This document shows, piece by piece, positions 1 through 64,000 of a stretch of 64,000 nt of DNA (its first letter is position 1; each line of letters opens with the position of its first letter). The notes beneath the pieces were generated by a model, which saw only the letters and a list, made by a program, of their open reading frames with translations, did no database searches and was not told where the DNA came from. The stretch spans positions 186,001 to 250,000 of the forward strand of contig NZ_FUYV01000001.1 of NCBI RefSeq assembly GCF_900168165.1. The letters run 5' to 3'. Origin of the DNA: Alkalitalea saponilacus (GTDB lineage: Bacteria; Bacteroidota; Bacteroidia; Bacteroidales; Marinilabiliaceae). A program made the translations under genes and the position numbers.

Positions 1-2
1 TT

Positions 3-1046
3 GCCAGAGCAATTCATGCTCAAGCCGCTCTTTTGGCTGCCAGTCCTGCTTATAGTGCCGGTTCAACCATTACATGGGAATATGCTGCTGATAGGATGGC
101 TGAAGTATTGGCTGGACTCGGCGCAAATCCTGTAAATGAGGTGGATCCTTTGGGAAATCTATGGTATGCCAATAATAATGAAATTCGTGATTTCGATGCA
201 GGATTCAACCCGCGTGAGATATTGTGGCGGGGAAATAAAGAGCAGAATTTAGGCCTGGAGCAGGATAATTATCCTCCAACTCTATTTGGAAGAGGACGTG
301 TAAATCCAACTCAGAACTTTGTTGATGCTTTTCCAATGTTGAATGGTTATCCTATCGATGATCCCAATAGTAATTACAACCCCAACGATCCTTATGCAAA
401 TAGAGATCCTCGTTTGGCACAAATTGTAATTTATAATGGTACAACAGCTGGACACACAAATGCGGTAATTAATACTGCCGCAGACGCCGAAGGAAACAAC
501 GCCCTGAATAGAGTGGCAACTTCAACCAGAACAGGTTACTATTTAAGAAAATTGTTGAATCATACTGTCAATGCCAATCCGGATAATGAAGCTGGCGGAT
601 GGCGTTACAGAGCATTCATGCGTTATACAGAGTTCTTTCTTGGGTATGCAGAAGCAGCCAATGAAGCCTGGGGGCCAACAGGAACCGGAGCCCATGGTTA
701 TTCAGCTTACGATGTTGTAAGGGCAATTCGGCAAAGAGCCGGCATTGGTGTAAATGGTAGCGACCCTTACCTTGACTCTGCAATGGGTGATAGAGATAAA
801 ATGCGTGAGTTGATTCGCAACGAGCGTAGAATTGAGTTGAGTTTTGAAAACTTCCGTTTTTGGGATCTGCGCCGCTGGAAAGAAGATCTTACCGAACCGG
901 CAATGGGAATGAGAATTCAAGGTGGGAACTACACTGTTATTCCTATGGTAGAAAGCCGTGCTTATCAAAATCACATGTACTATGGTCCTATACCTTTTAG
1001 TGAAGTAACTAAGTACGACAACCTATTTCAGAACCAAGGATGGTAG
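3..1046 (+). CDS. SusD-like starch/xylan-binding outer-membrane lipoprotein, 3' part
   Basis: C-terminal part of a SusD/RagB-family protein. The reading frame is open from the first bases of the window, so the N-terminus, lipobox and any upstream SusC lie outside. SusD proteins sit as a lid on the SusC TonB-dependent transporter and bind oligosaccharides at the cell surface. The visible part begins in the alanine-rich helix typical of the family (AIHAQAALLAASPAY). It ends with the hallmark SusD C-terminal block, LIRNERRIELSFENFRFWDL followed by RRW, and then a variable tail near the stop. A DUF1735 protein and a GH10 follow on the same strand after 29 and 28 bases, so this is the transport/binding head of the xylan operon. 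The family call is sure; substrate specificity (xylan) is inferred from neighbours. Confidence 0.95.
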   Translation, partial: ARAIHAQAALLAASPAYSAGSTITWEYAADRMAEVLAGLGANPVNEVDPLGNLWYANNNEIRDFDAGFNPREILWRGNKEQNLGLEQDNYPPTLFGRGRVNPTQNFVDAFPMLNGYPIDDPNSNYNPNDPYANRDPRLAQIVIYNGTTAGHTNAVINTAADAEGNNALNRVATSTRTGYYLRKLLNHTVNANPDNEAGGWRYRAFMRYTEFFLGYAEAANEAWGPTGTGAHGYSAYDVVRAIRQRAGIGVNGSDPYLDSAMGDRDKMRELIRNERRIELSFENFRFWDLRRWKEDLTEPAMGMRIQGGNYTVIPMVESRAYQNHMYYGPIPFSEVTKYDNLFQNQGW

Positions 1047-1075
1047 TAGTATATTGAACATTTAAACGATCGAAA

Positions 1076-2110
1076 ATGAAAAGGATATTATTTATAACAC
1101 TTATTACGGCGTTTGTAACAGGATTGTTTACATCCTGTGACAATGCAGATTGGGAGTTTCCCGATTTTGAGCACACTGCCGTATATTTTGCCTACCAGAG
1201 TCCTATTCGTACCATCACCCTTGGGGAAGATGTTTACGATACCACTCTTGATAATGAATACAAGGCTCAGATAATGGCTACAATGGGTGGTGTTTATGCT
1301 AACAATACAGATGTTGTTATTCAAATTCAAGTTGATAACTCTTTAGTTGATGGACTTGCATTTGATGGGAACGAGGATCCATTGCAGGACATCGTTGCTA
1401 TGCCGGAAAACTATTATTCTCTCTCATCTGACAGAATAACCATCAAAAAAGGAGATATACTTGGAGGTGTTACGGTTCAGCTAACTGAAGCCTTTTTTGC
1501 AGATCCTTTGGCTCTGACTACCCATTATGTGATTCCTGTAGTTATGACTTCGGTTACAAATGCAGACTCAATTCTTCAAGGAGTTCCTCTTGTGGAAAAT
1601 CCAAGAAGAGGCGTAGCTGACGATTGGGAAGTTCAACCGAAAGACTATATTCTCTATGCCATTAAATACATCAACAAGTATGATGCTAATTATTTGCGCA
1701 GAGGTCAGGATGTCATTTCGGGAGACCAATCGGGTACCATTACACGGAGTGCAGAGTATGTTGAGTGGGATGAAGTTGTTAGTACCATTTCCACACGTTC
1801 TTTAAATACAATTGCGTGGGAACATCAATCCAGAGATTTGGATGATTTTAGTCGTAGTTGTGTCTTATTACTTACTTTCGATGATCAAGGTAATTGTGTA
1901 ATTACTTCCGATACTGATGGAATTACAGCTAGCGGCACCGGAACATTTGTCTCTAAAGGCGAGAAAAACAGCTGGGGTAATAAAGATCGTGATGCGCTTT
2001 ATCTGGAGTACACCATAGATTATGGCGATGTTCAATTTACCATTACTGATACTATGGTGGTTCGAGACAGGGGAGTTAAGCCTGAGTGGTTTACATCCGT
2101 ATTAAAATAA
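1076..2110 (+). CDS. DUF1735 surface glycan-binding lipoprotein (SusE-position)
   Basis: 344-aa lipoprotein; the signal peptide ends in a lipobox (FTSC, Cys21) followed by acidic/polar residues (DNADWE), compatible with export to the cell surface. Residues about 30-165 look like a DUF1735 (BT_3987-like) beta-sandwich. The second half (from about 185, with DYILYAIKYINKY) resembles the DUF5627-type domain that often follows DUF1735 in xylan PULs. Proteins in this position after SusD usually act as surface glycan-binding proteins that hold the polysaccharide for the endo-xylanase; no enzymatic motif is visible. It lies 29 bases after susD and 28 bases before the GH10 gene, so all three are probably cotranscribed. 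Binding function is inferred from family and position. Confidence 0.8.
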   Translation: MKRILFITLITAFVTGLFTSCDNADWEFPDFEHTAVYFAYQSPIRTITLGEDVYDTTLDNEYKAQIMATMGGVYANNTDVVIQIQVDNSLVDGLAFDGNEDPLQDIVAMPENYYSLSSDRITIKKGDILGGVTVQLTEAFFADPLALTTHYVIPVVMTSVTNADSILQGVPLVENPRRGVADDWEVQPKDYILYAIKYINKYDANYLRRGQDVISGDQSGTITRSAEYVEWDEVVSTISTRSLNTIAWEHQSRDLDDFSRSCVLLLTFDDQGNCVITSDTDGITASGTGTFVSKGEKNSWGNKDRDALYLEYTIDYGDVQFTITDTMVVRDRGVKPEWFTSVLK

Positions 2111-2138
2111 TAGCAATTTTTTTGTAAAATCAAAAAAT

Positions 2139-4349
2139 ATGAAACATACAATAAATATTTTAGCCGCGTGCTTCTTGCTATTGATTTTTGCCGTTTCATG
2201 CGTGGATGACTCAATAGATTTCTTTGAGGTTGAAAAACCTGAATCTATTGCTGAATTGGAATATCTTAATGACTATGATTTCCTAAAATCCTACGTTGAT
2301 AGAGCTGCAAGTCCCAATTTCAAGTTAGGAGCAGGTGTTACTGTTAGTGAATACCTACGATTAGGTCATGTTTACCGGGTAATGAATTCAAATTTTGACA
2401 TGCTGACAGCAGGAAATGCCATGAAGTATAGCTCTGTTGTTGGCGACAATGGTTCTATGAATTTTGGTTCGGTAATTCAGTTTGTTGAGGCTGCCCGAAG
2501 TGCAGGAATTGAAATTTATGGTCATACATTGGTGTGGCATTCACAACAAAACAGAAACTACCTAAATCGTTTAATTGCTGACAGAGAGATTGAGGTTGAT
2601 CCTGATGCAAAAGATGAGGTTGTTGATGGATTTAAGGATTATAGAGTAGAAGGGTTTACCGGTTGGGTAGGTGGACCTGTTCAGCCTGTTGTTGAGGATG
2701 GACGATTGGTGGTAACCAGTACTGAAGCACAACCTAACTTCTGGGATGTGCAATATCATGTTGCCAATGGCATTTCTATAAAGGAAGATACCAGGCATAA
2801 AGTTACGATACGTATAAAAGGAACTAGTGAGGCATCAATTACTGTGGCTTTGGGAACCTGGGGCGCTCAACAAAATACAACCATTCCAATAACACAAGAA
2901 TGGGAAGAGGTGTCAGTTGAGCTTAACAGTACTGTTACTGCCAACGATGCTTTTGTGATGTTGCAATCAGGACACTACGTGGGAACCTATGAAATTGAAT
3001 GGGTGAGGGTAACTCATGAAGTTGCAGCAGCGGTTACTTATTACGTAAACCAACTTGAGAACAGTGAGATGCTGGTAGGTGGTTCAATGGACAATTTCAT
3101 CGTTCGCGAGAGTGGTCAGGCCGATGTTCCCGGTGCTATTCTTGAAGGCGAGGGACCCGACGGAATGAACGCTATCAAGATCAATTCTGTTGATAATCCT
3201 GCTAATCCCTGGGACACTCAATTCTTTATTTATACGCCGAACAAGGCATGGGAAGCTGGTGAGAATTATAGAATATCTTTCTGGTACAAAGCTTCTGCAG
3301 AAGCCAATTCTGAATCTCAGTGTCATGGAGCACCTGGCTCATACATGCATTGGCAGATGCTTCCGCAGAATCCTCAATTCACCACTGAATGGCAATATTA
3401 TGAAGCCACTAGTACTATTCCTGGTCAGGGTGACGGTATGAGGTCTATAGCTTTCAATCTCAATGTAAATCCAACTGCGATAACTTACTATTTTGCAAAT
3501 ATCGTTTGGGAGTCGGAAGAGTCAGGCAACACCATTCCTCTCAGCCCTGAAGAAAAGGCTGATACGTTAACTTATGCTTTGCGTAATTGGATTTCAGGTA
3601 TGATGCAAGCTACTGACGGTTATGTTAAAGAGTGGGATGTTGTTAACGAACCACTTGCTGGCCAAGGTAATGTAGGAGAAGGATTTTACGATCTTAAGTC
3701 TGCCGTTCGAGGTACTGTATCAGAAGAAGCTGCTGAAAATAGCTTCTACTGGCAAGATTATTTGGGTGATGATTATGTTCGCGTAGCCGTTAAATTAGCA
3801 CGTGAATATGGTCCAGATGGTTTGAAGTTGTTTGTTAACGATTACAATCTCGAATCTTTCTGGGATGACAATCACAAACTCAAGAGTCTTATCTATTGGA
3901 TTGACAGATGGGAAAGCGATGGCGTAACAGTGATTGATGGAATTGGTACTCAGATGCACGTTTCATATCATATGGATCCTGCACAGCAAGCTGTTAGAGA
4001 TGCTCATATCATTCAAATGTTTGAGCTATTGGCCGAAACCGGTAAATTTATTAAAATTACCGAATTGGATATGGGACTTATTGATGAAGATGGCAACACT
4101 GTGAGAACAGCTGATGTAACAAGCGAACAACATAGAGCCATGAGTGATCATTACAAGTTTATCATTCAGAAATATTTTGAAATTATTCCGGCCAACCTAC
4201 AATATGGTATAACCCATTGGAGTCCTACTGATAGTCCACAAGGATCATCATGGAGAGGTGGAGAACCTATCGGTTTATGGACAGAATCTACATTCAGACG
4301 CAAGCACACTTATGGTGGATTTGCAGATGGATTAGCTGGAAAGGAGTAA
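2139..4349 (+). CDS. GH10 endo-1,4-beta-xylanase lipoprotein with two inserted CBM4-type modules
   Basis: 736-aa lipoprotein (lipobox AVSC, Cys21, followed by VDDS, an acidic stretch suiting surface display). The GH10 barrel is split: the first strands, with GHTLVWHSQ at 128-136, occupy about 45-145. Two beta-sandwich modules resembling CBM4/CBM9-type modules follow (about 165-300 and 310-460). The barrel resumes at about 467. Acid/base Glu504 lies in EWDVVNEPLAG and nucleophile Glu642 in IKITELDMGL, so the enzyme should be active as a retaining endo-xylanase. GH10 enzymes with CBMs inserted in the barrel are known from Bacteroides and Prevotella xylan PULs, where they are the main surface xylanase. 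Last gene of the susD operon, followed by a strong terminator at 4411. Confidence 0.95.
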   Translation: MKHTINILAACFLLLIFAVSCVDDSIDFFEVEKPESIAELEYLNDYDFLKSYVDRAASPNFKLGAGVTVSEYLRLGHVYRVMNSNFDMLTAGNAMKYSSVVGDNGSMNFGSVIQFVEAARSAGIEIYGHTLVWHSQQNRNYLNRLIADREIEVDPDAKDEVVDGFKDYRVEGFTGWVGGPVQPVVEDGRLVVTSTEAQPNFWDVQYHVANGISIKEDTRHKVTIRIKGTSEASITVALGTWGAQQNTTIPITQEWEEVSVELNSTVTANDAFVMLQSGHYVGTYEIEWVRVTHEVAAAVTYYVNQLENSEMLVGGSMDNFIVRESGQADVPGAILEGEGPDGMNAIKINSVDNPANPWDTQFFIYTPNKAWEAGENYRISFWYKASAEANSESQCHGAPGSYMHWQMLPQNPQFTTEWQYYEATSTIPGQGDGMRSIAFNLNVNPTAITYYFANIVWESEESGNTIPLSPEEKADTLTYALRNWISGMMQATDGYVKEWDVVNEPLAGQGNVGEGFYDLKSAVRGTVSEEAAENSFYWQDYLGDDYVRVAVKLAREYGPDGLKLFVNDYNLESFWDDNHKLKSLIYWIDRWESDGVTVIDGIGTQMHVSYHMDPAQQAVRDAHIIQMFELLAETGKFIKITELDMGLIDEDGNTVRTADVTSEQHRAMSDHYKFIIQKYFEIIPANLQYGITHWSPTDSPQGSSWRGGEPIGLWTESTFRRKHTYGGFADGLAGKE

Positions 4350-4410
4350 GTTTGATAATCATTGGAATATACTTTAGTTTTTGAAGTTTTATTCATTATT
4401 TGGTTTGTAT

Positions 4411-4445
4411 AAGAGGTTGTCCCCCCGGGACAACCTCTTTTTTTA
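4411..4445 (+). terminator. Rho-independent terminator after the GH10 gene
   Basis: Perfect 12-bp stem (4411-4422 with 4428-4439), five-base loop and a T run after the second arm. It lies 61 bases after the GH10 stop and closes the susD-DUF1735-GH10 operon. Confidence 0.9.
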
Positions 4446-5266
4446 TCAAATAGATGATTTAAAATTGGTTTTTTTGGGGAGGGGTTCCTTAATTTAACCC
4501 CCATTTAAAGAATATCTATTTTCTATAAGCGATATCTGGCCACTCAATGGCGTTGCAATAAGCAAGATCCTTTATCTGTGCGCTACATCAATGCCAAAAG
4601 TATTTCCAATGCAGAAAGCCTTATTTAATCCAACCCAAAACAATGCTGCGCATTGAGATTGTGTCTTCCAACAGGCTGAAAGCCTAAATTAATTCAGCCC
4701 AAAGCAACGCCTTGGGCTGAAGTGATGTATTTCATATTCGTCCTGTGAAGGGCAGCTTAATTCCTTGTTCTTATAGTTTAGACCGGGGTATTAATCCCTG
4801 TCCCATGAGGTTGCCCTTGAAAGTAGAAACGCTATTATAAACTAGAGCCTTTTCTGGTTATTAGGAGCGTATTTGTAAGTTTTGCTATCTATTTGATAAG
4901 ATGATTCGATGGGAAAAATAAGTTAGTAATATTACGTGGAAGCTTTTTTTATTGGTGTTTTAAAATATGGATAGGGCTTATTGGATAATTACCACTAGAG
5001 CAGAGATGAAAAAATATTTTGGTCTTGTATTGTTCAGTTTATTAGGTTGCTATAGTGTCTTTGGGGTTAAATCTGCCTAAAATAAGTAAATAACAATTCA
5101 GCTTTTTGAAGATTTACTCATAATTAGAAATGAAATATCTGATTTTAAAGATACTTCTTGCAAGTATAGGTTATTTTTGTTATGAGAGTTTTGAAAACAA
5201 TGAAGTCAAATTTCTAAGGAAATTTGTTTTAGAGATATTCTTGTAGTTTTTTAGTGCAATTAAATG
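4446..5266. other. Gene-less spacer with no supported ORF
   Basis: About 820 bases between two terminators with no convincing reading frame. The first 300 bases hold a cluster of short palindromes (listed separately at 4641-4721). The rest is AT-rich and contains short in-frame scraps only. No promoter consensus was recognised. It may be the decayed remains of an inserted element, but nothing identifiable is left. Confidence 0.6.
4641..4721. repeat. Cluster of three palindromic units, REP-like
   Basis: Three consecutive inverted repeats lie within 81 bases: 4641-4655 (6-bp arms CAATGC/GCATTG, 3-base loop), 4673-4685 (5-bp arms AGGCT/AGCCT) and 4693-4721 (perfect 10-bp arms TTCAGCCCAA/TTGGGCTGAA, 9-base loop). 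GC-rich hairpins of this kind, with AGCCC/GGGCT arms in intergenic DNA, resemble repetitive extragenic palindromes spread by REP-associated transposases. No other copy was noticed in this window, so repetition genome-wide is not shown here. Confidence 0.45.
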
Positions 5267-5299
5267 AAAAAGGCTGTCCTAACGAGGACAGCCTTTTTT
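5267..5299. terminator. Bidirectional terminator hairpin, 3' of the GH5 gene
   Basis: Perfect stem AAAAAGGCTGTCCT / AGGACAGCCTTTTT with loop AACG (5281-5284), A run on the left and T run on the right, so it can work in both directions. It lies about 30 bases beyond the stop of the minus-strand GH5 gene. Confidence 0.85.
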
Positions 5300-5330
5300 T
5301 ACATATTAAAATTTGCGAAATTGGAACTCT

Positions 5331-7727
5331 CTATTTTATAATTAACTTTTGGACATACCTCTCATCTCCATCATTTATTTCTAATATATACAGACCTTGT
5401 ATTAAGTTTAATGATATATTGATGCTATGATTACGACAAATTTTTGTTGAATAAACTGTGCTTCCTTGCAAATTCATGATGTTTATAATTATTTCATTGC
5501 TAGCATCAATCTTCGTTTTAGGTAGTACTATGGTAACATTCCCATCTGTAACAGGATTGGGGAAAACCTGAACTTCCAGTGCAGTTTCATTATCAGAACC
5601 GACTTCATTTTCGAGTAATGATGCACTTCGCAAGGATGATAGTATCCAGTGTTGACAATGGTGATTGTTGGCAGGCCATTGTTGAACATTGGCTCCATTG
5701 TCCAAGGATGCACCTGCTACTTCAAGAAGTTTGCCGCTGTGGCGAGCTTCTATCTGAAAATATCCGTTTCCAACATCGATGAAACGCCATTGTTGACAAG
5801 TACCTCCCCAATATTCCCATAATTGCACATTGGCTCCATCTGCAGAGGAATAATCAATTACATCCAGGGCCTTGGTTGGTGCATGAACAGGAGAAATTCG
5901 GTAGAAATCGTTTTCAACGTGAGTGATGGTCCACTGTTGATTGGTTTGCCCTGTTCCTGGCCATTGTACCAGGTTAGTACCATCACTTGTACCGAGATTA
6001 TAGCTGTCCAGAGCTTGTCCGCTGTTTCTGTTCTGGATACTATACGTTCCATTGGCAATTGTTTGCGTTGTTACAGGTGTTAAAGCAAACTGTTGACAAT
6101 CGTTATTATAACAAGTCCATTGTTGTACATTAGCACCATCATCCATAGAGAAATCTGTTATATCAATACATTTTCCACTATTTCTATTCACGATGGTGTA
6201 ATACCCATCGCCAGTGCTTTGTAGACAAAATTGCTGAACCTCTTGTCCATTACAGCTCCATTGCTGAATATTGGCCCCATCATTTGTTGACCAATTTGCC
6301 ACGTCCAGACATTTGTCACTGTATAAGCTTCGGATTGAGTAGTATCCTTCACTGTTTTGCTGAATTAGCCATTGTTGGTTCTCTGTGTTTCCGCAACTCC
6401 ACTGAACAATGTTGCCTCCATCCGACATGGAGAAGTTATATACATCCAGACATTTGTTGCTGTGTTTTGCTGATATTGTGTATATCCCATCCTGCACGTT
6501 TCCGCTGCAACCTGCTAATGGTTCACAATTACTGGTTGGAATGTTACCTGCCGCATATTCGGAGAACCATTGCTTTACAGGTGCTGCAACTGCTTCCCAG
6601 TCATTGTTGTAGGCCGTTGCGCCATTTGGATCTCCCATATGTATAAGGTTCTCAGGAGCTAAAACATTCCAACTTACGTTACCGGATTGGTCAACTATGT
6701 ATTTAAAATTAGCTCCGAATCCCTGGCCACCTGCAACCCCAGTATTTCCAATTCCCCAAACATAATGCCCGGCATCTTTATAACTTTGCGGCGCCCAATC
6801 CGTTTCTGTTATGATTATTGGCGCTATGTCTGCAACAGGTTTAACGTTTACATTCCATCCATTTAGGAAATCCTGATAGTTTCTTATTCCTCCCCAATAC
6901 CCCGGGTAAATATGAACTGCATATCCAATATTCCCGCCGGTAATAGGATTGTTTGCATAACCCGCATAGTGCGATTGCCACCCCGTGCCAGGAATCCAAC
7001 AAATATTATTTGCACCATTGTTTCTTATTAAATCAACAATAGGTTGAAAATAATTCACTAAGGCATCGAAATGGGCCTGAGATGTACCTCCCCATACACC
7101 ATTTGTGCCCAGAATTTCTACCGGTTCATTGGCTATCTCAAACATTACATGATCTGCATTTCTGATCTGAGGATGTTGGGAAAGAAAATCCCAAACAGTT
7201 GTCAGGTACTGTTGGTAAGCATCGCCTACAGAGATTCTTTCAGGACAAACTCCGGGTGGTCTCAGCACCACGTATAAGCCTCTCGAATGAGCGTGGTTGA
7301 TTAAAGGAATGATCACTTCATCGGTATATTGTACCAAACGGTTGAAATTAAATCTGGAAATGTCATGCTCTGAAATTGGAGGGCCAGGATCATTTGTCCA
7401 ATAGGGATCAATGTGCAATCTTATGTAGTTTAGGTACCATCCATCAGACGTATCGGTTAATCGGTTGATGATGGCAAAATTGTAATTCAAACAGCCCTGT
7501 ACATCATAATTCTCCCACCTGCAGTGTTCGTTGCCATACATACAACCGTTGAACCAAGGACTTGGCGTAATTGCAACGCCATGTAAAAGGACGTTGTTCC
7601 CACAAGGATCTTTTAAATATCTGCCATCAACGTGTAATGGCGGGAGTTCCATGCCCGGCCAGGCAGCAACCATTGAAGGCAATAGGTTTAAGGTTAATAA
7701 CAGAATTAAGAGTCGAAATAATTTCAT
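5331..7727 (-). CDS. GH5-family endo-glycanase with two ricin-type beta-trefoils (CBM13) and T9SS sorting domain
   Basis: 798-aa secreted enzyme with a cleavable signal peptide (about 1-22). The GH5-like barrel covers about 28-395, with acid/base Glu201 in FEIANEPVEI and nucleophile Glu308 in PIIITETDWAP. Residues about 410-690 contain six repeats with the Q-x-W signature of ricin B/CBM13 domains (QQW, QQF, QHW endings), enough for two complete beta-trefoils. The last about 85 residues (VQVFPNP ... YVQKLIIK) form a type A T9SS sorting domain, so the protein should be released or anchored outside the cell. The catalytic core closely matches the start of the GH5 fusion at 62020. GH5 subfamily cannot be set by eye; a xylan- or glucomannan-type backbone is plausible. 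Monocistronic, with a terminator at 5267. Confidence 0.88.
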   Translation of the reverse strand: MKLFRLLILLLTLNLLPSMVAAWPGMELPPLHVDGRYLKDPCGNNVLLHGVAITPSPWFNGCMYGNEHCRWENYDVQGCLNYNFAIINRLTDTSDGWYLNYIRLHIDPYWTNDPGPPISEHDISRFNFNRLVQYTDEVIIPLINHAHSRGLYVVLRPPGVCPERISVGDAYQQYLTTVWDFLSQHPQIRNADHVMFEIANEPVEILGTNGVWGGTSQAHFDALVNYFQPIVDLIRNNGANNICWIPGTGWQSHYAGYANNPITGGNIGYAVHIYPGYWGGIRNYQDFLNGWNVNVKPVADIAPIIITETDWAPQSYKDAGHYVWGIGNTGVAGGQGFGANFKYIVDQSGNVSWNVLAPENLIHMGDPNGATAYNNDWEAVAAPVKQWFSEYAAGNIPTSNCEPLAGCSGNVQDGIYTISAKHSNKCLDVYNFSMSDGGNIVQWSCGNTENQQWLIQQNSEGYYSIRSLYSDKCLDVANWSTNDGANIQQWSCNGQEVQQFCLQSTGDGYYTIVNRNSGKCIDITDFSMDDGANVQQWTCYNNDCQQFALTPVTTQTIANGTYSIQNRNSGQALDSYNLGTSDGTNLVQWPGTGQTNQQWTITHVENDFYRISPVHAPTKALDVIDYSSADGANVQLWEYWGGTCQQWRFIDVGNGYFQIEARHSGKLLEVAGASLDNGANVQQWPANNHHCQHWILSSLRSASLLENEVGSDNETALEVQVFPNPVTDGNVTIVLPKTKIDASNEIIINIMNLQGSTVYSTKICRNHSINISLNLIQGLYILEINDGDERYVQKLIIK

Positions 7728-8454
7728 AATTAGAGGTTTAAATTAAATAAAAATGATATCTGACTGAAGTATTGGCAAATAGAGAACCCCTAGAACCTAT
7801 CATTCGGTTTCAAGGTATATCCCGTTGGAACAGGGATTAAAACACAAATTACGTTAATACGAATTTGCTATTAACGTAATTGAATAAGGAGATTAATCGT
7901 GATGCAATTTGTTTTATCAATATCAATTATACTTTCTGTTCAAAATTTTTATATCGGTTAGCTCCTCAATATGCAAATTGTGTTAGGCAGGTTCATGTTG
8001 AGCATCTATAATGACATTTTCAGGTGTACCCTTCGTGGTAGTTATAATGAGTTATTGAAAAACTAAAAAATAAAAACAAAAATAGTTAAATCCGGAGCGA
8101 ACGTGTTTATGAAATCAGATATTAAATTTGCAAAAAGAGATAATTATGTAAGATAGAAATCATAATAAAGGATGTTGAAGTTGATTTTTTCATGCTTCTT
8201 ATTTTAACAGTAAATAAATAAATACATGTAGGAAGTTTGATGAAATTTTGATTCAAATTTCATTTTTTAGATGAATAGGTGAAAGTTTTATAGATTGTTG
8301 TTTAGGATTATATGCAATTAATGGTTATCAAATTGATTAGAGTGCGCAATATCAGGGTATTGTAGTACGAGCTCTTTTTAGATAAACAATATAATAGTTT
8401 AGGATAGTAAGAAAAATAATAGCTGAATTTGTATTCTGGTTAAATATAAAAAAG
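7728..8454. other. Divergent intergenic region between GH5 and GH11 genes
   Basis: About 730 bases of AT-rich DNA between two divergently transcribed genes. No ORF is supported. It must hold the GH5 promoter on the minus strand, but no clear TAnnTTTG element was recognised there. A short direct repeat of AGAACC occurs at 7783-7797. Confidence 0.5.
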
Positions 8455-8484
8455 TATATTTGAACGCTAAAAAATGTGAGCGTT
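8455..8484 (+). promoter_or_regulatory. Candidate Bacteroidota -7 element and adjacent inverted repeat upstream of the GH11 gene
   Basis: TATATTTG at 8455-8462 matches the Bacteroidota -7 consensus TAnnTTTG exactly. It is followed at once by an inverted repeat AACGCT-(10 bases)-AGCGTT at 8463-8484, where a repressor or activator could act on the start site. No clear -33 TTTG is at ideal spacing (nearest ends at 8431). The distance to the chosen GH11 start (8619) implies a long leader of about 145 bases. Confidence 0.4.
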
Positions 8485-8618
8485 ACTCTCTATCATCACA
8501 CCAAAGGTTTCCCCAGTTGATTTCTTTACATTTTTTAAAACTAGTCTGTAAATAGTAAAAAACACAATTCAAAATGAATGCTTTTATGCCTTACACTGAT
8601 AAAAATCCAACAAAAATT

Positions 8619-9776
8619 ATGAAAAAAGTTTTTTTTATTGCAGCAGCATTAGTTTTTATGTTTGCTGGTTGTTCTGAAGATATCATTGACGCAGATTTAA
8701 TGAACGATGAAATGTCTGATGTCACCCTTAAATCATATGATTCGGGTACACATGATGGATATTTCTGGCAACTTTGGACAGATGACCATAGTGGCTGGAT
8801 AGATTACCGAAACGGAGAAGGAGGAAATTATAGTGTTTCTTGGGATTACAATGGTAATTTTACTTGTGGAAAAGGATGGAGTTCCGGTTCCAAAACAAGA
8901 ATTATTGGTTATAATATAGGTGTTCATAACCATAGTGGTGGTGGCGTTTTTGGATATTATGGCTGGTCCAGAAGTCCAATGATTGAGTATTATGTAAATG
9001 AAAGCTGGGGTACTCAAAGACCTACTTATGGCAGATTCCTTGGGACTGTTAACAGCGACGGTTCAACTTATGATATCTATACTGATACCAGGGTAAATGC
9101 CCCGTCTATCGAAGGAACTCAGACTTTTACCCAAATATACAGTACAAGAAGATCTAAGGTTCCTGTTGGGCAAAATCGCACTATTACTTTCGCAAATCAT
9201 GTGAATGCCTGGGCTAATCTTGGATATCATTTAAATGATATGTCTCCATATGCGATTCTACTTACAGAAGCATATGGCGGGAACAGCCAGGGTTCGGTAA
9301 ATGCAACCGTATGGAGTGCAGGTGAAGGAACTGGAGATGGCGGTAATACCGGTGGTGGTGGAGCTACCTACTATAGGATACAAAACCGGGCAACAGGACT
9401 GTTTTTAGATGGAGTGGGTAGAACTTCTGATGGAGCCGACCTCGGACAATATGCCAACACCAATCACCAAAACGCGCAATGGACTAGAGAAGCTTCCGGT
9501 GGTTTTGAAAGATTTAGAAACAGAGGTACAGGTTTGTATATTGATGGTATGGGAAGAAATGAGAATGGTGCAAATGTTGGACAGTGGGCTAACACAAATC
9601 ACAACAATGCACAATGGAGCCTTGAGTCTGCAGGAAGCGGTTATTACCGTTTAAGAAACAGAGGAACCGGATTATACCTTGATGGTATGGGAAGAACTTC
9701 CAACGGCTCTGATGTAGGTCAATGGGCAAACACCAACCATCACAATTCGCATTGGAGGTTTGTACCAGTTCAATAG
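8619..9776 (+). CDS. GH11 endo-1,4-beta-xylanase lipoprotein with C-terminal beta-trefoil module
   Basis: The start at 8619 is preferred over the upstream ATG at 8574 because it puts the lipoprotein signal (MKKVFFIAAALVFMFAGC, Cys18) at the N-terminus. The Cys is followed by SEDIIDAD, acidic as in surface-exported lipoproteins. GH11 jelly roll covers about 40-232: nucleophile Glu123 in PMIEYYVNESWG and acid/base Glu217 in LLTEAYGGNSQG. A Gly-rich linker (235-249) leads to three near-identical repeats of about 45 aa (GTGLYxDGMGR ... GQWANTNHxN), a ricin-like/CBM13 beta-trefoil. It cleaves unsubstituted xylan stretches, complementing the GH10s. GH11 is uncommon in Bacteroidota PULs. Monocistronic, with terminator at 9830. 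Confidence 0.95.
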   Translation: MKKVFFIAAALVFMFAGCSEDIIDADLMNDEMSDVTLKSYDSGTHDGYFWQLWTDDHSGWIDYRNGEGGNYSVSWDYNGNFTCGKGWSSGSKTRIIGYNIGVHNHSGGGVFGYYGWSRSPMIEYYVNESWGTQRPTYGRFLGTVNSDGSTYDIYTDTRVNAPSIEGTQTFTQIYSTRRSKVPVGQNRTITFANHVNAWANLGYHLNDMSPYAILLTEAYGGNSQGSVNATVWSAGEGTGDGGNTGGGGATYYRIQNRATGLFLDGVGRTSDGADLGQYANTNHQNAQWTREASGGFERFRNRGTGLYIDGMGRNENGANVGQWANTNHNNAQWSLESAGSGYYRLRNRGTGLYLDGMGRTSNGSDVGQWANTNHHNSHWRFVPVQ

Positions 9777-9829
9777 ATTCTTAAGTTTAATGTTTTAAGC
9801 ATAAAATGGCATAAAAGCATTTAGTTTTA

Positions 9830-9864
9830 TTCTGCCCGACAATTTTTTTGTCGGGCAGAATTTT
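9830..9864 (+). terminator. Rho-independent terminator after GH11
   Basis: Perfect 13-bp stem (9830-9842 with 9848-9860) with a five-T loop and TTTT after the second arm, 54 bases after the GH11 stop. Confidence 0.88.
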
Positions 9865-10066
9865 AAAATATGATCATATAAAATCAATGGAAAATACTTC
9901 ACAACCCTGATTGTGATTATAGATCTCATTATTTTTTTGATAGTTGTATGGATAAATCTTAATTACCAGGAATGTGTTACTGTTCTATTTTATTAATTTT
10001 ATAATGCATAACAGGATTGTTTTCAATTGACTGGATTTTAGAAATTAACTTGTTAATATTTTACTA

Positions 10067-10900
10067 ATGAAGAAATTTTTTTTCTATTTGGCGCTGATGC
10101 CTGTATTGATTTTATCGGGGTGTAAAAAAGATGCTTCCAATGAGTTGATATTAATAAATGGAGGTGAGTTTAAAAATGAACATTCGTATTTTTTTGGGAA
10201 AGACATTGTTGTTAAAGACTTTTTTTTGAGTAAATACGAAATAACACAGAAAGAATGGATTGAGGTGATGGGATATAACCCGTCACAATTTTCCGGGGAC
10301 AACCTCCCAGTTGATATGGTTAGTTGGTATGAGTGTATCTTATATTGTAATCGACGTAGTGAGGTTGAAGGATTTACGCCCTATTATATTGTGGATACAT
10401 TGAAAATTGATTTGAATAATTTCAGCGAATTTGATGATTTAAAATGGAGTGTAAAAATTAACGAAGCAGCTGATGGTTATCGACTACCTACCGAGATTGA
10501 ATGGGATTATGCTGCCAGTGGAGGCATAAAAAGCAATAATTATATATACAGTGGTTCTAATAACCTGAAGGATGTTGCCTGGTATTGGAGAAATTCCGGA
10601 AATATATATTTAGATGGAAAATGGAGTTGGGTTAATATTGAGAATAATCATTCAAGAACTCGCCCTGTAGGCCAAAAACGGCCAAATGAGCTTGGGCTTT
10701 ATGATATGTCAGGAAATGTGAGAGAATGGTGTTGGGATTGGTACGAAGATGATGAACTTGAAAGTGGTCACAGGAGAGTTTGGCGCGGCGGGGGCTGGAT
10801 TGGTGGAGAACATGCATGTGCAATTTCCTACCGTGGTATGTTTGAAGCAAATGGATCCGGGCCTGATCAGGGATTCCGGGTTGCCCGAAACGCACCGTGA
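10067..10900 (+). CDS. Formylglycine-generating-enzyme-like (SUMF1/FGE-sulfatase domain) lipoprotein
   Basis: 277 aa with a lipobox (ILSGC, Cys19; next residues KK, so probably periplasmic). The rest is an FGE-sulfatase/SUMF1 fold: opening FFLSKYEITQKEWIEVMG, central YRLPTEIEWDYAASGG, then DMSGNVREWCWDW, RVWRGGGW and the terminal GFRVAR. True formylglycine-generating enzymes need a Cys pair in a C-x4-C arrangement near the C-terminus. Here the corresponding stretch, ACAISYRGMFEA, keeps the first Cys and has Gly at the second. It is therefore probably not a classical sulfatase activator, and no sulfatase gene is in the window. Many Bacteroidota SUMF1 proteins have unknown binding or structural roles. 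Single gene between two terminators; link to the PUL is by position only. Confidence 0.8.
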   Translation: MKKFFFYLALMPVLILSGCKKDASNELILINGGEFKNEHSYFFGKDIVVKDFFLSKYEITQKEWIEVMGYNPSQFSGDNLPVDMVSWYECILYCNRRSEVEGFTPYYIVDTLKIDLNNFSEFDDLKWSVKINEAADGYRLPTEIEWDYAASGGIKSNNYIYSGSNNLKDVAWYWRNSGNIYLDGKWSWVNIENNHSRTRPVGQKRPNELGLYDMSGNVREWCWDWYEDDELESGHRRVWRGGGWIGGEHACAISYRGMFEANGSGPDQGFRVARNAP

Positions 10901-10920
10901 AAATATGCTCTTAAAAGAGA

Positions 10921-10966
10921 AACTCCGAATAAGGGAATGAAAATTCCCTTATTCGGAGTTTTTCTT
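10921..10966. terminator. Bidirectional terminator between convergent genes
   Basis: Perfect 17-bp stem (10921-10937 with 10944-10960) and six-base loop. The plus strand has TTTCTT after it and the minus strand TTTCTCTTTT. It serves the SUMF1-like gene (ends 10900) and the convergent GH43 gene (ends 11017). Confidence 0.9.
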
Positions 10967-11016
10967 GTATAGGCGTTTCAAAATTTACACCTTTGAAACT
11001 TCACTCTAAATGAAAG

Positions 11017-12708
11017 TTACAGTTCGAAGTTGTTGGTGGTGTATAATCCTATAAGAGCTCCAATAAAACCTCCGGCAACTCTTGAGCTAAGGTTTCTTCC
11101 ATCAGCATTTTCTACCATTGTTACCCAATTTTTCCCATCCATGCTGTACAAGAAACTATAGTCGGCTGCATCTCCGGTAACTTTAAGATAAACCGGACGG
11201 TTTCTATCTCTTCCTGTTAATTCAACTGTAGCCAATGTCTCTTTATCTTTCTCAAGTCTGTTTACAACTAATGAAGTTTTTCCGTCAACTATGGTTTTTC
11301 CAAATAGAAATTGATATTCTTCATTCTGGAAAAGAGTGAAGCCTGCAAAATCAGCTTCAGTTTCAGGATAAAATTCAAGTTTGGTCTCAGCCTCAAAGGT
11401 GGTATGTTGTTGTCTCCGCAAAATAGCCGATGGATTGCCAATCTCTTCGGTGGTGATATCACGCGGACGTAATTCCAGCTTGCCACTTCCTACATTATAA
11501 TATTTCTCACGAGGTGTACGTATGTGCATCCAGGTAAAGCCAAGATCTTCTGAATCAAAATTGTCAATGAATTCAAAATTCCCGGTAGTAGGCGGAATGT
11601 TCGGGTCAGGATTTAAACCAGGCTTGTTATTAACAATCGGAATTTGTTCGCCTTGCGGTAATATTGTAGGCCACCCACCTTCTGGCCATTCAACTGGCAA
11701 TAAATAGGTGTCTCTTCCAACATTGGTCATATCAAATTCGTAGGGACGAACACCCAGAAAAACAGCCCACCACCGACCGTTCTCGTCTTGAACAAAGTCT
11801 GCATGCCCGGCAGTTGTTATCTTATCCTCACGATCTTCAGGTAAGTCACGTTGAGTTAAAATAGGGTTGTTCTCATAAGGAATGTATGGCCCCCATACAT
11901 CTTTACTCCTAAACACAACTTGTGAATGATTAAGTCCAGTTCCCCCTTCGGCACAAATCAGATAATAGTAACCAAATTTTTTTATGATATGGGGAGCTTC
12001 TATCCAGATGGGTCTATCTTCAGGTCTGGCTCCTCCTCTTACTATCTCCTTTGGTTCTCCTATTATAACGTCATTTTCTACATCCAATAGATGCATGTGG
12101 ATTGCTCTCTGACCACGATAATCGGCTCCGCCCATCGGTTCAGCACATTCCAAAATATATCCTTTTCCATCATCATCAAAAAATACTGACGGATCGATAC
12201 CTCTAACTTGTGGAAATACAATCGGATCGCTCCATCCTTGTTCTGGATCTTTGGTTTTTACATAAAAGTTGCCAATACCCCAGGTACTGGTTGTTATCAT
12301 GTAAAATGTTTCATTGTATGGATTGTATTCAATGGCAGGAGCAAAAATTCCATTGGAAATTTGTAGTCCCTCTAATTCCAATTGTGAAGGACGATCCAAA
12401 ACATGTCCTATTTGTTCCCAGTTTACCAAATCGTTACTCTTGAAGATGGGTACTCCCGGGTATAGACTGAATGAGGAGTGCACGACATAATAAGTATCTC
12501 CTTTTTTACATATGGAAGGATCGGGGTAGAAGCCTGCCAATACGGGATTGAGATACTGATTCTGTGGGTCAAATTCTTTGTCGAACAAAGCATCATTTCC
12601 TTTGTACCGAAAGTGTTCAAAAACAGCAATGTCATTGCTTCTTTCAGTGCAGGAATGTAATACAGCAAATGCCAGCACAAAAAAAGATAAAATGAAATTT
12701 TTTCTCAT
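11017..12708 (-). CDS. GH43 beta-xylosidase/alpha-L-arabinofuranosidase lipoprotein
   Basis: 563-aa lipoprotein (lipobox LHSC, Cys20). Five-bladed GH43 propeller at about 50-370 with all three catalytic residues: base Asp63 in FYPDPSI, pKa-modulating Asp172 in RGIDPSVFFDDDGKGY and acid Glu237 in IWIEAPHII. The C-terminal about 180 residues form the concanavalin-like beta-sandwich common in GH43 xylosidases. It should trim xylo- or arabinoxylo-oligosaccharides; the choice between xylose and arabinose cannot be made by eye. No strongly acidic stretch after the Cys, so a periplasmic location is more likely. Minus strand, alone, with a shared terminator at 10921. Confidence 0.9.
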   Translation of the reverse strand: MRKNFILSFFVLAFAVLHSCTERSNDIAVFEHFRYKGNDALFDKEFDPQNQYLNPVLAGFYPDPSICKKGDTYYVVHSSFSLYPGVPIFKSNDLVNWEQIGHVLDRPSQLELEGLQISNGIFAPAIEYNPYNETFYMITTSTWGIGNFYVKTKDPEQGWSDPIVFPQVRGIDPSVFFDDDGKGYILECAEPMGGADYRGQRAIHMHLLDVENDVIIGEPKEIVRGGARPEDRPIWIEAPHIIKKFGYYYLICAEGGTGLNHSQVVFRSKDVWGPYIPYENNPILTQRDLPEDREDKITTAGHADFVQDENGRWWAVFLGVRPYEFDMTNVGRDTYLLPVEWPEGGWPTILPQGEQIPIVNNKPGLNPDPNIPPTTGNFEFIDNFDSEDLGFTWMHIRTPREKYYNVGSGKLELRPRDITTEEIGNPSAILRRQQHTTFEAETKLEFYPETEADFAGFTLFQNEEYQFLFGKTIVDGKTSLVVNRLEKDKETLATVELTGRDRNRPVYLKVTGDAADYSFLYSMDGKNWVTMVENADGRNLSSRVAGGFIGALIGLYTTNNFEL

Positions 12709-13477
12709 GGTAGTATAGTTTATTTAAGTTAATGTTCATATAACTATTTCGTGTTGATTCTTAATTAGCTAAGATGGAAAAATCTTCAGTGTAATATTTT
12801 GTTTTTTTCACACATAGATGACTGCTTTCGAATGATTAATTGAAAAGATTAGGACTAAGACGGTGTTTATATTAGGTAATGTTAGAATTTCTGTGCCAGA
12901 TGTTACGGGTTAATACTACGATTACAACATGCTTTTAACTCTGACTTTGGATATATATTATGAAATAACTTTAATAGCTCGTCAAGCTTCTATATCTGCT
13001 TGACTATCAGGTATGTAAAAGCCTTCCTACTATATGCGTAATTTGCTTATAATAAAGCGTTTGCCATTGTTTAACATCTAAATTTCTATTCCGGGGTATT
13101 CGGGACTAACAATCAATTGAGCTTTAAAATATATAAAAATATTAAATTTTTAAGCTAAGTCAATTTTGGTTATAGATATATGGGTTTTAATTTTGGATAT
13201 TTATTTCCTATATATAAAATATAAGGGCGTTGCGAGACGAAGTGTTGAGAGTTAACCAGTATAGAGTTCTATCTGTTTACCCCTGGATGATGTCACTTTA
13301 CTATTTGGAATAATGCAGTTGATATTACCCTACGGCTAATATGTTTATAGATTCTGAGATATTCAATAGATATTGCACTACGAGGTTTTGTTATTTAAAC
13401 TTTTGAAGTATAATATAGTAAGAATGAATGTTTTTTGAGATGGGACCAAGTGTTAATTGCACCTCTGAAGAGAGAGA
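12709..13477. other. Long AT-rich spacer upstream of the GH43 gene
   Basis: About 770 bases without a supported gene, lying behind the 5' end of the minus-strand GH43 gene and before the hairpin at 13478. No RNA gene, repeat family or consensus promoter could be recognised. Confidence 0.5.
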
Positions 13478-13514
13478 TAAATGGTTGTAAACCACATTGG
13501 TTTACAACCATTTA
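13478..13514. terminator. Terminator-like hairpin 3' of the CBM4 protein gene
   Basis: Perfect 17-bp stem (13478-13494 with 13498-13514), three-base loop. It lies 44 bases beyond the stop of the minus-strand gene at 13559. The T-rich tail is better on the plus strand, so action on the minus strand may be weak. Confidence 0.65.
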
Positions 13515-13558
13515 TTTATTTAATATTTCTCACAACCTGTGAAAAAGGACTTAGTAAC

Positions 13559-14851
13559 TTATTTAACAAGAACTTTAGTGGCTACGTTGTTTACTACTAC
13601 AATGTAGATGCCATTTGAAAGAGGTACTGTTACACTGTCTGCGGTAGCAGATGCTCCATATACTCGAACGCCGGTAATAGCGTATATTTCAATGTTCTTT
13701 CCAAATGCGTCATCAATGATTACATTGCCGTTTGTCGCGTAAACAGGAGATCCTTCTATCTTAAATAACTCAGGTGTTGAAGTGGCATCACTTAATTCAA
13801 TAACTTTAACATTATCCAGATAGTATGTCATTTCCGGAATGGTTCCCATGTCAAAATTCAATTGAACCGCGTTGGCAGGTCCTGCGATTAATGGACGACT
13901 TGGATCTCCGTAAGTATATTCAAATCTGAAGTTAGTCCAATTCTCATCTGTATCTATATCTTCCCAGTATTGGTTATCGATAAATTGATCCGCAGCACTT
14001 GTTGAAATTCGCATTTTCCCAACACCTTCGGAACGGATATCAAATGATACCGCATAATGCTTGCCTTCTTCAAGAGGAATAACAGGCGTTGTAAATTGAA
14101 GACTCCAGGCATCAGTACCGGTACCTGCTACCAATTTAACCATATTTACACTGTTATCATCAAGAGTATTGTTACTTGCCAGTAACTCCAATTCATCAAC
14201 AGGTCCATTTGTAAGATTCCATTCAGTTAATAGAGCAGCCTTGTCAGCATAGCCATCGAAACTTCCGGCAGGAAATACATTTATTGGTCCAGTTTCACCA
14301 TTTTCATCACCGTTCTCGTCCTCAAGGATGGTATATACCCTCACGTTGTCAAAATAATACTCAACATCAGCTATGTATCCAATGTCAAATCGAATACTTA
14401 ATTCTTCTCCAATGGCGGTGTAGGGTCCAAATGATAACTCAACCCATTCATTAGAGGTGTTAAAATCTGGTAAATACTGATTGCTTAACTGATTGTCGCC
14501 AAGAGATATCCTTCCCTGACCAGCCACATTGGAACGGACTTGGAATGTAATGGTGTACTCCTTATCAATTGTAATGTCCAAAGTAGGAGATACCAATTGT
14601 GCATCCCATGCATTAGTTGCATTGTCCCTGGCAACAGCCTTAATCATTTGTGTGCTTGTGGCATCTAGGGTGTTGTCACTTGCAACCAAATCCCATTCTG
14701 TACTGTTCCAAAAAGCCCACCCTGTTGCGGCCTTGTCTGCGAAACCTTCAAAATTTCCTGAAGGAAGAATGTTCGTGTAAACGGGTTCTTCTGCGTTCAC
14801 TAAAACAGAGCACACGAATAGTGCTACAATTAAATTGTAAATTTTCTTCAT
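13559..14851 (-). CDS. Secreted tandem CBM4/CBM22-like binding protein without catalytic domain
   Basis: 430 aa with a cleavable signal peptide (about 1-20). Two homologous beta-sandwich modules, about 26-178 and 190-355, share the same layout: opening FPAGSFDGYADKA / LPSGNFEGFADKA, a middle YTITFQVRS / YAVSFDIRS strand, and a closing YYFDNVRVY / YYLDNVKVI strand. This layout is that of CBM4/9/22 modules. The last about 70 residues (GNVIIDDAFGKNIEIYAI ... GIYIVVVNN, ending KVLVK) look like a T9SS/Bacteroidales C-terminal sorting domain. No glycosidase motif is present, so a free or surface-attached xylan-binding protein is the likeliest role. It resembles the modules inserted in the GH10 at 2139. 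Function is inferred. Confidence 0.75.
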   Translation of the reverse strand: MKKIYNLIVALFVCSVLVNAEEPVYTNILPSGNFEGFADKAATGWAFWNSTEWDLVASDNTLDATSTQMIKAVARDNATNAWDAQLVSPTLDITIDKEYTITFQVRSNVAGQGRISLGDNQLSNQYLPDFNTSNEWVELSFGPYTAIGEELSIRFDIGYIADVEYYFDNVRVYTILEDENGDENGETGPINVFPAGSFDGYADKAALLTEWNLTNGPVDELELLASNNTLDDNSVNMVKLVAGTGTDAWSLQFTTPVIPLEEGKHYAVSFDIRSEGVGKMRISTSAADQFIDNQYWEDIDTDENWTNFRFEYTYGDPSRPLIAGPANAVQLNFDMGTIPEMTYYLDNVKVIELSDATSTPELFKIEGSPVYATNGNVIIDDAFGKNIEIYAITGVRVYGASATADSVTVPLSNGIYIVVVNNVATKVLVK

Positions 14852-14889
14852 AATTTTTGTTGTTTAAGATGTTAATTTTTATGCAATAA

Positions 14890-14897
14890 CAAATTTA
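14890..14897 (-). promoter_or_regulatory. Candidate -7 element for the CBM4 protein gene
   Basis: On the minus strand this reads TAAATTTG, an exact match to the TAnnTTTG -7 consensus, 38 bases upstream of the start codon at 14851. A matching -33 TTG is not obvious, so support is limited. Confidence 0.35.
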
Positions 14898-15376
14898 AAT
14901 AAAAAAATGTATTAATTGATAAAAAAAGATGAGAAAAGTGTATTCTGTTCTGTTTCGGTTTATTTTGGTGGGCTTTGAGATGCTTTAAAGATTTGTTAAA
15001 TTATTCCAAAACATAGACGTCGGTTATTCTATTTTAGCACTTTATTCTGCGTTTTGGTTTGTTAGTTGTTGTCAATGTGAGAGTTGTATGGATTAAGGCC
15101 GTGGTTTATAATGGTTCTAGAACCTTAGTATTACATGGTTCAAAATTGCTTGAAATTTCTATGCTTGAATTCTTTTTATCTTATTTTTAAACACTAATTA
15201 TTCAAATTTGCAAATGGATATTTGCGATTCTGTTGTATATTTGTGAATATTATTTAAGTAATGTGTATTTTTATTTGGGTTGTGTTTGGGTGCAACGCAA
15301 TTTTTTATTGAATAATAGTGTCTGATACGTGAGGTTTATACGATTTTGTGTGAATTTCACTTTTATTTTACAAACA
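14898..15376. other. Divergent regulatory region between the CBM4 gene and lacI
   Basis: About 480 bases with no gene. It includes a perfect 12-bp palindrome GGTTCTAGAACC at 15113-15124. The lacI promoter should lie in the last 150 bases, but no clean consensus was found. Confidence 0.45.
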
Positions 15377-15394
15377 AATGCACACGTGTGCATT
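15377..15394. promoter_or_regulatory. 18-bp perfect palindrome with central CG, candidate LacI-family operator
   Basis: AATGCACACGTGTGCATT is a perfect palindrome centred on CG, the usual architecture of LacI/PurR-family operators. It ends seven bases before the preferred lacI start codon at 15402 and includes the alternative upstream ATG at 15378. Binding here would block expression of lacI and the downstream fucU-GH95-fucP operon, giving autoregulation. No second copy was noticed elsewhere in the window. Confidence 0.6.
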
Positions 15395-15401
15395 CGCTGT
15401 T

Positions 15402-16406
15402 ATGAAACGAATTACTATTAAAGACATAGCCAAAGAGCTTGGTTTACACCATTCTACTGTATCAAGAGCATTGAGATTTAGCTCTGTAATTAATCCTGCA
15501 ACAAGAGACAGGGTTATTAACTATGCAGAGAGCAAGGGGTACCAGGTAAATCGAAATGCTTTGCAGTTGAGGGGTTTAGGGAGCAATATTATAGGTGTAA
15601 TCGTTCCAAATATTCATCATAACTTCTTTTCAAATTTTGTTAGTAATATCACAAGAAAGGCGTTTGAATCCGGATATATTGTTGCTGTTTTTCAATCTGA
15701 AGAATCACTGAAGCAAGAAACTGAGATTATTCACTCAATCATACAGCAAAATCTTGCAGGTGTTGTCTCATCTCATTCAATGGAGACTCAGGATACTAGC
15801 CACTTTAATCTTTTGGAAAAATATAAGATTCCGTTGGTTTGTTTTGACCGGGTGAATTCATCGTTGAAAAAGTCTTCGGTGGTGCTTAAAAATGAGTCTG
15901 CTCTTAAATCAGTGGTTATGAGACTAGGAAAGGAAGGCTATTCTAAAGTAGCCTATTTCTCGGGTTCATCTTCCATTCAATTGTTCAAGGACAGGCAAAG
16001 GGGTTATACATTGGGCGTTAAGGAGATTAAATCGTCTTATTTAAACTGCATAAACATTCCGGGTGCTTTCAGTGTGCAGAAAGGGAAAGAGATAGCAAAG
16101 GAGCTTTTTCGGATTAGAGAAAAACCAGATGCTATTGTTTTTGATTCTCATTTTTTAGCCCTTGGTGCATTGAATTATTTAAAGGAGAGTGAACCGGATA
16201 GACTAAAAACCATCGGCATAGCCAGCTTTGGTGCGGATACTTTTTCACCTGTGTCGTCCATCAAAACATTAATTATAAAACAGCCGGAGAAAGAAATGGC
16301 AGAAATGGCTTTTAGTCTATTAATGGAGGCCATCAGACATCCGGATGATCATGATATTAAGACCATGGAATTTAACGCAGAAATTATTGATAATAATATA
16401 AAATAG
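15402..16406 (+). CDS. LacI-family transcriptional regulator of the fucose/galactose-type cassette
   Basis: 334 aa from the preferred start at 15402, which puts the N-terminal helix-turn-helix in its usual place ([20 protein letters not shown], then SRALRFSS and hinge helix). The upstream ATG at 15378 would add eight residues and overlaps the palindrome. Residues about 60-330 form a periplasmic-binding-protein-like sensor domain ([17 protein letters not shown], later [23 protein letters not shown]). The gene is followed after five bases by fucU, so it heads an operon for L-fucose/L-galactose release and uptake and probably responds to that sugar or an intermediate. Its likely operator is the palindrome at 15377. 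The effector is inferred, not visible. Confidence 0.92.
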
Positions 16407-16411
16407 AAATC

Positions 16412-16846
16412 ATGCTAAAAGGGATATCACCACTTATCAGCCCTGAATTACTGAGTATTCTTGCCCGTATGGGGCATGGCGATGAAATAGTGTTGGCCGA
16501 TTCACATTTTCCGGGTGAATCATTTAATAAAAGAGTGATTCGGGCAGATGGGCTTCGAATTCCAGATATACTCGAGGCTGTATTGCCTCTGTTTGAACTG
16601 GACAGTTATGTCCCTCATCCGTTAATTATGATGGCAGCCGTTGATGGTGATGTGCTGGATTCCAGCGTGGAGGAACAATATATAAAAGCTGTGCAAAAAA
16701 CCAATCCGCAGATTAATGGAGTGAAACGCATTGAACGTTTTGCTTTTTATGAACGCTCCAAAGAGGCCTTTGCAGTAGTTATGACAGGAGAAACGGCCAA
16801 GTATGGAAATATTATTCTAAAAAAAGGGGTAACTCCTTTGGGTTAA
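16412..16846 (+). CDS. fucU: L-fucose mutarotase (RbsD/FucU family)
   Basis: 144 aa, the normal FucU length. It starts with [20 protein letters not shown] and [14 protein letters not shown], the family's signature region, and carries the His/Asp pair used in ring opening. FucU interconverts alpha and beta anomers of L-fucose, and the family also acts on related sugars. It acts in the cytoplasm on sugar imported by the adjacent FucP-type carrier. Translational coupling with lacI is likely (5-base gap). Because bran xylans carry L-galactose, L-galactose (6-hydroxy-L-fucose) is an alternative physiological substrate. Confidence 0.93.
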
Positions 16847-16913
16847 CGATCACCTTTTTGCTTAATGCCAGCCATGATCTTAATAGTGAGAAAAATATTA
16901 AAATGATATAGAT

Positions 16914-19391
16914 ATGAAACAAATTGTTAGTTTTCTTTTTTTGATGATGATTATTAGTTCATGTAGTAATGAACAAGCTCATTCGGATCTGAAACTATGG
17001 TATTCTGAGCCTGCTACCATGTGGGAAGAGGCATTGCCTGTTGGAAATGGTCGTTTGGGCGCAATGGTATTCGGAATTCCTGATGAAGAACTTATTCAAT
17101 TAAATGAGAATACCATTTGGGCAGGAAGTCCTAACAGAAATGATAACCCTGGTGCATTAGAAATACTGCCTACAATTCGGCAGCTGATTTTTGACGGGAA
17201 GTTTATTGAAGCACAAGATATGGCCAATGAGAACATTATATCAAAGAGATCTCATGGAATGCCATATCAAACAGCGGGTAATTTAAGACTTAATTTTCAG
17301 GGACATGAAAATTACACTTCTTTTTACAGAGATTTAGATATTGAAAAAGCAATTGCCACAACTCTTTATTCGGTTGATGGAACTAAGTTTAAGCGCGAAG
17401 TATTCTCATCGTTTACAGATGAGGTTACAGTGGTTCGTTTAACTGCCAATAAGCCCGGATCCATCAGTTTTACATCAACAATGGATCGTCCCGGGCATGT
17501 TGAAGTCAGCACCATTGGTAACGATATGATTAGAATGAGTGGAGTCACCAGCAGCCATGAAACGGTTGAAGGGAAGGTGGAGTTCGTGGTGTTGAGTAAA
17601 TTTATCAACGATGGAGGTACGGTCTCCGCTGTCAATAATGAAATTAGGGTTGAAAACGCCAACAGCGTAACCATATTGGTATCCATAGGAACAAACTTCA
17701 TAAACTATACCGATATTAGTGGTGATGCGCAGCAGGTTGCTGAGAAATATTTAAACGAAGCAATTGGTGGAGATTATAATCAGATGCGTAGTTCACATGT
17801 TGCTTTCTACCAGGAGTATTTTAACCGCGTTTCTTTGGACTTAGGACAAACGGATTCCATAAAGAATCCCACTGATGTTCGAATCGAACAGTTTAGCAGG
17901 GGATATGATCCTTCTTTGGCCGCCATGTATTTTCAGTTTGGTCGTTACCTGTTAATCACTTCATCGCAGCCGGGCACGCAGCCTGCAAACCTACAGGGGA
18001 TTTGGAATGATCAACTTTTCCCGGCATGGGACAGTAAATATACTTTGAACATTAATGCTGAAATGAATTACTGGCCGGCTGAACCAACCAACTTAAGTGA
18101 ATTGCATGAGCCATTTATTCAAATGATACGTGAGCTTTCAGAAGCCGGAAGGGAAACTGCCAAAACAATGTATGGAGTCAATGGATGGGTAACTCACCAT
18201 AATACCGATATCTGGAGAATTACTGGTGCCGTGGACGGTTCCTACTGGGGAATGTGGCCAATGGGTGGCGTATGGCTGAGTCAGCACTTGTTTGATAAAT
18301 ACGAGTATAGCGGCGATGTTGAGTATCTGCGATCAGTTTATGATATTTTAAGAGGTGCAGCAGAGTTCTGTGTCGAATTCATGGTTGAAGAGCCTGAAAA
18401 CGGATGGATGGTTGTAGTGCCTTCTAATTCGCCTGAAAATTCGCCTACCATTCACTATCAATCATCAATAGCAGCTGGAACAACCATCGATAACCAGTTG
18501 GTTTTTGATTTGTTTACAAAAACCATCAGGGCGGCTGAGATTTTAGGAATTGAGGAGGATTTAATTCCTGAAATGGAAAGAATCCTTGACCTGTTGCCTC
18601 CTATGCAGATTGGTCAGCATGGACAACTCCAGGAGTGGATGCACGACTGGGATAGCCCGGATGACAAGCACAGGCATGTTTCACATCTATATGGGTTGTT
18701 CCCTTCAAATCAAATATCGCCATTTCAAAATCCTGAATTGGCCGACGCTTCCAGAACTAGTCTTATCCATCGTGGCGACCCATCAACAGGGTGGTCAATC
18801 AACTGGAAAATTAACTTGTGGGCACGTCTGCTTGACGGAAATCATGCTTATAATCTCATGAGGGAGCAAATCAAACTTGTAGGACGCGAAGAGAATGCCA
18901 GAGCCCATTCTGAGATGGGTGGAACATACCCAAATATGTTTGATGCTCATCCTCCATTCCAAATTGACGGAAATTTTGGATTTACGTCCGGACTGACTGA
19001 GATGCTTGTGCAAAGCCACGATGGTGCGATTCATCTGATTCCTGCACTGCCCGATGTGTGGCCAAATGGACGGGTTACCGGTCTGAGAACTCGTGGAGGA
19101 TTCGAAATTGTTGAGTTGGAGTGGAAGAATCATGAAATAACAAAAGCTGTAATTAAATCTACTCTGGGAGGGAACTTACGGATTCGAGTAGCCAACGAAA
19201 TTGACCTAAAAGGACAAGGAGCAATGTCGGTTGCGCAAGGCAATAATAGCAATCCTTTTTATCAGTTGCCTGAAATTAAGAGACCTTTAATTTCTCCATC
19301 AGCCAACCTGAATGAGTTTGATGTACCAGAGGTTTATATGTACGATATTAGTACAGAAAAAGGAAGAGAATATACCATTGTTAAACGATAG
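16914..19391 (+). CDS. GH95 alpha-L-fucosidase / alpha-L-galactosidase lipoprotein
   Basis: 825-aa lipoprotein (lipobox ISSC, Cys17; no acidic run after it, so probably periplasmic). Typical GH95 start (LWYSEPATMWEEALPVGNGR, then LGAM). The conserved active-site regions are all present: NINAEMNYWPAEP (Asn pair), SNSPENSP (general acid Glu region) and DAHPPFQIDGNFG (Asp activating water through Asn). Full length for the family. GH95 enzymes are inverting alpha-1,2-L-fucosidases, but members in Bacteroides xylan PULs remove terminal alpha-L-galactose from glucuronoarabinoxylan. The xylan context here favours L-galactose, and FucU/FucP fit either sugar. Lies 67 bases after fucU and 19 before the permease. 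Confidence 0.93.
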   Translation: MKQIVSFLFLMMIISSCSNEQAHSDLKLWYSEPATMWEEALPVGNGRLGAMVFGIPDEELIQLNENTIWAGSPNRNDNPGALEILPTIRQLIFDGKFIEAQDMANENIISKRSHGMPYQTAGNLRLNFQGHENYTSFYRDLDIEKAIATTLYSVDGTKFKREVFSSFTDEVTVVRLTANKPGSISFTSTMDRPGHVEVSTIGNDMIRMSGVTSSHETVEGKVEFVVLSKFINDGGTVSAVNNEIRVENANSVTILVSIGTNFINYTDISGDAQQVAEKYLNEAIGGDYNQMRSSHVAFYQEYFNRVSLDLGQTDSIKNPTDVRIEQFSRGYDPSLAAMYFQFGRYLLITSSQPGTQPANLQGIWNDQLFPAWDSKYTLNINAEMNYWPAEPTNLSELHEPFIQMIRELSEAGRETAKTMYGVNGWVTHHNTDIWRITGAVDGSYWGMWPMGGVWLSQHLFDKYEYSGDVEYLRSVYDILRGAAEFCVEFMVEEPENGWMVVVPSNSPENSPTIHYQSSIAAGTTIDNQLVFDLFTKTIRAAEILGIEEDLIPEMERILDLLPPMQIGQHGQLQEWMHDWDSPDDKHRHVSHLYGLFPSNQISPFQNPELADASRTSLIHRGDPSTGWSINWKINLWARLLDGNHAYNLMREQIKLVGREENARAHSEMGGTYPNMFDAHPPFQIDGNFGFTSGLTEMLVQSHDGAIHLIPALPDVWPNGRVTGLRTRGGFEIVELEWKNHEITKAVIKSTLGGNLRIRVANEIDLKGQGAMSVAQGNNSNPFYQLPEIKRPLISPSANLNEFDVPEVYMYDISTEKGREYTIVKR

Positions 19392-19410
19392 TGGATAAAA
19401 ACATAGATTT

Positions 19411-20700
19411 ATGTCAAAGCCAAAACTTGTTGAAAAGAAATATCTCTTCCCTTTTATCATCGTAACAAGCTTGTTTGCATTGTGGGGATTTGCCAATGAT
19501 ATAACAAATCCTTTGGTTGCAGCTTTTAGAACCATCATGGAAATTCCCAATGCAAAGGCAGCTATGATACAGTTTGCTTTTTACGGGGGGTATGCAACCA
19601 TGGCCATACCGGCAGCATTGTTCGTGCGCAGATTTAGTTATAAAAAGGGAATTATTCTTGGATTGGCTCTATATGCAACGGGTGCTTTACTTTTTATTCC
19701 CGCAGCGCAGTTCGAAATGTTTGGTTTTTTCCTTGCATCGCTCTACATACTAACATTTGGATTGGCCTTTTTGGAAACAACGGCCAATCCATACATTCTT
19801 TCCATGGGTGATGAAAGAACCTCAACCCGACGGTTGAATCTGGCGCAGTCATTTAATCCTTTGGGCTCAATTCTTGGCATGTTTGTGGCTTCAAACGTCA
19901 TATTGGCTTCGTTGCAGTCCGACTTACGGGACAGCTCCGGAAACTTAATTTTTGAATCATTAGAATTCGCTGAACGTGCCGCCATTCGCACCCACGATCT
20001 GGCTGTGATACGCGACCCCTATGTGGCATTAGGTTTGGTCGTTATTGGCATGATAGTGGTTTTTCTGATTGCAAAAATGCCACATACCCGCGATGAGAAT
20101 CCAAATTCGTCGGTTAGAGCCTCTTTTAAACGATTGTTTAAAAATACGATTTATCGACAAGGGGTTATCGCCCAAGTGTTTTATGTGGGAGTTCAAATCA
20201 TGTGCTGGACGTTTATTATTCACTATGCCGAAGATCTTGGACTATCCAAAGCTACTGCTCAGAGGTATAATATGGTGGCTATGGCTCTGTTTATATCTTT
20301 TAGGTTCATAAGCACTTTCCTGATGCGATACTTCAATTCGCGAAAGCTATTGATGATTTTCGCAATTGGAGGAATTATTTCCATCTCTGGAACGATATTG
20401 ATTCAGGGCATGGGAGGTTTGTATTTCCTTATCGCAACATCTGCATTTATGTCGCTTATGTTTCCCACCATTTATGGTATTTCACTTGAAGGCATTGGTG
20501 AGGATACCACCCTTGGTGCTGCAGGGCTGGTTATGGCCATTGTGGGAGGGGCACTCATGCCCCCTTTACAGGGCATGATTATAGATTTTGAATATGTATT
20601 GGGTTTTTCGGCTGTAAATTTATCATTTATCCTGCCGCTCATATGCTTTGTCGTAATTGCAAGGTTTGGATTCGTTACATCAAAAGAATATCAAAAATAG
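19411..20700 (+). CDS. fucP: FucP-type L-fucose/L-galactose:H+ symporter (MFS)
   Basis: 429 aa with about twelve hydrophobic helices. The N-terminal FALWGFANDITNPLVAAF and FLETTANPYIL motifs match FucP, including the Asp and Glu used for proton coupling and sugar binding in the Escherichia coli protein. It imports the sugar released by the GH95 across the inner membrane; the E. coli homologue also takes L-galactose and D-arabinose. Nineteen bases after GH95 and ten before the aldo/keto reductase, so clearly one operon. The symbol reflects family membership; substrate is inferred. Confidence 0.9.
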   Translation: MSKPKLVEKKYLFPFIIVTSLFALWGFANDITNPLVAAFRTIMEIPNAKAAMIQFAFYGGYATMAIPAALFVRRFSYKKGIILGLALYATGALLFIPAAQFEMFGFFLASLYILTFGLAFLETTANPYILSMGDERTSTRRLNLAQSFNPLGSILGMFVASNVILASLQSDLRDSSGNLIFESLEFAERAAIRTHDLAVIRDPYVALGLVVIGMIVVFLIAKMPHTRDENPNSSVRASFKRLFKNTIYRQGVIAQVFYVGVQIMCWTFIIHYAEDLGLSKATAQRYNMVAMALFISFRFISTFLMRYFNSRKLLMIFAIGGIISISGTILIQGMGGLYFLIATSAFMSLMFPTIYGISLEGIGEDTTLGAAGLVMAIVGGALMPPLQGMIIDFEYVLGFSAVNLSFILPLICFVVIARFGFVTSKEYQK

Positions 20701-20710
20701 ATAGTTATAT

Positions 20711-21730
20711 ATGGAATCAGATACAGAGAAAAATATTGGCGCAGAAAGCGTTCCGAAAGTCACGCTTAGCAATGGCGCAAAGATTCCGGTTTTGGGTCTG
20801 GGAACTTTTGGTTCCGACAATTACAATGCAAATCAGATTGCCGAGGCCGTTGATTTTGCTATCAGAAAGGGATACAGACACATTGATTGCGCTTCGGTAT
20901 ATATGAACGAACCTGAAATTGGGAATGCAATTTCAGGATTGCTCAACGAGGGAGTTGTAAAGCGCGAGGAGCTCTGGGTTACTTCCAAAGTTTGGAATGA
21001 TGCCCATGATGAGGTTGTTGAGTCATGTAAGAAGAGTTTAAACGACTTAAAGCTTGATTATCTGGATCTTTATCTGGTGCATTGGCCGTTTCCGAATTAT
21101 CATGCTCCCGGTTGCGACGGCGATGCTCGCAACCCTGATTCACGACCATATAATCATGAAAAATATATGGAGACCTGGCGCCAAATGGAAAAGTTGGTGG
21201 AGATGGGTTTGGTAAAATCTATTGGTACGTCCAATATGACCATTCCAAAAATGGAGTTGTTATTAAGAGATGCCAAAATTAAGCCGGTGGTAAATGAAAT
21301 GGAGTTGCATCCCCATTTTCAACAATCTGAGTTATTTAATTATTTGGCTGAAAGGAATATTCAGCCAATTGGCTATTCGCCAATTGGCTCCCCTAAAAGA
21401 CCGGAGCGCGACAGAACGAAGGAAGATACTGTTGATATTGAAGACCCGGTGATTGTAAAAGTCGCAGAAAGATTGAATTTGCATCCTGCTGAAGTCTGTA
21501 TTAAGTGGGGAGTTCAAAGGGGGGAAGTGGTAATACCATTTTCTGTTTCGCCTGCAAAAATAGTAAATAACCTTAAAGCAGTCACCGGGGAGTCCATCAC
21601 CAATGAGGAGATGAAGCAAATTGCCGGCATCGATAAAAATTGCCGTTTGATTAAAGGACAGGTTTTTTTATGGGAAGGCGCAAAAGGTTGGGAAGCGTTA
21701 TGGGATTTAGATGGTAAAATATCAAATTAA
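20711..21730 (+). CDS. Aldo/keto reductase (aldose-reductase type) in the fucose/galactose operon
   Basis: 339 aa with the complete AKR tetrad Asp59, Tyr64, Lys93, His124 (RHIDCASVYMNEPEIG; VTSKVW; LVHWPFP). The C-terminal cofactor motif reads VIPFSVSPAKIVNN: the Lys that normally binds the NADPH 2'-phosphate (IPKS) is Phe here, hinting at NADH use or altered preference. In context it may reduce imported L-fucose or L-galactose to the alditol. Oxidation to the lactone, as in plant L-galactose dehydrogenase (also an AKR), is possible too. It could also reduce lactaldehyde, the end product of classical fucose breakdown. Ten bases after fucP and 14 before the alcohol dehydrogenase. Confidence 0.88.
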   Translation: MESDTEKNIGAESVPKVTLSNGAKIPVLGLGTFGSDNYNANQIAEAVDFAIRKGYRHIDCASVYMNEPEIGNAISGLLNEGVVKREELWVTSKVWNDAHDEVVESCKKSLNDLKLDYLDLYLVHWPFPNYHAPGCDGDARNPDSRPYNHEKYMETWRQMEKLVEMGLVKSIGTSNMTIPKMELLLRDAKIKPVVNEMELHPHFQQSELFNYLAERNIQPIGYSPIGSPKRPERDRTKEDTVDIEDPVIVKVAERLNLHPAEVCIKWGVQRGEVVIPFSVSPAKIVNNLKAVTGESITNEEMKQIAGIDKNCRLIKGQVFLWEGAKGWEALWDLDGKISN

Positions 21731-21744
21731 AGGAGAAAGAATAT

Positions 21745-22812
21745 ATGGAAACAAGTATGAAAGCAGCATATCTTCCGGGTAATAGTACCGTGGATTTTAA
21801 AGACGTTACCATACCACAGCCCGGTCCGGGTGAAGTTCTCATCAGAATGAAAGCTTCTACAATTTGTGGTAGCGATATACGAGCCATTTACCGTGAACAC
21901 CTGGGAAAAGGGCCGGAAGCATATCAGAATAAAATTGCAGGACATGAGCCTTGTGGACAAATCGTTAAATGTGGATCAAATACTAAGCGGTTTAAAGAAG
22001 GCGATCGGGTAGTGATTTATCATATCTCAGGATGCGGCGTGTGTAATGATTGTCGCAGAGGTTATATGATTTCTTGTACCAGTCCGTCGCGTGCAGCCTA
22101 TGGCTGGCAACGGGATGGAGGAATGGCTCCGTATATTGTTGCAGAGGAGAAGGATTGTGTATTGTTACCAGATGAACTTACCTATGTGGATGGTGCACAA
22201 ATTGCCTGCGGATTTGGAACTGTTTATGAAGGCCTCGAAAGGATCGGGGTGTCGGGAAATGACGCCGTTCTGGTAGTTGGTTTGGGGCCAGTAGGACTTG
22301 CTGCTCTGATGCTTGCCAAAGCAATGGGAGCGAATCACCTGGTGGGAGTAGATACCGTTAAAGAGAGATGCGATATTGCCAAAAATCTGGGATTGGCCAA
22401 TCAAACTTTTGTTTCCGGTTCTGAGACGCTTCAAGAGGTTCTGAATACAACCTATCAAAATCAAGGGTTTGAAAAAACCGTCGATTGTTCCGGCAACACC
22501 CACGGGCGTCAACTTTGTATCAGAGCAACCAGAAAATGGGGCAAAATGGTTATGATTGGCGAGGGAGGTACGGTTGAGTTCAATCCAAGTCCCGACATCA
22601 TTCATGATCAAATATCCATTCATGGTTCCTGGGTAACCAATATCTGGCGAATGGAGGAGTTGGTGGAGCGTTTGGTCAGATGGGGCATTCATCCTGAAGA
22701 TCTGGTAACGCACCGATTTTCGCTAAATGAAGCAGATAAGGCCTATGAGCTTATGAATGAAGGGAAATGTGGTAAAGTGGCGATTGTGTTTGATGAGGAA
22801 TTAAAAGGTTAA
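21745..22812 (+). CDS. Zinc-dependent medium-chain alcohol/polyol dehydrogenase
   Basis: 355 aa, MDR superfamily. Catalytic zinc ligands Cys41, His67, Glu68 (TICGSDIR, AGHEPCG); structural zinc lobe Cys97, Cys100, Cys103, Cys111. Rossmann motif VGLGPVGLAAL, with an Asp after the second strand (VGVDTVKER) suggesting NAD+. A purine-rich AAAGGAGA lies about 10 bases before the start. Relatives include sorbitol, threonine and L-galactonate 5-dehydrogenases. Paired with the AKR, it could oxidise the alditol to a ketose, or L-galactonate to D-tagaturonate as LgoD does. Last gene of the lacI-fucU operon. The exact substrate is unknown. Confidence 0.88.
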   Translation: METSMKAAYLPGNSTVDFKDVTIPQPGPGEVLIRMKASTICGSDIRAIYREHLGKGPEAYQNKIAGHEPCGQIVKCGSNTKRFKEGDRVVIYHISGCGVCNDCRRGYMISCTSPSRAAYGWQRDGGMAPYIVAEEKDCVLLPDELTYVDGAQIACGFGTVYEGLERIGVSGNDAVLVVGLGPVGLAALMLAKAMGANHLVGVDTVKERCDIAKNLGLANQTFVSGSETLQEVLNTTYQNQGFEKTVDCSGNTHGRQLCIRATRKWGKMVMIGEGGTVEFNPSPDIIHDQISIHGSWVTNIWRMEELVERLVRWGIHPEDLVTHRFSLNEADKAYELMNEGKCGKVAIVFDEELKG

Positions 22813-22964
22813 AGATGCCAAGATCGAGACGATTATATCTCACATGAAGCCAATTATTTAAGAGCTGGATTTATACTCATGAATGAATTTTTATTTCAGT
22901 GAATTCTCTGTATTAGCAAAAAAACATGGAATCGCACATTAAATTTCGAATTACCTAAATTAAT

Positions 22965-24341
22965 ATGAAAGCTATGAAAAGTCGAACCTTACGAGTAACA
23001 CTGTTTTTGGTCATCTCTTTCATGATGATTCAAAATAGTTTTGCTCAAAGACCCATCATCCAAACTAAGTACACCGCTGATCCGGCACCTATGGTTTATA
23101 ACGATACTGTGTTTTTGTATACGGGTCACGATGCTGATGATGCCATGGGATTTAAAATGTTTAATTGGTTGTTGTATACATCAACCGATATGGTGAATTG
23201 GACAGATCATGGTGTGGTAGCATCGTTAGATAATTTTGATTGGGTTCCATACGACAATGGAGCATGGGCTCCTCATTGTATCGAACGCAATGGGAAGTTT
23301 TATTTTTATTGTCCCATTCCCAATGGGATAGGGATAGGGGTTTTAGTCGCCGATAGCCCGTATGGTCCTTTTGTGGATCCGCTTGGAAAGCCTTTGATTC
23401 AGAATAGCCATCATGATATTGACCCGGCTGTTTTCATCGACGATGATGGACAGGCCTACTTGTATTGGGGAAATCCAAAAGTTTACTATGTGAAACTTAA
23501 TGAGGATATGATTTCATATTCCGGAGATATTATGGTAGAAGAAACTACACCTGCAAACTATCAGGAGGGTCCTTGGGTTTGGAAACGCAATGAGCATTAT
23601 TACATGGCTTATGCATCTACATGTTGCCCCGAGGGAATTGGTTATGCCATGAGTAGTTCGCCCACAGGTCCATGGGGGTATAAGGGTATGATTATGGACG
23701 CAACAGAACTTAGCAGGGGCAACCATCCCGGAATTATTGAATTCAAAGGGAAATGGTACTGCTTTGGCCACAGTTACGATTTACTTAAACTAACAACCAC
23801 TAAATTTTACGAGCGCCGCTCGGTGATGCTCGATGAAATGATCTATAACGCTGATGGAACCATACAAAACCGTCCTTACTGGACGGTAGAAGGTCCGGAA
23901 CAAGTGGGAACTCTAAATCCTTTCAAACGTGTTGAAGCGGAAACAATGGCCTGGAGCGAAGGGGTTAAAACCAGATCTGAAACGGAATGGGAAGGCGATT
24001 TTGATTGGGCAAGGGGAGAGAGAATTGCTGATCGTAAATTTGTAACCTCAATAAATCATGGTGATTACATTATGGTAAAAGGGGCTGATTTTTCTACTGG
24101 TGCAAAGACGGTTGAGGTGAGTGTTGCATCACTTTATGGAGGAAAAATTGAAATAAGGGTTGATAAACTCGATGGCCCAATTATAGCAACAGTTGATGTA
24201 AATACCTCGCGGGAAGGTGGCATTTGGAGAACTTTTTCAGCACCTGTAAACGAACATGCAAAAGGTGTTCGCGATGTCTATTTTGTTTTTAGGGGAGAAA
24301 AAGATCTGTTCGATTTTGACTGGTGGAAGTTCAATCAATAG
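22965..24341 (+). CDS. GH43 arabinofuranosidase/xylosidase with C-terminal CBM6
   Basis: 458 aa with a cleavable signal peptide (about 1-27). GH43 propeller at about 30-320: base Asp in KYTADPAPMVY, modulator Asp in HHDIDPAVFIDDDGQAY, acid Glu in YQEGPWVWKR. Residues about 325-458 form a CBM6-like beta-sandwich (RVEAETMAWSEGV ... FDFDWWKFN). The combination suggests an arabinoxylan arabinofuranohydrolase of the GH43_29 kind. The subfamily is a guess from architecture. A same-length paralogue lies at 48015, with the matching DPAPM and VEAETxAWSEG motifs. It starts a new transcription unit about 150 bases after the fucose operon. Confidence 0.9.
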   Translation: MKAMKSRTLRVTLFLVISFMMIQNSFAQRPIIQTKYTADPAPMVYNDTVFLYTGHDADDAMGFKMFNWLLYTSTDMVNWTDHGVVASLDNFDWVPYDNGAWAPHCIERNGKFYFYCPIPNGIGIGVLVADSPYGPFVDPLGKPLIQNSHHDIDPAVFIDDDGQAYLYWGNPKVYYVKLNEDMISYSGDIMVEETTPANYQEGPWVWKRNEHYYMAYASTCCPEGIGYAMSSSPTGPWGYKGMIMDATELSRGNHPGIIEFKGKWYCFGHSYDLLKLTTTKFYERRSVMLDEMIYNADGTIQNRPYWTVEGPEQVGTLNPFKRVEAETMAWSEGVKTRSETEWEGDFDWARGERIADRKFVTSINHGDYIMVKGADFSTGAKTVEVSVASLYGGKIEIRVDKLDGPIIATVDVNTSREGGIWRTFSAPVNEHAKGVRDVYFVFRGEKDLFDFDWWKFNQ

Positions 24342-24515
24342 ATCGTTAGACTTTTAGATTATTAGATATAAGACACAAGTAAGCTTTTTATTATCAGTTG
24401 ATTAAATATTATCGCAATAGATTTATAAGTGCTTGATAATTAGGCAAATAAAGAAATATTAACGAGCTATTATTCAATTAAACGCTTAAATATCTAACTC
24501 AAAGAAATATTAATT

Positions 24516-25433
24516 ATGAAGTTCTATGGCAATTTTTTTCGATTTCTCTTATCGTTCCTGATGTTTTTAAGTTTCGGGATATATGCACAACAGAATATCT
24601 CTTTAATAGTGAACGAGCCCAGGGTTGTTGAAGATGGGGGAACAGGTGATTATAGCGCTATTATGTACACGGATGGTTCTTTAATTACTCATACCATTTT
24701 TCGACCAATGAATCTTGATGTTTTTGGAGATCAATATAAATTACCAATCATTGTATGGGGCAATGGCGCATGCGCCAATTCTCCCTGGGAGCATATTAAT
24801 TTTCTGTCGGAAGTGGCCTCACACGGATTTCTGGTAATTGCCATAGGCCCTATGCCACATGAAGGGCAAGAGCAAGGAGGCGGCAGGTCTGTTTCCTCCC
24901 AACTTACTGATGCCATTGACTGGGCAATTGCTCAAAGCAGTAAAAGCGAAAGTGAATTCTACAATAAAGTTGATGTATCGAAAATCTCGGTCAGCGGGAT
25001 GTCGTGTGGTGGATTACAAGCTCTTGAGGCAGCTCCCGATCCAAGGGTAACCACAGCCATTATATGCAACAGTGGAATACTGCCTAATCCGGGTGGAGGA
25101 ATGCCGGGTATGCCGGCATTATCCAAAGATCATCTGGAAAAACTACACACACCAACACTTTATTTGCTTGGTGGAGAGTCGGATATTGCCTATAATAACG
25201 GGATGGACGATTTCAATCGAATCAATCATGTGCCTGTTTTTGTAGCCAATATGGATGTTGGCCACGGCGGAACCTATCGTCAACCACATGGCGGAGAGTT
25301 TGCCATTATAGCAACTGCATGGTACAAGTGGCAGCTTAAGGGTGACGAAAAAGCTGGAAAAATGTTTACCGGCAACCCCTGTCTTCTTTCAAAATCGGAA
25401 GTTTGGACTGTTGATAAAAAGAATCTACAGTAG
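24516..25433 (+). CDS. Secreted alpha/beta-hydrolase, candidate xylan side-chain esterase
   Basis: 305 aa with a cleavable signal peptide (about 1-24). Alpha/beta-hydrolase core: oxyanion-side strand PIIVWGNGACANSPWEHIN, nucleophile Ser163 in SVSGMSCGGLQ, acid Asp in LGGESDIAY, and His in NMDVGHGGTYR. No named carbohydrate esterase family could be assigned, but the layout is that of dienelactone-hydrolase-like/PHB depolymerase-like esterases. In this locus removal of feruloyl or acetyl groups from arabinoxylan is the natural hypothesis. It lies between GH43-CBM6 and GH2 with spacers of 174 and 116 bases. Confidence 0.72.
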   Translation: MKFYGNFFRFLLSFLMFLSFGIYAQQNISLIVNEPRVVEDGGTGDYSAIMYTDGSLITHTIFRPMNLDVFGDQYKLPIIVWGNGACANSPWEHINFLSEVASHGFLVIAIGPMPHEGQEQGGGRSVSSQLTDAIDWAIAQSSKSESEFYNKVDVSKISVSGMSCGGLQALEAAPDPRVTTAIICNSGILPNPGGGMPGMPALSKDHLEKLHTPTLYLLGGESDIAYNNGMDDFNRINHVPVFVANMDVGHGGTYRQPHGGEFAIIATAWYKWQLKGDEKAGKMFTGNPCLLSKSEVWTVDKKNLQ

Positions 25434-25467
25434 TTTCGCAGATAAGTAATAATTAAATAGGTGATTG

Positions 25468-25492
25468 TGAAATATGCTTATGGCATATTTCA
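25468..25492. terminator. Weak hairpin between esterase and GH2 genes
   Basis: Inverted repeat TGAAATATGC / GCATATTTCA with a five-base loop and no good T run. It may attenuate or stabilise transcripts rather than terminate. Confidence 0.35.
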
Positions 25493-25528
25493 AACCTTTA
25501 GAAATATGGGTGGGTTCCGCCTGACTAA

Positions 25529-28732
<3,204 letters not shown>

Positions 28733-28756
28733 TTGCATTAGAAAGGAATTGTTTCT

Positions 28757-30613
28757 ATGAAAAATCTTAAAGTACTATCTGTTTTATTGTGTGTTTTGAT
28801 TTACTCTTGCAGTTCTTCTAAGGATCAGGATAAGTCATCTGCTGCTTTTTCTAAAGACACAGCATTACCTTTTCCCGGGCATTTGGTAACGTTAACCGAT
28901 TCCTGGGTGAAAGAGCGTGAACAGCTAAATACAGCCTATTTAAGGTCTCTTGACAGCGACAGGTTGCTTCATAATTTCAGAGAAAATGCAGGATTACCAA
29001 CCAATACGAAACCTCTTGATGGTTGGGAAGCTCCGTGGATTGGCCTTAAAGGTCACTTCACTGGGCATTACCTCTCTGCTGCTTCTTTTTTAGTAGCAAG
29101 GTATGGGGATTCTGATTTTTTGGAGAGAATAAATTACATGGTGGATGAACTTTATAAATGTCAGATGGTATTTGGGAATGGCTATCTAAGTGCATTTCCT
29201 GAAAGAGATTTTGACGTGTTAGAATCTCAGTTTGGTGGGGTTTGGGCTCCTTATTATACATACAACAAAATCATGCAGGGCTTGCTGGATGCATACATTT
29301 TTGCAGGCAATCAAAAGGCTTTGGATATGGTGAAACAAATGGCTGCATATGTAAAGATGCGCATGTCGAAACTTGATGAGGAAACCATTGAAAAAGTTCT
29401 CTATAGTGCTGGAGCTAATCCAATGAATGAAGCGGGGGCAATGAATGAGGTGCTTTACAAACTATATGCAGTGACAAACGATTCTGCTCACTTGGAATTG
29501 GCTCAACTCTTCGACCGTGATTGGTTCCTTAAACCAATGGCAAATAATGAAAACATCTTGTCGGGTCTCCATTCCAATACACATATTGTACTGGTTAATG
29601 GTTTTGCAGAGGCATATCCTATAAATAATAATGAGAAGTATCGCAACGCCGTGATAAATTTTTGGGATATGTTAATCAATTATCATGTGTACGCTAATGG
29701 CTCTAGTAGTGGACCCCGACCTAACGTTATAACACCTACTTCATTAAGTGCTGAACACTGGGGTGTGCCGGGGATGTTGAGCAATACCATGACAAAGGAA
29801 ATTGCTGAAACTTGCGTTTCGCATAATACTCAGAAGATCTCAAAGTCATTGTTCTCCTGGACTGCTGACCCAAAATATGCAGATGCCTATATGAATACTT
29901 TTTATAATTCAATTATGGCATTACAAAGTGCCCGCTCAGGCAAGTGTGTTTACCATTTGCCTTTGGGCTCGCCCAGGCAAAAGCAGTTTCTAGAAGAAAA
30001 TGACTTTCATTGTTGCAATGGTTCTTCAATTGAGGCTTTTGCCCAACTTAATTCAGGAATCTATTTTCACCACGACTCAATATTATGGATAAATATGTAT
30101 ATCCCATCAAAGCTAAATTGGGCCGAATTGGATGTGGAAATCGAACAAACAGGAGATTTCCCTCATAGCACATTGGTGGAGTTTAATGTTTCAACATCAA
30201 AAGAGAGAGAGTTAGACCTCAGATTTTTTATTCCTTCATGGGCACACAACGTTACCGTTTCTGTTAATGATGAAATACAAAATATTAATACTAAGCCGGA
30301 ATCATTCCTCAGTTTAAATCAACGATGGAATGATCAAGACAAAATTAGTTTGTCTTTTGAGTATGACTTTCATCTTAAAACCATGCCCGACGATGAGAAT
30401 GTGATCGCCTTGTTTTATGGCCCTGTCTTATTAGCATTTAAAAGTGGTAATGAATTGATTTTAAAAGGAGATCATGAATCAATTTTGGCTAATCTGGTTT
30501 CTGAAAATGATCTGTTTTATCTTAATAACAACGGGTCAACTTACACCTTAAAACCTTTATTTGAGATAGAGGATGAAGTTTATGGAGTGTATGCGACAAT
30601 AAGAAGTTTTTAA
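28757..30613 (+). CDS. GH127-like beta-L-arabinofuranosidase lipoprotein (DUF1680)
   Basis: 618-aa lipoprotein (lipobox IYSC, Cys18, followed by SSSK, so probably periplasmic). An (alpha/alpha)6 barrel is followed by beta-sandwiches. The zinc/catalytic set of the family is present: Glu351 and Cys353 in AETCVSHN, and the Cys419-Cys420 pair in FHCCNGSS. In HypBA1-type enzymes one of these Cys is the nucleophile. The stretch after the Cys pair (NGSSIEA) departs from the common CCPPN form, so it sits on a distinct branch. It would remove beta-L-arabinofuranose; see the GH146 at 43264 for a second such enzyme. Confidence 0.85.
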   Translation: MKNLKVLSVLLCVLIYSCSSSKDQDKSSAAFSKDTALPFPGHLVTLTDSWVKEREQLNTAYLRSLDSDRLLHNFRENAGLPTNTKPLDGWEAPWIGLKGHFTGHYLSAASFLVARYGDSDFLERINYMVDELYKCQMVFGNGYLSAFPERDFDVLESQFGGVWAPYYTYNKIMQGLLDAYIFAGNQKALDMVKQMAAYVKMRMSKLDEETIEKVLYSAGANPMNEAGAMNEVLYKLYAVTNDSAHLELAQLFDRDWFLKPMANNENILSGLHSNTHIVLVNGFAEAYPINNNEKYRNAVINFWDMLINYHVYANGSSSGPRPNVITPTSLSAEHWGVPGMLSNTMTKEIAETCVSHNTQKISKSLFSWTADPKYADAYMNTFYNSIMALQSARSGKCVYHLPLGSPRQKQFLEENDFHCCNGSSIEAFAQLNSGIYFHHDSILWINMYIPSKLNWAELDVEIEQTGDFPHSTLVEFNVSTSKERELDLRFFIPSWAHNVTVSVNDEIQNINTKPESFLSLNQRWNDQDKISLSFEYDFHLKTMPDDENVIALFYGPVLLAFKSGNELILKGDHESILANLVSENDLFYLNNNGSTYTLKPLFEIEDEVYGVYATIRSF

Positions 30614-30768
30614 ACAAGATTGGTTTTTATTTGAGAGTCTAATTTATATAAATGAGAGCTTGGCTTCCAGGAAGGCAAGTGATTATAATAAATATCCAAT
30701 TTTTAGATAAGGTGAAAGAACACGGGGCTTAAGTAATTACATATAAATGAGATTATAAATATATTATT

Positions 30769-33384
30769 ATGAAAGCTATTTTTCTGTTAAGTGTAGCTCT
30801 TTTCTTTTTGAGTTGCCAAAACCAATTTGTAAAGAGCTATTTAAAAGAAAGTAATCGGGTAACTTTTCATACAGATGAGGGAGTTCTGTTAGTATATCCG
30901 CTTACGGATAATACCGTTCGGGTGCAATTTACTTTAGAGAACAGCAAGATTCTTCCTGAATTTGTTATACAGAATGACCTTGAAGTGCCGCCTTTTGAAG
31001 TTTTTGAAAAAGGAAATATTGTTAGCATATCTCTGGATAGAATGGTTGTTGAGGTCAATAAGAGAACCGGTCAGATTTCTTATGTTGATAAGGAAGGCGA
31101 GGTTTTTCTAAAGGAAATGCCTGGTACACGATTATTGAAGCCAGATTCAATAATGGGTGAATCATGCTTTTTTGTAGAGCAAAAATTCGAATCTCCTTCC
31201 GATGAGGCCATTTTCGGTTTAGGTCAGTTTCAGGATGGAAACTTTAATCTTAAAGGCCTTACCCGTCGGTTAACTCAGGTAAACAGTCAGATTGTTATCC
31301 CATTTGTTTATTCGAACAAGGGCTATGGGTTGCTCTGGCATCAGTATGGATTAACTGATTTTAACCCAACAGACAATTTTGTTCAACTTGAAAAACAAGA
31401 TGATGCCAATTTAGATCAGGGCAGTATCGCAGAAGTTACTACAACTGCAGGAACACAGAAGGTGGCACAGGATCAGTCTCTTTATACCGGGAGCTTTACT
31501 GTGCCCAGAAGTGGAGAATACTCCATCTTTTTAGACTTGGGCGATATGGGTAATCGTCATTATGTGGTTATAAATGGCATTCCAGTTATGGACCAAACCA
31601 ATATGTGGCTTCCACCTACTGCAGGGGTTCTGGTAAATCTTGAGGCTGGTGAACATGATGTTCAGCTGATATGTAAATCAGATAATGAACCAACCTTATC
31701 ATGGAAATTGAAGGAGGATGTAACAACCTATCGTTCTCCTCATGCTCAAATGATTGACTACATTGTGTTTTATGGGCCTACGGCCGATGAGGTGATTTCT
31801 TCTTACCGTAATCTGACAGGTGTTGCTCCTATGTTGCCTAAGTGGGCCTATGGTTTTTGGCAATGCAGAGAGCGCTATTCTTCATCTAACCAATTGATAG
31901 AGAATGTAAAGGAATTTCGTAAACGAAATTTGCCAATGGATGTGATTGTACAAGATTGGCAATATTGGGGAAACAAAGGATGGGGTGTTCCGCAGTTTGA
32001 CGAGAGGTATTATCCAAATCCCACCGGGTTTATTGGTGAAATTCATGACCTGAATGCACATTTCTGCATCTCAATTTGGTCAAATCCTGACATCAATTCT
32101 GAATTGGGAAGAGAGTATCAACGCAACAACCACTTTATACCTAACACCAACTGGTTGGACTATTTCAATCCCAAAACTCGAAAAGCGTACTGGAATACAT
32201 TGTACGAGAATATGTTTGTTCACGGCCTAGATTCCTGGTGGATGGATGCTGTTGAGCCGGAAAATGATGCCCTAACCGGAGAGATGACGCACATTGGCCC
32301 GGGCGACTTTTATCGGTTAATATATCCTCTTCTGGTTAGCCAGTCTGTTTATGAAGGTCAGCGAGAAGTCACTTCTGATAAAAGGGTTTGTATTTTAACC
32401 CGATCTGCTTTTGCTGGACAACAAAGATATGGAGTCATTAATTGGTCCGGTGATGTTGGCGGCACCTGGGACGAATACAGGCGTCAAATTGTTGCCGGAC
32501 TGAACTTCACAATCACAGGGTTGCCCTATTGGACAACCGATATTGGAGGCTTTTTCCGACCCGGGCATTCTCAATACACCGATGAAAATTACCGTGAATT
32601 ACTAACCCGGTGGTTTCAGTGGGGTGCGTTTAAGCCAATTTTCCGGAACCATGGTTATATGAGTGAAACAGAACCATGGAAATATGGTGAAACAGTAGAG
32701 GAAAATATGCGAAAAATGCTGAATCTGAGATATAGGTTACTCCCTTATATTTATTCAGAAGCCTGGCAGGTTACCAGCAGCGGTTCAACCATGATGAGAG
32801 CTTTGGTAATGGATTTTAGAGAAGATGAGACGGCTCTCAAACAACCATATCAGTATATGTTTGGGAACGGTATAATGGTGGCTCCGATCATAGAGCCAGG
32901 TGTTGACGAATGGGATGTTTATTTGCCAAAATCAGAAGGATGGTATGACTTCTGGACAGGAGAACGTTTTAATGGTAATCAAACCATTAAAACCGATGCT
33001 CCGCTAGATGTGATTCCTCTTTTTGTGCAGGCAGGTTCTATTATACCGATGGGGCCCATAATGCAATTCTCAACTGAGAAGCCGGCTGATGAGCTTGAAA
33101 TTCGCATATATGAAGGAGCGGATGGAGAGTTTGTTTTATATGAGGATGAGAATAATAATTACAATTACGAAGATGGTGTTTTTGAGACCATCACATTTAA
33201 TTGGGATGATAGTAGCAGGACTTTAACCATCAGTAACAGAAATGGTGCTTTCCCTGGCATGTTGTCAGAGCGAAAATTTAATATTGTAATCGTAAGCAGC
33301 AATTTCGGATTCGGAATCGAGCCTTCCGGTTATTATAATGAAAGAGTCGTTTATAATGGAAAGCAAGTATCAATTAATATGTAA
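30769..33384 (+). CDS. GH31 alpha-xylosidase-type enzyme with PA14 insert, lipoprotein
   Basis: 871-aa lipoprotein (lipobox FLSC, Cys16, followed by QNQF, probably periplasmic). N-terminal beta-sandwich, then a PA14-like insert (about 235-335, with YTGSFTVPRSGEYSIFLDLG). The GH31 barrel begins at about 350 (YGFWQCRERYSS). Nucleophile Asp493 in WWMDAVEPEND; acid/base Asp562 in NWSGDVGGTW. PA14-containing GH31 enzymes such as Cellvibrio Xyl31A are alpha-xylosidases, and Bacteroides xylan PULs use GH31 to remove alpha-xylose side chains. The downstream GH31 at 35441 shares barrel motifs and a very similar C-terminal domain. GH97 follows after 14 bases. Confidence 0.92.
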   Translation: MKAIFLLSVALFFLSCQNQFVKSYLKESNRVTFHTDEGVLLVYPLTDNTVRVQFTLENSKILPEFVIQNDLEVPPFEVFEKGNIVSISLDRMVVEVNKRTGQISYVDKEGEVFLKEMPGTRLLKPDSIMGESCFFVEQKFESPSDEAIFGLGQFQDGNFNLKGLTRRLTQVNSQIVIPFVYSNKGYGLLWHQYGLTDFNPTDNFVQLEKQDDANLDQGSIAEVTTTAGTQKVAQDQSLYTGSFTVPRSGEYSIFLDLGDMGNRHYVVINGIPVMDQTNMWLPPTAGVLVNLEAGEHDVQLICKSDNEPTLSWKLKEDVTTYRSPHAQMIDYIVFYGPTADEVISSYRNLTGVAPMLPKWAYGFWQCRERYSSSNQLIENVKEFRKRNLPMDVIVQDWQYWGNKGWGVPQFDERYYPNPTGFIGEIHDLNAHFCISIWSNPDINSELGREYQRNNHFIPNTNWLDYFNPKTRKAYWNTLYENMFVHGLDSWWMDAVEPENDALTGEMTHIGPGDFYRLIYPLLVSQSVYEGQREVTSDKRVCILTRSAFAGQQRYGVINWSGDVGGTWDEYRRQIVAGLNFTITGLPYWTTDIGGFFRPGHSQYTDENYRELLTRWFQWGAFKPIFRNHGYMSETEPWKYGETVEENMRKMLNLRYRLLPYIYSEAWQVTSSGSTMMRALVMDFREDETALKQPYQYMFGNGIMVAPIIEPGVDEWDVYLPKSEGWYDFWTGERFNGNQTIKTDAPLDVIPLFVQAGSIIPMGPIMQFSTEKPADELEIRIYEGADGEFVLYEDENNNYNYEDGVFETITFNWDDSSRTLTISNRNGAFPGMLSERKFNIVIVSSNFGFGIEPSGYYNERVVYNGKQVSINM

Positions 33385-33398
33385 ATTTTAAAGCTATA

Positions 33399-35348
33399 AT
33401 GATGAATGATTTAATGTTAAAACCGAATTTGTTTAGGTGGTTCATTCCCTTTGTTTTTGCGTTTTTGGCATTCCCTTTAATGTCACAAAAAGCAGTTGTT
33501 CTATCACCCAATAGCAAAAACGAAGTTATGTTGCTAAGCGAGCAGGATGGCAATACCGGAAGCTGGTATTTACAGGTAAATTATATTAGTGATGACGAAA
33601 AATCTGAAGTTATTCCGCGTATTGATTTGGGTCTTATACGCAATGACCAAAGTTTCTCAGATAATCTAAGATTTTTAAAGGCAAGCCGCCCCAAGAGAGT
33701 GGTTGAGCAATATACCTCGATACATGGAAAGCGCAGTGAGCGTAGCAATGTGGCCAATGAAGTAGTTATGGAATTTGAGAATTCAGAGCGATCCAGAATA
33801 AACGTGGTAGTACGAGCTTATAACGATGGAATTGTATTTCGTTATGAATTTCCAAGGGGTAGTGGAACATATACCATTCTGGATGAATTAACATCTTATC
33901 ATATTCCGGATAGTACTACAAGGTGGCTTCAGGACTTTGACCTGTCAAACGAACATCTTTATACCAAGATGAAGGATGCACAATCTGGTGGGGATTGGGG
34001 ATATCCGGCCTTGTTCAATACTCCCGATACCGGCTGTTGGTATCTCATCCATGAGGCAGGATTGGATAGAACCTATTGTGCAACAAAACTAAATAATTCC
34101 GAGAACGTGCCTGTATACAAAGTAACTCTTCCCTATCCTCATGAAGGTAAAGGAGAGGCATTACCAACCATCAATTTGCCATGGAAATCTCCCTGGCGCG
34201 TTGTAATCATGGGCGCGTTGTCTGATATCGTTGAGTCAACTTTGGTTGATGATGTTTCCAAACCTTCTGTTCTGGAGAACACCGACTGGATAAAGCCCGG
34301 GTTGGTTTCCTGGAATTATTGGTCTGACAATCATGGTACAAGGTGCTTTCAAACTGTTGCTGCCTTTACCGATTTAGCTGCTGCCATGGGTTGGCCATAT
34401 ACCCTTTTCGACTGGGAGTGGGATGTTATGTCAAACGGAGGAAATGTTGAGGATGCAGCAAGATATGCACTTTCAAAAGGTGTAAAGCCCTTTTTGTGGT
34501 ATAACTCTGGCATGTTTCAATGGATTACAGCCACTCCCATTGATCGCATGAAAACACATGAAAACCGGATGGAGGAATTTGCCTGGCTAAAGAGTTTGGG
34601 TTTTGTTGGAGTAAAAGTTGACTTTTTCCTCAGCGAAAAGCAATATATGATAGAATATTATCTTGATATTCTTGAAGATGCAGCCAAGTTTGAAATGATG
34701 GTGAATTTCCATGGTTCGGTGGTTCCAAGAGGTTGGGCAAGAACATACCCGCACCTGATGACCCTGGAAGGGGTGCGCGGTGCCGAATGGTACAATAACG
34801 GGCCTGAGTTTACTACTACAGCACCGGAACACAACAGTGTTATGGCATTCACCCGCAACGTAGTTGGCTCAATGGATTACACACCTGTTACATTCACCAA
34901 TTCACAATATCCTTCATTAACCTCTTATGGACATGAATTGGCCTTAAGTGTGCTTTATGAATCTGCTCTTCAGCATATGGCTGATCGGCCTGAAGGTTAT
35001 TATAATTTACCAGACGCCCCCAAGTCATTTTTAAAAGATGTGCCGGTGGCATGGGATGATACAAAATTGTTGGATGGCTATCCGGGACGCGATGTTGTTA
35101 TGGCTCGTAGAAATGATAAGTTATGGTATGTTGGTGGAATAAATTCTGAAAATGTAGAGAAGAATTATACCTTGAGCTTTGATTTTCTGGATGATGGAGT
35201 TGATTATAGAATTGTGTTGATTTCCGATGGAAATCATGATAAGGATTTCTCTACTTATTACTCTGTGGTGAATAAATCAAGCACAATTGATGTAAAAATG
35301 TTACGTAGGGGTGGATTTGCAGCCAAACTTCAACCAATGAATAACTAA
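33399..35348 (+). CDS. GH97 retaining alpha-galactosidase-type enzyme
   Basis: 649 aa with an N-terminal signal sequence (about 1-29; nearby in-frame ATGs at 33402 and 33414 are possible starts). N-terminal supersandwich, (beta/alpha)8 barrel and C-terminal sheet as in GH97. Asp408 in GVKVDFF is at the nucleophile position of the retaining branch (BT1871-type alpha-galactosidase) rather than the Glu-based inverting SusB branch. The acid/base Glu is probably in VRGAEWY. It fits removal of alpha-D-galactose side groups in the periplasm. Fourteen bases after GH31-PA14. A second GH97 is at 46050. Confidence 0.9.
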   Translation: MMNDLMLKPNLFRWFIPFVFAFLAFPLMSQKAVVLSPNSKNEVMLLSEQDGNTGSWYLQVNYISDDEKSEVIPRIDLGLIRNDQSFSDNLRFLKASRPKRVVEQYTSIHGKRSERSNVANEVVMEFENSERSRINVVVRAYNDGIVFRYEFPRGSGTYTILDELTSYHIPDSTTRWLQDFDLSNEHLYTKMKDAQSGGDWGYPALFNTPDTGCWYLIHEAGLDRTYCATKLNNSENVPVYKVTLPYPHEGKGEALPTINLPWKSPWRVVIMGALSDIVESTLVDDVSKPSVLENTDWIKPGLVSWNYWSDNHGTRCFQTVAAFTDLAAAMGWPYTLFDWEWDVMSNGGNVEDAARYALSKGVKPFLWYNSGMFQWITATPIDRMKTHENRMEEFAWLKSLGFVGVKVDFFLSEKQYMIEYYLDILEDAAKFEMMVNFHGSVVPRGWARTYPHLMTLEGVRGAEWYNNGPEFTTTAPEHNSVMAFTRNVVGSMDYTPVTFTNSQYPSLTSYGHELALSVLYESALQHMADRPEGYYNLPDAPKSFLKDVPVAWDDTKLLDGYPGRDVVMARRNDKLWYVGGINSENVEKNYTLSFDFLDDGVDYRIVLISDGNHDKDFSTYYSVVNKSSTIDVKMLRRGGFAAKLQPMNN

Positions 35349-35440
35349 TTATTAACTGTGATACTTGGCCTGGAAGAATTAGTTTCTAATATGGTATTGA
35401 TTCTCTCAGGCAAGTATACAAGACTAATAATCCAAACTAT

Positions 35441-37933
35441 ATGAAACATCCATTTGTATTCACCACAAAGAAAAATCTGAGCGCAATTGATATGCGAACA
35501 GTGAGACCTCGCAATGAAGGCAGAAACTTTTTTCATTTTTTGATGACGCGATTGATGCTTATTTATTTATTCTTGTTCTTCATAAGTTCCTCTGCTGTAT
35601 CTCAATCATATCAGGAAACAGAAACAGGGGTTGTTGTCCATTGTAATTCAATGCAAGTTGAAATTCAGTTCTTCAGCAACTCTATTGTTAGAGTTATTAA
35701 ATGGCCGGAAGGAACAAATTTCAAAAAAGAGAGTCTTTCAGTTGTTAAATCGCCAGAATCGATCTCTCTGGATATTTCTTCGGAAAATGACTTAATCTCA
35801 TTGCAGAGCGATGACTTAACGGTTAATTTGAACACAAACAACGGACAAGTCTCTTTTTATAAGAACAACGGCAAAGCCTTGTTAAAAGAGAAGAATGATG
35901 GCGCGGTATTCGTTGAAATCGATGATGCTGGAGTAAAATCCTATAGCGTTTCTCAAACTTTTGGTTTGGAAACCGATGAACCGATTTATGGTTTAGGTTT
36001 TCAGCAGCAGGGAAGGATGATTCAAAGAAACTTAGAAATGAATATGATTCAGAATAATACTGAGTCTTTTGTCCCTTTCTTTCAGTCGGTTAAAGGTTAT
36101 GGTCTTTTTTGGGATAATTATTCCCCAACCATCTTTTCCGACTCCACAGAAGCGACTTCATTTAATTCAGAAGTTGGAGATTGCATAGATTATTATTTCA
36201 TGTATGGTGGCAATGCCGATGGTGTAGTTGCTGAAATGCGTGAGTTAACTGGCCAGGTTCCAATGTTTCCTCTATGGACATATGGCTACTGGCAAAGTAA
36301 GGAGCGTTATAAAAGTCAGGAAGAAACTGTTGGAATTGTAAGGAAATACAGAGACTTGGGTGTGCCGCTGGATGGTATAATACAGGATTGGCAGTACTGG
36401 GGAAGCAATTATCTTTGGAATGCCATGGAGTTTCTTGATGTTGAGTTTCCAGATCCTCAAAGGTTTGTAAATGAGGTGCATGAACTTAATGCTCATATGA
36501 TTATTACCATTTGGTCATCATTTGGGCCAAAAACCAAACAGTACAGGGAGCTTGACGCTGGAGGAATGTTGATGAATATATCAACCTGGCCTGAGTCCGG
36601 TTCACAGTTATGGCCTCCAAGACTCGATTATCCATCCGGGGTCAGGGTATATGATGCATACCATCCAGAGGCTCGGGATATTTACTGGAAATACCTGAAC
36701 GAAGGGCTCTTTTCTCTTGGAATTGATGGCTGGTGGATGGATTCAACTGAACCAGATCATTTTAACTGGCAACCTGAGGATTTTGACTTCAACACATATC
36801 TTGGCTCATTCAGGAGGGTTCGAAATGCTTATCCACTAATGACTGTAGGCGGAGTTTATAAGAATCAACGAGCTGTAACTTCCGATAAAAGGGTGTTCAT
36901 CCTTACTCGTTCAGCTTTTGCAGGCCAGCAACGATATGGAGCAAATACATGGACAGGTGATGTTGTTGCATCCTGGAATGCTCTAAGAAATCAAATCTCA
37001 GCAGGACTTAATTTTTCTCTATCCGGTATCCCGCATTGGAACAGCGACATAGGCGGATTTTTCCTGTGGGAATATCCTGCCAGACTTGATGACCCTGACT
37101 ACAGAGAATTGTACGCGCGTTGGATTCAGTTTGGTGCGTTTTGCCCTATGATGCGTTCCCATGGGGCGGAAGCCCCAAGAGAGATTTTTCAGTTCGGAAG
37201 CAAAGGGGAACCTGTTTATGATGCCATTGAAAAATTTATTAATTTGCGATATCTTCTACTGCCATACATATATTCTACATCTTGGGATGTGACTGCTAAC
37301 CAATCAAGTTTTATGCGAGCACTGGTGATGGATTTTGCAAACGATCCAAAGGTTCTTGATATTGATAATCAATATATGTTTGGAAAATCTATTCTTGTAT
37401 GCCCGGTCACTGAACCAATGTATACCACAAATGGCAGAGAGGATTTTAGCACGGTGAAGTCCTCCGAGGTTTATCTTCCTAAAGGAACAGATTGGATAGA
37501 TTTCTGGACTGGAGAGAAACATTCGGGTGGCCAAACCATTAAAAAACAAAGCCCGATTGATATCATGCCGCTATATATAAAGGCCGGCTCTATTTTGCCT
37601 GTGGGTCCAAAAGTGCAATATGCAACTGAAAAGAAATGGGACAATCTTGAAATACGCATTTATCCCGGTGCCAACGGGAAATTTACTCTCTATGAAGATG
37701 AGAAAGATAATTATAATTACGAGGAAGGATACTATTCAACAATAACCTTTTATTGGGATGATGCTAACAGCACATTAACCATTGATGATAGAAAGGGCTC
37801 ATTTCCCGGTATGCTTAACGAGCGACATTTTAATGTCGTGAAGGTCGAAAAAGGTAAGAATACTGGAATGGTTCCAATGGTAATTGATCGAAAGGTTTTT
37901 TACAATGGTGGCAAAATTGAAGTAAAACTTTAA
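35441..37933 (+). CDS. GH31 glycosidase, second copy without PA14
   Basis: 830 aa from the first ATG; a signal-like segment (MTRLMLIYLFLFFISSSAVS) begins only at residue 35, so translation may start at 35543. GH31 barrel with nucleophile Asp434 in WWMDSTEPDHF and acid/base Asp507 in TWTGDVVASW. The C-terminal 100 residues (YEDEKDNYNYEEG ... FPGMLNERHFNVV) match those of the GH31 at 30769 closely, indicating tandem duplication with loss or gain of PA14. Likely alpha-xylosidase or alpha-glucosidase; a different linkage from its neighbour is a reasonable guess. Confidence 0.9.
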   Translation: MKHPFVFTTKKNLSAIDMRTVRPRNEGRNFFHFLMTRLMLIYLFLFFISSSAVSQSYQETETGVVVHCNSMQVEIQFFSNSIVRVIKWPEGTNFKKESLSVVKSPESISLDISSENDLISLQSDDLTVNLNTNNGQVSFYKNNGKALLKEKNDGAVFVEIDDAGVKSYSVSQTFGLETDEPIYGLGFQQQGRMIQRNLEMNMIQNNTESFVPFFQSVKGYGLFWDNYSPTIFSDSTEATSFNSEVGDCIDYYFMYGGNADGVVAEMRELTGQVPMFPLWTYGYWQSKERYKSQEETVGIVRKYRDLGVPLDGIIQDWQYWGSNYLWNAMEFLDVEFPDPQRFVNEVHELNAHMIITIWSSFGPKTKQYRELDAGGMLMNISTWPESGSQLWPPRLDYPSGVRVYDAYHPEARDIYWKYLNEGLFSLGIDGWWMDSTEPDHFNWQPEDFDFNTYLGSFRRVRNAYPLMTVGGVYKNQRAVTSDKRVFILTRSAFAGQQRYGANTWTGDVVASWNALRNQISAGLNFSLSGIPHWNSDIGGFFLWEYPARLDDPDYRELYARWIQFGAFCPMMRSHGAEAPREIFQFGSKGEPVYDAIEKFINLRYLLLPYIYSTSWDVTANQSSFMRALVMDFANDPKVLDIDNQYMFGKSILVCPVTEPMYTTNGREDFSTVKSSEVYLPKGTDWIDFWTGEKHSGGQTIKKQSPIDIMPLYIKAGSILPVGPKVQYATEKKWDNLEIRIYPGANGKFTLYEDEKDNYNYEEGYYSTITFYWDDANSTLTIDDRKGSFPGMLNERHFNVVKVEKGKNTGMVPMVIDRKVFYNGGKIEVKL

Positions 37934-38039
37934 AATATAACTACTTAATGAATGCTTCATGAGTGAGAAAATTAATATTATATAAATGATATCTCATGGA
38001 ACTTCAATATTGGCAATGACAATATTAAATTAAATATAA

Positions 38040-40637
38040 ATGAAAAACTTACTATCCATTACAATTTGCTTGCTATGTTCATTAGCAATTTCAGCGCAGC
38101 AATACCCTTTTCAGGATCCAAGTTTAAGTTCGGAAGAACGCGCGCGGGATCTAATTTCCCGTTTAACCGTTGAAGAGAAGGCTGCTTTGCTATGCGATCA
38201 GTCAGATCCCATCCCCCGATTAGGGATTAAGAGGTTTAATTGGTGGAGCGAAGCGTTACACGGTTACGCCAGCAACGATAGCGTTACGGTTTTCCCCCAG
38301 CCCATAGGGATGGCCGCATCATTTAATGATGAATTGGTGTTTCAGATTTTTGATGCGACATCAGATGAAGCGCGAGCTAAATATCATCAGGCCATGCGTC
38401 GTGGCGAAGAGAATCGCAGATTTTTAAGTTTGTCTGTTTGGACGCCCAATGTAAATATTTTTCGTGATCCTCGCTGGGGACGGGGTCAGGAGACCTATGG
38501 CGAAGACCCATTTCTGATGTCAAATATGGGCGTACAAGTTGTAAAAGGTCTACAGGGTCCCGAAGATGCCCGCTATCGCAAACTTTTAGCATGTGCCAAA
38601 CACTATGCAGTACACTCAGGGCCTGAGTGGAGCCGTCACGAATTAAATGTTACCCATGTTTGTCCGCGAGAGTTTTACGAAACCTACATGCCTGCTTTTA
38701 AAGCATTGGTTCAGGATGCCGATGTGCGACAAGTGATGTGTGCATATCAGCGTCTTGAAGATGAGCCTTGTTGTAGTAACACAAGACTTTTGCAACGAAT
38801 TCTTCGTGAAGAATGGGGGTTTGAACATTTGGTCGTGGCCGATTGTGGTGCCATCACAGATTTTTATACAACACATAATGTTTCATCAAGCCGTGAACAT
38901 GCTGCTGCAAGAGCTCTGTTGGGGGGTACCGATCTGGAATGTATCTGGGACAATTATCACTACAAAGATTTACCCAAGGCTTTGGAAATGGACCTGATTA
39001 CAGAGGAAGACATAGACATTAGTTTGATGCGCGTGTTAATTGGACGTTTTGATCTGGGTGATATGGATGATGATTCAATTGTGCCCTGGGCTCAAATTCC
39101 CGAAACGATTCTTAATAATGAGCGCCACCGCCAACTCACATATGAAATGGCTCAGCAAACCATGACGCTGCTTTACAATCCTAACGGTGTTTTGCCTTTG
39201 GACAAAACAACCATCCAAAGAATTGCAGTTATTGGCCCTAATGCTGATGATGAAGAGATGCTTTGGGGAAACTATAACGGAACACCCATAAATACCATCA
39301 CAATTCTTGACGGTATTAAATCTAAATTACCTAACGCAGAAATTTATTACGAAAAAGGTGTCGATCTGGTTGATGATCAGGTAACCATTAGCTACTTTCC
39401 TTTAACATCAATTGATGGTAGTTCAGGTTTTAAAGCGACATACTGGAATCATCCAAATTTTGAGGGTGAGCCTGTTGCTGTTCGTCAAATGGCTAATTCC
39501 ATCAGACAAACGGCAGCCGGACAGCATGAATTTGCTCCCGGAGTATGGCTTGAGGAGTTTTCGGCAGTATATGAAACAACTTTTACCCCAACGGTTTCTG
39601 AAGAGATTGTATTTAAGGGTGGAGCAACCGGATTTTTTGAACTGAGTGTAAATGACGAAGTCCTGGAAAGCTATACCAATTGGAGAACATTATCAACCAG
39701 AATCCCATTCAAGGTAGAAGTCGGTGAAACCTACCACATAAAGATAAGGTATGCACACAGAGAAAACTGGCAAGCCAATATCGAATTCGATTTTGGAAGA
39801 GAAGAGGACGTGGATTACGCAGCTCTGGTAAAGAGGCTTGAAGGATTTGATACTGTAATTTTCGTGGGAGGTCTTTCCGGTCATTTAGAGGGAGAAGAGA
39901 TGCCGGTTTCTTATCCCGGGTTTAAAGGCGGAGATCGTACCGATATTGAATTACCTGCTGTACAAAGGAATGCTTTGAGAGCTCTGAGAGATGCAGGCAA
40001 AACTGTCGTTTTTGTTAATTGTTCTGGTTCAGCAATTGCTTTTGAGCCTGAATTGGAAACCACCGACGCTATTCTTCAGGCTTGGTATGGTGGAGAAAAA
40101 GGAGGTTTGGCTGTGGCCGATGTCTTATTTGGAGACTTTAACCCATCCGGGAAGCTTCCTGTAACTTTTTATGCAAATTCAGATAATCTGGGTGATATTG
40201 AAGATTACTCCATGCAGGGCCGTACCTACCGATATACCACAGAGGCGCTATTCCCATTTGGATTTGGTCTAAGCTATACCAATTTCGAAATTGGAAAAGC
40301 TAAGCTTAGCAGATCTAAATTAAGTGGAGATCAAACCACAACGATTACCATACCGGTAAAAAATGCCGGCCACCGCGATGGTACAGAAATAGTACAGGTG
40401 TATATTCGGAAAGTTGGAGACGTAAACGGCCCGTTAAAAACGTTGAGGGGTTACCAGAGAGTAGATATTCCGGCAGGAAAAAAACGTCAGGCAAAAATTG
40501 AATTGTCGCAATCTTCATTTGAATTTTACGATTGGGAGCAACAAAAAATAACTGTAACTCCCGGTGAATATGTGGTTTATTATGGAAATAGCTCACATGA
40601 ATCAGATCTGAAAAAAGCAACCGTTACAATTAAATAA
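38040..40637 (+). CDS. GH3 beta-xylosidase-type enzyme with PA14 insert
   Basis: 865 aa with a signal peptide (about 1-19). GH3 barrel from about 30; nucleophile Asp268 in LVVADCGAITDF, the form usual in xylan 1,4-beta-xylosidases rather than the SDW of many glucosidases. The substrate loop FNWWSEALHGYA is also xylosidase-like. The alpha/beta sandwich is interrupted by a PA14 domain (about 455-590), and a fibronectin-III-like domain ends the protein. It should release xylose from xylo-oligosaccharides in the periplasm. The GH10 at 40674 follows after 36 bases. Confidence 0.92.
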   Translation: MKNLLSITICLLCSLAISAQQYPFQDPSLSSEERARDLISRLTVEEKAALLCDQSDPIPRLGIKRFNWWSEALHGYASNDSVTVFPQPIGMAASFNDELVFQIFDATSDEARAKYHQAMRRGEENRRFLSLSVWTPNVNIFRDPRWGRGQETYGEDPFLMSNMGVQVVKGLQGPEDARYRKLLACAKHYAVHSGPEWSRHELNVTHVCPREFYETYMPAFKALVQDADVRQVMCAYQRLEDEPCCSNTRLLQRILREEWGFEHLVVADCGAITDFYTTHNVSSSREHAAARALLGGTDLECIWDNYHYKDLPKALEMDLITEEDIDISLMRVLIGRFDLGDMDDDSIVPWAQIPETILNNERHRQLTYEMAQQTMTLLYNPNGVLPLDKTTIQRIAVIGPNADDEEMLWGNYNGTPINTITILDGIKSKLPNAEIYYEKGVDLVDDQVTISYFPLTSIDGSSGFKATYWNHPNFEGEPVAVRQMANSIRQTAAGQHEFAPGVWLEEFSAVYETTFTPTVSEEIVFKGGATGFFELSVNDEVLESYTNWRTLSTRIPFKVEVGETYHIKIRYAHRENWQANIEFDFGREEDVDYAALVKRLEGFDTVIFVGGLSGHLEGEEMPVSYPGFKGGDRTDIELPAVQRNALRALRDAGKTVVFVNCSGSAIAFEPELETTDAILQAWYGGEKGGLAVADVLFGDFNPSGKLPVTFYANSDNLGDIEDYSMQGRTYRYTTEALFPFGFGLSYTNFEIGKAKLSRSKLSGDQTTTITIPVKNAGHRDGTEIVQVYIRKVGDVNGPLKTLRGYQRVDIPAGKKRQAKIELSQSSFEFYDWEQQKITVTPGEYVVYYGNSSHESDLKKATVTIK

Positions 40638-40673
40638 TTAATCAGCCTAATTTTTATCCATCCAATCTATTCT

Positions 40674-42983
40674 ATGAAATCAATTAATATACTGCTATGT
40701 ATGCTTATTGGAATATCTATTTTTCCAATAAGCGTACAAGCTCAAAACTATACCAGTTGGTATAACAATGCGCAAGAGCGTATCGAGGAGCTTCGTATGG
40801 ACTCCTATGGCATACAAATATTCGATAGAAACGGAGAGCCTTACACGGGCGAAGTCGCTATTCGAATGCAGAAACATGAATTCCCATTTGGCATTGCCTT
40901 TGATTTCTCCCAAGGAGCTCAAAGCATGGGCAATGTTTTTTCCACAAATAATGTTGTACAGGCCGAAAAAGATGCCGAAATCTACCGGACTGAACGATGG
41001 GGTGGCTATATAGCCTATGCCATCCCGGTTGAAGCTGGAAAAGATTATGAAGTCACCCTTAAGTTCGCTGAAATATTTCATGGAGGAAATAATGCCCGCA
41101 TATTTAATGTGCGGGTTGATGGGGAACTCTTTTTGGAAAATTTTGATACTCATGCAGTGGCCGGAGGTAGAGATATTGCTGTAGATAGGAGTCTGGTGGT
41201 TACATCTTCCGGGAATCAAATTCTTATTGAATTTGAAGCTGTAGTGGATAATGTAGCTATAAAAGGGATTGTTGTTGAAGAAGTTGATGGTGATTTTACT
41301 TTAAGGATTAATTGTGGGGGATCTGCATTAACAACAGCTGATGGCAATGAATATGTTGCAGAGGCTGGGTTTTTCGATCCTGACGCCAATACAGTCGCAT
41401 CCAACGATGACTGGAGAAAAGCCACGATGTATAAATATTTTAACGCCGGTGTTACCGAAAACTCTTTTAAATGGAGTGGTGTTCAGTCACAGCCCGGTCC
41501 GCCCAATTATACCGTATTTGAAAATGCCGTTAGATGGGCTCAAAAAGTTGGTTGGGAGCTGAGAGGACATGCATTGATTTGGGGTGGTAACGATAACCAT
41601 TCAACCCCTAATTGGGTGAGGAGTTTGCCAACTCCAGATGATATTTATGAAGCTTGTAAAGAGAGGGTTCTTCGGGATGTTGAACGTTATAGAGGGATTA
41701 TTAAAGAATATGACGTAGTGAATGAGCCACTTACCGGTCATGCTGATTGGTTAAGAAATGAAGTAGGAGACCGTATTATATGGGACAGCTTTAAATGGGC
41801 ACGTTCAGTAGATCCTGATGCCGAACTTTATATAAATGATTATAATGTGGAGTACAATTGGGGTCAGGCCGAAGAATACCGGGATTTGATCTTTGAAATG
41901 TTAAATCAAGGTGCACCGGTTACAGGTGTAGGAATGCAGGCTCATTTCTGGGATTGTTGCAGGCCAGGGATTAATGAGTTGGTACGTAACATTAATATTG
42001 TTGCTGAACCAGGCTTGCCAATTAAACTGACTGAGTATGATTTCGGCGGAAATCTTACGCAGGCTGAGCAAGCTGCTGATTATATCATGGTTCTTACAAT
42101 TGCTTTTTCTCACCCTTCTATTGTAGGATTATATCATTGGTCACTCAGAGACGGATGGGCCTGGCGTGAAAATTCAGGCTTCTTTGATAGAGATGGAAGA
42201 CCAAAGCTGGCTGCCGATACCTTACTTTATTATACTAAAACTAAGTGGGCAACTAATTTCGATGCAGTAATGCCGGCCAATGAACCTTTAACTTTTAATG
42301 CATTCCATGGTAACTACACCGTGGAAGCAGAATTTGACGGGGTGGTTAAAGTGTTCGAGGTTCCTTTGCTGAAGGCAAATGCCGATGCGGTTTTTGTATT
42401 AAATGAGGAAGATGCAGTAGTTAAGGGGCCACAATTCTTGGAGACAGAACTTGTTGGGAGAAATTCTGTGAGGCTGTTATTCGATAAGCCCATTGATGGT
42501 AATTCGTTGCGAGGCAGTAATTACAGATTTTTCTCGTCAGGTAATATAGGTGTTGAAGCGGCGAATGTTGATCCTGATAACGGGAATGCAGTCATTCTCT
42601 CTTTGAGTTCAAATGTTTCTTCGGGACAATATATCTCTGTATCTTATTTCCCTGGTTCGCTTAGAGCTTTGGATGGCAGTGTTGCTAATGCATTTGGGCC
42701 TGAGGAGATTGCTAATAAGGCATCATCCGTTGGCACGACCAACATCGAGCAAAGTAGGGTTCGAATATATCCCAACCCGGCAACAAATAATCTAAATATA
42801 GCATACGAATCATCACCATTTAGAATAAGCATTTTTAATAGCATGGGCGTACTTGTTTATTCTGGCACCTCTGCAAATGAGTCCTATAGTTTAGATGTAG
42901 GTGGTTTTGCAAGAGGGATGTACGTTATTCAGTTAACTGATCAAAATAACCAAATAAGAGTTGAAAAGTTCTTGTTGAAGTAA
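40674..42983 (+). CDS. GH10 xylanase with internal malectin-like insert and T9SS sorting domain
   Basis: 769 aa with a signal peptide (about 1-23). GH10 begins at about 30-75 (RMQKHEFPFGIAFD), is interrupted by a malectin-like module (about 95-235) and resumes at ATMYKYFNAGVTENSFKWSG (251-270). Acid/base Glu351 in YDVVNEPLTGH; nucleophile Glu454 in KLTEYDFGG. In the insert the malectin motifs RTERWGG (105-111), KFAEIF (130-135) and IKGIVVEE (196-203) come before RINCGG (211-216), which is normally the first strand, so the module looks circularly permuted. Residues about 575-680 are a further beta domain. VRIYPNPATNN ... RVEKFLLK is a T9SS type A tail. Extracellular endo-xylanase; last gene of the block, terminator at 42996. 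Confidence 0.92.
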   Translation: MKSINILLCMLIGISIFPISVQAQNYTSWYNNAQERIEELRMDSYGIQIFDRNGEPYTGEVAIRMQKHEFPFGIAFDFSQGAQSMGNVFSTNNVVQAEKDAEIYRTERWGGYIAYAIPVEAGKDYEVTLKFAEIFHGGNNARIFNVRVDGELFLENFDTHAVAGGRDIAVDRSLVVTSSGNQILIEFEAVVDNVAIKGIVVEEVDGDFTLRINCGGSALTTADGNEYVAEAGFFDPDANTVASNDDWRKATMYKYFNAGVTENSFKWSGVQSQPGPPNYTVFENAVRWAQKVGWELRGHALIWGGNDNHSTPNWVRSLPTPDDIYEACKERVLRDVERYRGIIKEYDVVNEPLTGHADWLRNEVGDRIIWDSFKWARSVDPDAELYINDYNVEYNWGQAEEYRDLIFEMLNQGAPVTGVGMQAHFWDCCRPGINELVRNINIVAEPGLPIKLTEYDFGGNLTQAEQAADYIMVLTIAFSHPSIVGLYHWSLRDGWAWRENSGFFDRDGRPKLAADTLLYYTKTKWATNFDAVMPANEPLTFNAFHGNYTVEAEFDGVVKVFEVPLLKANADAVFVLNEEDAVVKGPQFLETELVGRNSVRLLFDKPIDGNSLRGSNYRFFSSGNIGVEAANVDPDNGNAVILSLSSNVSSGQYISVSYFPGSLRALDGSVANAFGPEEIANKASSVGTTNIEQSRVRIYPNPATNNLNIAYESSPFRISIFNSMGVLVYSGTSANESYSLDVGGFARGMYVIQLTDQNNQIRVEKFLLK

Positions 42984-42995
42984 TATTAATTTTAG

Positions 42996-43033
42996 AAAAA
43001 TAGTAAGGAATTGTAAAATTCCTTACTATTTTT
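42996..43033 (+). terminator. Rho-independent terminator after GH10-malectin
   Basis: Perfect 17-bp stem (42996-43012 with 43017-43033), loop GTAA, and a T run on the second arm. It ends the long block that starts at 22965. Confidence 0.9.
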
Positions 43034-43263
43034 TTATCTACATATTACTGTTTCTTTTAAAACTGGAAAATAAAATAGTTTTAAACCCTGCATTGATTAT
43101 TACTTCCGGTTATCAAATCATAGCCCTAAGTTTTTTTGATTATCTCAAAAAAATGTTTTGGAATTATTTGCTGCATTTACGAGCCATGAGAGACTGTTCT
43201 TTGATAGGAGTATGACTATTATGGTGAGTCCCATGTGGCCATTGAATTATAAATCATAGACAC

Positions 43264-45648
43264 ATGAAAAAAATAGAACTTCTTCTGATTAATATCATCA
43301 TATTGATCTCTTTTTACACCGCTCAAGCACAAGAAAAATTGTATTATAATACATTCCCCTTGTCTGACGTTAAACTGTTGGATGGGAAATTTAAAAATGC
43401 CCGTGATCTTAATGTCGAAGTACTTTTGCAATATGATGTTGATAGGTTACTTGCACCCTACCGTAAAGAAGCCGGTTTACCCGAGAAAGCTCCAAGCTAT
43501 CCCAACTGGGATGGGCTGGATGGGCATGTTGCCGGCCATTATTTAACAGCCATGGCCTTAAATTATGCTGCTACAGGCCATCAGGAATCTAAAAGAAGGT
43601 TGGAATATATGCTTTCCGAGCTTAAAAAATGTCAGGAGGCAAATGCCATCAATAATCCTGAGTGGGGAGTAGGTTATTTGGGTGGTTTTCCAAACAGCGA
43701 AGCACTTTGGTCAGGGTTCAAAATTGGTGATTTCAGAGTTTACAACTCTTCATGGGCTCCTTTTTATAACTTGCATAAGATGTATGCAGGTCTCAGAGAC
43801 GCCTGGCTGTATTGTGGTTACGAGGAGGCGAAATCCATGTTTTTGGAATTTTGCAATTGGGGAATAGAGATTGCTTCCGGACTAGATGACCAACAAATGC
43901 AACATATGCTCGATGAGGAGCATGGGGGAATGAATGAAATCTTTGCAGATGCTTATCAAATCTCCGGCGACAAGAAATATCTGGATGCTGCAAAACGATA
44001 TTCACATAGGATGTTTTTGGAGCCATTGTCGCAGGGAATTGATAATTTAGATAACAAACATGCCAACACCCAGATTCCGAAGTTCATTGGATTTTCACGC
44101 ATTGCGGAGTTAAGTGGCGATGATCAATACAACAAAGCTGGGAGATTCTCATGGGAAACCATTACTGAAAATCGGTCGCTTGCATTTGGAGGCAATAGCC
44201 GCAGGGAGCACTTCCCAAGTGTAAACGCGTGCAGCGATTTTATCAGAGATGTTGATGGCCCTGAATCGTGCAACTCATATAATATGTTAAGGTTGACCGA
44301 AGTTTTATTCAGGCAACAACCTTCAGCTCACTATGCCGATTACTTTGAAAGAACACTCTTCAATCATATTCTTTCTACTCAGCATCCGGAGCATGGAGGA
44401 TATGTTTATTTCACAACAGCGCGACCCCGTCATTACAGAGTCTATTCAGCACCAAATGAGGCCATGTGGTGTTGCGTAGGCACTGGAATGGAAAACCATG
44501 CAAAATATAATCAATTTATATACACACATTCTGGAGACTCTTTGTTCCTTAATCTTTTTATTGCCTCAGAACTCAATTGGAAAGACCGGAACATTAATCT
44601 TAAACAGGAAACTAAGTTCCCTTTCGAAGAACAGACAAAACTGACTATAACAAATGGCTCTTCAAAATTTAACTTAATGATACGTTACCCGGGATGGGTC
44701 AAAGAGGGAGAATTACGAGTTTCTGTTAATGGTAAAGAGGTTAAATATTCAGCGCTTCCTTCATCTTATATAAGCATTAAGAGGAAATGGGAAAAGGGAG
44801 ATGTGGTGGAGGTCAGCATGCCAATGCACAGCAGTATTGAACATTTACCTAACGTGCCGGACTATATAGCTTTCATGCACGGTCCAGTGTTGTTAGGCGC
44901 TGAAACTGGCACAGATGACTTGAGGGGGCTTATAGCAGACGATGGTCGTTGGAGTCAGTATCCTGGAGGGAGATTGTTGCCCATAAATGAAGCACCCATC
45001 CTGATTGAAGACGACATTGAGAATATCGCCGATAAATTGAGCCCTCTTGACGAAGAACCTCTAAACTTTACGCTCAATTTGGAGATGATAAATCCAGTAG
45101 ATATTCAGTTGAAACCATTTTTCCAAATTCATGATGCAAGATATATGATGTACTGGCTGGCTCTAACAAGTGACGGATATCAGGCCTACATGGATTCATT
45201 AACAAATTTGGAAAATGCAAGGATTGCTCTAGAAAGTCGAACAATTGATTTTGTTGCGACAGGTGAGCAACAGCCCGAAACAGACCATGTTCTCAAATAT
45301 GAGAATTCAAGTACAGGGAATCATTTTGATGAGTTTTATCGAGATGCACGGGGCAATGGCTTTTTCAGCTATCAAATGAAAACCAATTCTGAGACTGATT
45401 TAAGTCTGATTGTTAGATACTGGGGCGCTGAGTGGGGAGGACGAAAATTTGAGATATACATTGATGACGAGAAACTGGTAAGTGAAGACAATACAGGACG
45501 ATGGAATCAATCTGTTTTTCATGATGTGGAGTATGCAATTCCTGATTCAATGGTTGAGGGAAAAGAAAGCATAAGGGTAAAATTTCAATCAATACAAGGA
45601 AATACAGCCGGGGCTGTTTATTTTATCCGATTGGTAAAGCAAGAGTGA
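43264..45648 (+). CDS. GH146-type beta-L-arabinofuranosidase with extra C-terminal domain
   Basis: 794 aa with a signal peptide (about 1-22). DUF1680 (alpha/alpha)6 barrel opening with LSDVKLLDGKFKNARDLN and DGLDGHVAGHYLTAMAL. Metal/catalytic residues Glu334 and Cys336 in GPESCNSYNML, and Cys403-Cys404 in MWCCVGTGMENHAKY, the GH146 form seen in BT0349-like enzymes. The last about 130 residues form a separate beta-sandwich (resembling DUF6805). It removes terminal beta-L-arabinofuranose. It begins a new transcription unit after the terminator at 42996 and is followed by about 400 non-coding bases. Confidence 0.9.
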   Translation: MKKIELLLINIIILISFYTAQAQEKLYYNTFPLSDVKLLDGKFKNARDLNVEVLLQYDVDRLLAPYRKEAGLPEKAPSYPNWDGLDGHVAGHYLTAMALNYAATGHQESKRRLEYMLSELKKCQEANAINNPEWGVGYLGGFPNSEALWSGFKIGDFRVYNSSWAPFYNLHKMYAGLRDAWLYCGYEEAKSMFLEFCNWGIEIASGLDDQQMQHMLDEEHGGMNEIFADAYQISGDKKYLDAAKRYSHRMFLEPLSQGIDNLDNKHANTQIPKFIGFSRIAELSGDDQYNKAGRFSWETITENRSLAFGGNSRREHFPSVNACSDFIRDVDGPESCNSYNMLRLTEVLFRQQPSAHYADYFERTLFNHILSTQHPEHGGYVYFTTARPRHYRVYSAPNEAMWCCVGTGMENHAKYNQFIYTHSGDSLFLNLFIASELNWKDRNINLKQETKFPFEEQTKLTITNGSSKFNLMIRYPGWVKEGELRVSVNGKEVKYSALPSSYISIKRKWEKGDVVEVSMPMHSSIEHLPNVPDYIAFMHGPVLLGAETGTDDLRGLIADDGRWSQYPGGRLLPINEAPILIEDDIENIADKLSPLDEEPLNFTLNLEMINPVDIQLKPFFQIHDARYMMYWLALTSDGYQAYMDSLTNLENARIALESRTIDFVATGEQQPETDHVLKYENSSTGNHFDEFYRDARGNGFFSYQMKTNSETDLSLIVRYWGAEWGGRKFEIYIDDEKLVSEDNTGRWNQSVFHDVEYAIPDSMVEGKESIRVKFQSIQGNTAGAVYFIRLVKQE

Positions 45649-46049
45649 GGGATAGTTAAATGATTTATTATACTTGAAAGCTCTTGCTGTTCCAATCTGC
45701 TCGTAGATGGCTGTGCTTAGAGGGAGTCAATGACAATTTTTCTAGGATTGGTAACGGCAGAGAAATATTAAGAGTTATAATATACTCTGGTCGGGTAAAA
45801 AGTTGGAATTTCATGCTCGCTCTTAATTGAGAGATTTTGATTTAAAGATTTAGTGCAATTACTGATTTACATAGTTCAGGCAATAACGAAATATCTGAGA
45901 TTTTAACTTAATTATCTAAATCTAAAAATCCGGCGTTTTAATTTTAATTATATTTAAAAATTGAAATTATGGTAAGTTCCTAGTAGAGTTAACATTATTA
46001 ATCGGCGAAGTTTTTGTAAATATATATTAAAACTAAATAGTTGTTTATT
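45649..46049. other. Spacer upstream of the second GH97 gene
   Basis: About 400 AT-rich bases without a gene. It probably contains the promoter for the GH97-GH43 pair, but no consensus element or terminator hairpin was recognised. Confidence 0.5.
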
Positions 46050-47996
46050 ATGAGATTTCATTTTTCTATTTTAACGTCAGTCTGTTTGATGTTATTTTCA
46101 TCAGCAATTATGGCCCAACAAGTGGCAAGCGTAAGCAGTCCTAGCGGAAAGCTTCAGGTTTCCATTCTAGTCGAGAATAATCAGGCAATGTATTCTGTAG
46201 AATACAATGGCAATACAATGCTTGAAAAATCCCCATTGGGGTTATTGACGAATGAGGGCGATTTTCGAACAAACATGAGCTATGTTGGCTCTGAGGAAGG
46301 AGTTGTGGAAAAAGAGTATACGCAGGATAGAATTAAGCACTCCTTCATTAAATATCATGCTAATACCTTGCGCTCAACCTTTACAAATGGCGATGGCAAG
46401 GAGATTTCAATCCTTTTCCAGGTAAGCAATAATGATATTGCGTTTCGTTATGAGCTCCCAATGTGGGGAGATACAAGAGCATGTGTTGTTGAGGAGGAAG
46501 CAACAGGATTCAGATTTCCATCCTCTACTAGAAGTTACCTTTCTCACATGATGCGACCAATGGAAGCATTTGCTCGTACATCTCCCAGTTATGAGAGTGG
46601 GTATGAAGCGGATTATCCCATCCAAAGAAACCAATCTTCAGAGGGTTATGTTTATCCTGGATTGTTTAATGTTGAAAACAATGGATGGGTGCTTATTTCT
46701 GAAACCGGAGTACGTAGTTTATATAATGCATCGCATTTAAGTAAATACACCGATGGCGTATTTACCGTTGATTATCCAAATCCTGCACAGAACAACGGTT
46801 TTGGTAGCTCAGGAGCACAGTTAGGGCTGCCTGGAGTAACTCCATGGAGAACAATCACTGTTGGTGAAACACTTGCTCCCATCGTTGAAACAACCATTAT
46901 GTGGGATGTTGTTGAGCCGCTTTACAAGCCTTCAATCGATTATCAATTTGGACGTAGCACATGGAGCTGGATTATTTGGCAGGATCCTAGTATGAACTAC
47001 GAAGATCAGGTGAAATATATTGATTTGGCTGAGGCACTTGATTTTGAATTCATCCTGATTGATGCATGGTGGGACGAAAGAATCGGGTACGACAGAATGG
47101 AAGAGTTGGTAAGATATGCTCGTTCGAAAAATGTTGGGGTTTTTCTATGGTATAACTCCAATGGCTCTTTTAATGATGCCTTCCAAACTCCTATCAATAA
47201 GATGAACACGTCTATTGAGAGAAAGAAAGAAATGAAGTGGTTGCAGGAGGTTGGTGTAAAAGGAATTAAAGTAGATTTTCTGGGTGGTGACAAACAGGAA
47301 ACAATGAGACTATACGAGGACATTATGTCCGATGCCAACGATTATGGTTTAATGGTTAATTTTCATGGTGCTACATTGCCACGTGGGTGGGAAAGAATGT
47401 TCCCCAATTTTGTAGGTAGCGAAGCTGTTTTGGCTTCCGAGATGCTGGTTTTTGTGCAGGATACCCGCGAAAAGGAGGCATTTTATGCCACCTTACACCC
47501 ATTCATTCGTAACTCGGTGGCCAGCATGGAGTTTGGTGGAGTTGTTCTTAATAAATACTTAAATCGTGGAAACCAGGAAGGTCAAAAGCGTTTAACTACT
47601 GATATTTTCCAGCTTGCCACAGGAATTCTATTCCAAAATCCTGTTCAGTTTTTTGCACTTACACCAAATAATTTAACCGATGCTCCGGATTTCGCAATTG
47701 AATTTATGCGAAATATTCCTGTGTTGTGGGACGAAACCAGGTACATTGCCGGAACTCCCGGTAAATATAGCGTAATTGCTCGTCGAAATGGTCAGGATTG
47801 GTATATTGCGGGTGTCAATGCTGAAACAGCAGCCAAAAGGATAACCATTGATTTGCCTATGATGGCAGGACAAACGGTAACCATGTATAACGACAAAAGA
47901 GATGGGACACCTTTTATGGAAACAACCAGAGTTCCTGCCAATGGTCGTTTTACAGTAACCATTCAACCAAACGGTGGCTTTGTATTAACCAAGTAA
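46050..47996 (+). CDS. GH97 glycosidase, second copy
   Basis: 648 aa from the ATG at 46050, preferred over the TTG nine bases upstream because the signal peptide then starts normally (MRFHFSILTSVCLMLFSSAI). GH97 fold; Asp409 in KGIKVDFLGGDK marks the retaining branch, with a probable acid/base Glu in FVGSEAVLASEM. It keeps NFHGATLPRGWERMFPN, matching the equivalent NFHGSVVPRGWARTYP of the GH97 at 33399. Sequence differences around the active site suggest another substrate, for example alpha-galactose versus beta-L-arabinopyranose. GH43-CBM6 follows after 18 bases. Confidence 0.9.
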   Translation: MRFHFSILTSVCLMLFSSAIMAQQVASVSSPSGKLQVSILVENNQAMYSVEYNGNTMLEKSPLGLLTNEGDFRTNMSYVGSEEGVVEKEYTQDRIKHSFIKYHANTLRSTFTNGDGKEISILFQVSNNDIAFRYELPMWGDTRACVVEEEATGFRFPSSTRSYLSHMMRPMEAFARTSPSYESGYEADYPIQRNQSSEGYVYPGLFNVENNGWVLISETGVRSLYNASHLSKYTDGVFTVDYPNPAQNNGFGSSGAQLGLPGVTPWRTITVGETLAPIVETTIMWDVVEPLYKPSIDYQFGRSTWSWIIWQDPSMNYEDQVKYIDLAEALDFEFILIDAWWDERIGYDRMEELVRYARSKNVGVFLWYNSNGSFNDAFQTPINKMNTSIERKKEMKWLQEVGVKGIKVDFLGGDKQETMRLYEDIMSDANDYGLMVNFHGATLPRGWERMFPNFVGSEAVLASEMLVFVQDTREKEAFYATLHPFIRNSVASMEFGGVVLNKYLNRGNQEGQKRLTTDIFQLATGILFQNPVQFFALTPNNLTDAPDFAIEFMRNIPVLWDETRYIAGTPGKYSVIARRNGQDWYIAGVNAETAAKRITIDLPMMAGQTVTMYNDKRDGTPFMETTRVPANGRFTVTIQPNGGFVLTK

Positions 47997-48014
47997 AAAA
48001 TAATATAATATAAT

Positions 48015-49391
48015 ATGAGAGGATTAAGATTGAGTGCGGCTTTGATTGCCAGTTTGATGTTCTTAGTAACAAATGCACAAAACCCTTTTGTGCAAACCAT
48101 GTACACAGCGGATCCGGCTCCAATGATATACAACGATACGTTGTATGTATATACAACACACGATGAGCATACAACTTCCAATTTTTTCACCATGTACGAT
48201 TGGCAGTTGTTTTCAACTACCGATATGGTGAATTGGACAGCTTACGGAACTGTTGCTTCATTGGAAGACTTTAAATGGTCTAATGTAGAAAATGGAGCGT
48301 GGGCTCCTCAAGCCATTGAGCGCAACGGAAAGTTTTATCTTTACTGCCCAATCCACGGAGATGGAATTGGTGTTTTGGTGGCTGACAGACCGTATGGACC
48401 ATTTAAAGATCCAATAGGACGTAGATTGGTGCGTTCATCTGACTACATCTGGGATGATATTGACCCTACAGTCTTTATTGACGATGATGGACAAGCATAT
48501 TTGTATTGGGGAAATCCCGGATTACACTATGTAAAGTTGAATGAAGACATGATTTCATTCGACAAAAGTATAGGTAATAACGGAGTCGTATCTCTCGATA
48601 TGACACCTGAAGCATTTGGGGAAAGAGCTGAGCCAAGTGAAAAATATACTACCAATTACGAAGAGGCACCATGGCTCTATAAAAGAGGCGATATCTATTA
48701 CATGATATTTGCCGCAGTTGGTATTCCTGAATATATTGCCTATTCCACAGCACCTACAGCTGAAGGGCCATGGACATACCAGGGAATAATAATGGGGCGT
48801 CACCCGGGGCTAGCATTTACGAACCATCCTGGTGTAATTGACTATAAGGGGAATTCCTATTTCTTTTATCATAGTGAAGAATTACCAGGGGGTGGCGGAT
48901 TTAACCGTTCTGTTTGTGTTGAACAGTTCGAGTTTAACGCGGATGGCTCATTCCCGGAAATCATTCCAACCAGAGAAGGAATTGTTGAAGGTGTGGCTAA
49001 ATTAAACCCATTTATCAGGGTTGAAGCTGAAACCATTGCATGGTCTGAAGGTCTGAACATTGACAGAGATGAAAAAACAGGTGTTTTTGTCACCAATATC
49101 AATAATGGGAACTACATTAGAGTTCGTGACGTTGATTTTGGTCGTGGAGCGAGAAACTTCAAAGCATCTGTAGCATCAGGAAGAGCAGGAGGTAATATTG
49201 AAATCCGAATAGGAGGGGTTGATGGTGAGTTGCTCGGAACCTGCAAAGTTGAAAATACAGGAGGAGATAAAAATTGGGTCGTTAAATCCTGTAGGCTTAA
49301 GAGGGTGAGAGGTGTTCATGATTTATATTTTGTATTTACCGGTGGTGAAGGTAACTTGTTCAACTTTGATTGGTGGATGTTTAGCAGATAG
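48015..49391 (+). CDS. GH43 with C-terminal CBM6, second copy
   Basis: 458 aa with a signal peptide (about 1-21). Same architecture and length as the protein at 22965: base Asp in MYTADPAPMIY, modulator Asp in WDDIDPTVFIDDDGQAY, acid Glu in NYEEAPWLYKR, then CBM6 (RVEAETIAWSEGL ... NFDWWMF). It has a longer loop near residues 190-215. Probably an arabinoxylan arabinofuranosidase or beta-xylosidase; keeping both copies suggests different side-chain positions. Paired with the upstream GH97. Confidence 0.9.
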   Translation: MRGLRLSAALIASLMFLVTNAQNPFVQTMYTADPAPMIYNDTLYVYTTHDEHTTSNFFTMYDWQLFSTTDMVNWTAYGTVASLEDFKWSNVENGAWAPQAIERNGKFYLYCPIHGDGIGVLVADRPYGPFKDPIGRRLVRSSDYIWDDIDPTVFIDDDGQAYLYWGNPGLHYVKLNEDMISFDKSIGNNGVVSLDMTPEAFGERAEPSEKYTTNYEEAPWLYKRGDIYYMIFAAVGIPEYIAYSTAPTAEGPWTYQGIIMGRHPGLAFTNHPGVIDYKGNSYFFYHSEELPGGGGFNRSVCVEQFEFNADGSFPEIIPTREGIVEGVAKLNPFIRVEAETIAWSEGLNIDRDEKTGVFVTNINNGNYIRVRDVDFGRGARNFKASVASGRAGGNIEIRIGGVDGELLGTCKVENTGGDKNWVVKSCRLKRVRGVHDLYFVFTGGEGNLFNFDWWMFSR

Positions 49392-49444
49392 ATATTATGA
49401 GCGTTAATATGGAACTTTTTTCCTAAAATATTTGGAATGATTTA

Positions 49445-49484
49445 TTAAACCTTTATCCCTCTTATTTGGGGGATAAAGGTTTAA
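49445..49484. terminator. Hairpin between GH43 genes
   Basis: Perfect 15-bp stem (49445-49459 with 49470-49484), ten-base loop, but no T run after it. It may be a weak terminator, or a 3'-end stabilising structure that sets different expression of the two GH43 genes. Confidence 0.5.
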
Positions 49485-49545
49485 TTCGAAATTAACGGCT
49501 TTTGAAAAATCTGATGTTGAAATTCTCATTTTTAATATTAAAAAT

Positions 49546-51126
49546 ATGAAAACTTTACTAAGTTTGGTATTGTTCGTTTTCTTGCTGGCCGGTTGCAAAT
49601 CACAGGCAAACATTGAAGAAGCAAGAGATAAAGCTACAAATCCTGTAGTTTGGGCTGACATTCCTGATATGTCAATTGTTCTTGTTGATGACACTTATTA
49701 CATGGCCAGTACAACCATGCACATGAGTCCCGGATTGCCCATTATGAAATCAAAGGATTTGGTAAACTGGGAAATTGTAAGTTACGCTTATGATATTTTA
49801 GTGGATAATGACAGAATGAGCCTGAGAAATGGCGAGAGTGCATATGGAAATGGTTCATGGGCACCCAGTTTGCGTTATCACAACGGAGTATTCTATGCAT
49901 CAACATTTTCTGCAACATCAGGAAAAACTCACATCTATAAAACCACTGATATAGAAAATGGTACTTGGGAGGAGATATCATTCAGGCCTTCCATTCATGA
50001 CCACTCACTCTTTTTTGACGACGATGGCAAGGTGTATTTGATTGCCGGTGTTGGCAGAATTACTATGGTTGAATTAAAAGAAGATCTTTCCGGTGTAAAA
50101 GAGGGGTCAGAAGTGCTTCTTATTGAAAATGCCAGTGCGCCTGCCGGTGACAATATTATGCTTCCGGCGGAAGGCTCACAGATGTTTAAATTTGATGGAA
50201 AATATTATCTGTTTAATATTACCTGGGTTAGAGGAGGTATGAGAAAGGTAATTATTCACAAGGCTGATCAAATTACCGGACCTTATGAAGGCCGATTGGC
50301 ATTGCGCGACAGAGGCATTGCACAAGGTGGTTTAATTGAGACAACTGAAGGTGATTGGGTGGCATTTCTTTTTCGCGATTTTGGCTCAGTAGGTCGTATT
50401 CCATACATGGTTCCGGCTAAATGGGAAGATGGCTGGCCTGTGCTTGGTGTTGATGGCGTTGTTCCGGATACTCTTGATATTCCGGTAAAAAATATAAATG
50501 CTGCCGGAATTGTTGCTTCCGATAATTTTGAAAGAGAATCAGGAGACAATTCGATGCCATTGGTATGGCAATGGAATCATAATCCTGTAAATGAATACTG
50601 GACGTTGCAAGAACGAAAGGGATATTTTCGCCTAAAAACCTCAAGAGTTGATGAGAATGTTCTGCAGGCAAGAAACACCCTTACGCAACGAACTTTTGGT
50701 CCAGAAAGTTCTGCATCTACAGTCATTGATGTTAGCAACATGAAGGACGGTGATTTTGCCGGTATGATTGCGCTGCAAAGACGATATGGCTTTGTTGGTG
50801 TATCACGTGATGGCAATTCTACATCCATCATTATGGTGAGCAATGAATCTGAGGAGCCCGTTGAATTGGAAAGAATAGAACTGAACCAGGATAAAGTATA
50901 TTTGAAAATTGCTTGCGATTATAATGACAGAAACGATAAAGCATATTTTTATTACAGTTTAGATGGCCAAGCATGGACAGAAATAGGTGAGTCATTACAG
51001 ATGGCCTATACCTTGCCTCATTTCATGGGATATCGCTTCGGATTATTTAACTATGCAACCAAATCGGTAGGAGGTTATGTTGATTTCGGACATTTTGAAA
51101 TTTCAGATAGCATGGGTGGTAATTAG
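49546..51126 (+). CDS. GH43 (GH43_12-like) alpha-L-arabinofuranosidase lipoprotein
   Basis: 526-aa lipoprotein (lipobox LAGC, Cys17, then KSQAN, probably periplasmic). GH43 propeller: base Asp in WADIPDMSIVLV (PDMS instead of the common PDPS; the Asp itself is kept), modulator Asp in IHDHSLFFDDDGKVY and acid Glu in LPAEGSQMFKFDG. The start YYMASTTMHMSPGLPIMKSK is typical of subfamily 12 enzymes from Bacteroides xylan PULs. The C-terminal about 190 residues are the GH43 concanavalin-like domain. It should remove arabinose from arabinoxylo-oligosaccharides. GH51 follows after 77 bases. Confidence 0.88.
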   Translation: MKTLLSLVLFVFLLAGCKSQANIEEARDKATNPVVWADIPDMSIVLVDDTYYMASTTMHMSPGLPIMKSKDLVNWEIVSYAYDILVDNDRMSLRNGESAYGNGSWAPSLRYHNGVFYASTFSATSGKTHIYKTTDIENGTWEEISFRPSIHDHSLFFDDDGKVYLIAGVGRITMVELKEDLSGVKEGSEVLLIENASAPAGDNIMLPAEGSQMFKFDGKYYLFNITWVRGGMRKVIIHKADQITGPYEGRLALRDRGIAQGGLIETTEGDWVAFLFRDFGSVGRIPYMVPAKWEDGWPVLGVDGVVPDTLDIPVKNINAAGIVASDNFERESGDNSMPLVWQWNHNPVNEYWTLQERKGYFRLKTSRVDENVLQARNTLTQRTFGPESSASTVIDVSNMKDGDFAGMIALQRRYGFVGVSRDGNSTSIIMVSNESEEPVELERIELNQDKVYLKIACDYNDRNDKAYFYYSLDGQAWTEIGESLQMAYTLPHFMGYRFGLFNYATKSVGGYVDFGHFEISDSMGGN

Positions 51127-51203
51127 GTTTAATTTGTAACTTATTTTATTGTACATTAAATTATAATCAATAGATTTAGATAAACAGTTGTTTAATTAAT
51201 ATA

Positions 51204-52814
51204 ATGAAAATGATGAAATTTATTGAAATTAACAAAGCGTTTATGATTGCTTTCCTTTTTGTTTTGGGGTATTCAATAAACGTTAACTCAAGCATGGCTC
51301 AGGGGAATAGTCCTGTGAAAATTACAATTAACCCGGATGAGGAAGGGCCTGTTATTAATAGGAATATCTTCGGACATTTTGCTGAACACCTGGGGTTTGG
51401 AATTTATGGCGGTATTTGGGTTGGCCCTGATTCACACATCCCCAATACAAGAGGGATTAGAAATGATGTTGTTGAGGCCTTAAAAGAAATTAAAGTACCA
51501 AACGTTAGATGGCCGGGCGGTTGTTTTGCCGACAGGTATCATTGGCGGGAAGGAATAGGTACACCAGAGGAAAGAAGAGTCAGAATAAATGTAAGTTGGG
51601 GGGGAGCTGTTGAGCCAAATACTTTTGGTTCACATGAGTTTTTTGACTTTTTAAATCAGATAGGCTCTGAAGCATTTGTTTCTGCCAATGTTGGATCAGG
51701 GTCTGTAAAGGATGCATCTGATTGGCTGGAATATCTGACTGCAACAGGAACAGCCCTTGGTGATGAAAGAGCTCGTAATGGCAATCCTGAGCCATACGGA
51801 GTTCTTTTCTGGGGAATCGGAAATGAGACCTGGGGATGTGGAGGCCCTTTTACACCAGAGGAATATATTACCGAACTTAAAAGGCATTTAACTTTTACCA
51901 GCAATTACAACCCAAACGTAAACACTCAATTTGTGGCTGTTGGGCCTGATTCATTTGACGAATATAGTTTTGGTTATACAGAAGCTATTATGGAGGCATG
52001 GGCAGACCGTACCTGGACCTGGGATATACAAGGCCTGGCAATTCATAACTATACTCGCGGTGGCTGGCCGGCAGAGATTCCTGCTACCGGTTTTAATGAA
52101 CTACAGTACGCTGAAGTTATTGAAGAGGCACTTGGAATGGACCAGTATATTGCCAACAACAGGGCTATAATGGATAAGTACGATCCCGACACGGAAGTCT
52201 CAATCCTGGTTTCAGAATGGGGCAGTTGGCTGGCTCCCACTGAAGGGACAGAGCCTGGATTCCTGATTCAGCAAAATTCGCAACGCGATGCAGTAATTGC
52301 CGCCCTGAATTTTAACATATTCACCCGTCATGCTGAGAGGGTACATGGAGCCAATCTTGCTCAGATGGTCAACGTATTACAGTCAGTGATTCATACTGAG
52401 GATGAAAAAATGGTATTAACTCCTACTTACCATGCATTTAGAATGTATGTACCTTTTCAGGATGCAACACGCCTTGCAATTAATTTTGATCCTGGGGTTT
52501 ATCAGGTTGGAGATATCAGCCTTCCACAGGTTGATGCCATTGCAGCAAAAGGAAAAGATGGTCAAATTTATGTTGCTATAACCAATATTGACCCTAATAA
52601 TAGAGCATCTTTTGACCTATCTCTGGACGGATATTCAATTAGAAACGTTAAAGGGGAGACTCTTTATGCAAATGCGATTGATGCAGTTAATACCTTTGAA
52701 AACCCCAATAACGTTAAGCCTAAAGAGATTAAAGCACAGGCTTCTCGTAACAAGGTTTCAGTTACAGTGCAACCTCAATCTGTGACAATTCTTTCAATTA
52801 CAACCAGAAATTAA
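51204..52814 (+). CDS. GH51 alpha-L-arabinofuranosidase
   Basis: 536 aa with a signal peptide (about 1-33; an in-frame ATG at 51213 is a possible alternative start). GH51 opening NRNIFGHFAEHLGFGIYGG; acid/base Glu208 in WGIGNETWGCGG; nucleophile Glu338 in ILVSEWGSW; C-terminal beta domain ends in VQPQSVTILSI. A retaining alpha-L-arabinofuranosidase that acts on arabinoxylan or arabinan oligosaccharides. Family members are often cytoplasmic, but this one carries a clear export signal, so it works in the periplasm. Confidence 0.93.
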   Translation: MKMMKFIEINKAFMIAFLFVLGYSINVNSSMAQGNSPVKITINPDEEGPVINRNIFGHFAEHLGFGIYGGIWVGPDSHIPNTRGIRNDVVEALKEIKVPNVRWPGGCFADRYHWREGIGTPEERRVRINVSWGGAVEPNTFGSHEFFDFLNQIGSEAFVSANVGSGSVKDASDWLEYLTATGTALGDERARNGNPEPYGVLFWGIGNETWGCGGPFTPEEYITELKRHLTFTSNYNPNVNTQFVAVGPDSFDEYSFGYTEAIMEAWADRTWTWDIQGLAIHNYTRGGWPAEIPATGFNELQYAEVIEEALGMDQYIANNRAIMDKYDPDTEVSILVSEWGSWLAPTEGTEPGFLIQQNSQRDAVIAALNFNIFTRHAERVHGANLAQMVNVLQSVIHTEDEKMVLTPTYHAFRMYVPFQDATRLAINFDPGVYQVGDISLPQVDAIAAKGKDGQIYVAITNIDPNNRASFDLSLDGYSIRNVKGETLYANAIDAVNTFENPNNVKPKEIKAQASRNKVSVTVQPQSVTILSITTRN

Positions 52815-52829
52815 TAATTGAATATTAAT

Positions 52830-52870
52830 GAAGCTGCTTATTCAGATTATAGTATCTAATAAGCAGCTTC
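52830..52870 (+). terminator. Terminator-like hairpin after GH51
   Basis: Perfect 13-bp stem (52830-52842 with 52858-52870), 15-base loop, followed by AATCTTC; the T tail is poor. It lies 15 bases after the GH51 stop. Confidence 0.6.
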
Positions 52871-52924
52871 AATCTTCAACTAGCTTCAGTCTTGCCAGTA
52901 CAAAATCCTAATGAAAAATCTATT

Positions 52925-53830
52925 ATGAAGGTATATATACTTACTTTGTTTTTCCTTATAAATATTCCACTTATCGCTCAGGACTATTCGAAAAATTGGA
53001 AGAATGTAAACTACGCCTCTGATACATTGTCATTTCATAATATGGACATCTTCCTTCCATCTGTGGAGAAAGACAGTTACCCCGTTATAGTATACATTTA
53101 TGGGAGTGCATGGTTGTCAAACAGCTCTAAGGGAGCTGATATGAATACCATAGGTAAATCTTTGCTGGATGCGGGGTTTGCAGTAGTCGCCCCAAATCAT
53201 CGTGCCAGTTGGGATGCTTTGTTTCCTGCTCAAATCCATGATGTTAAAGCAGTTATCAGATACATCAGAGCCAATGCTGAGAAATACAGGTTGGACACTT
53301 CTTTTATAGGTATTAGCGGCAGCTCATCAGGAGGTAACCTCGCTGCTATGGCAGGCGTTACCCGAAATGTCAGGAGTTTCACGCTTGAAGGCCAAGAAGT
53401 TGATTTAGAGGGGGAAGTCGGAAGGTATCTTGATTTTTGCAGTTCGGTTGATGCTGTGGTTGCCTGGTTCCCTCCTACAAACATGTTGATAATGGATTCA
53501 TGCGGTGGAACTGATTTTATTCATGATGATGTTAACTCACCTGCATCTCGATATATTGGGGGAGCTATTCAGGAGAATCAAACAAAAACGCTACTCGCCA
53601 GTCCCACAACTTATGCCTCGCCTAACTCACCTCCATTTCTTATTTTTCACGGAAACAACGACAGGGTTGTTCCACATTGTCAGAGCGAAGTCCTCTATGA
53701 AGCACTTAATGATGCCGGAGTTGATAGCGAATTAGTTATTGTTGAGGGTGGAGGCCATGGGCCGGGTGTTCATGAAGAGGAGTATATAAATATGATGGTA
53801 GACTTTTTTCTCCAGGTTTATAAAAACTGA
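52925..53830 (+). CDS. Secreted alpha/beta-hydrolase (BD-FAE/HSL-like), candidate acetyl or feruloyl esterase
   Basis: 301 aa from the ATG at 52925, chosen because a signal peptide (MKVYILTLFFLINIPLIAQ) starts there; the in-frame TTG at 52892 would add a polar extension. Carboxylesterase layout: FLPSVEKDSYPVIVYIYGSA (with G-S-A-W in place of HGGG), nucleophile Ser134 in GISGSSSGGNLA, Asp in FHGNNDRVVP, His in GGGHGPGV. BD-FAE-like enzymes release ferulate or acetate from xylan. It sits between GH51 and GH30 with its own flanking hairpins. Substrate is inferred from context. Confidence 0.8.
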   Translation: MKVYILTLFFLINIPLIAQDYSKNWKNVNYASDTLSFHNMDIFLPSVEKDSYPVIVYIYGSAWLSNSSKGADMNTIGKSLLDAGFAVVAPNHRASWDALFPAQIHDVKAVIRYIRANAEKYRLDTSFIGISGSSSGGNLAAMAGVTRNVRSFTLEGQEVDLEGEVGRYLDFCSSVDAVVAWFPPTNMLIMDSCGGTDFIHDDVNSPASRYIGGAIQENQTKTLLASPTTYASPNSPPFLIFHGNNDRVVPHCQSEVLYEALNDAGVDSELVIVEGGGHGPGVHEEEYINMMVDFFLQVYKN

Positions 53831-53942
53831 TGGATTGAGTTTTTATAGAGATCTCAAAATTGCATACTACAGGATAAAAGTTAAAGCATAAATTACCTAT
53901 GGTAATTTATGAATACTAATTAAGAGAATTGTGCCTTGTAAC

Positions 53943-53971
53943 GAGTCCCGAAACATCGGGACTCATTCTTC
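53943..53971 (+). terminator. Rho-independent terminator after the esterase gene
   Basis: Perfect GC-rich 9-bp stem GAGTCCCGA / TCGGGACTC (53943-53951 with 53956-53964), loop AACA, then ATTCTTCC. Confidence 0.7.
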
Positions 53972-54008
53972 CAAAGAATATGGAACCATAAAAACCAAAA
54001 ATTAACAC

Positions 54009-56606
54009 ATGAAAAAGATATATACTTTAATTTTATTGCCTGTTTTTATTCTGTTTTTGACGGCTGGCGGAATATATGCCCAAACGGCTACAATGGTGAT
54101 TGATAATAGTGTCCAGCATCAAAATATAACAGGCTTCGGAGGGTTTGTAAATGGACCACAATTTCAGTTCAACCACATGACCACAGCACAGGTCCAACAA
54201 TTATGGGGCGAAAATAGCCAAATGGGGTATAATATCATGCGAATTTACATCCCAGTTGGAGAAGAAAATTTTCCACAAGCAATTCCTACTGCCCAACTAG
54301 CGCAATCCCTGGGCGTCATGCTCTTCGCTAGTCCATGGACAATGCCTCCAGAGTGGAAAACCAATAACCACATCAATGCAGTGCATAATGGAATTATCGG
54401 GGAACTTAAAGAAGAACACTACGAAGATTATGCAAACTACTTAAATAATTTCGTTGAATTGATGAGAGAGAATGGGGTGGAGTTAGCCGCCATATCCATT
54501 CAAAATGAACCTGATTATTTACCCGGTTATCATGGATGCCGCTGGTCTCCAGAGCAAATGGCGAATTTTATCAGGGATTACGGTCACATTATTACCGCTC
54601 CAATTATGGCCGCAGAGGGAATTGGGATTACAGATAATTACGCAAATGCCATGTTGCCTGACGAAGTGTTTAATAATCTGGGAATCTTTGCAGGTCACCA
54701 ATATGGACCAATCCAAACTGCTCATAAAAAACTTCAGGAAAAGGGAATGGAAGTATGGCAATCTGAGTTTTTGATAAACTGGAATGCCGACTTACCATCA
54801 GATCGTAATTTTACTTGGTCAATTGATGCTTTTGATTTTGCAATGGCTGTTAACACAGCACTTTTAAGCGATATTAATGCGTGGGTTCATTATGCTTCAA
54901 AACGGTATTATGGCATGATGGGTGATGGAACAAACGGAACACCTTATGGAGTGATTACAAAACGCGGTTATATTCTGAGCCACTTTGCCCAATATACTAC
55001 AGGTACTACACGTGTTGAAAGTTCATGGAGAGGTGGATCTGATATTCTGGATGGGTCGGCCTATTTATCTGCTTCCGGCGATGAGGTAATTGTAAAAGTT
55101 ATAAACCCTTCAGATGACCCATATACTTTAACCATTGATTTACCATTTTACACCAATATGGCTACAAGTATAACCACCACCATCAATGCCAATATGGTAG
55201 AATCAACCATCGATATTCCGGAGGAAACTTTTAGACCAAGAATAGATATTGCTGCTTCAAGCTTCACCACGCTTATTTTTAGTATTGGTGATGATAGACC
55301 TGAATCAGAAATGGAAGGCGTACAGATATTCCCGAATGCAATCGAAAATCAGTTTGTAACCAATCCTTCATTTGGAACCGATTACCAAATGAGTGGACAA
55401 ACTTTTATCTTTGATAATGGAAATCATCTCATTAGTCCAAATACCAACAGCTCTAATGGTTATTTGCAATTGGATGACAGGTATAACAAACTTGTGTTTC
55501 ATATCAAAGAAATATCTTCCCCTGCTACTTACACTTCTGCTAATACAACTTTGTATTACATAAACAGAAATGGGCAAGTACGATCTCATAATTACGGAAC
55601 CATAAGTTTTAATCAGCAAGGAAATTACAATTGGGTTCTTGATATTTCAACCGATGTCTTAACAGATGGTATTACCGGTGTTATTGGGCTTCGTAATGGA
55701 AACTGGACTTCAGTTCTCTCTATTACGTTTGGAGATGTCTATTTTATGATAGGAGATGAGAAGATGTATAAATTCTCCGGGGCATATAGTTCGGGTGATG
55801 GTTTCCTCCTGGATTGTCTTGAAGATATGACAACAACTTCAATTGACTTTTCAGAAGTCACGGGAATACCAGCTGGCACAGATTGGCATTCCATGGCTGT
55901 AAATAAAAATGCAGTGTATTATGTTGGTGAGGAACAAGGTGTAAGTGCTGCAAATCTTATATCTGATAACATTAGTGAGGAATTAATCTTGTCTGATGTT
56001 GGTGGAAGCTTTTATATTCACGAAGATATTACTGTAGGTTCTGCATCTTATACCATACAACTTAATGGGTATAGGATTATTTCACTGCCTTTTGATGCCA
56101 ATATCCCAGAAGATATAGGGGTATATACTCTGGAATATGAATCTGGACATATTTATGGGTATCGTGTTGAAAATGGCGGGATTTATGCGAACACGCCTGT
56201 CCTGGTAGTTGGCAACGGAACTTTTACATTCATTGGAAATGGTTTGGTGTCAACGCAGCAGCAGAGCTTGGTTGATGATATGACTAACGTTTATGTTTCT
56301 GTTAGGGCTCCGAGAAACAGTTATGTGCTTAAAAACGTTGGCGGTATTTACTCTTTTCATCGAGTGCAGAGTGGCGAACAGCATATAATAATGCCATTCA
56401 GTGCCTATTTTGAATTTGATGGGTCCGTTACTGCTGCTAATCTACCTCTTGTGCTGGATGACGTCTCAAACATTAATGACATGCCTGAGTTCCAAGATTG
56501 GAATGATGGCGACAATGTGTATTATGATTTATTGGGCCGTCCTGTAAGAAATCCACAGAAGGGTGTTATTTATATCAAGAACGGAAAAAAAGTGATTTAT
56601 CAATAA
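54009..56606 (+). CDS. GH30 xylanase-type enzyme with long uncharacterised C-terminal region
   Basis: 865 aa with a signal peptide (about 1-24). GH30 barrel and side beta domain at about 28-430: GFGGFVNGPQ start, acid/base Glu167 in ISIQNEPDYL, nucleophile Glu253 in VWQSEFLINW. The size and Gln-Asn-Glu-Pro motif fit the xylanase branch (GH30_8-like), which cuts near glucuronic acid substituents, but the specificity loop was not verified. Residues about 445-640 match no module I recognise. About 660-830 resemble the beta domain of Bacteroidales surface proteins, and the end YYDLLGRPVRNPQKGVIYIK (then NGKKVIYQ) is a secretion-linked C-terminal motif. It stands alone downstream of the 53943 terminator; GH43 follows after 129 bases. 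Confidence 0.88.
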   Translation: MKKIYTLILLPVFILFLTAGGIYAQTATMVIDNSVQHQNITGFGGFVNGPQFQFNHMTTAQVQQLWGENSQMGYNIMRIYIPVGEENFPQAIPTAQLAQSLGVMLFASPWTMPPEWKTNNHINAVHNGIIGELKEEHYEDYANYLNNFVELMRENGVELAAISIQNEPDYLPGYHGCRWSPEQMANFIRDYGHIITAPIMAAEGIGITDNYANAMLPDEVFNNLGIFAGHQYGPIQTAHKKLQEKGMEVWQSEFLINWNADLPSDRNFTWSIDAFDFAMAVNTALLSDINAWVHYASKRYYGMMGDGTNGTPYGVITKRGYILSHFAQYTTGTTRVESSWRGGSDILDGSAYLSASGDEVIVKVINPSDDPYTLTIDLPFYTNMATSITTTINANMVESTIDIPEETFRPRIDIAASSFTTLIFSIGDDRPESEMEGVQIFPNAIENQFVTNPSFGTDYQMSGQTFIFDNGNHLISPNTNSSNGYLQLDDRYNKLVFHIKEISSPATYTSANTTLYYINRNGQVRSHNYGTISFNQQGNYNWVLDISTDVLTDGITGVIGLRNGNWTSVLSITFGDVYFMIGDEKMYKFSGAYSSGDGFLLDCLEDMTTTSIDFSEVTGIPAGTDWHSMAVNKNAVYYVGEEQGVSAANLISDNISEELILSDVGGSFYIHEDITVGSASYTIQLNGYRIISLPFDANIPEDIGVYTLEYESGHIYGYRVENGGIYANTPVLVVGNGTFTFIGNGLVSTQQQSLVDDMTNVYVSVRAPRNSYVLKNVGGIYSFHRVQSGEQHIIMPFSAYFEFDGSVTAANLPLVLDDVSNINDMPEFQDWNDGDNVYYDLLGRPVRNPQKGVIYIKNGKKVIYQ

Positions 56607-56735
56607 GCACTTGATGCGTTAATCAAAGCACGTTTGTTCTTGATCATCGCAAAATCAGAACCTAAATTAAGTTTCAATACTTATATAGAATTATGATGAG
56701 ATCAGAATTATATTAAATTATCAAAAATAGTATTT

Positions 56736-58835
56736 ATGAAAAAAGAAACGATGGTTATGTGGATGAGGTATATGCTCTTATCGCTGTTTATACCTTTAAT
56801 TATGTTCTCTTGTGCACAAGTAAGAGATTCGGGGATGGCAAGTTCTAATGATAAAGCTACCTTCCGGGTTACAGGAAACCCATACCTGCCTTTATGGGAG
56901 CATCTTCCGGATGGAGAGCCTCGTGTTTTCGAAGATCCTGATAATCCTGGAAAATACAGGTATTACATCATTGGTTCTCACGATGTGAGATATACCAGTT
57001 ATTGTGGTCCGGATATAAGAGCCTGGTCCGCTCCTGTAGAAGATTTGTCGAGTTGGCGTGATGAAGGTCCTATTTTTACCTACCATGTTGATGACCAGTG
57101 GGACGTGATGTATGCTCCGGATCTTGTAGAGGTTGTTAGAAAAGACGGAACCAAGGAGTATTATCTTTATCCGCATAGTCGTGGTCCCGGCCGGGAAGCT
57201 ATGGTGGCAAAGGGATACCGTCCTGATGGCCCTTTTACCCCTATTAATATGACTGAAGATGGCCGCAACACCTTACCTGGAAGTATAATGGGATTTGACC
57301 CTTCAGTGTATATTGAATATGTTACAGATCCCAATGATCCTGATTATGAAATTGGGTTCAGAGCTTATGGCTATTGGGGCTTTCAACGGTCGCTGGCAGC
57401 GGAGCTTGATCAAAATACCATGTACTCTGTAAGGCCTGGAACTGAAGTGATCGACCGTTTTATTCCTGCCAGTTTCAGATATGGAGTTATCAGGGATCCG
57501 GAAGGAACCGAATATCCTCATGTATATGAGGGAGAAGACTTGGGCTCATTTAATTTTTTTGAAGCGGCATCAATTCGTAAGATTGGTAACAAATATATTT
57601 GGGTTTTCAGTGGTTATTCCGGCCCCGATTATGGAGTGAGCAGTACCAACTCCACATTGCGTTATGCATACGGAGACTCGCCGCTGGGTCCATGGAGAAG
57701 CGGAGGGGTTCTTGTAGATTCACGTGCTCCTGTATTAAATGAAGATGGTTCTGCACTTCAAACAAGTTATTCAGGACACAACACCCATGGAAGTATTGAA
57801 CTGATTAATGACCAGTGGTATGCTTTTTATCACAGGGCTCCAAGAAGTTTTGGAAATGCGCGCCAGCCAATGGTGGCACCCATTATTATTGAGTGGGATG
57901 AAAAACCTGTGGCTGATGGTGGAAAAGTAATCATCAGGGCATACGACCCCTATGCAGAGGATAAAATTTGGACAGCAAAAGACAGTCAGGGAATAGAATA
58001 TACTGGAGCAGAAGTAACATCGGAAGGTTTCCATATTTATGGATTGGATCCATATAACTATTACTCGGCTGGTTATGCCTGTTATCTGTCAAACTTAGGA
58101 AGCCAGCAAGATAGCTGGGATATTTGGGATAACAACATGCCCATTGGTGTAGTCCTTAGCGGGGATATCATTGGGTATAAATATTTTGGTTTTGGGGGTT
58201 TGGATACAGACAAAAAGGGTTTAAAGGCTTTTGAAGGCAGCAAACCTGGAAATAATACAGCTTTTAATCTTTTCCTGACGCCAAAAACAGATCAGGCATT
58301 TAAAGTTAACGTATGGCTAGACGGACCTTGGGATAACAATGCCTGGAATGGAACTAAAATTGGAGAGATTCTAGTACCAGCCAATTCAGCAAAGGAAACC
58401 AATAAATATAGTATAGATGTATCTGAGTTTGTAGATCATTTAGAGAAAAAGCATGCCATCTTCCTTGTGGCAGAAGGTCCGGCTGAAGAAGGCCTTTTTG
58501 ATCTAATCGGGCTGGGCTTCAGCTCTGACCAAAAGGAGATTGTTCGCCCAATTGCTCCCACAGTAAATATTCAAGTTAATGGCAACGAGGTAGAAATTCC
58601 TGCCACGCCGGTAAGATCAACCAATGAAAACGGTATTGTTGATTATACCCTATATCAAGCCAGCTATAAGTTTTCATCAGGAACAAGCGAAACTCCTAAT
58701 GTAACCGCCTCTGCAAGTAATCCAGCTGTTAGAGTGGACATAATGCAGGCTGATTCGATAGACGGAATAGCAGTGGTTAATTTTGATTACAATGGCATTG
58801 TGAAAACATACAACGTTGTGTTTGAATCTGAGTAA
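56736..58835 (+). CDS. GH43-family lipoprotein with extra C-terminal domains
   Basis: 699-aa lipoprotein (lipobox MFSC, Cys26, then AQVRD). The start NPYLPLWEHLPDGEPRVFED and the following IIGSHDVR are typical of a Bacteroides GH43 group annotated only as family 43. Modulator Asp in MGFDPSVYIEY and acid Glu in NFFEAASIRKIGNKY are visible. The base Asp is probably in LPDGEP. Residues about 420-600 form a CBM6-like beta domain (FHIYGLDPYNYYSAGYACYL ... FDLIGLGF), and the last 80 residues a bacterial Ig-like domain (VNGNEVEIPAT). Substrate may be galactose-, arabinose- or xylose-based. Terminator at 58892 closes the unit. Confidence 0.82.
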   Translation: MKKETMVMWMRYMLLSLFIPLIMFSCAQVRDSGMASSNDKATFRVTGNPYLPLWEHLPDGEPRVFEDPDNPGKYRYYIIGSHDVRYTSYCGPDIRAWSAPVEDLSSWRDEGPIFTYHVDDQWDVMYAPDLVEVVRKDGTKEYYLYPHSRGPGREAMVAKGYRPDGPFTPINMTEDGRNTLPGSIMGFDPSVYIEYVTDPNDPDYEIGFRAYGYWGFQRSLAAELDQNTMYSVRPGTEVIDRFIPASFRYGVIRDPEGTEYPHVYEGEDLGSFNFFEAASIRKIGNKYIWVFSGYSGPDYGVSSTNSTLRYAYGDSPLGPWRSGGVLVDSRAPVLNEDGSALQTSYSGHNTHGSIELINDQWYAFYHRAPRSFGNARQPMVAPIIIEWDEKPVADGGKVIIRAYDPYAEDKIWTAKDSQGIEYTGAEVTSEGFHIYGLDPYNYYSAGYACYLSNLGSQQDSWDIWDNNMPIGVVLSGDIIGYKYFGFGGLDTDKKGLKAFEGSKPGNNTAFNLFLTPKTDQAFKVNVWLDGPWDNNAWNGTKIGEILVPANSAKETNKYSIDVSEFVDHLEKKHAIFLVAEGPAEEGLFDLIGLGFSSDQKEIVRPIAPTVNIQVNGNEVEIPATPVRSTNENGIVDYTLYQASYKFSSGTSETPNVTASASNPAVRVDIMQADSIDGIAVVNFDYNGIVKTYNVVFESE

Positions 58836-58891
58836 GATTTGTTTTTAAAAACCTATGATTAGGTTTTTACAATGATTATGTGATTTAATTG

Positions 58892-58938
58892 AACAAGCTA
58901 TCCCTATTCATTTAACGGGGATAGCTTGTTGCTTTTTA
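58892..58938 (+). terminator. Rho-independent terminator after the GH43 gene
   Basis: Perfect 13-bp stem AACAAGCTATCCC / GGGATAGCTTGTT (58892-58904 with 58918-58930), 13-base loop, then GCTTTTTATT. The following 260 bases up to the next start hold no recognised element. Confidence 0.85.
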
Positions 58939-59200
58939 TTCTATAAGGGAAAGAATATAGAAAATAATCAAACTGATTTTAAAGTTTTACATCTGTTGAT
59001 AGGTTGTTTTGAAATAGCGGCTGGTGCTTCAGGAGAACGAGTCCCTAAGCCACGTGACTCGTTTTAGATACACTCTGAAACAGATGCCATGTAAATTTGA
59101 TACAAATATCCTGTTTGAAGAGTTTGAAGAAACTTTTAATTTGTGTTTTAGGTTCTATGGTAATTTTAAAATTGATGATATTAATTTAAATCCAATAATT

Positions 59201-60613
59201 ATGGGTACTAACAGACGCGATTTTATAAGAAATGTTTCATTAGGCACCGCCGGTTTGGCAATGAGCGGGTCATTAATGGGTATGATCTCTTCTAAACGTG
59301 CAAGCGCAAACGAAAGAGTAAACCTTGCCTGCTGCGGAATCGGAAACCAAGGGGCTGCAGACATTTTGGCCTTGTATAATACAGGACTGTGTAACATTGT
59401 TGCGCTTTGCGATACCGATATGGGTGCCCGTCATACCACACGTATGATGGAGCAATTTCCTAATGCTCCCCGCTTTCAGGACTTCAGAGTGATGTTCGAT
59501 AAAATGGCCAATCAAATTGATGCTGTTCTCATAGCCACTCCTGATCACTCGCACTTCCCTATGACCATGCTGGCAATGTCATTAGGAAAGGCTGTATTTG
59601 TTGAAAAACCACTAGCCAGAACCTTTCATGAGGTGGAGCTAATGATGCAGGCTGCTCGTAGGTATGGTGTTGTCACTCAAATGGGGAACCAGGGGCATTC
59701 CGGAGCCAATTATTTCCAATTTAAAGCTTGGGTAGAAGCAGGGATAATTAAGGATGTTACGCATATTAATGCCCATATGAACAACCCTCGTCGTTGGCAT
59801 GGATGGGACACCAGTATTACAAAATTTCCTTCCGGCGATCCCATACCTTCAACTTTAGACTGGGATGGATGGGTCGCTGCAGCAGAGATGAGAGATTTTC
59901 ATCGTGATTTTGTAAATGGTCAATGGCGTTGCTGGTATGACTTTGGATTGGGTGCTTTAGGAGATTGGGGTGCTCACATTATTGATACGGCTCACAGATT
60001 CCTTGATTTGGGGTTGCCTTATGAAATAGATCCCATAAAGCTTGATGGGCATAATAGCTTTTTCTTCCCTCAGGCATCAACCATTGCATTCAAGTTCCCT
60101 GAAAGAGGGAATATGCCGGCTTGTGACATCACCTGGTATGATGGTATTGATAATTTTCCTCCCCTGCCTGACGGAATGGGGAATGTAGAATTAGATCCTG
60201 ATATTCCGCCACCAAGCGATGGGGCGATTCAACCTATTTCATTAAATCCTGGAAAAGAAATTTACAGTAAAGATCTTGTGTTTGCCGGTGGTACTCATGC
60301 GAGCACTTTGTCTATCATACCAGAGGAGAAAGCAAGAGAAATGCAAAGCAAACTTCCTGATGTTCCACAAAGCCCGTCAGACCATTACGCAAATTTCCTG
60401 TTAGCTGTGAAGGGGCAGGAGGAAGCTCGCTCTCCATTTGAGATTTCGGGTCCTTTAAGTCAGGTGTTTAGTTTGGGTGTGATGGCTCAGTTCATGAACA
60501 AGAAATTGGTTTTTGACAGAGAAACGAAACAAATAACCAATAGTAAACTGGGTAATGAATTGTTGGTTGGAACTCCACCGCGCAAAGGATGGGAAGAATT
60601 TTACAAATTATAA
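59201..60613 (+). CDS. Tat-exported Gfo/Idh/MocA-family oxidoreductase
   Basis: 470 aa from the ATG at 59201, chosen because a twin-arginine signal (TNRRDFIRNVSLGTAGLAMS) begins immediately; the longer frame from 59024 adds an unlikely 59-aa extension. Rossmann motif CCGIGNQG, substrate-side EKPLARTFHE and a typical GFO_IDH_MocA C-terminal domain (HGWDTSITKFP, FGLGALGDWGAHIID). Members with Tat signals act in the periplasm with a tightly bound NAD(P). Some oxidise glycosides at C3 and feed 3-keto-sugar lyases/hydrolases. A DUF1080 protein follows after 71 bases, the classic partner. An intercistronic hairpin is at 60621-60647. The sugar substrate is unknown. Confidence 0.88.
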   Translation: MGTNRRDFIRNVSLGTAGLAMSGSLMGMISSKRASANERVNLACCGIGNQGAADILALYNTGLCNIVALCDTDMGARHTTRMMEQFPNAPRFQDFRVMFDKMANQIDAVLIATPDHSHFPMTMLAMSLGKAVFVEKPLARTFHEVELMMQAARRYGVVTQMGNQGHSGANYFQFKAWVEAGIIKDVTHINAHMNNPRRWHGWDTSITKFPSGDPIPSTLDWDGWVAAAEMRDFHRDFVNGQWRCWYDFGLGALGDWGAHIIDTAHRFLDLGLPYEIDPIKLDGHNSFFFPQASTIAFKFPERGNMPACDITWYDGIDNFPPLPDGMGNVELDPDIPPPSDGAIQPISLNPGKEIYSKDLVFAGGTHASTLSIIPEEKAREMQSKLPDVPQSPSDHYANFLLAVKGQEEARSPFEISGPLSQVFSLGVMAQFMNKKLVFDRETKQITNSKLGNELLVGTPPRKGWEEFYKL

Positions 60614-60684
60614 TCCTCCTCATTTCTTCGTTTAAAACGAAGAGATGAGATGATATAGATATTCATTTCTAAATTATTTAAATT

Positions 60685-61428
60685 ATGATCAAGTTATTTA
60701 TGGTTTTGGGTTTTTCATTGATCCTGACTGTTGTTTATGGCCAGGATCCCAGAGAAACAGAGGATTGGTCACGTGAGCCTGAAGTAGTAATACCAGGCAG
60801 ATTCAATATGCCTCCCTCCGATGCAAAAGTTTTGCTGGGTTCTTCAATTGATCTAGTGCACTGGGAGCATCGCAATGGCGATCCTGTTCGTTGGGAAATG
60901 AAAGATGGAGTATTGACTGTTATTCCGGGAACTGGAGATATTCTATCAAAGGCTCGTTTTGGAGATGTGCAACTTCATGTTGAGTGGCGTACTCCGGAAG
61001 TCGTAACTGGTAGTGGCCAGGGGCGTGGAAATAGTGGTGTTTTTCTTATGGATAGGTACGAAGTGCAGGTGCTTGATTCATGGGAAAATGAGACCCACTA
61101 CAATGGACAAGCTGCAAGTATATATAAACAGCATATTCCTTTGGTTAATGCTTCTTTGCCTCCCGGCGAATGGCAAACGTATGATATTTTCTTTATAGCT
61201 CCTCGCTTTAACGATGATGGATCTTTAAAATCCCCTGCCTATGTTACTGTATTACACAACGGTATTTTGGTGCAGAACCATGTGGAACTATTAGGTCCCA
61301 CCAGATACATAGGTTTTCCTGAGTATGAGGTGCATGATGAAAAAATGCCCATACGCCTTCAAAACCATGGAGATTCTGTTAGCTTTAGAAATATCTGGGT
61401 AAGAGAAATAGACTTGTTTAACGATTGA
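60685..61428 (+). CDS. DUF1080 (3-keto-disaccharide hydrolase-like) secreted protein
   Basis: 247 aa with a signal peptide (about 1-19). Single concanavalin-like DUF1080 domain: WEMKDGVLTVIPGTGDI, GDVQLHVEWRTPE, RGNSGVFLMDRYEVQVLDS, IRLQNHGDSVSFRNIWVRE. DUF1080 proteins hydrolyse or eliminate 3-keto-glycosides formed by Gfo/Idh/MocA-type dehydrogenases. Here it would cleave a 3-oxidised glycoside produced by the gene upstream, or degrade keto-sugars made from the released oligosaccharides. Strong terminator at 61456 follows. Confidence 0.85.
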   Translation: MIKLFMVLGFSLILTVVYGQDPRETEDWSREPEVVIPGRFNMPPSDAKVLLGSSIDLVHWEHRNGDPVRWEMKDGVLTVIPGTGDILSKARFGDVQLHVEWRTPEVVTGSGQGRGNSGVFLMDRYEVQVLDSWENETHYNGQAASIYKQHIPLVNASLPPGEWQTYDIFFIAPRFNDDGSLKSPAYVTVLHNGILVQNHVELLGPTRYIGFPEYEVHDEKMPIRLQNHGDSVSFRNIWVREIDLFND

Positions 61429-61455
61429 ATGACAATTATAGCTTTTCTGTAATGT

Positions 61456-61497
61456 AAAAAAATAAGTGACAGCCATACGGCTGTCACTTATTTTTTT
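61456..61497. terminator. Strong bidirectional terminator
   Basis: Perfect 19-bp stem (61456-61474 with 61479-61497), loop ATAC, A run before and T run after. Confidence 0.92.
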
Positions 61498-62019
61498 GAT
61501 GGGATATATTTAAATATCTATATCTATTTCTTCGTTTTGAAATTAAACTTGTTCATGTCAGATATACTTTCTCTTTCTACAGGCACAGTGCTGCGTGGTT
61601 GTAAATCAAACACCCGATCATTTTTAGCAAACTTATGCTTATCATAGATCTATAGACTTTTCCCGAGGCATTCGGGATTAGATACTAGACAAAATTATCT
61701 ACTTGGTTTTAAAGAGTTTGAGGATTTAAGAGGTGGGTCTGTATTTAGATGAAAATCAACGAGATAAAAAAATCTAACGAGCTATTAATTCACTATTTAA
61801 TGATTTAATCGTCCATCTTCGCACCGTAAATTAGGCCTCATTTTCTCAATCACTGATTGCATATATTCATAAAACACATAAAAAGACAGTTTTAGATTGG
61901 CTGAAAAGAGGCTTTATTTGTCGAATTTATCTGAGAGTAAATATGGATTATCTAATTTCAAAAGGAGTTGATTTTGTTTTAGATTAATTTCACTGCCAGT
62001 TTTATTAATAAGAACAATT
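61498..62019. other. Spacer upstream of the GH5 fusion gene
   Basis: About 520 bases without a gene. A small inverted repeat TCCCGA / TCGGGA lies at 61661-61677. No promoter consensus was found. Confidence 0.5.
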
Positions 62020-64000
62020 ATGAAAAAATGTTTACTTCGAATTGCTTTATTAGCTGTTCTAATTATGGTTGGCAATCAAGCTTTGGCTTGGGTCGGAATG
62101 CCAACTCCAAGACTTCATGTTGATGGCCGATATTTAAAAGATCCACATGGTAATATTGTGAATCTTCATGGTGTTGGGATTACCCCCAGTCCATGGTTCA
62201 ACGGTGGTCATGTTGGGGAATGGCGCTGGCATGACTTCGATGTTGAAGGGGCCTTGGCTTACAACAACTCTGTAATTGATGTTTTAAGCGATCCTTCGAA
62301 GGGTTGGTATATGAGCTACATCAGGTTGCACATGGATCCTCATTGGACTAACACACCGGGATGTACTCCCGATGCACATGAGCTTCCCAACTGTTTTAAT
62401 GTTGATAGATTTATAAAGTATCTTGATGAGGTATATATTCCATTGGCTGAGCACGCCATTTCTCGGGGATTATACGTTGTAATTCGTCCTCCGGGAGTTT
62501 CTCCTCATGTGATTGGTGTAGAGGATGATTATAATTACGCTGAATATTTGATGACAGTGTGGGATATTGTATCAAGCCATCCTTGGATTCAACAGCAAGA
62601 GGAGATCATGTTTGAACTGGCTAACGAACCAGTTCAAATTCGTCTTGCAGATGGTTCTGTAGGTGCCAATACACAACCACACTTTGATGTGTTGGTTGAA
62701 ATATTTCAACCAATTGTGGACAGAATCCGTGAGAATGGGTTTCATAATGTGCTTTGGATTCCAGGTTCTGGTTATCAGTCCCACTATAAGGGCTTTGCAG
62801 TTAATCCTATCCTGGGAGACAATATTGGTTATGCTGTCCACATCTATCCCGGATATTGGGGTGGTGTTAGAAATTATGAGAGGTTCAGACAGGCTTGGGA
62901 TGAAAATGTGAAACCTGTTGCAGATTTTGCACCCATAATTATTACCGAAATTGATTGGGCTCCCGATGGAGTTGGTGCCTGGGGAGATGGAATAACCGGT
63001 GTCGCAGGTGGAGAAGGATTTGGCGCAAACTTTAAAAAAATAACAGATGAATCTGGTAATGTGAGTTGGAATTTATTGATGGTCGAAAACCTTCTGGAAA
63101 ATGGTGATCCTGATGGAGGAATTGCATACGGAGGAAATCCCGAAGCATGCGGTTACCCAACTTTCCATTGGTGGCAAGAGTATGCCGGATATGAGTATCC
63201 ACGCCCACATTTTGAAAACAGATCCATCAGCGACAATGGTAATGGAACATTTAAAAACCCTGTAATTTATGGTGATTTTCCAAATGCTGATGTAATACTT
63301 GTGGATAATATGTATTATATGTTGAGTTCTTCAAAAATCATAGCAGGTGGATTGTCGTTGTTAAAATCTAATGATTTAGTGAATTGGGAATATGCCGTTA
63401 ATCCTTTACAAAGAGCCGAGTCTGCTCATGGTGAAGGTTTTTATAGCGACTTAATTCCCAATGGGCTTTCCAGAATTAGTTTTCATGAAGGAGTGTTTTA
63501 TATTGTTTTTAATACCGATAATAATACATACATTCTTTCGTCTGAAAACCCTGAAGGTATATGGTCTATAGATGAGCTTGACACCTATTATGATAATCCG
63601 GTATTGATGTTTGCCGAGGGCAATAAATATATGATTCATGGGGCTGGTGATATCATGCTTAGAGAGCTAAACGAGGACTTTGAAGCCGTAGGTGGCAATG
63701 AGGTCATCATTGGTTTTCGAGATTATGACTTTTATGGAACTCGTGCCTATATAATTGATGGTCAGTATTTCATTACATCTGGTAATGTGTCAACAGGAAG
63801 TCAAATTGTATTTCGTTCAGATGAATTAACAGGCCCTTATGAAGAGTCAGTGCTTCTTGATCATACATTGATTAATAGTGTTGCAATCGTTGAGACTCAG
63901 ACAGGACAATGGTGGTCTCTCCTTTCTTACAATCACGAAGAACTTGGGCAACTGCCGTCATTGTATCGATTAGAATGGAATGATGGGTGGCCCTCGGTAA
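62020..64000 (+). CDS. GH5 fused to GH43-like module (incomplete at window end)
   Basis: Open reading frame of at least 660 codons from the ATG at 62020 with no stop before the window ends. Signal peptide about 1-23. The GH5 domain (about 28-390) is close to the one at 5331: both share HVDGRYLKDP and ITPSPWFNG. Acid/base Glu is in FELANEPVQI and nucleophile Glu in IIITEIDWAP. From about 415 a GH43_12-like propeller begins (FPNADVILVDNMYYM, SLLKSNDLVNWE). Compared with the GH43 at 49546, the base Asp of PDMS is Asn (PNAD) and the acid Glu of AEGS is Tyr (FYGT), while the modulator Asp is kept (YDNP). The second module may therefore bind rather than cleave. Terminal part unknown. Confidence 0.87.
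   Translation, partial: MKKCLLRIALLAVLIMVGNQALAWVGMPTPRLHVDGRYLKDPHGNIVNLHGVGITPSPWFNGGHVGEWRWHDFDVEGALAYNNSVIDVLSDPSKGWYMSYIRLHMDPHWTNTPGCTPDAHELPNCFNVDRFIKYLDEVYIPLAEHAISRGLYVVIRPPGVSPHVIGVEDDYNYAEYLMTVWDIVSSHPWIQQQEEIMFELANEPVQIRLADGSVGANTQPHFDVLVEIFQPIVDRIRENGFHNVLWIPGSGYQSHYKGFAVNPILGDNIGYAVHIYPGYWGGVRNYERFRQAWDENVKPVADFAPIIITEIDWAPDGVGAWGDGITGVAGGEGFGANFKKITDESGNVSWNLLMVENLLENGDPDGGIAYGGNPEACGYPTFHWWQEYAGYEYPRPHFENRSISDNGNGTFKNPVIYGDFPNADVILVDNMYYMLSSSKIIAGGLSLLKSNDLVNWEYAVNPLQRAESAHGEGFYSDLIPNGLSRISFHEGVFYIVFNTDNNTYILSSENPEGIWSIDELDTYYDNPVLMFAEGNKYMIHGAGDIMLRELNEDFEAVGGNEVIIGFRDYDFYGTRAYIIDGQYFITSGNVSTGSQIVFRSDELTGPYEESVLLDHTLINSVAIVETQTGQWWSLLSYNHEELGQLPSLYRLEWNDGWPSV

Follow-up and report, generated by a model that had tools for sequence, protein, structure and literature searches.

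A predicted GH10 xylanase of Alkalitalea saponilacus with an apparently circularly permuted malectin module in a loop of its barrel

The window analyzed in this study is a stretch of 64,000 nucleotides from Alkalitalea saponilacus (contig NZ_FUYV01000001.1, positions 186,001 to 250,000 of the forward strand). The ORF at positions 40674-42983 is predicted to encode a secreted, xylanase-type GH10 enzyme. Its product matches the GH10 profile of Pfam at residues 245-516 with 169 bits (cut-off 22.1), and both catalytic glutamates of the family are in place within conserved motifs; as is usual for GH10 enzymes, E351 would be the acid/base and E454 the nucleophile. The original prediction had picked out this ORF and five motifs in its translation, and all were recovered: RTERWGG at residues 105-111, KFAEIF at 130-135, IKGIVVEE at 196-203, RINCGG at 211-216 and GNEYVAEAGF at 224-233. 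The parts of the gene are given below, with barrel strands and helices named as is general for GH10 enzymes.

40674-42983, + strand: ORF of 769 aa, predicted GH10 xylanase-type enzyme interrupted by a putative permuted malectin module and ending in a T9SS sorting tail (translation, Pfam)
40746-40916, + strand: GH10 N-terminal flank and barrel strand β1, residues ~25-81, ending FPFGIAFDFSQG (aligned to 7d88 37-93 and to the insert-less relative L093)
40917-41390, + strand: inserted, apparently circularly permuted malectin/CBM57 module, residues ~82-239, ends ± ~5 residues (Pfam, reordering, alignment)
40923-41285, + strand: malectin core, residues 84-204, canonical positions from ~35, placed first (canonical profile, site mapping)
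41286-41303, + strand: linker DGDFTL, residues 205-210, from old C-terminus to old N-terminus (canonical profile)
41304-41384, + strand: old N-terminal strand and next stretch, RINCGG to GFFDPD, residues 211-237, canonical positions to ~25, placed last (reordering, alignment)
41406-42221, + strand: remaining GH10 barrel from helix α1, residues 245-516 (Pfam, 7d88 alignment, fold comparison)
41724-41726, + strand: E351, expected acid/base, motif YDVVNEP (motif position, conservation)
42033-42035, + strand: E454, expected nucleophile, motif KLTEYD (motif position, conservation)
42765-42971, + strand: T9SS type A sorting domain, residues 698-766 (Pfam)

The length of the linker is best quoted as 3-6 residues, as the profile ends leave only residues 205-207 unmatched within 205-210.

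The genes around the ORF (positions 16914-61425) include a GH95, two GH43-CBM6 proteins and another GH43, a GH2, two GH127, two GH31, two GH97 and a GH3-PA14, along with an arabinofuranosidase-type enzyme, esterase-type proteins and a GH30-like protein. This predicted content is fitting for the breakdown of plant cell-wall polysaccharides. No SusC or SusD family match was found among the 23 proteins scanned in this interval. Homologues of the GH3, of one GH97 and of one GH43-CBM6 lie beside the GH10 gene in three further loci (L088, L090, L091). The glycosidase cluster also contains a 699-aa ORF (56736-58835) that has no Pfam match at 1e-5.

By alignment, the insert follows FDFYEG, which closes strand β1, and precedes the helix leading to MYKYFN. 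The gap between the two matched stretches amounts to 13 residues in the solved GH10 structure 7d88 as against 175 in the window protein. A scan of a genome collection with six short window peptides returned 11 relatives; because one of these peptides lies inside the insert, the scan favors insert carriers. Ten of the relatives have the insert (62-96% identity over the best segment, the 96% being that of L083 from Natronoflexus pectinivorans), and the modules themselves are 52-95% identical to the one in the window. The eleventh, L093, lacks it (58%), as does a second GH10 protein, L065 (45%); most further GH10 loci were compared by BLAST only. In a GH10 tree made without the insert columns and without the partial L092, the carriers form one clade (10 rows, 96/96), joined by L093 (99/98) and then by L065 (97/99); the tool flagged long branches among the other rows. 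Since the insert-less L093 is sister to a single clade of carriers, the insert was likely gained once in this GH10 lineage, which is the simplest reading of the tree. Within the window's family, it was found in 2 of 71 genomes, both from one genus, a third match (G030) being a different protein. Plasmids searched with the full-length window protein yielded GH10s of less than 60% identity, none covering 80% of the query. One viral contig in IMG/VR (L168) encodes a malectin relative with 34% identity over part of the insert, the sole malectin obtained from viral contigs.

The order of parts within the insert was examined against the Malectin profile (PF11721). In the native protein this profile matches residues 89-193 with 85.3 bits (cut-off 23) and runs from position 40 to 145 of its 163, so that its first 39 positions are absent ahead of the core. 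The RINCGG segment, which follows the core, matches positions 2-24 by itself, weakly (13.6 bits, E 0.069). When residues 205-246 were placed ahead of residues 80-204 and rescored, the module gave a single alignment running from profile position 2 to 145 with 97.1 bits, as against 80.5 bits for the core alone, 80.7 for a control with the core preceded by the reversed segment and 90.2, split over two stretches, for the native order. We therefore file the module as a permuted variant of Malectin/CBM57 rather than a plain member. A separate canonical profile was made from 56 bacterial malectins with an upstream motif, out of 71 malectin-type matches scoring above 20 (11 matches lacking a motif hit were excluded, and there were 11 unassigned ones beside the 71). 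With this profile, the score of the window module rises from 98.2 bits for the core to 115.9 bits on reordering. None of 300 shuffles of the segment reached the reordered score, in the window or in any of the 10 homologous GH10 inserts, and the parts stand in identical order in all 11.

Comparison with known structures leads in the same direction. Once reordered, the module aligns to the plant malectin receptor 9hhu as a single stretch (query 4-136 on chain 398-546, E 3.5e-5), the top PDB match of this query being a spurious WD-40 that covers part of the RINCGG segment. Conversely, when the 11 inserts were made into a profile with their native order kept, 9hhu was matched in swapped pieces (137-173 on chain 402-438, 12-112 on 451-561), the smaller of which is weak (8.8 bits). 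A profile of the reordered window module together with six canonical domains, whose rows contribute to the score, matches residues 8-145 of malectin 2jwp with 98.0 bits. As judged from sequence, the similarity of the RINCGG segment and core to malectin is beyond chance, and a permuted malectin inside the GH10 barrel is well supported. Both parts of the original prediction thus stand: the circular permutation through the reordering and shuffle tests and the two kinds of match to 9hhu, and the insertion into a barrel loop through the insert-less L093 and L065, found in the search for GH10 homologues with and without the insert.

Structure models of the protein are of low confidence. AlphaFold2 gave a mean pLDDT of 61.4 for the enzyme with 12 alignment rows and of 58.8 for the insert alone with 11 rows. 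At this low confidence, the GH10 barrel fold is recovered (7d88, Z 28.1 over 292 residues, rmsd 6.6; 3nj3, Z 27.0 over 282 residues, rmsd 3.3), the insert model resembles malectin 2jwp from chain residue 44 onward (Z 9.5 over 120 residues, rmsd 3.6), and a β-strand is predicted at residues 209-213 in both models. In the insert-only comparison, model residues up to ~134 align to malectins, an outcome that a sequential aligner would give whatever the place of RINCGG. RINCGG would fill the usual place of the first malectin strand. Instead, the insert might be made of two incomplete malectins that form no permuted fold, one cut short and then the leftover beginning of another. Tandem malectins exist in related genomes (L097, L099), their trimming would yield the order seen here, and pLDDT is low after the RINC strand. 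However, a remnant would be expected to decay, whereas RINCGG is unchanged in all 11 inserts despite their divergence; moreover, each part is present in one copy, the linker is short and the GH10 sequence resumes directly after the segment. We consider this explanation unlikely. Even less credible is the idea that RINCGG belongs to an extended GH10 loop or to another small domain and looks like malectin by chance. The weak score of the isolated segment and the WD-40 match would speak for it; against it, the segment is missing in the insert-less relatives, is equaled by none of the 300 shuffles and aligns to the opening strand of the malectin domain in 9hhu.

As judged from sequence, the permuted order is not peculiar to GH10 enzymes, since it recurs in GH2 enzymes. 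Four proteins from a draw of 392 genomes of the phylum matched the permuted profile over almost its whole length, namely the window protein and three GH2 enzymes (G163, G186 and G337), an outcome expected by construction because all four are rows of that profile. Among the matches listed from this draw, no fifth near-full-length one was found at E up to 1e-12; the others end at or before position 168, and those opened proved canonical or tandem. A second draw, of 245 genomes, yielded these three GH2 enzymes again, and no additional full-length match came up at E up to 1e-5. In the three proteins, which have GH2 domains by Pfam, VNCGG or INCGG stands after the malectin core and has no counterpart ahead of it. 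All three modules pass the reordering shuffle test (0/300), L094 narrowly so (96.3 bits versus 95.7 for the best shuffle). A further GH2 enzyme, L172, encoded by plasmid pPP4 of Persicobacter psychrovividus, aligns alike; its module is not significant alone (61/300 shuffles) and is counted solely through its alignment with the three supported copies. The positions of the GH2 genes are as follows.

L094, 2373-6056: GH2 enzyme, predicted permuted malectin spliced into a C-terminal domain
L095, 2237-5746: GH2 enzyme, likewise
L096, 466-4104: GH2 enzyme, likewise
L172, 1378-4992: GH2 enzyme, likewise, by alignment only

Two other candidates were rejected. L105 (the G030 match mentioned above) has a possible RRINCG motif downstream of its malectin; 79 of 300 shuffles reach its score, making it the one failure in a set of 15 tested modules to which L172 does not belong, and it falls outside the permuted group in the tree. 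Its gene (1561-4794) encodes a 1078-aa protein whose remainder has no Pfam match at 0.1. L015, thought to have the motif downstream only, has MRINAG upstream as well and represents a tandem pair.

The C-terminal domain that receives the module in the GH2 enzymes is read, from its sequence, as an α/β domain, whose halves are 155-173 residues apart in the carriers. The joined flanks gave no usable match in Pfam (L095, L096) or in the PDB (L096, best E 0.18). A search of eight genomes revealed no insert-less relative of this domain; one was found among plasmids, in the GH2 relative L173 of Persicobacter sp. JZB09, which has the flanking domain without the malectin module and a GH2 body 31-34% identical to those of the carriers. 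Joined carrier flanks match L173 at E 4e-10 to 5e-14, chiefly in the second half, the first half resting on the multiple alignment. Thus, with L093 and L065 on one side and L173 on the other, insert-bearing and insert-less members exist in both host families.

Did the permutation arise once or twice? In a tree of the malectin core, the GH10 and GH2 permuted modules group in one clade (86/85; 862 of 1000 bootstraps), and they do so again, at lower support (58/92; 578 of 1000), in a second core tree made with a stricter alignment and without L014, L015, L017, L025, L026, L030 and L105, mostly long branches. Independent permutation in the two families, with no common permuted ancestor, is quite conceivable given this weak support and the absence from the GH2 copies of the MGN stretch with which the GH10 core starts. 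Against it stand the joint grouping in both best trees and the position of the break, which is in the same loop; a single origin thus seems somewhat more likely. It is tempting to go further and speculate that the permuted malectin spread from that origin as an insertion-ready cassette into unrelated host loops, in the GH10 barrel and in the GH2 C-terminal domain, presenting its pocket to the host enzyme. With both chain ends at the sugar-binding loop, such a cassette could be spliced into host loops. We hold this extension to be tentative, the odds being somewhat against it.

Sequence comparisons establish the permuted order, the insertion site, the one-gain pattern in the GH10 lineage and the presence of the same order in GH2 enzymes; they also offer clues to function. 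The sugar residues of human malectin are given as S80, E102, Y104, Y131, K138 and D201 (PMC13335976). The first five align with N87, E107, W109, F135 and R142 of the window protein (numbers counted from alignments), and D201 corresponds to D192 by motif only. Just one of the five aligned residues, E107, is identical, the other four being replaced; in the insert of L087, the E107 position is occupied by Q and D192 is also absent. The module may bind a sugar. N87 and F89, the latter in the place of Xenopus Tyr67, are within ~7 residues of the new N-terminal end, so the break lies in the putative binding loop. The original proposal, that permutation served to draw the module termini close to each other, is unnecessary, since the old ends, joined by only 3-6 residues (205-210), were probably close already. 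What the permutation would have done is to move the chain ends to the putative sugar-binding loop.

The picture that we favor is as follows. A malectin (CBM57) domain would have been permuted within the loop that links its first strand to the remainder, most likely from a tandem pair that lost its outer halves, and would have been inserted once into the β1/α1 loop of the GH10 barrel. Because the new N-terminal end adjoins the mapped site residues N87 and F89, the predicted pocket could be held at the catalytic mouth. Most binding modules are attached to their enzyme in series, by a tether; the insert might rather extend or anchor the substrate at the catalytic mouth. Taken as a whole, a GH10 enzyme with a permuted CBM57 inserted once in the β1/α1 loop and a putative pocket at the catalytic mouth is, in our judgment, very probably the right explanation. 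As the insert-less relatives in each family provide natural controls, whether permutation aims the pocket at the active site can be tested directly. There may also be a practical side to these findings: domain boundaries based on profiles clip such modules and could spoil constructs made from them.

Among the matches listed by searches of open-access papers, none describes a permuted malectin. The window module resembles canonical Malectin/CBM57 in core sequence, in predicted core fold and in the aligned places of most sugar-site residues; unlike it, the module appears permuted, with the first strand last, and is inserted in a barrel loop. Circular permutation is reported to link binding-module families in work by Montanier et al. 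from 2010, the families being reportedly CBM36 and CBM60. That case would be alike as a natural permutation between binding-module families and unlike in the families concerned. In Bacteroidetes GH10 xylanases (Xyn10C-like, Pm25), two CBM4 modules are inserted between β3 and α3 (PMC7848910). These enzymes share with ours a carbohydrate-binding module spliced into the GH10 barrel; they differ in having a CBM4 pair at β3/α3 where the window protein has one putative permuted CBM57 at β1/α1. With a malectin after β1 and no CBM4 pair, the window protein does not belong to the Xyn10C-like group. BT0996-type GH2 enzymes (NF049877) are described as having a CBM57 module (PMC9843283). An NF049877 match had suggested that these enzymes share the permutation; all eight ORFs examined, two of which pass the NF049877 cut-off, proved to have the canonical order, unlike the module described here. 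Insertion of a CBM into a GH10 enzyme (PMC7848910) and permutation linking two CBM families are, then, already known; in the present case permutation and internal insertion appear in combination, and in two enzyme families.
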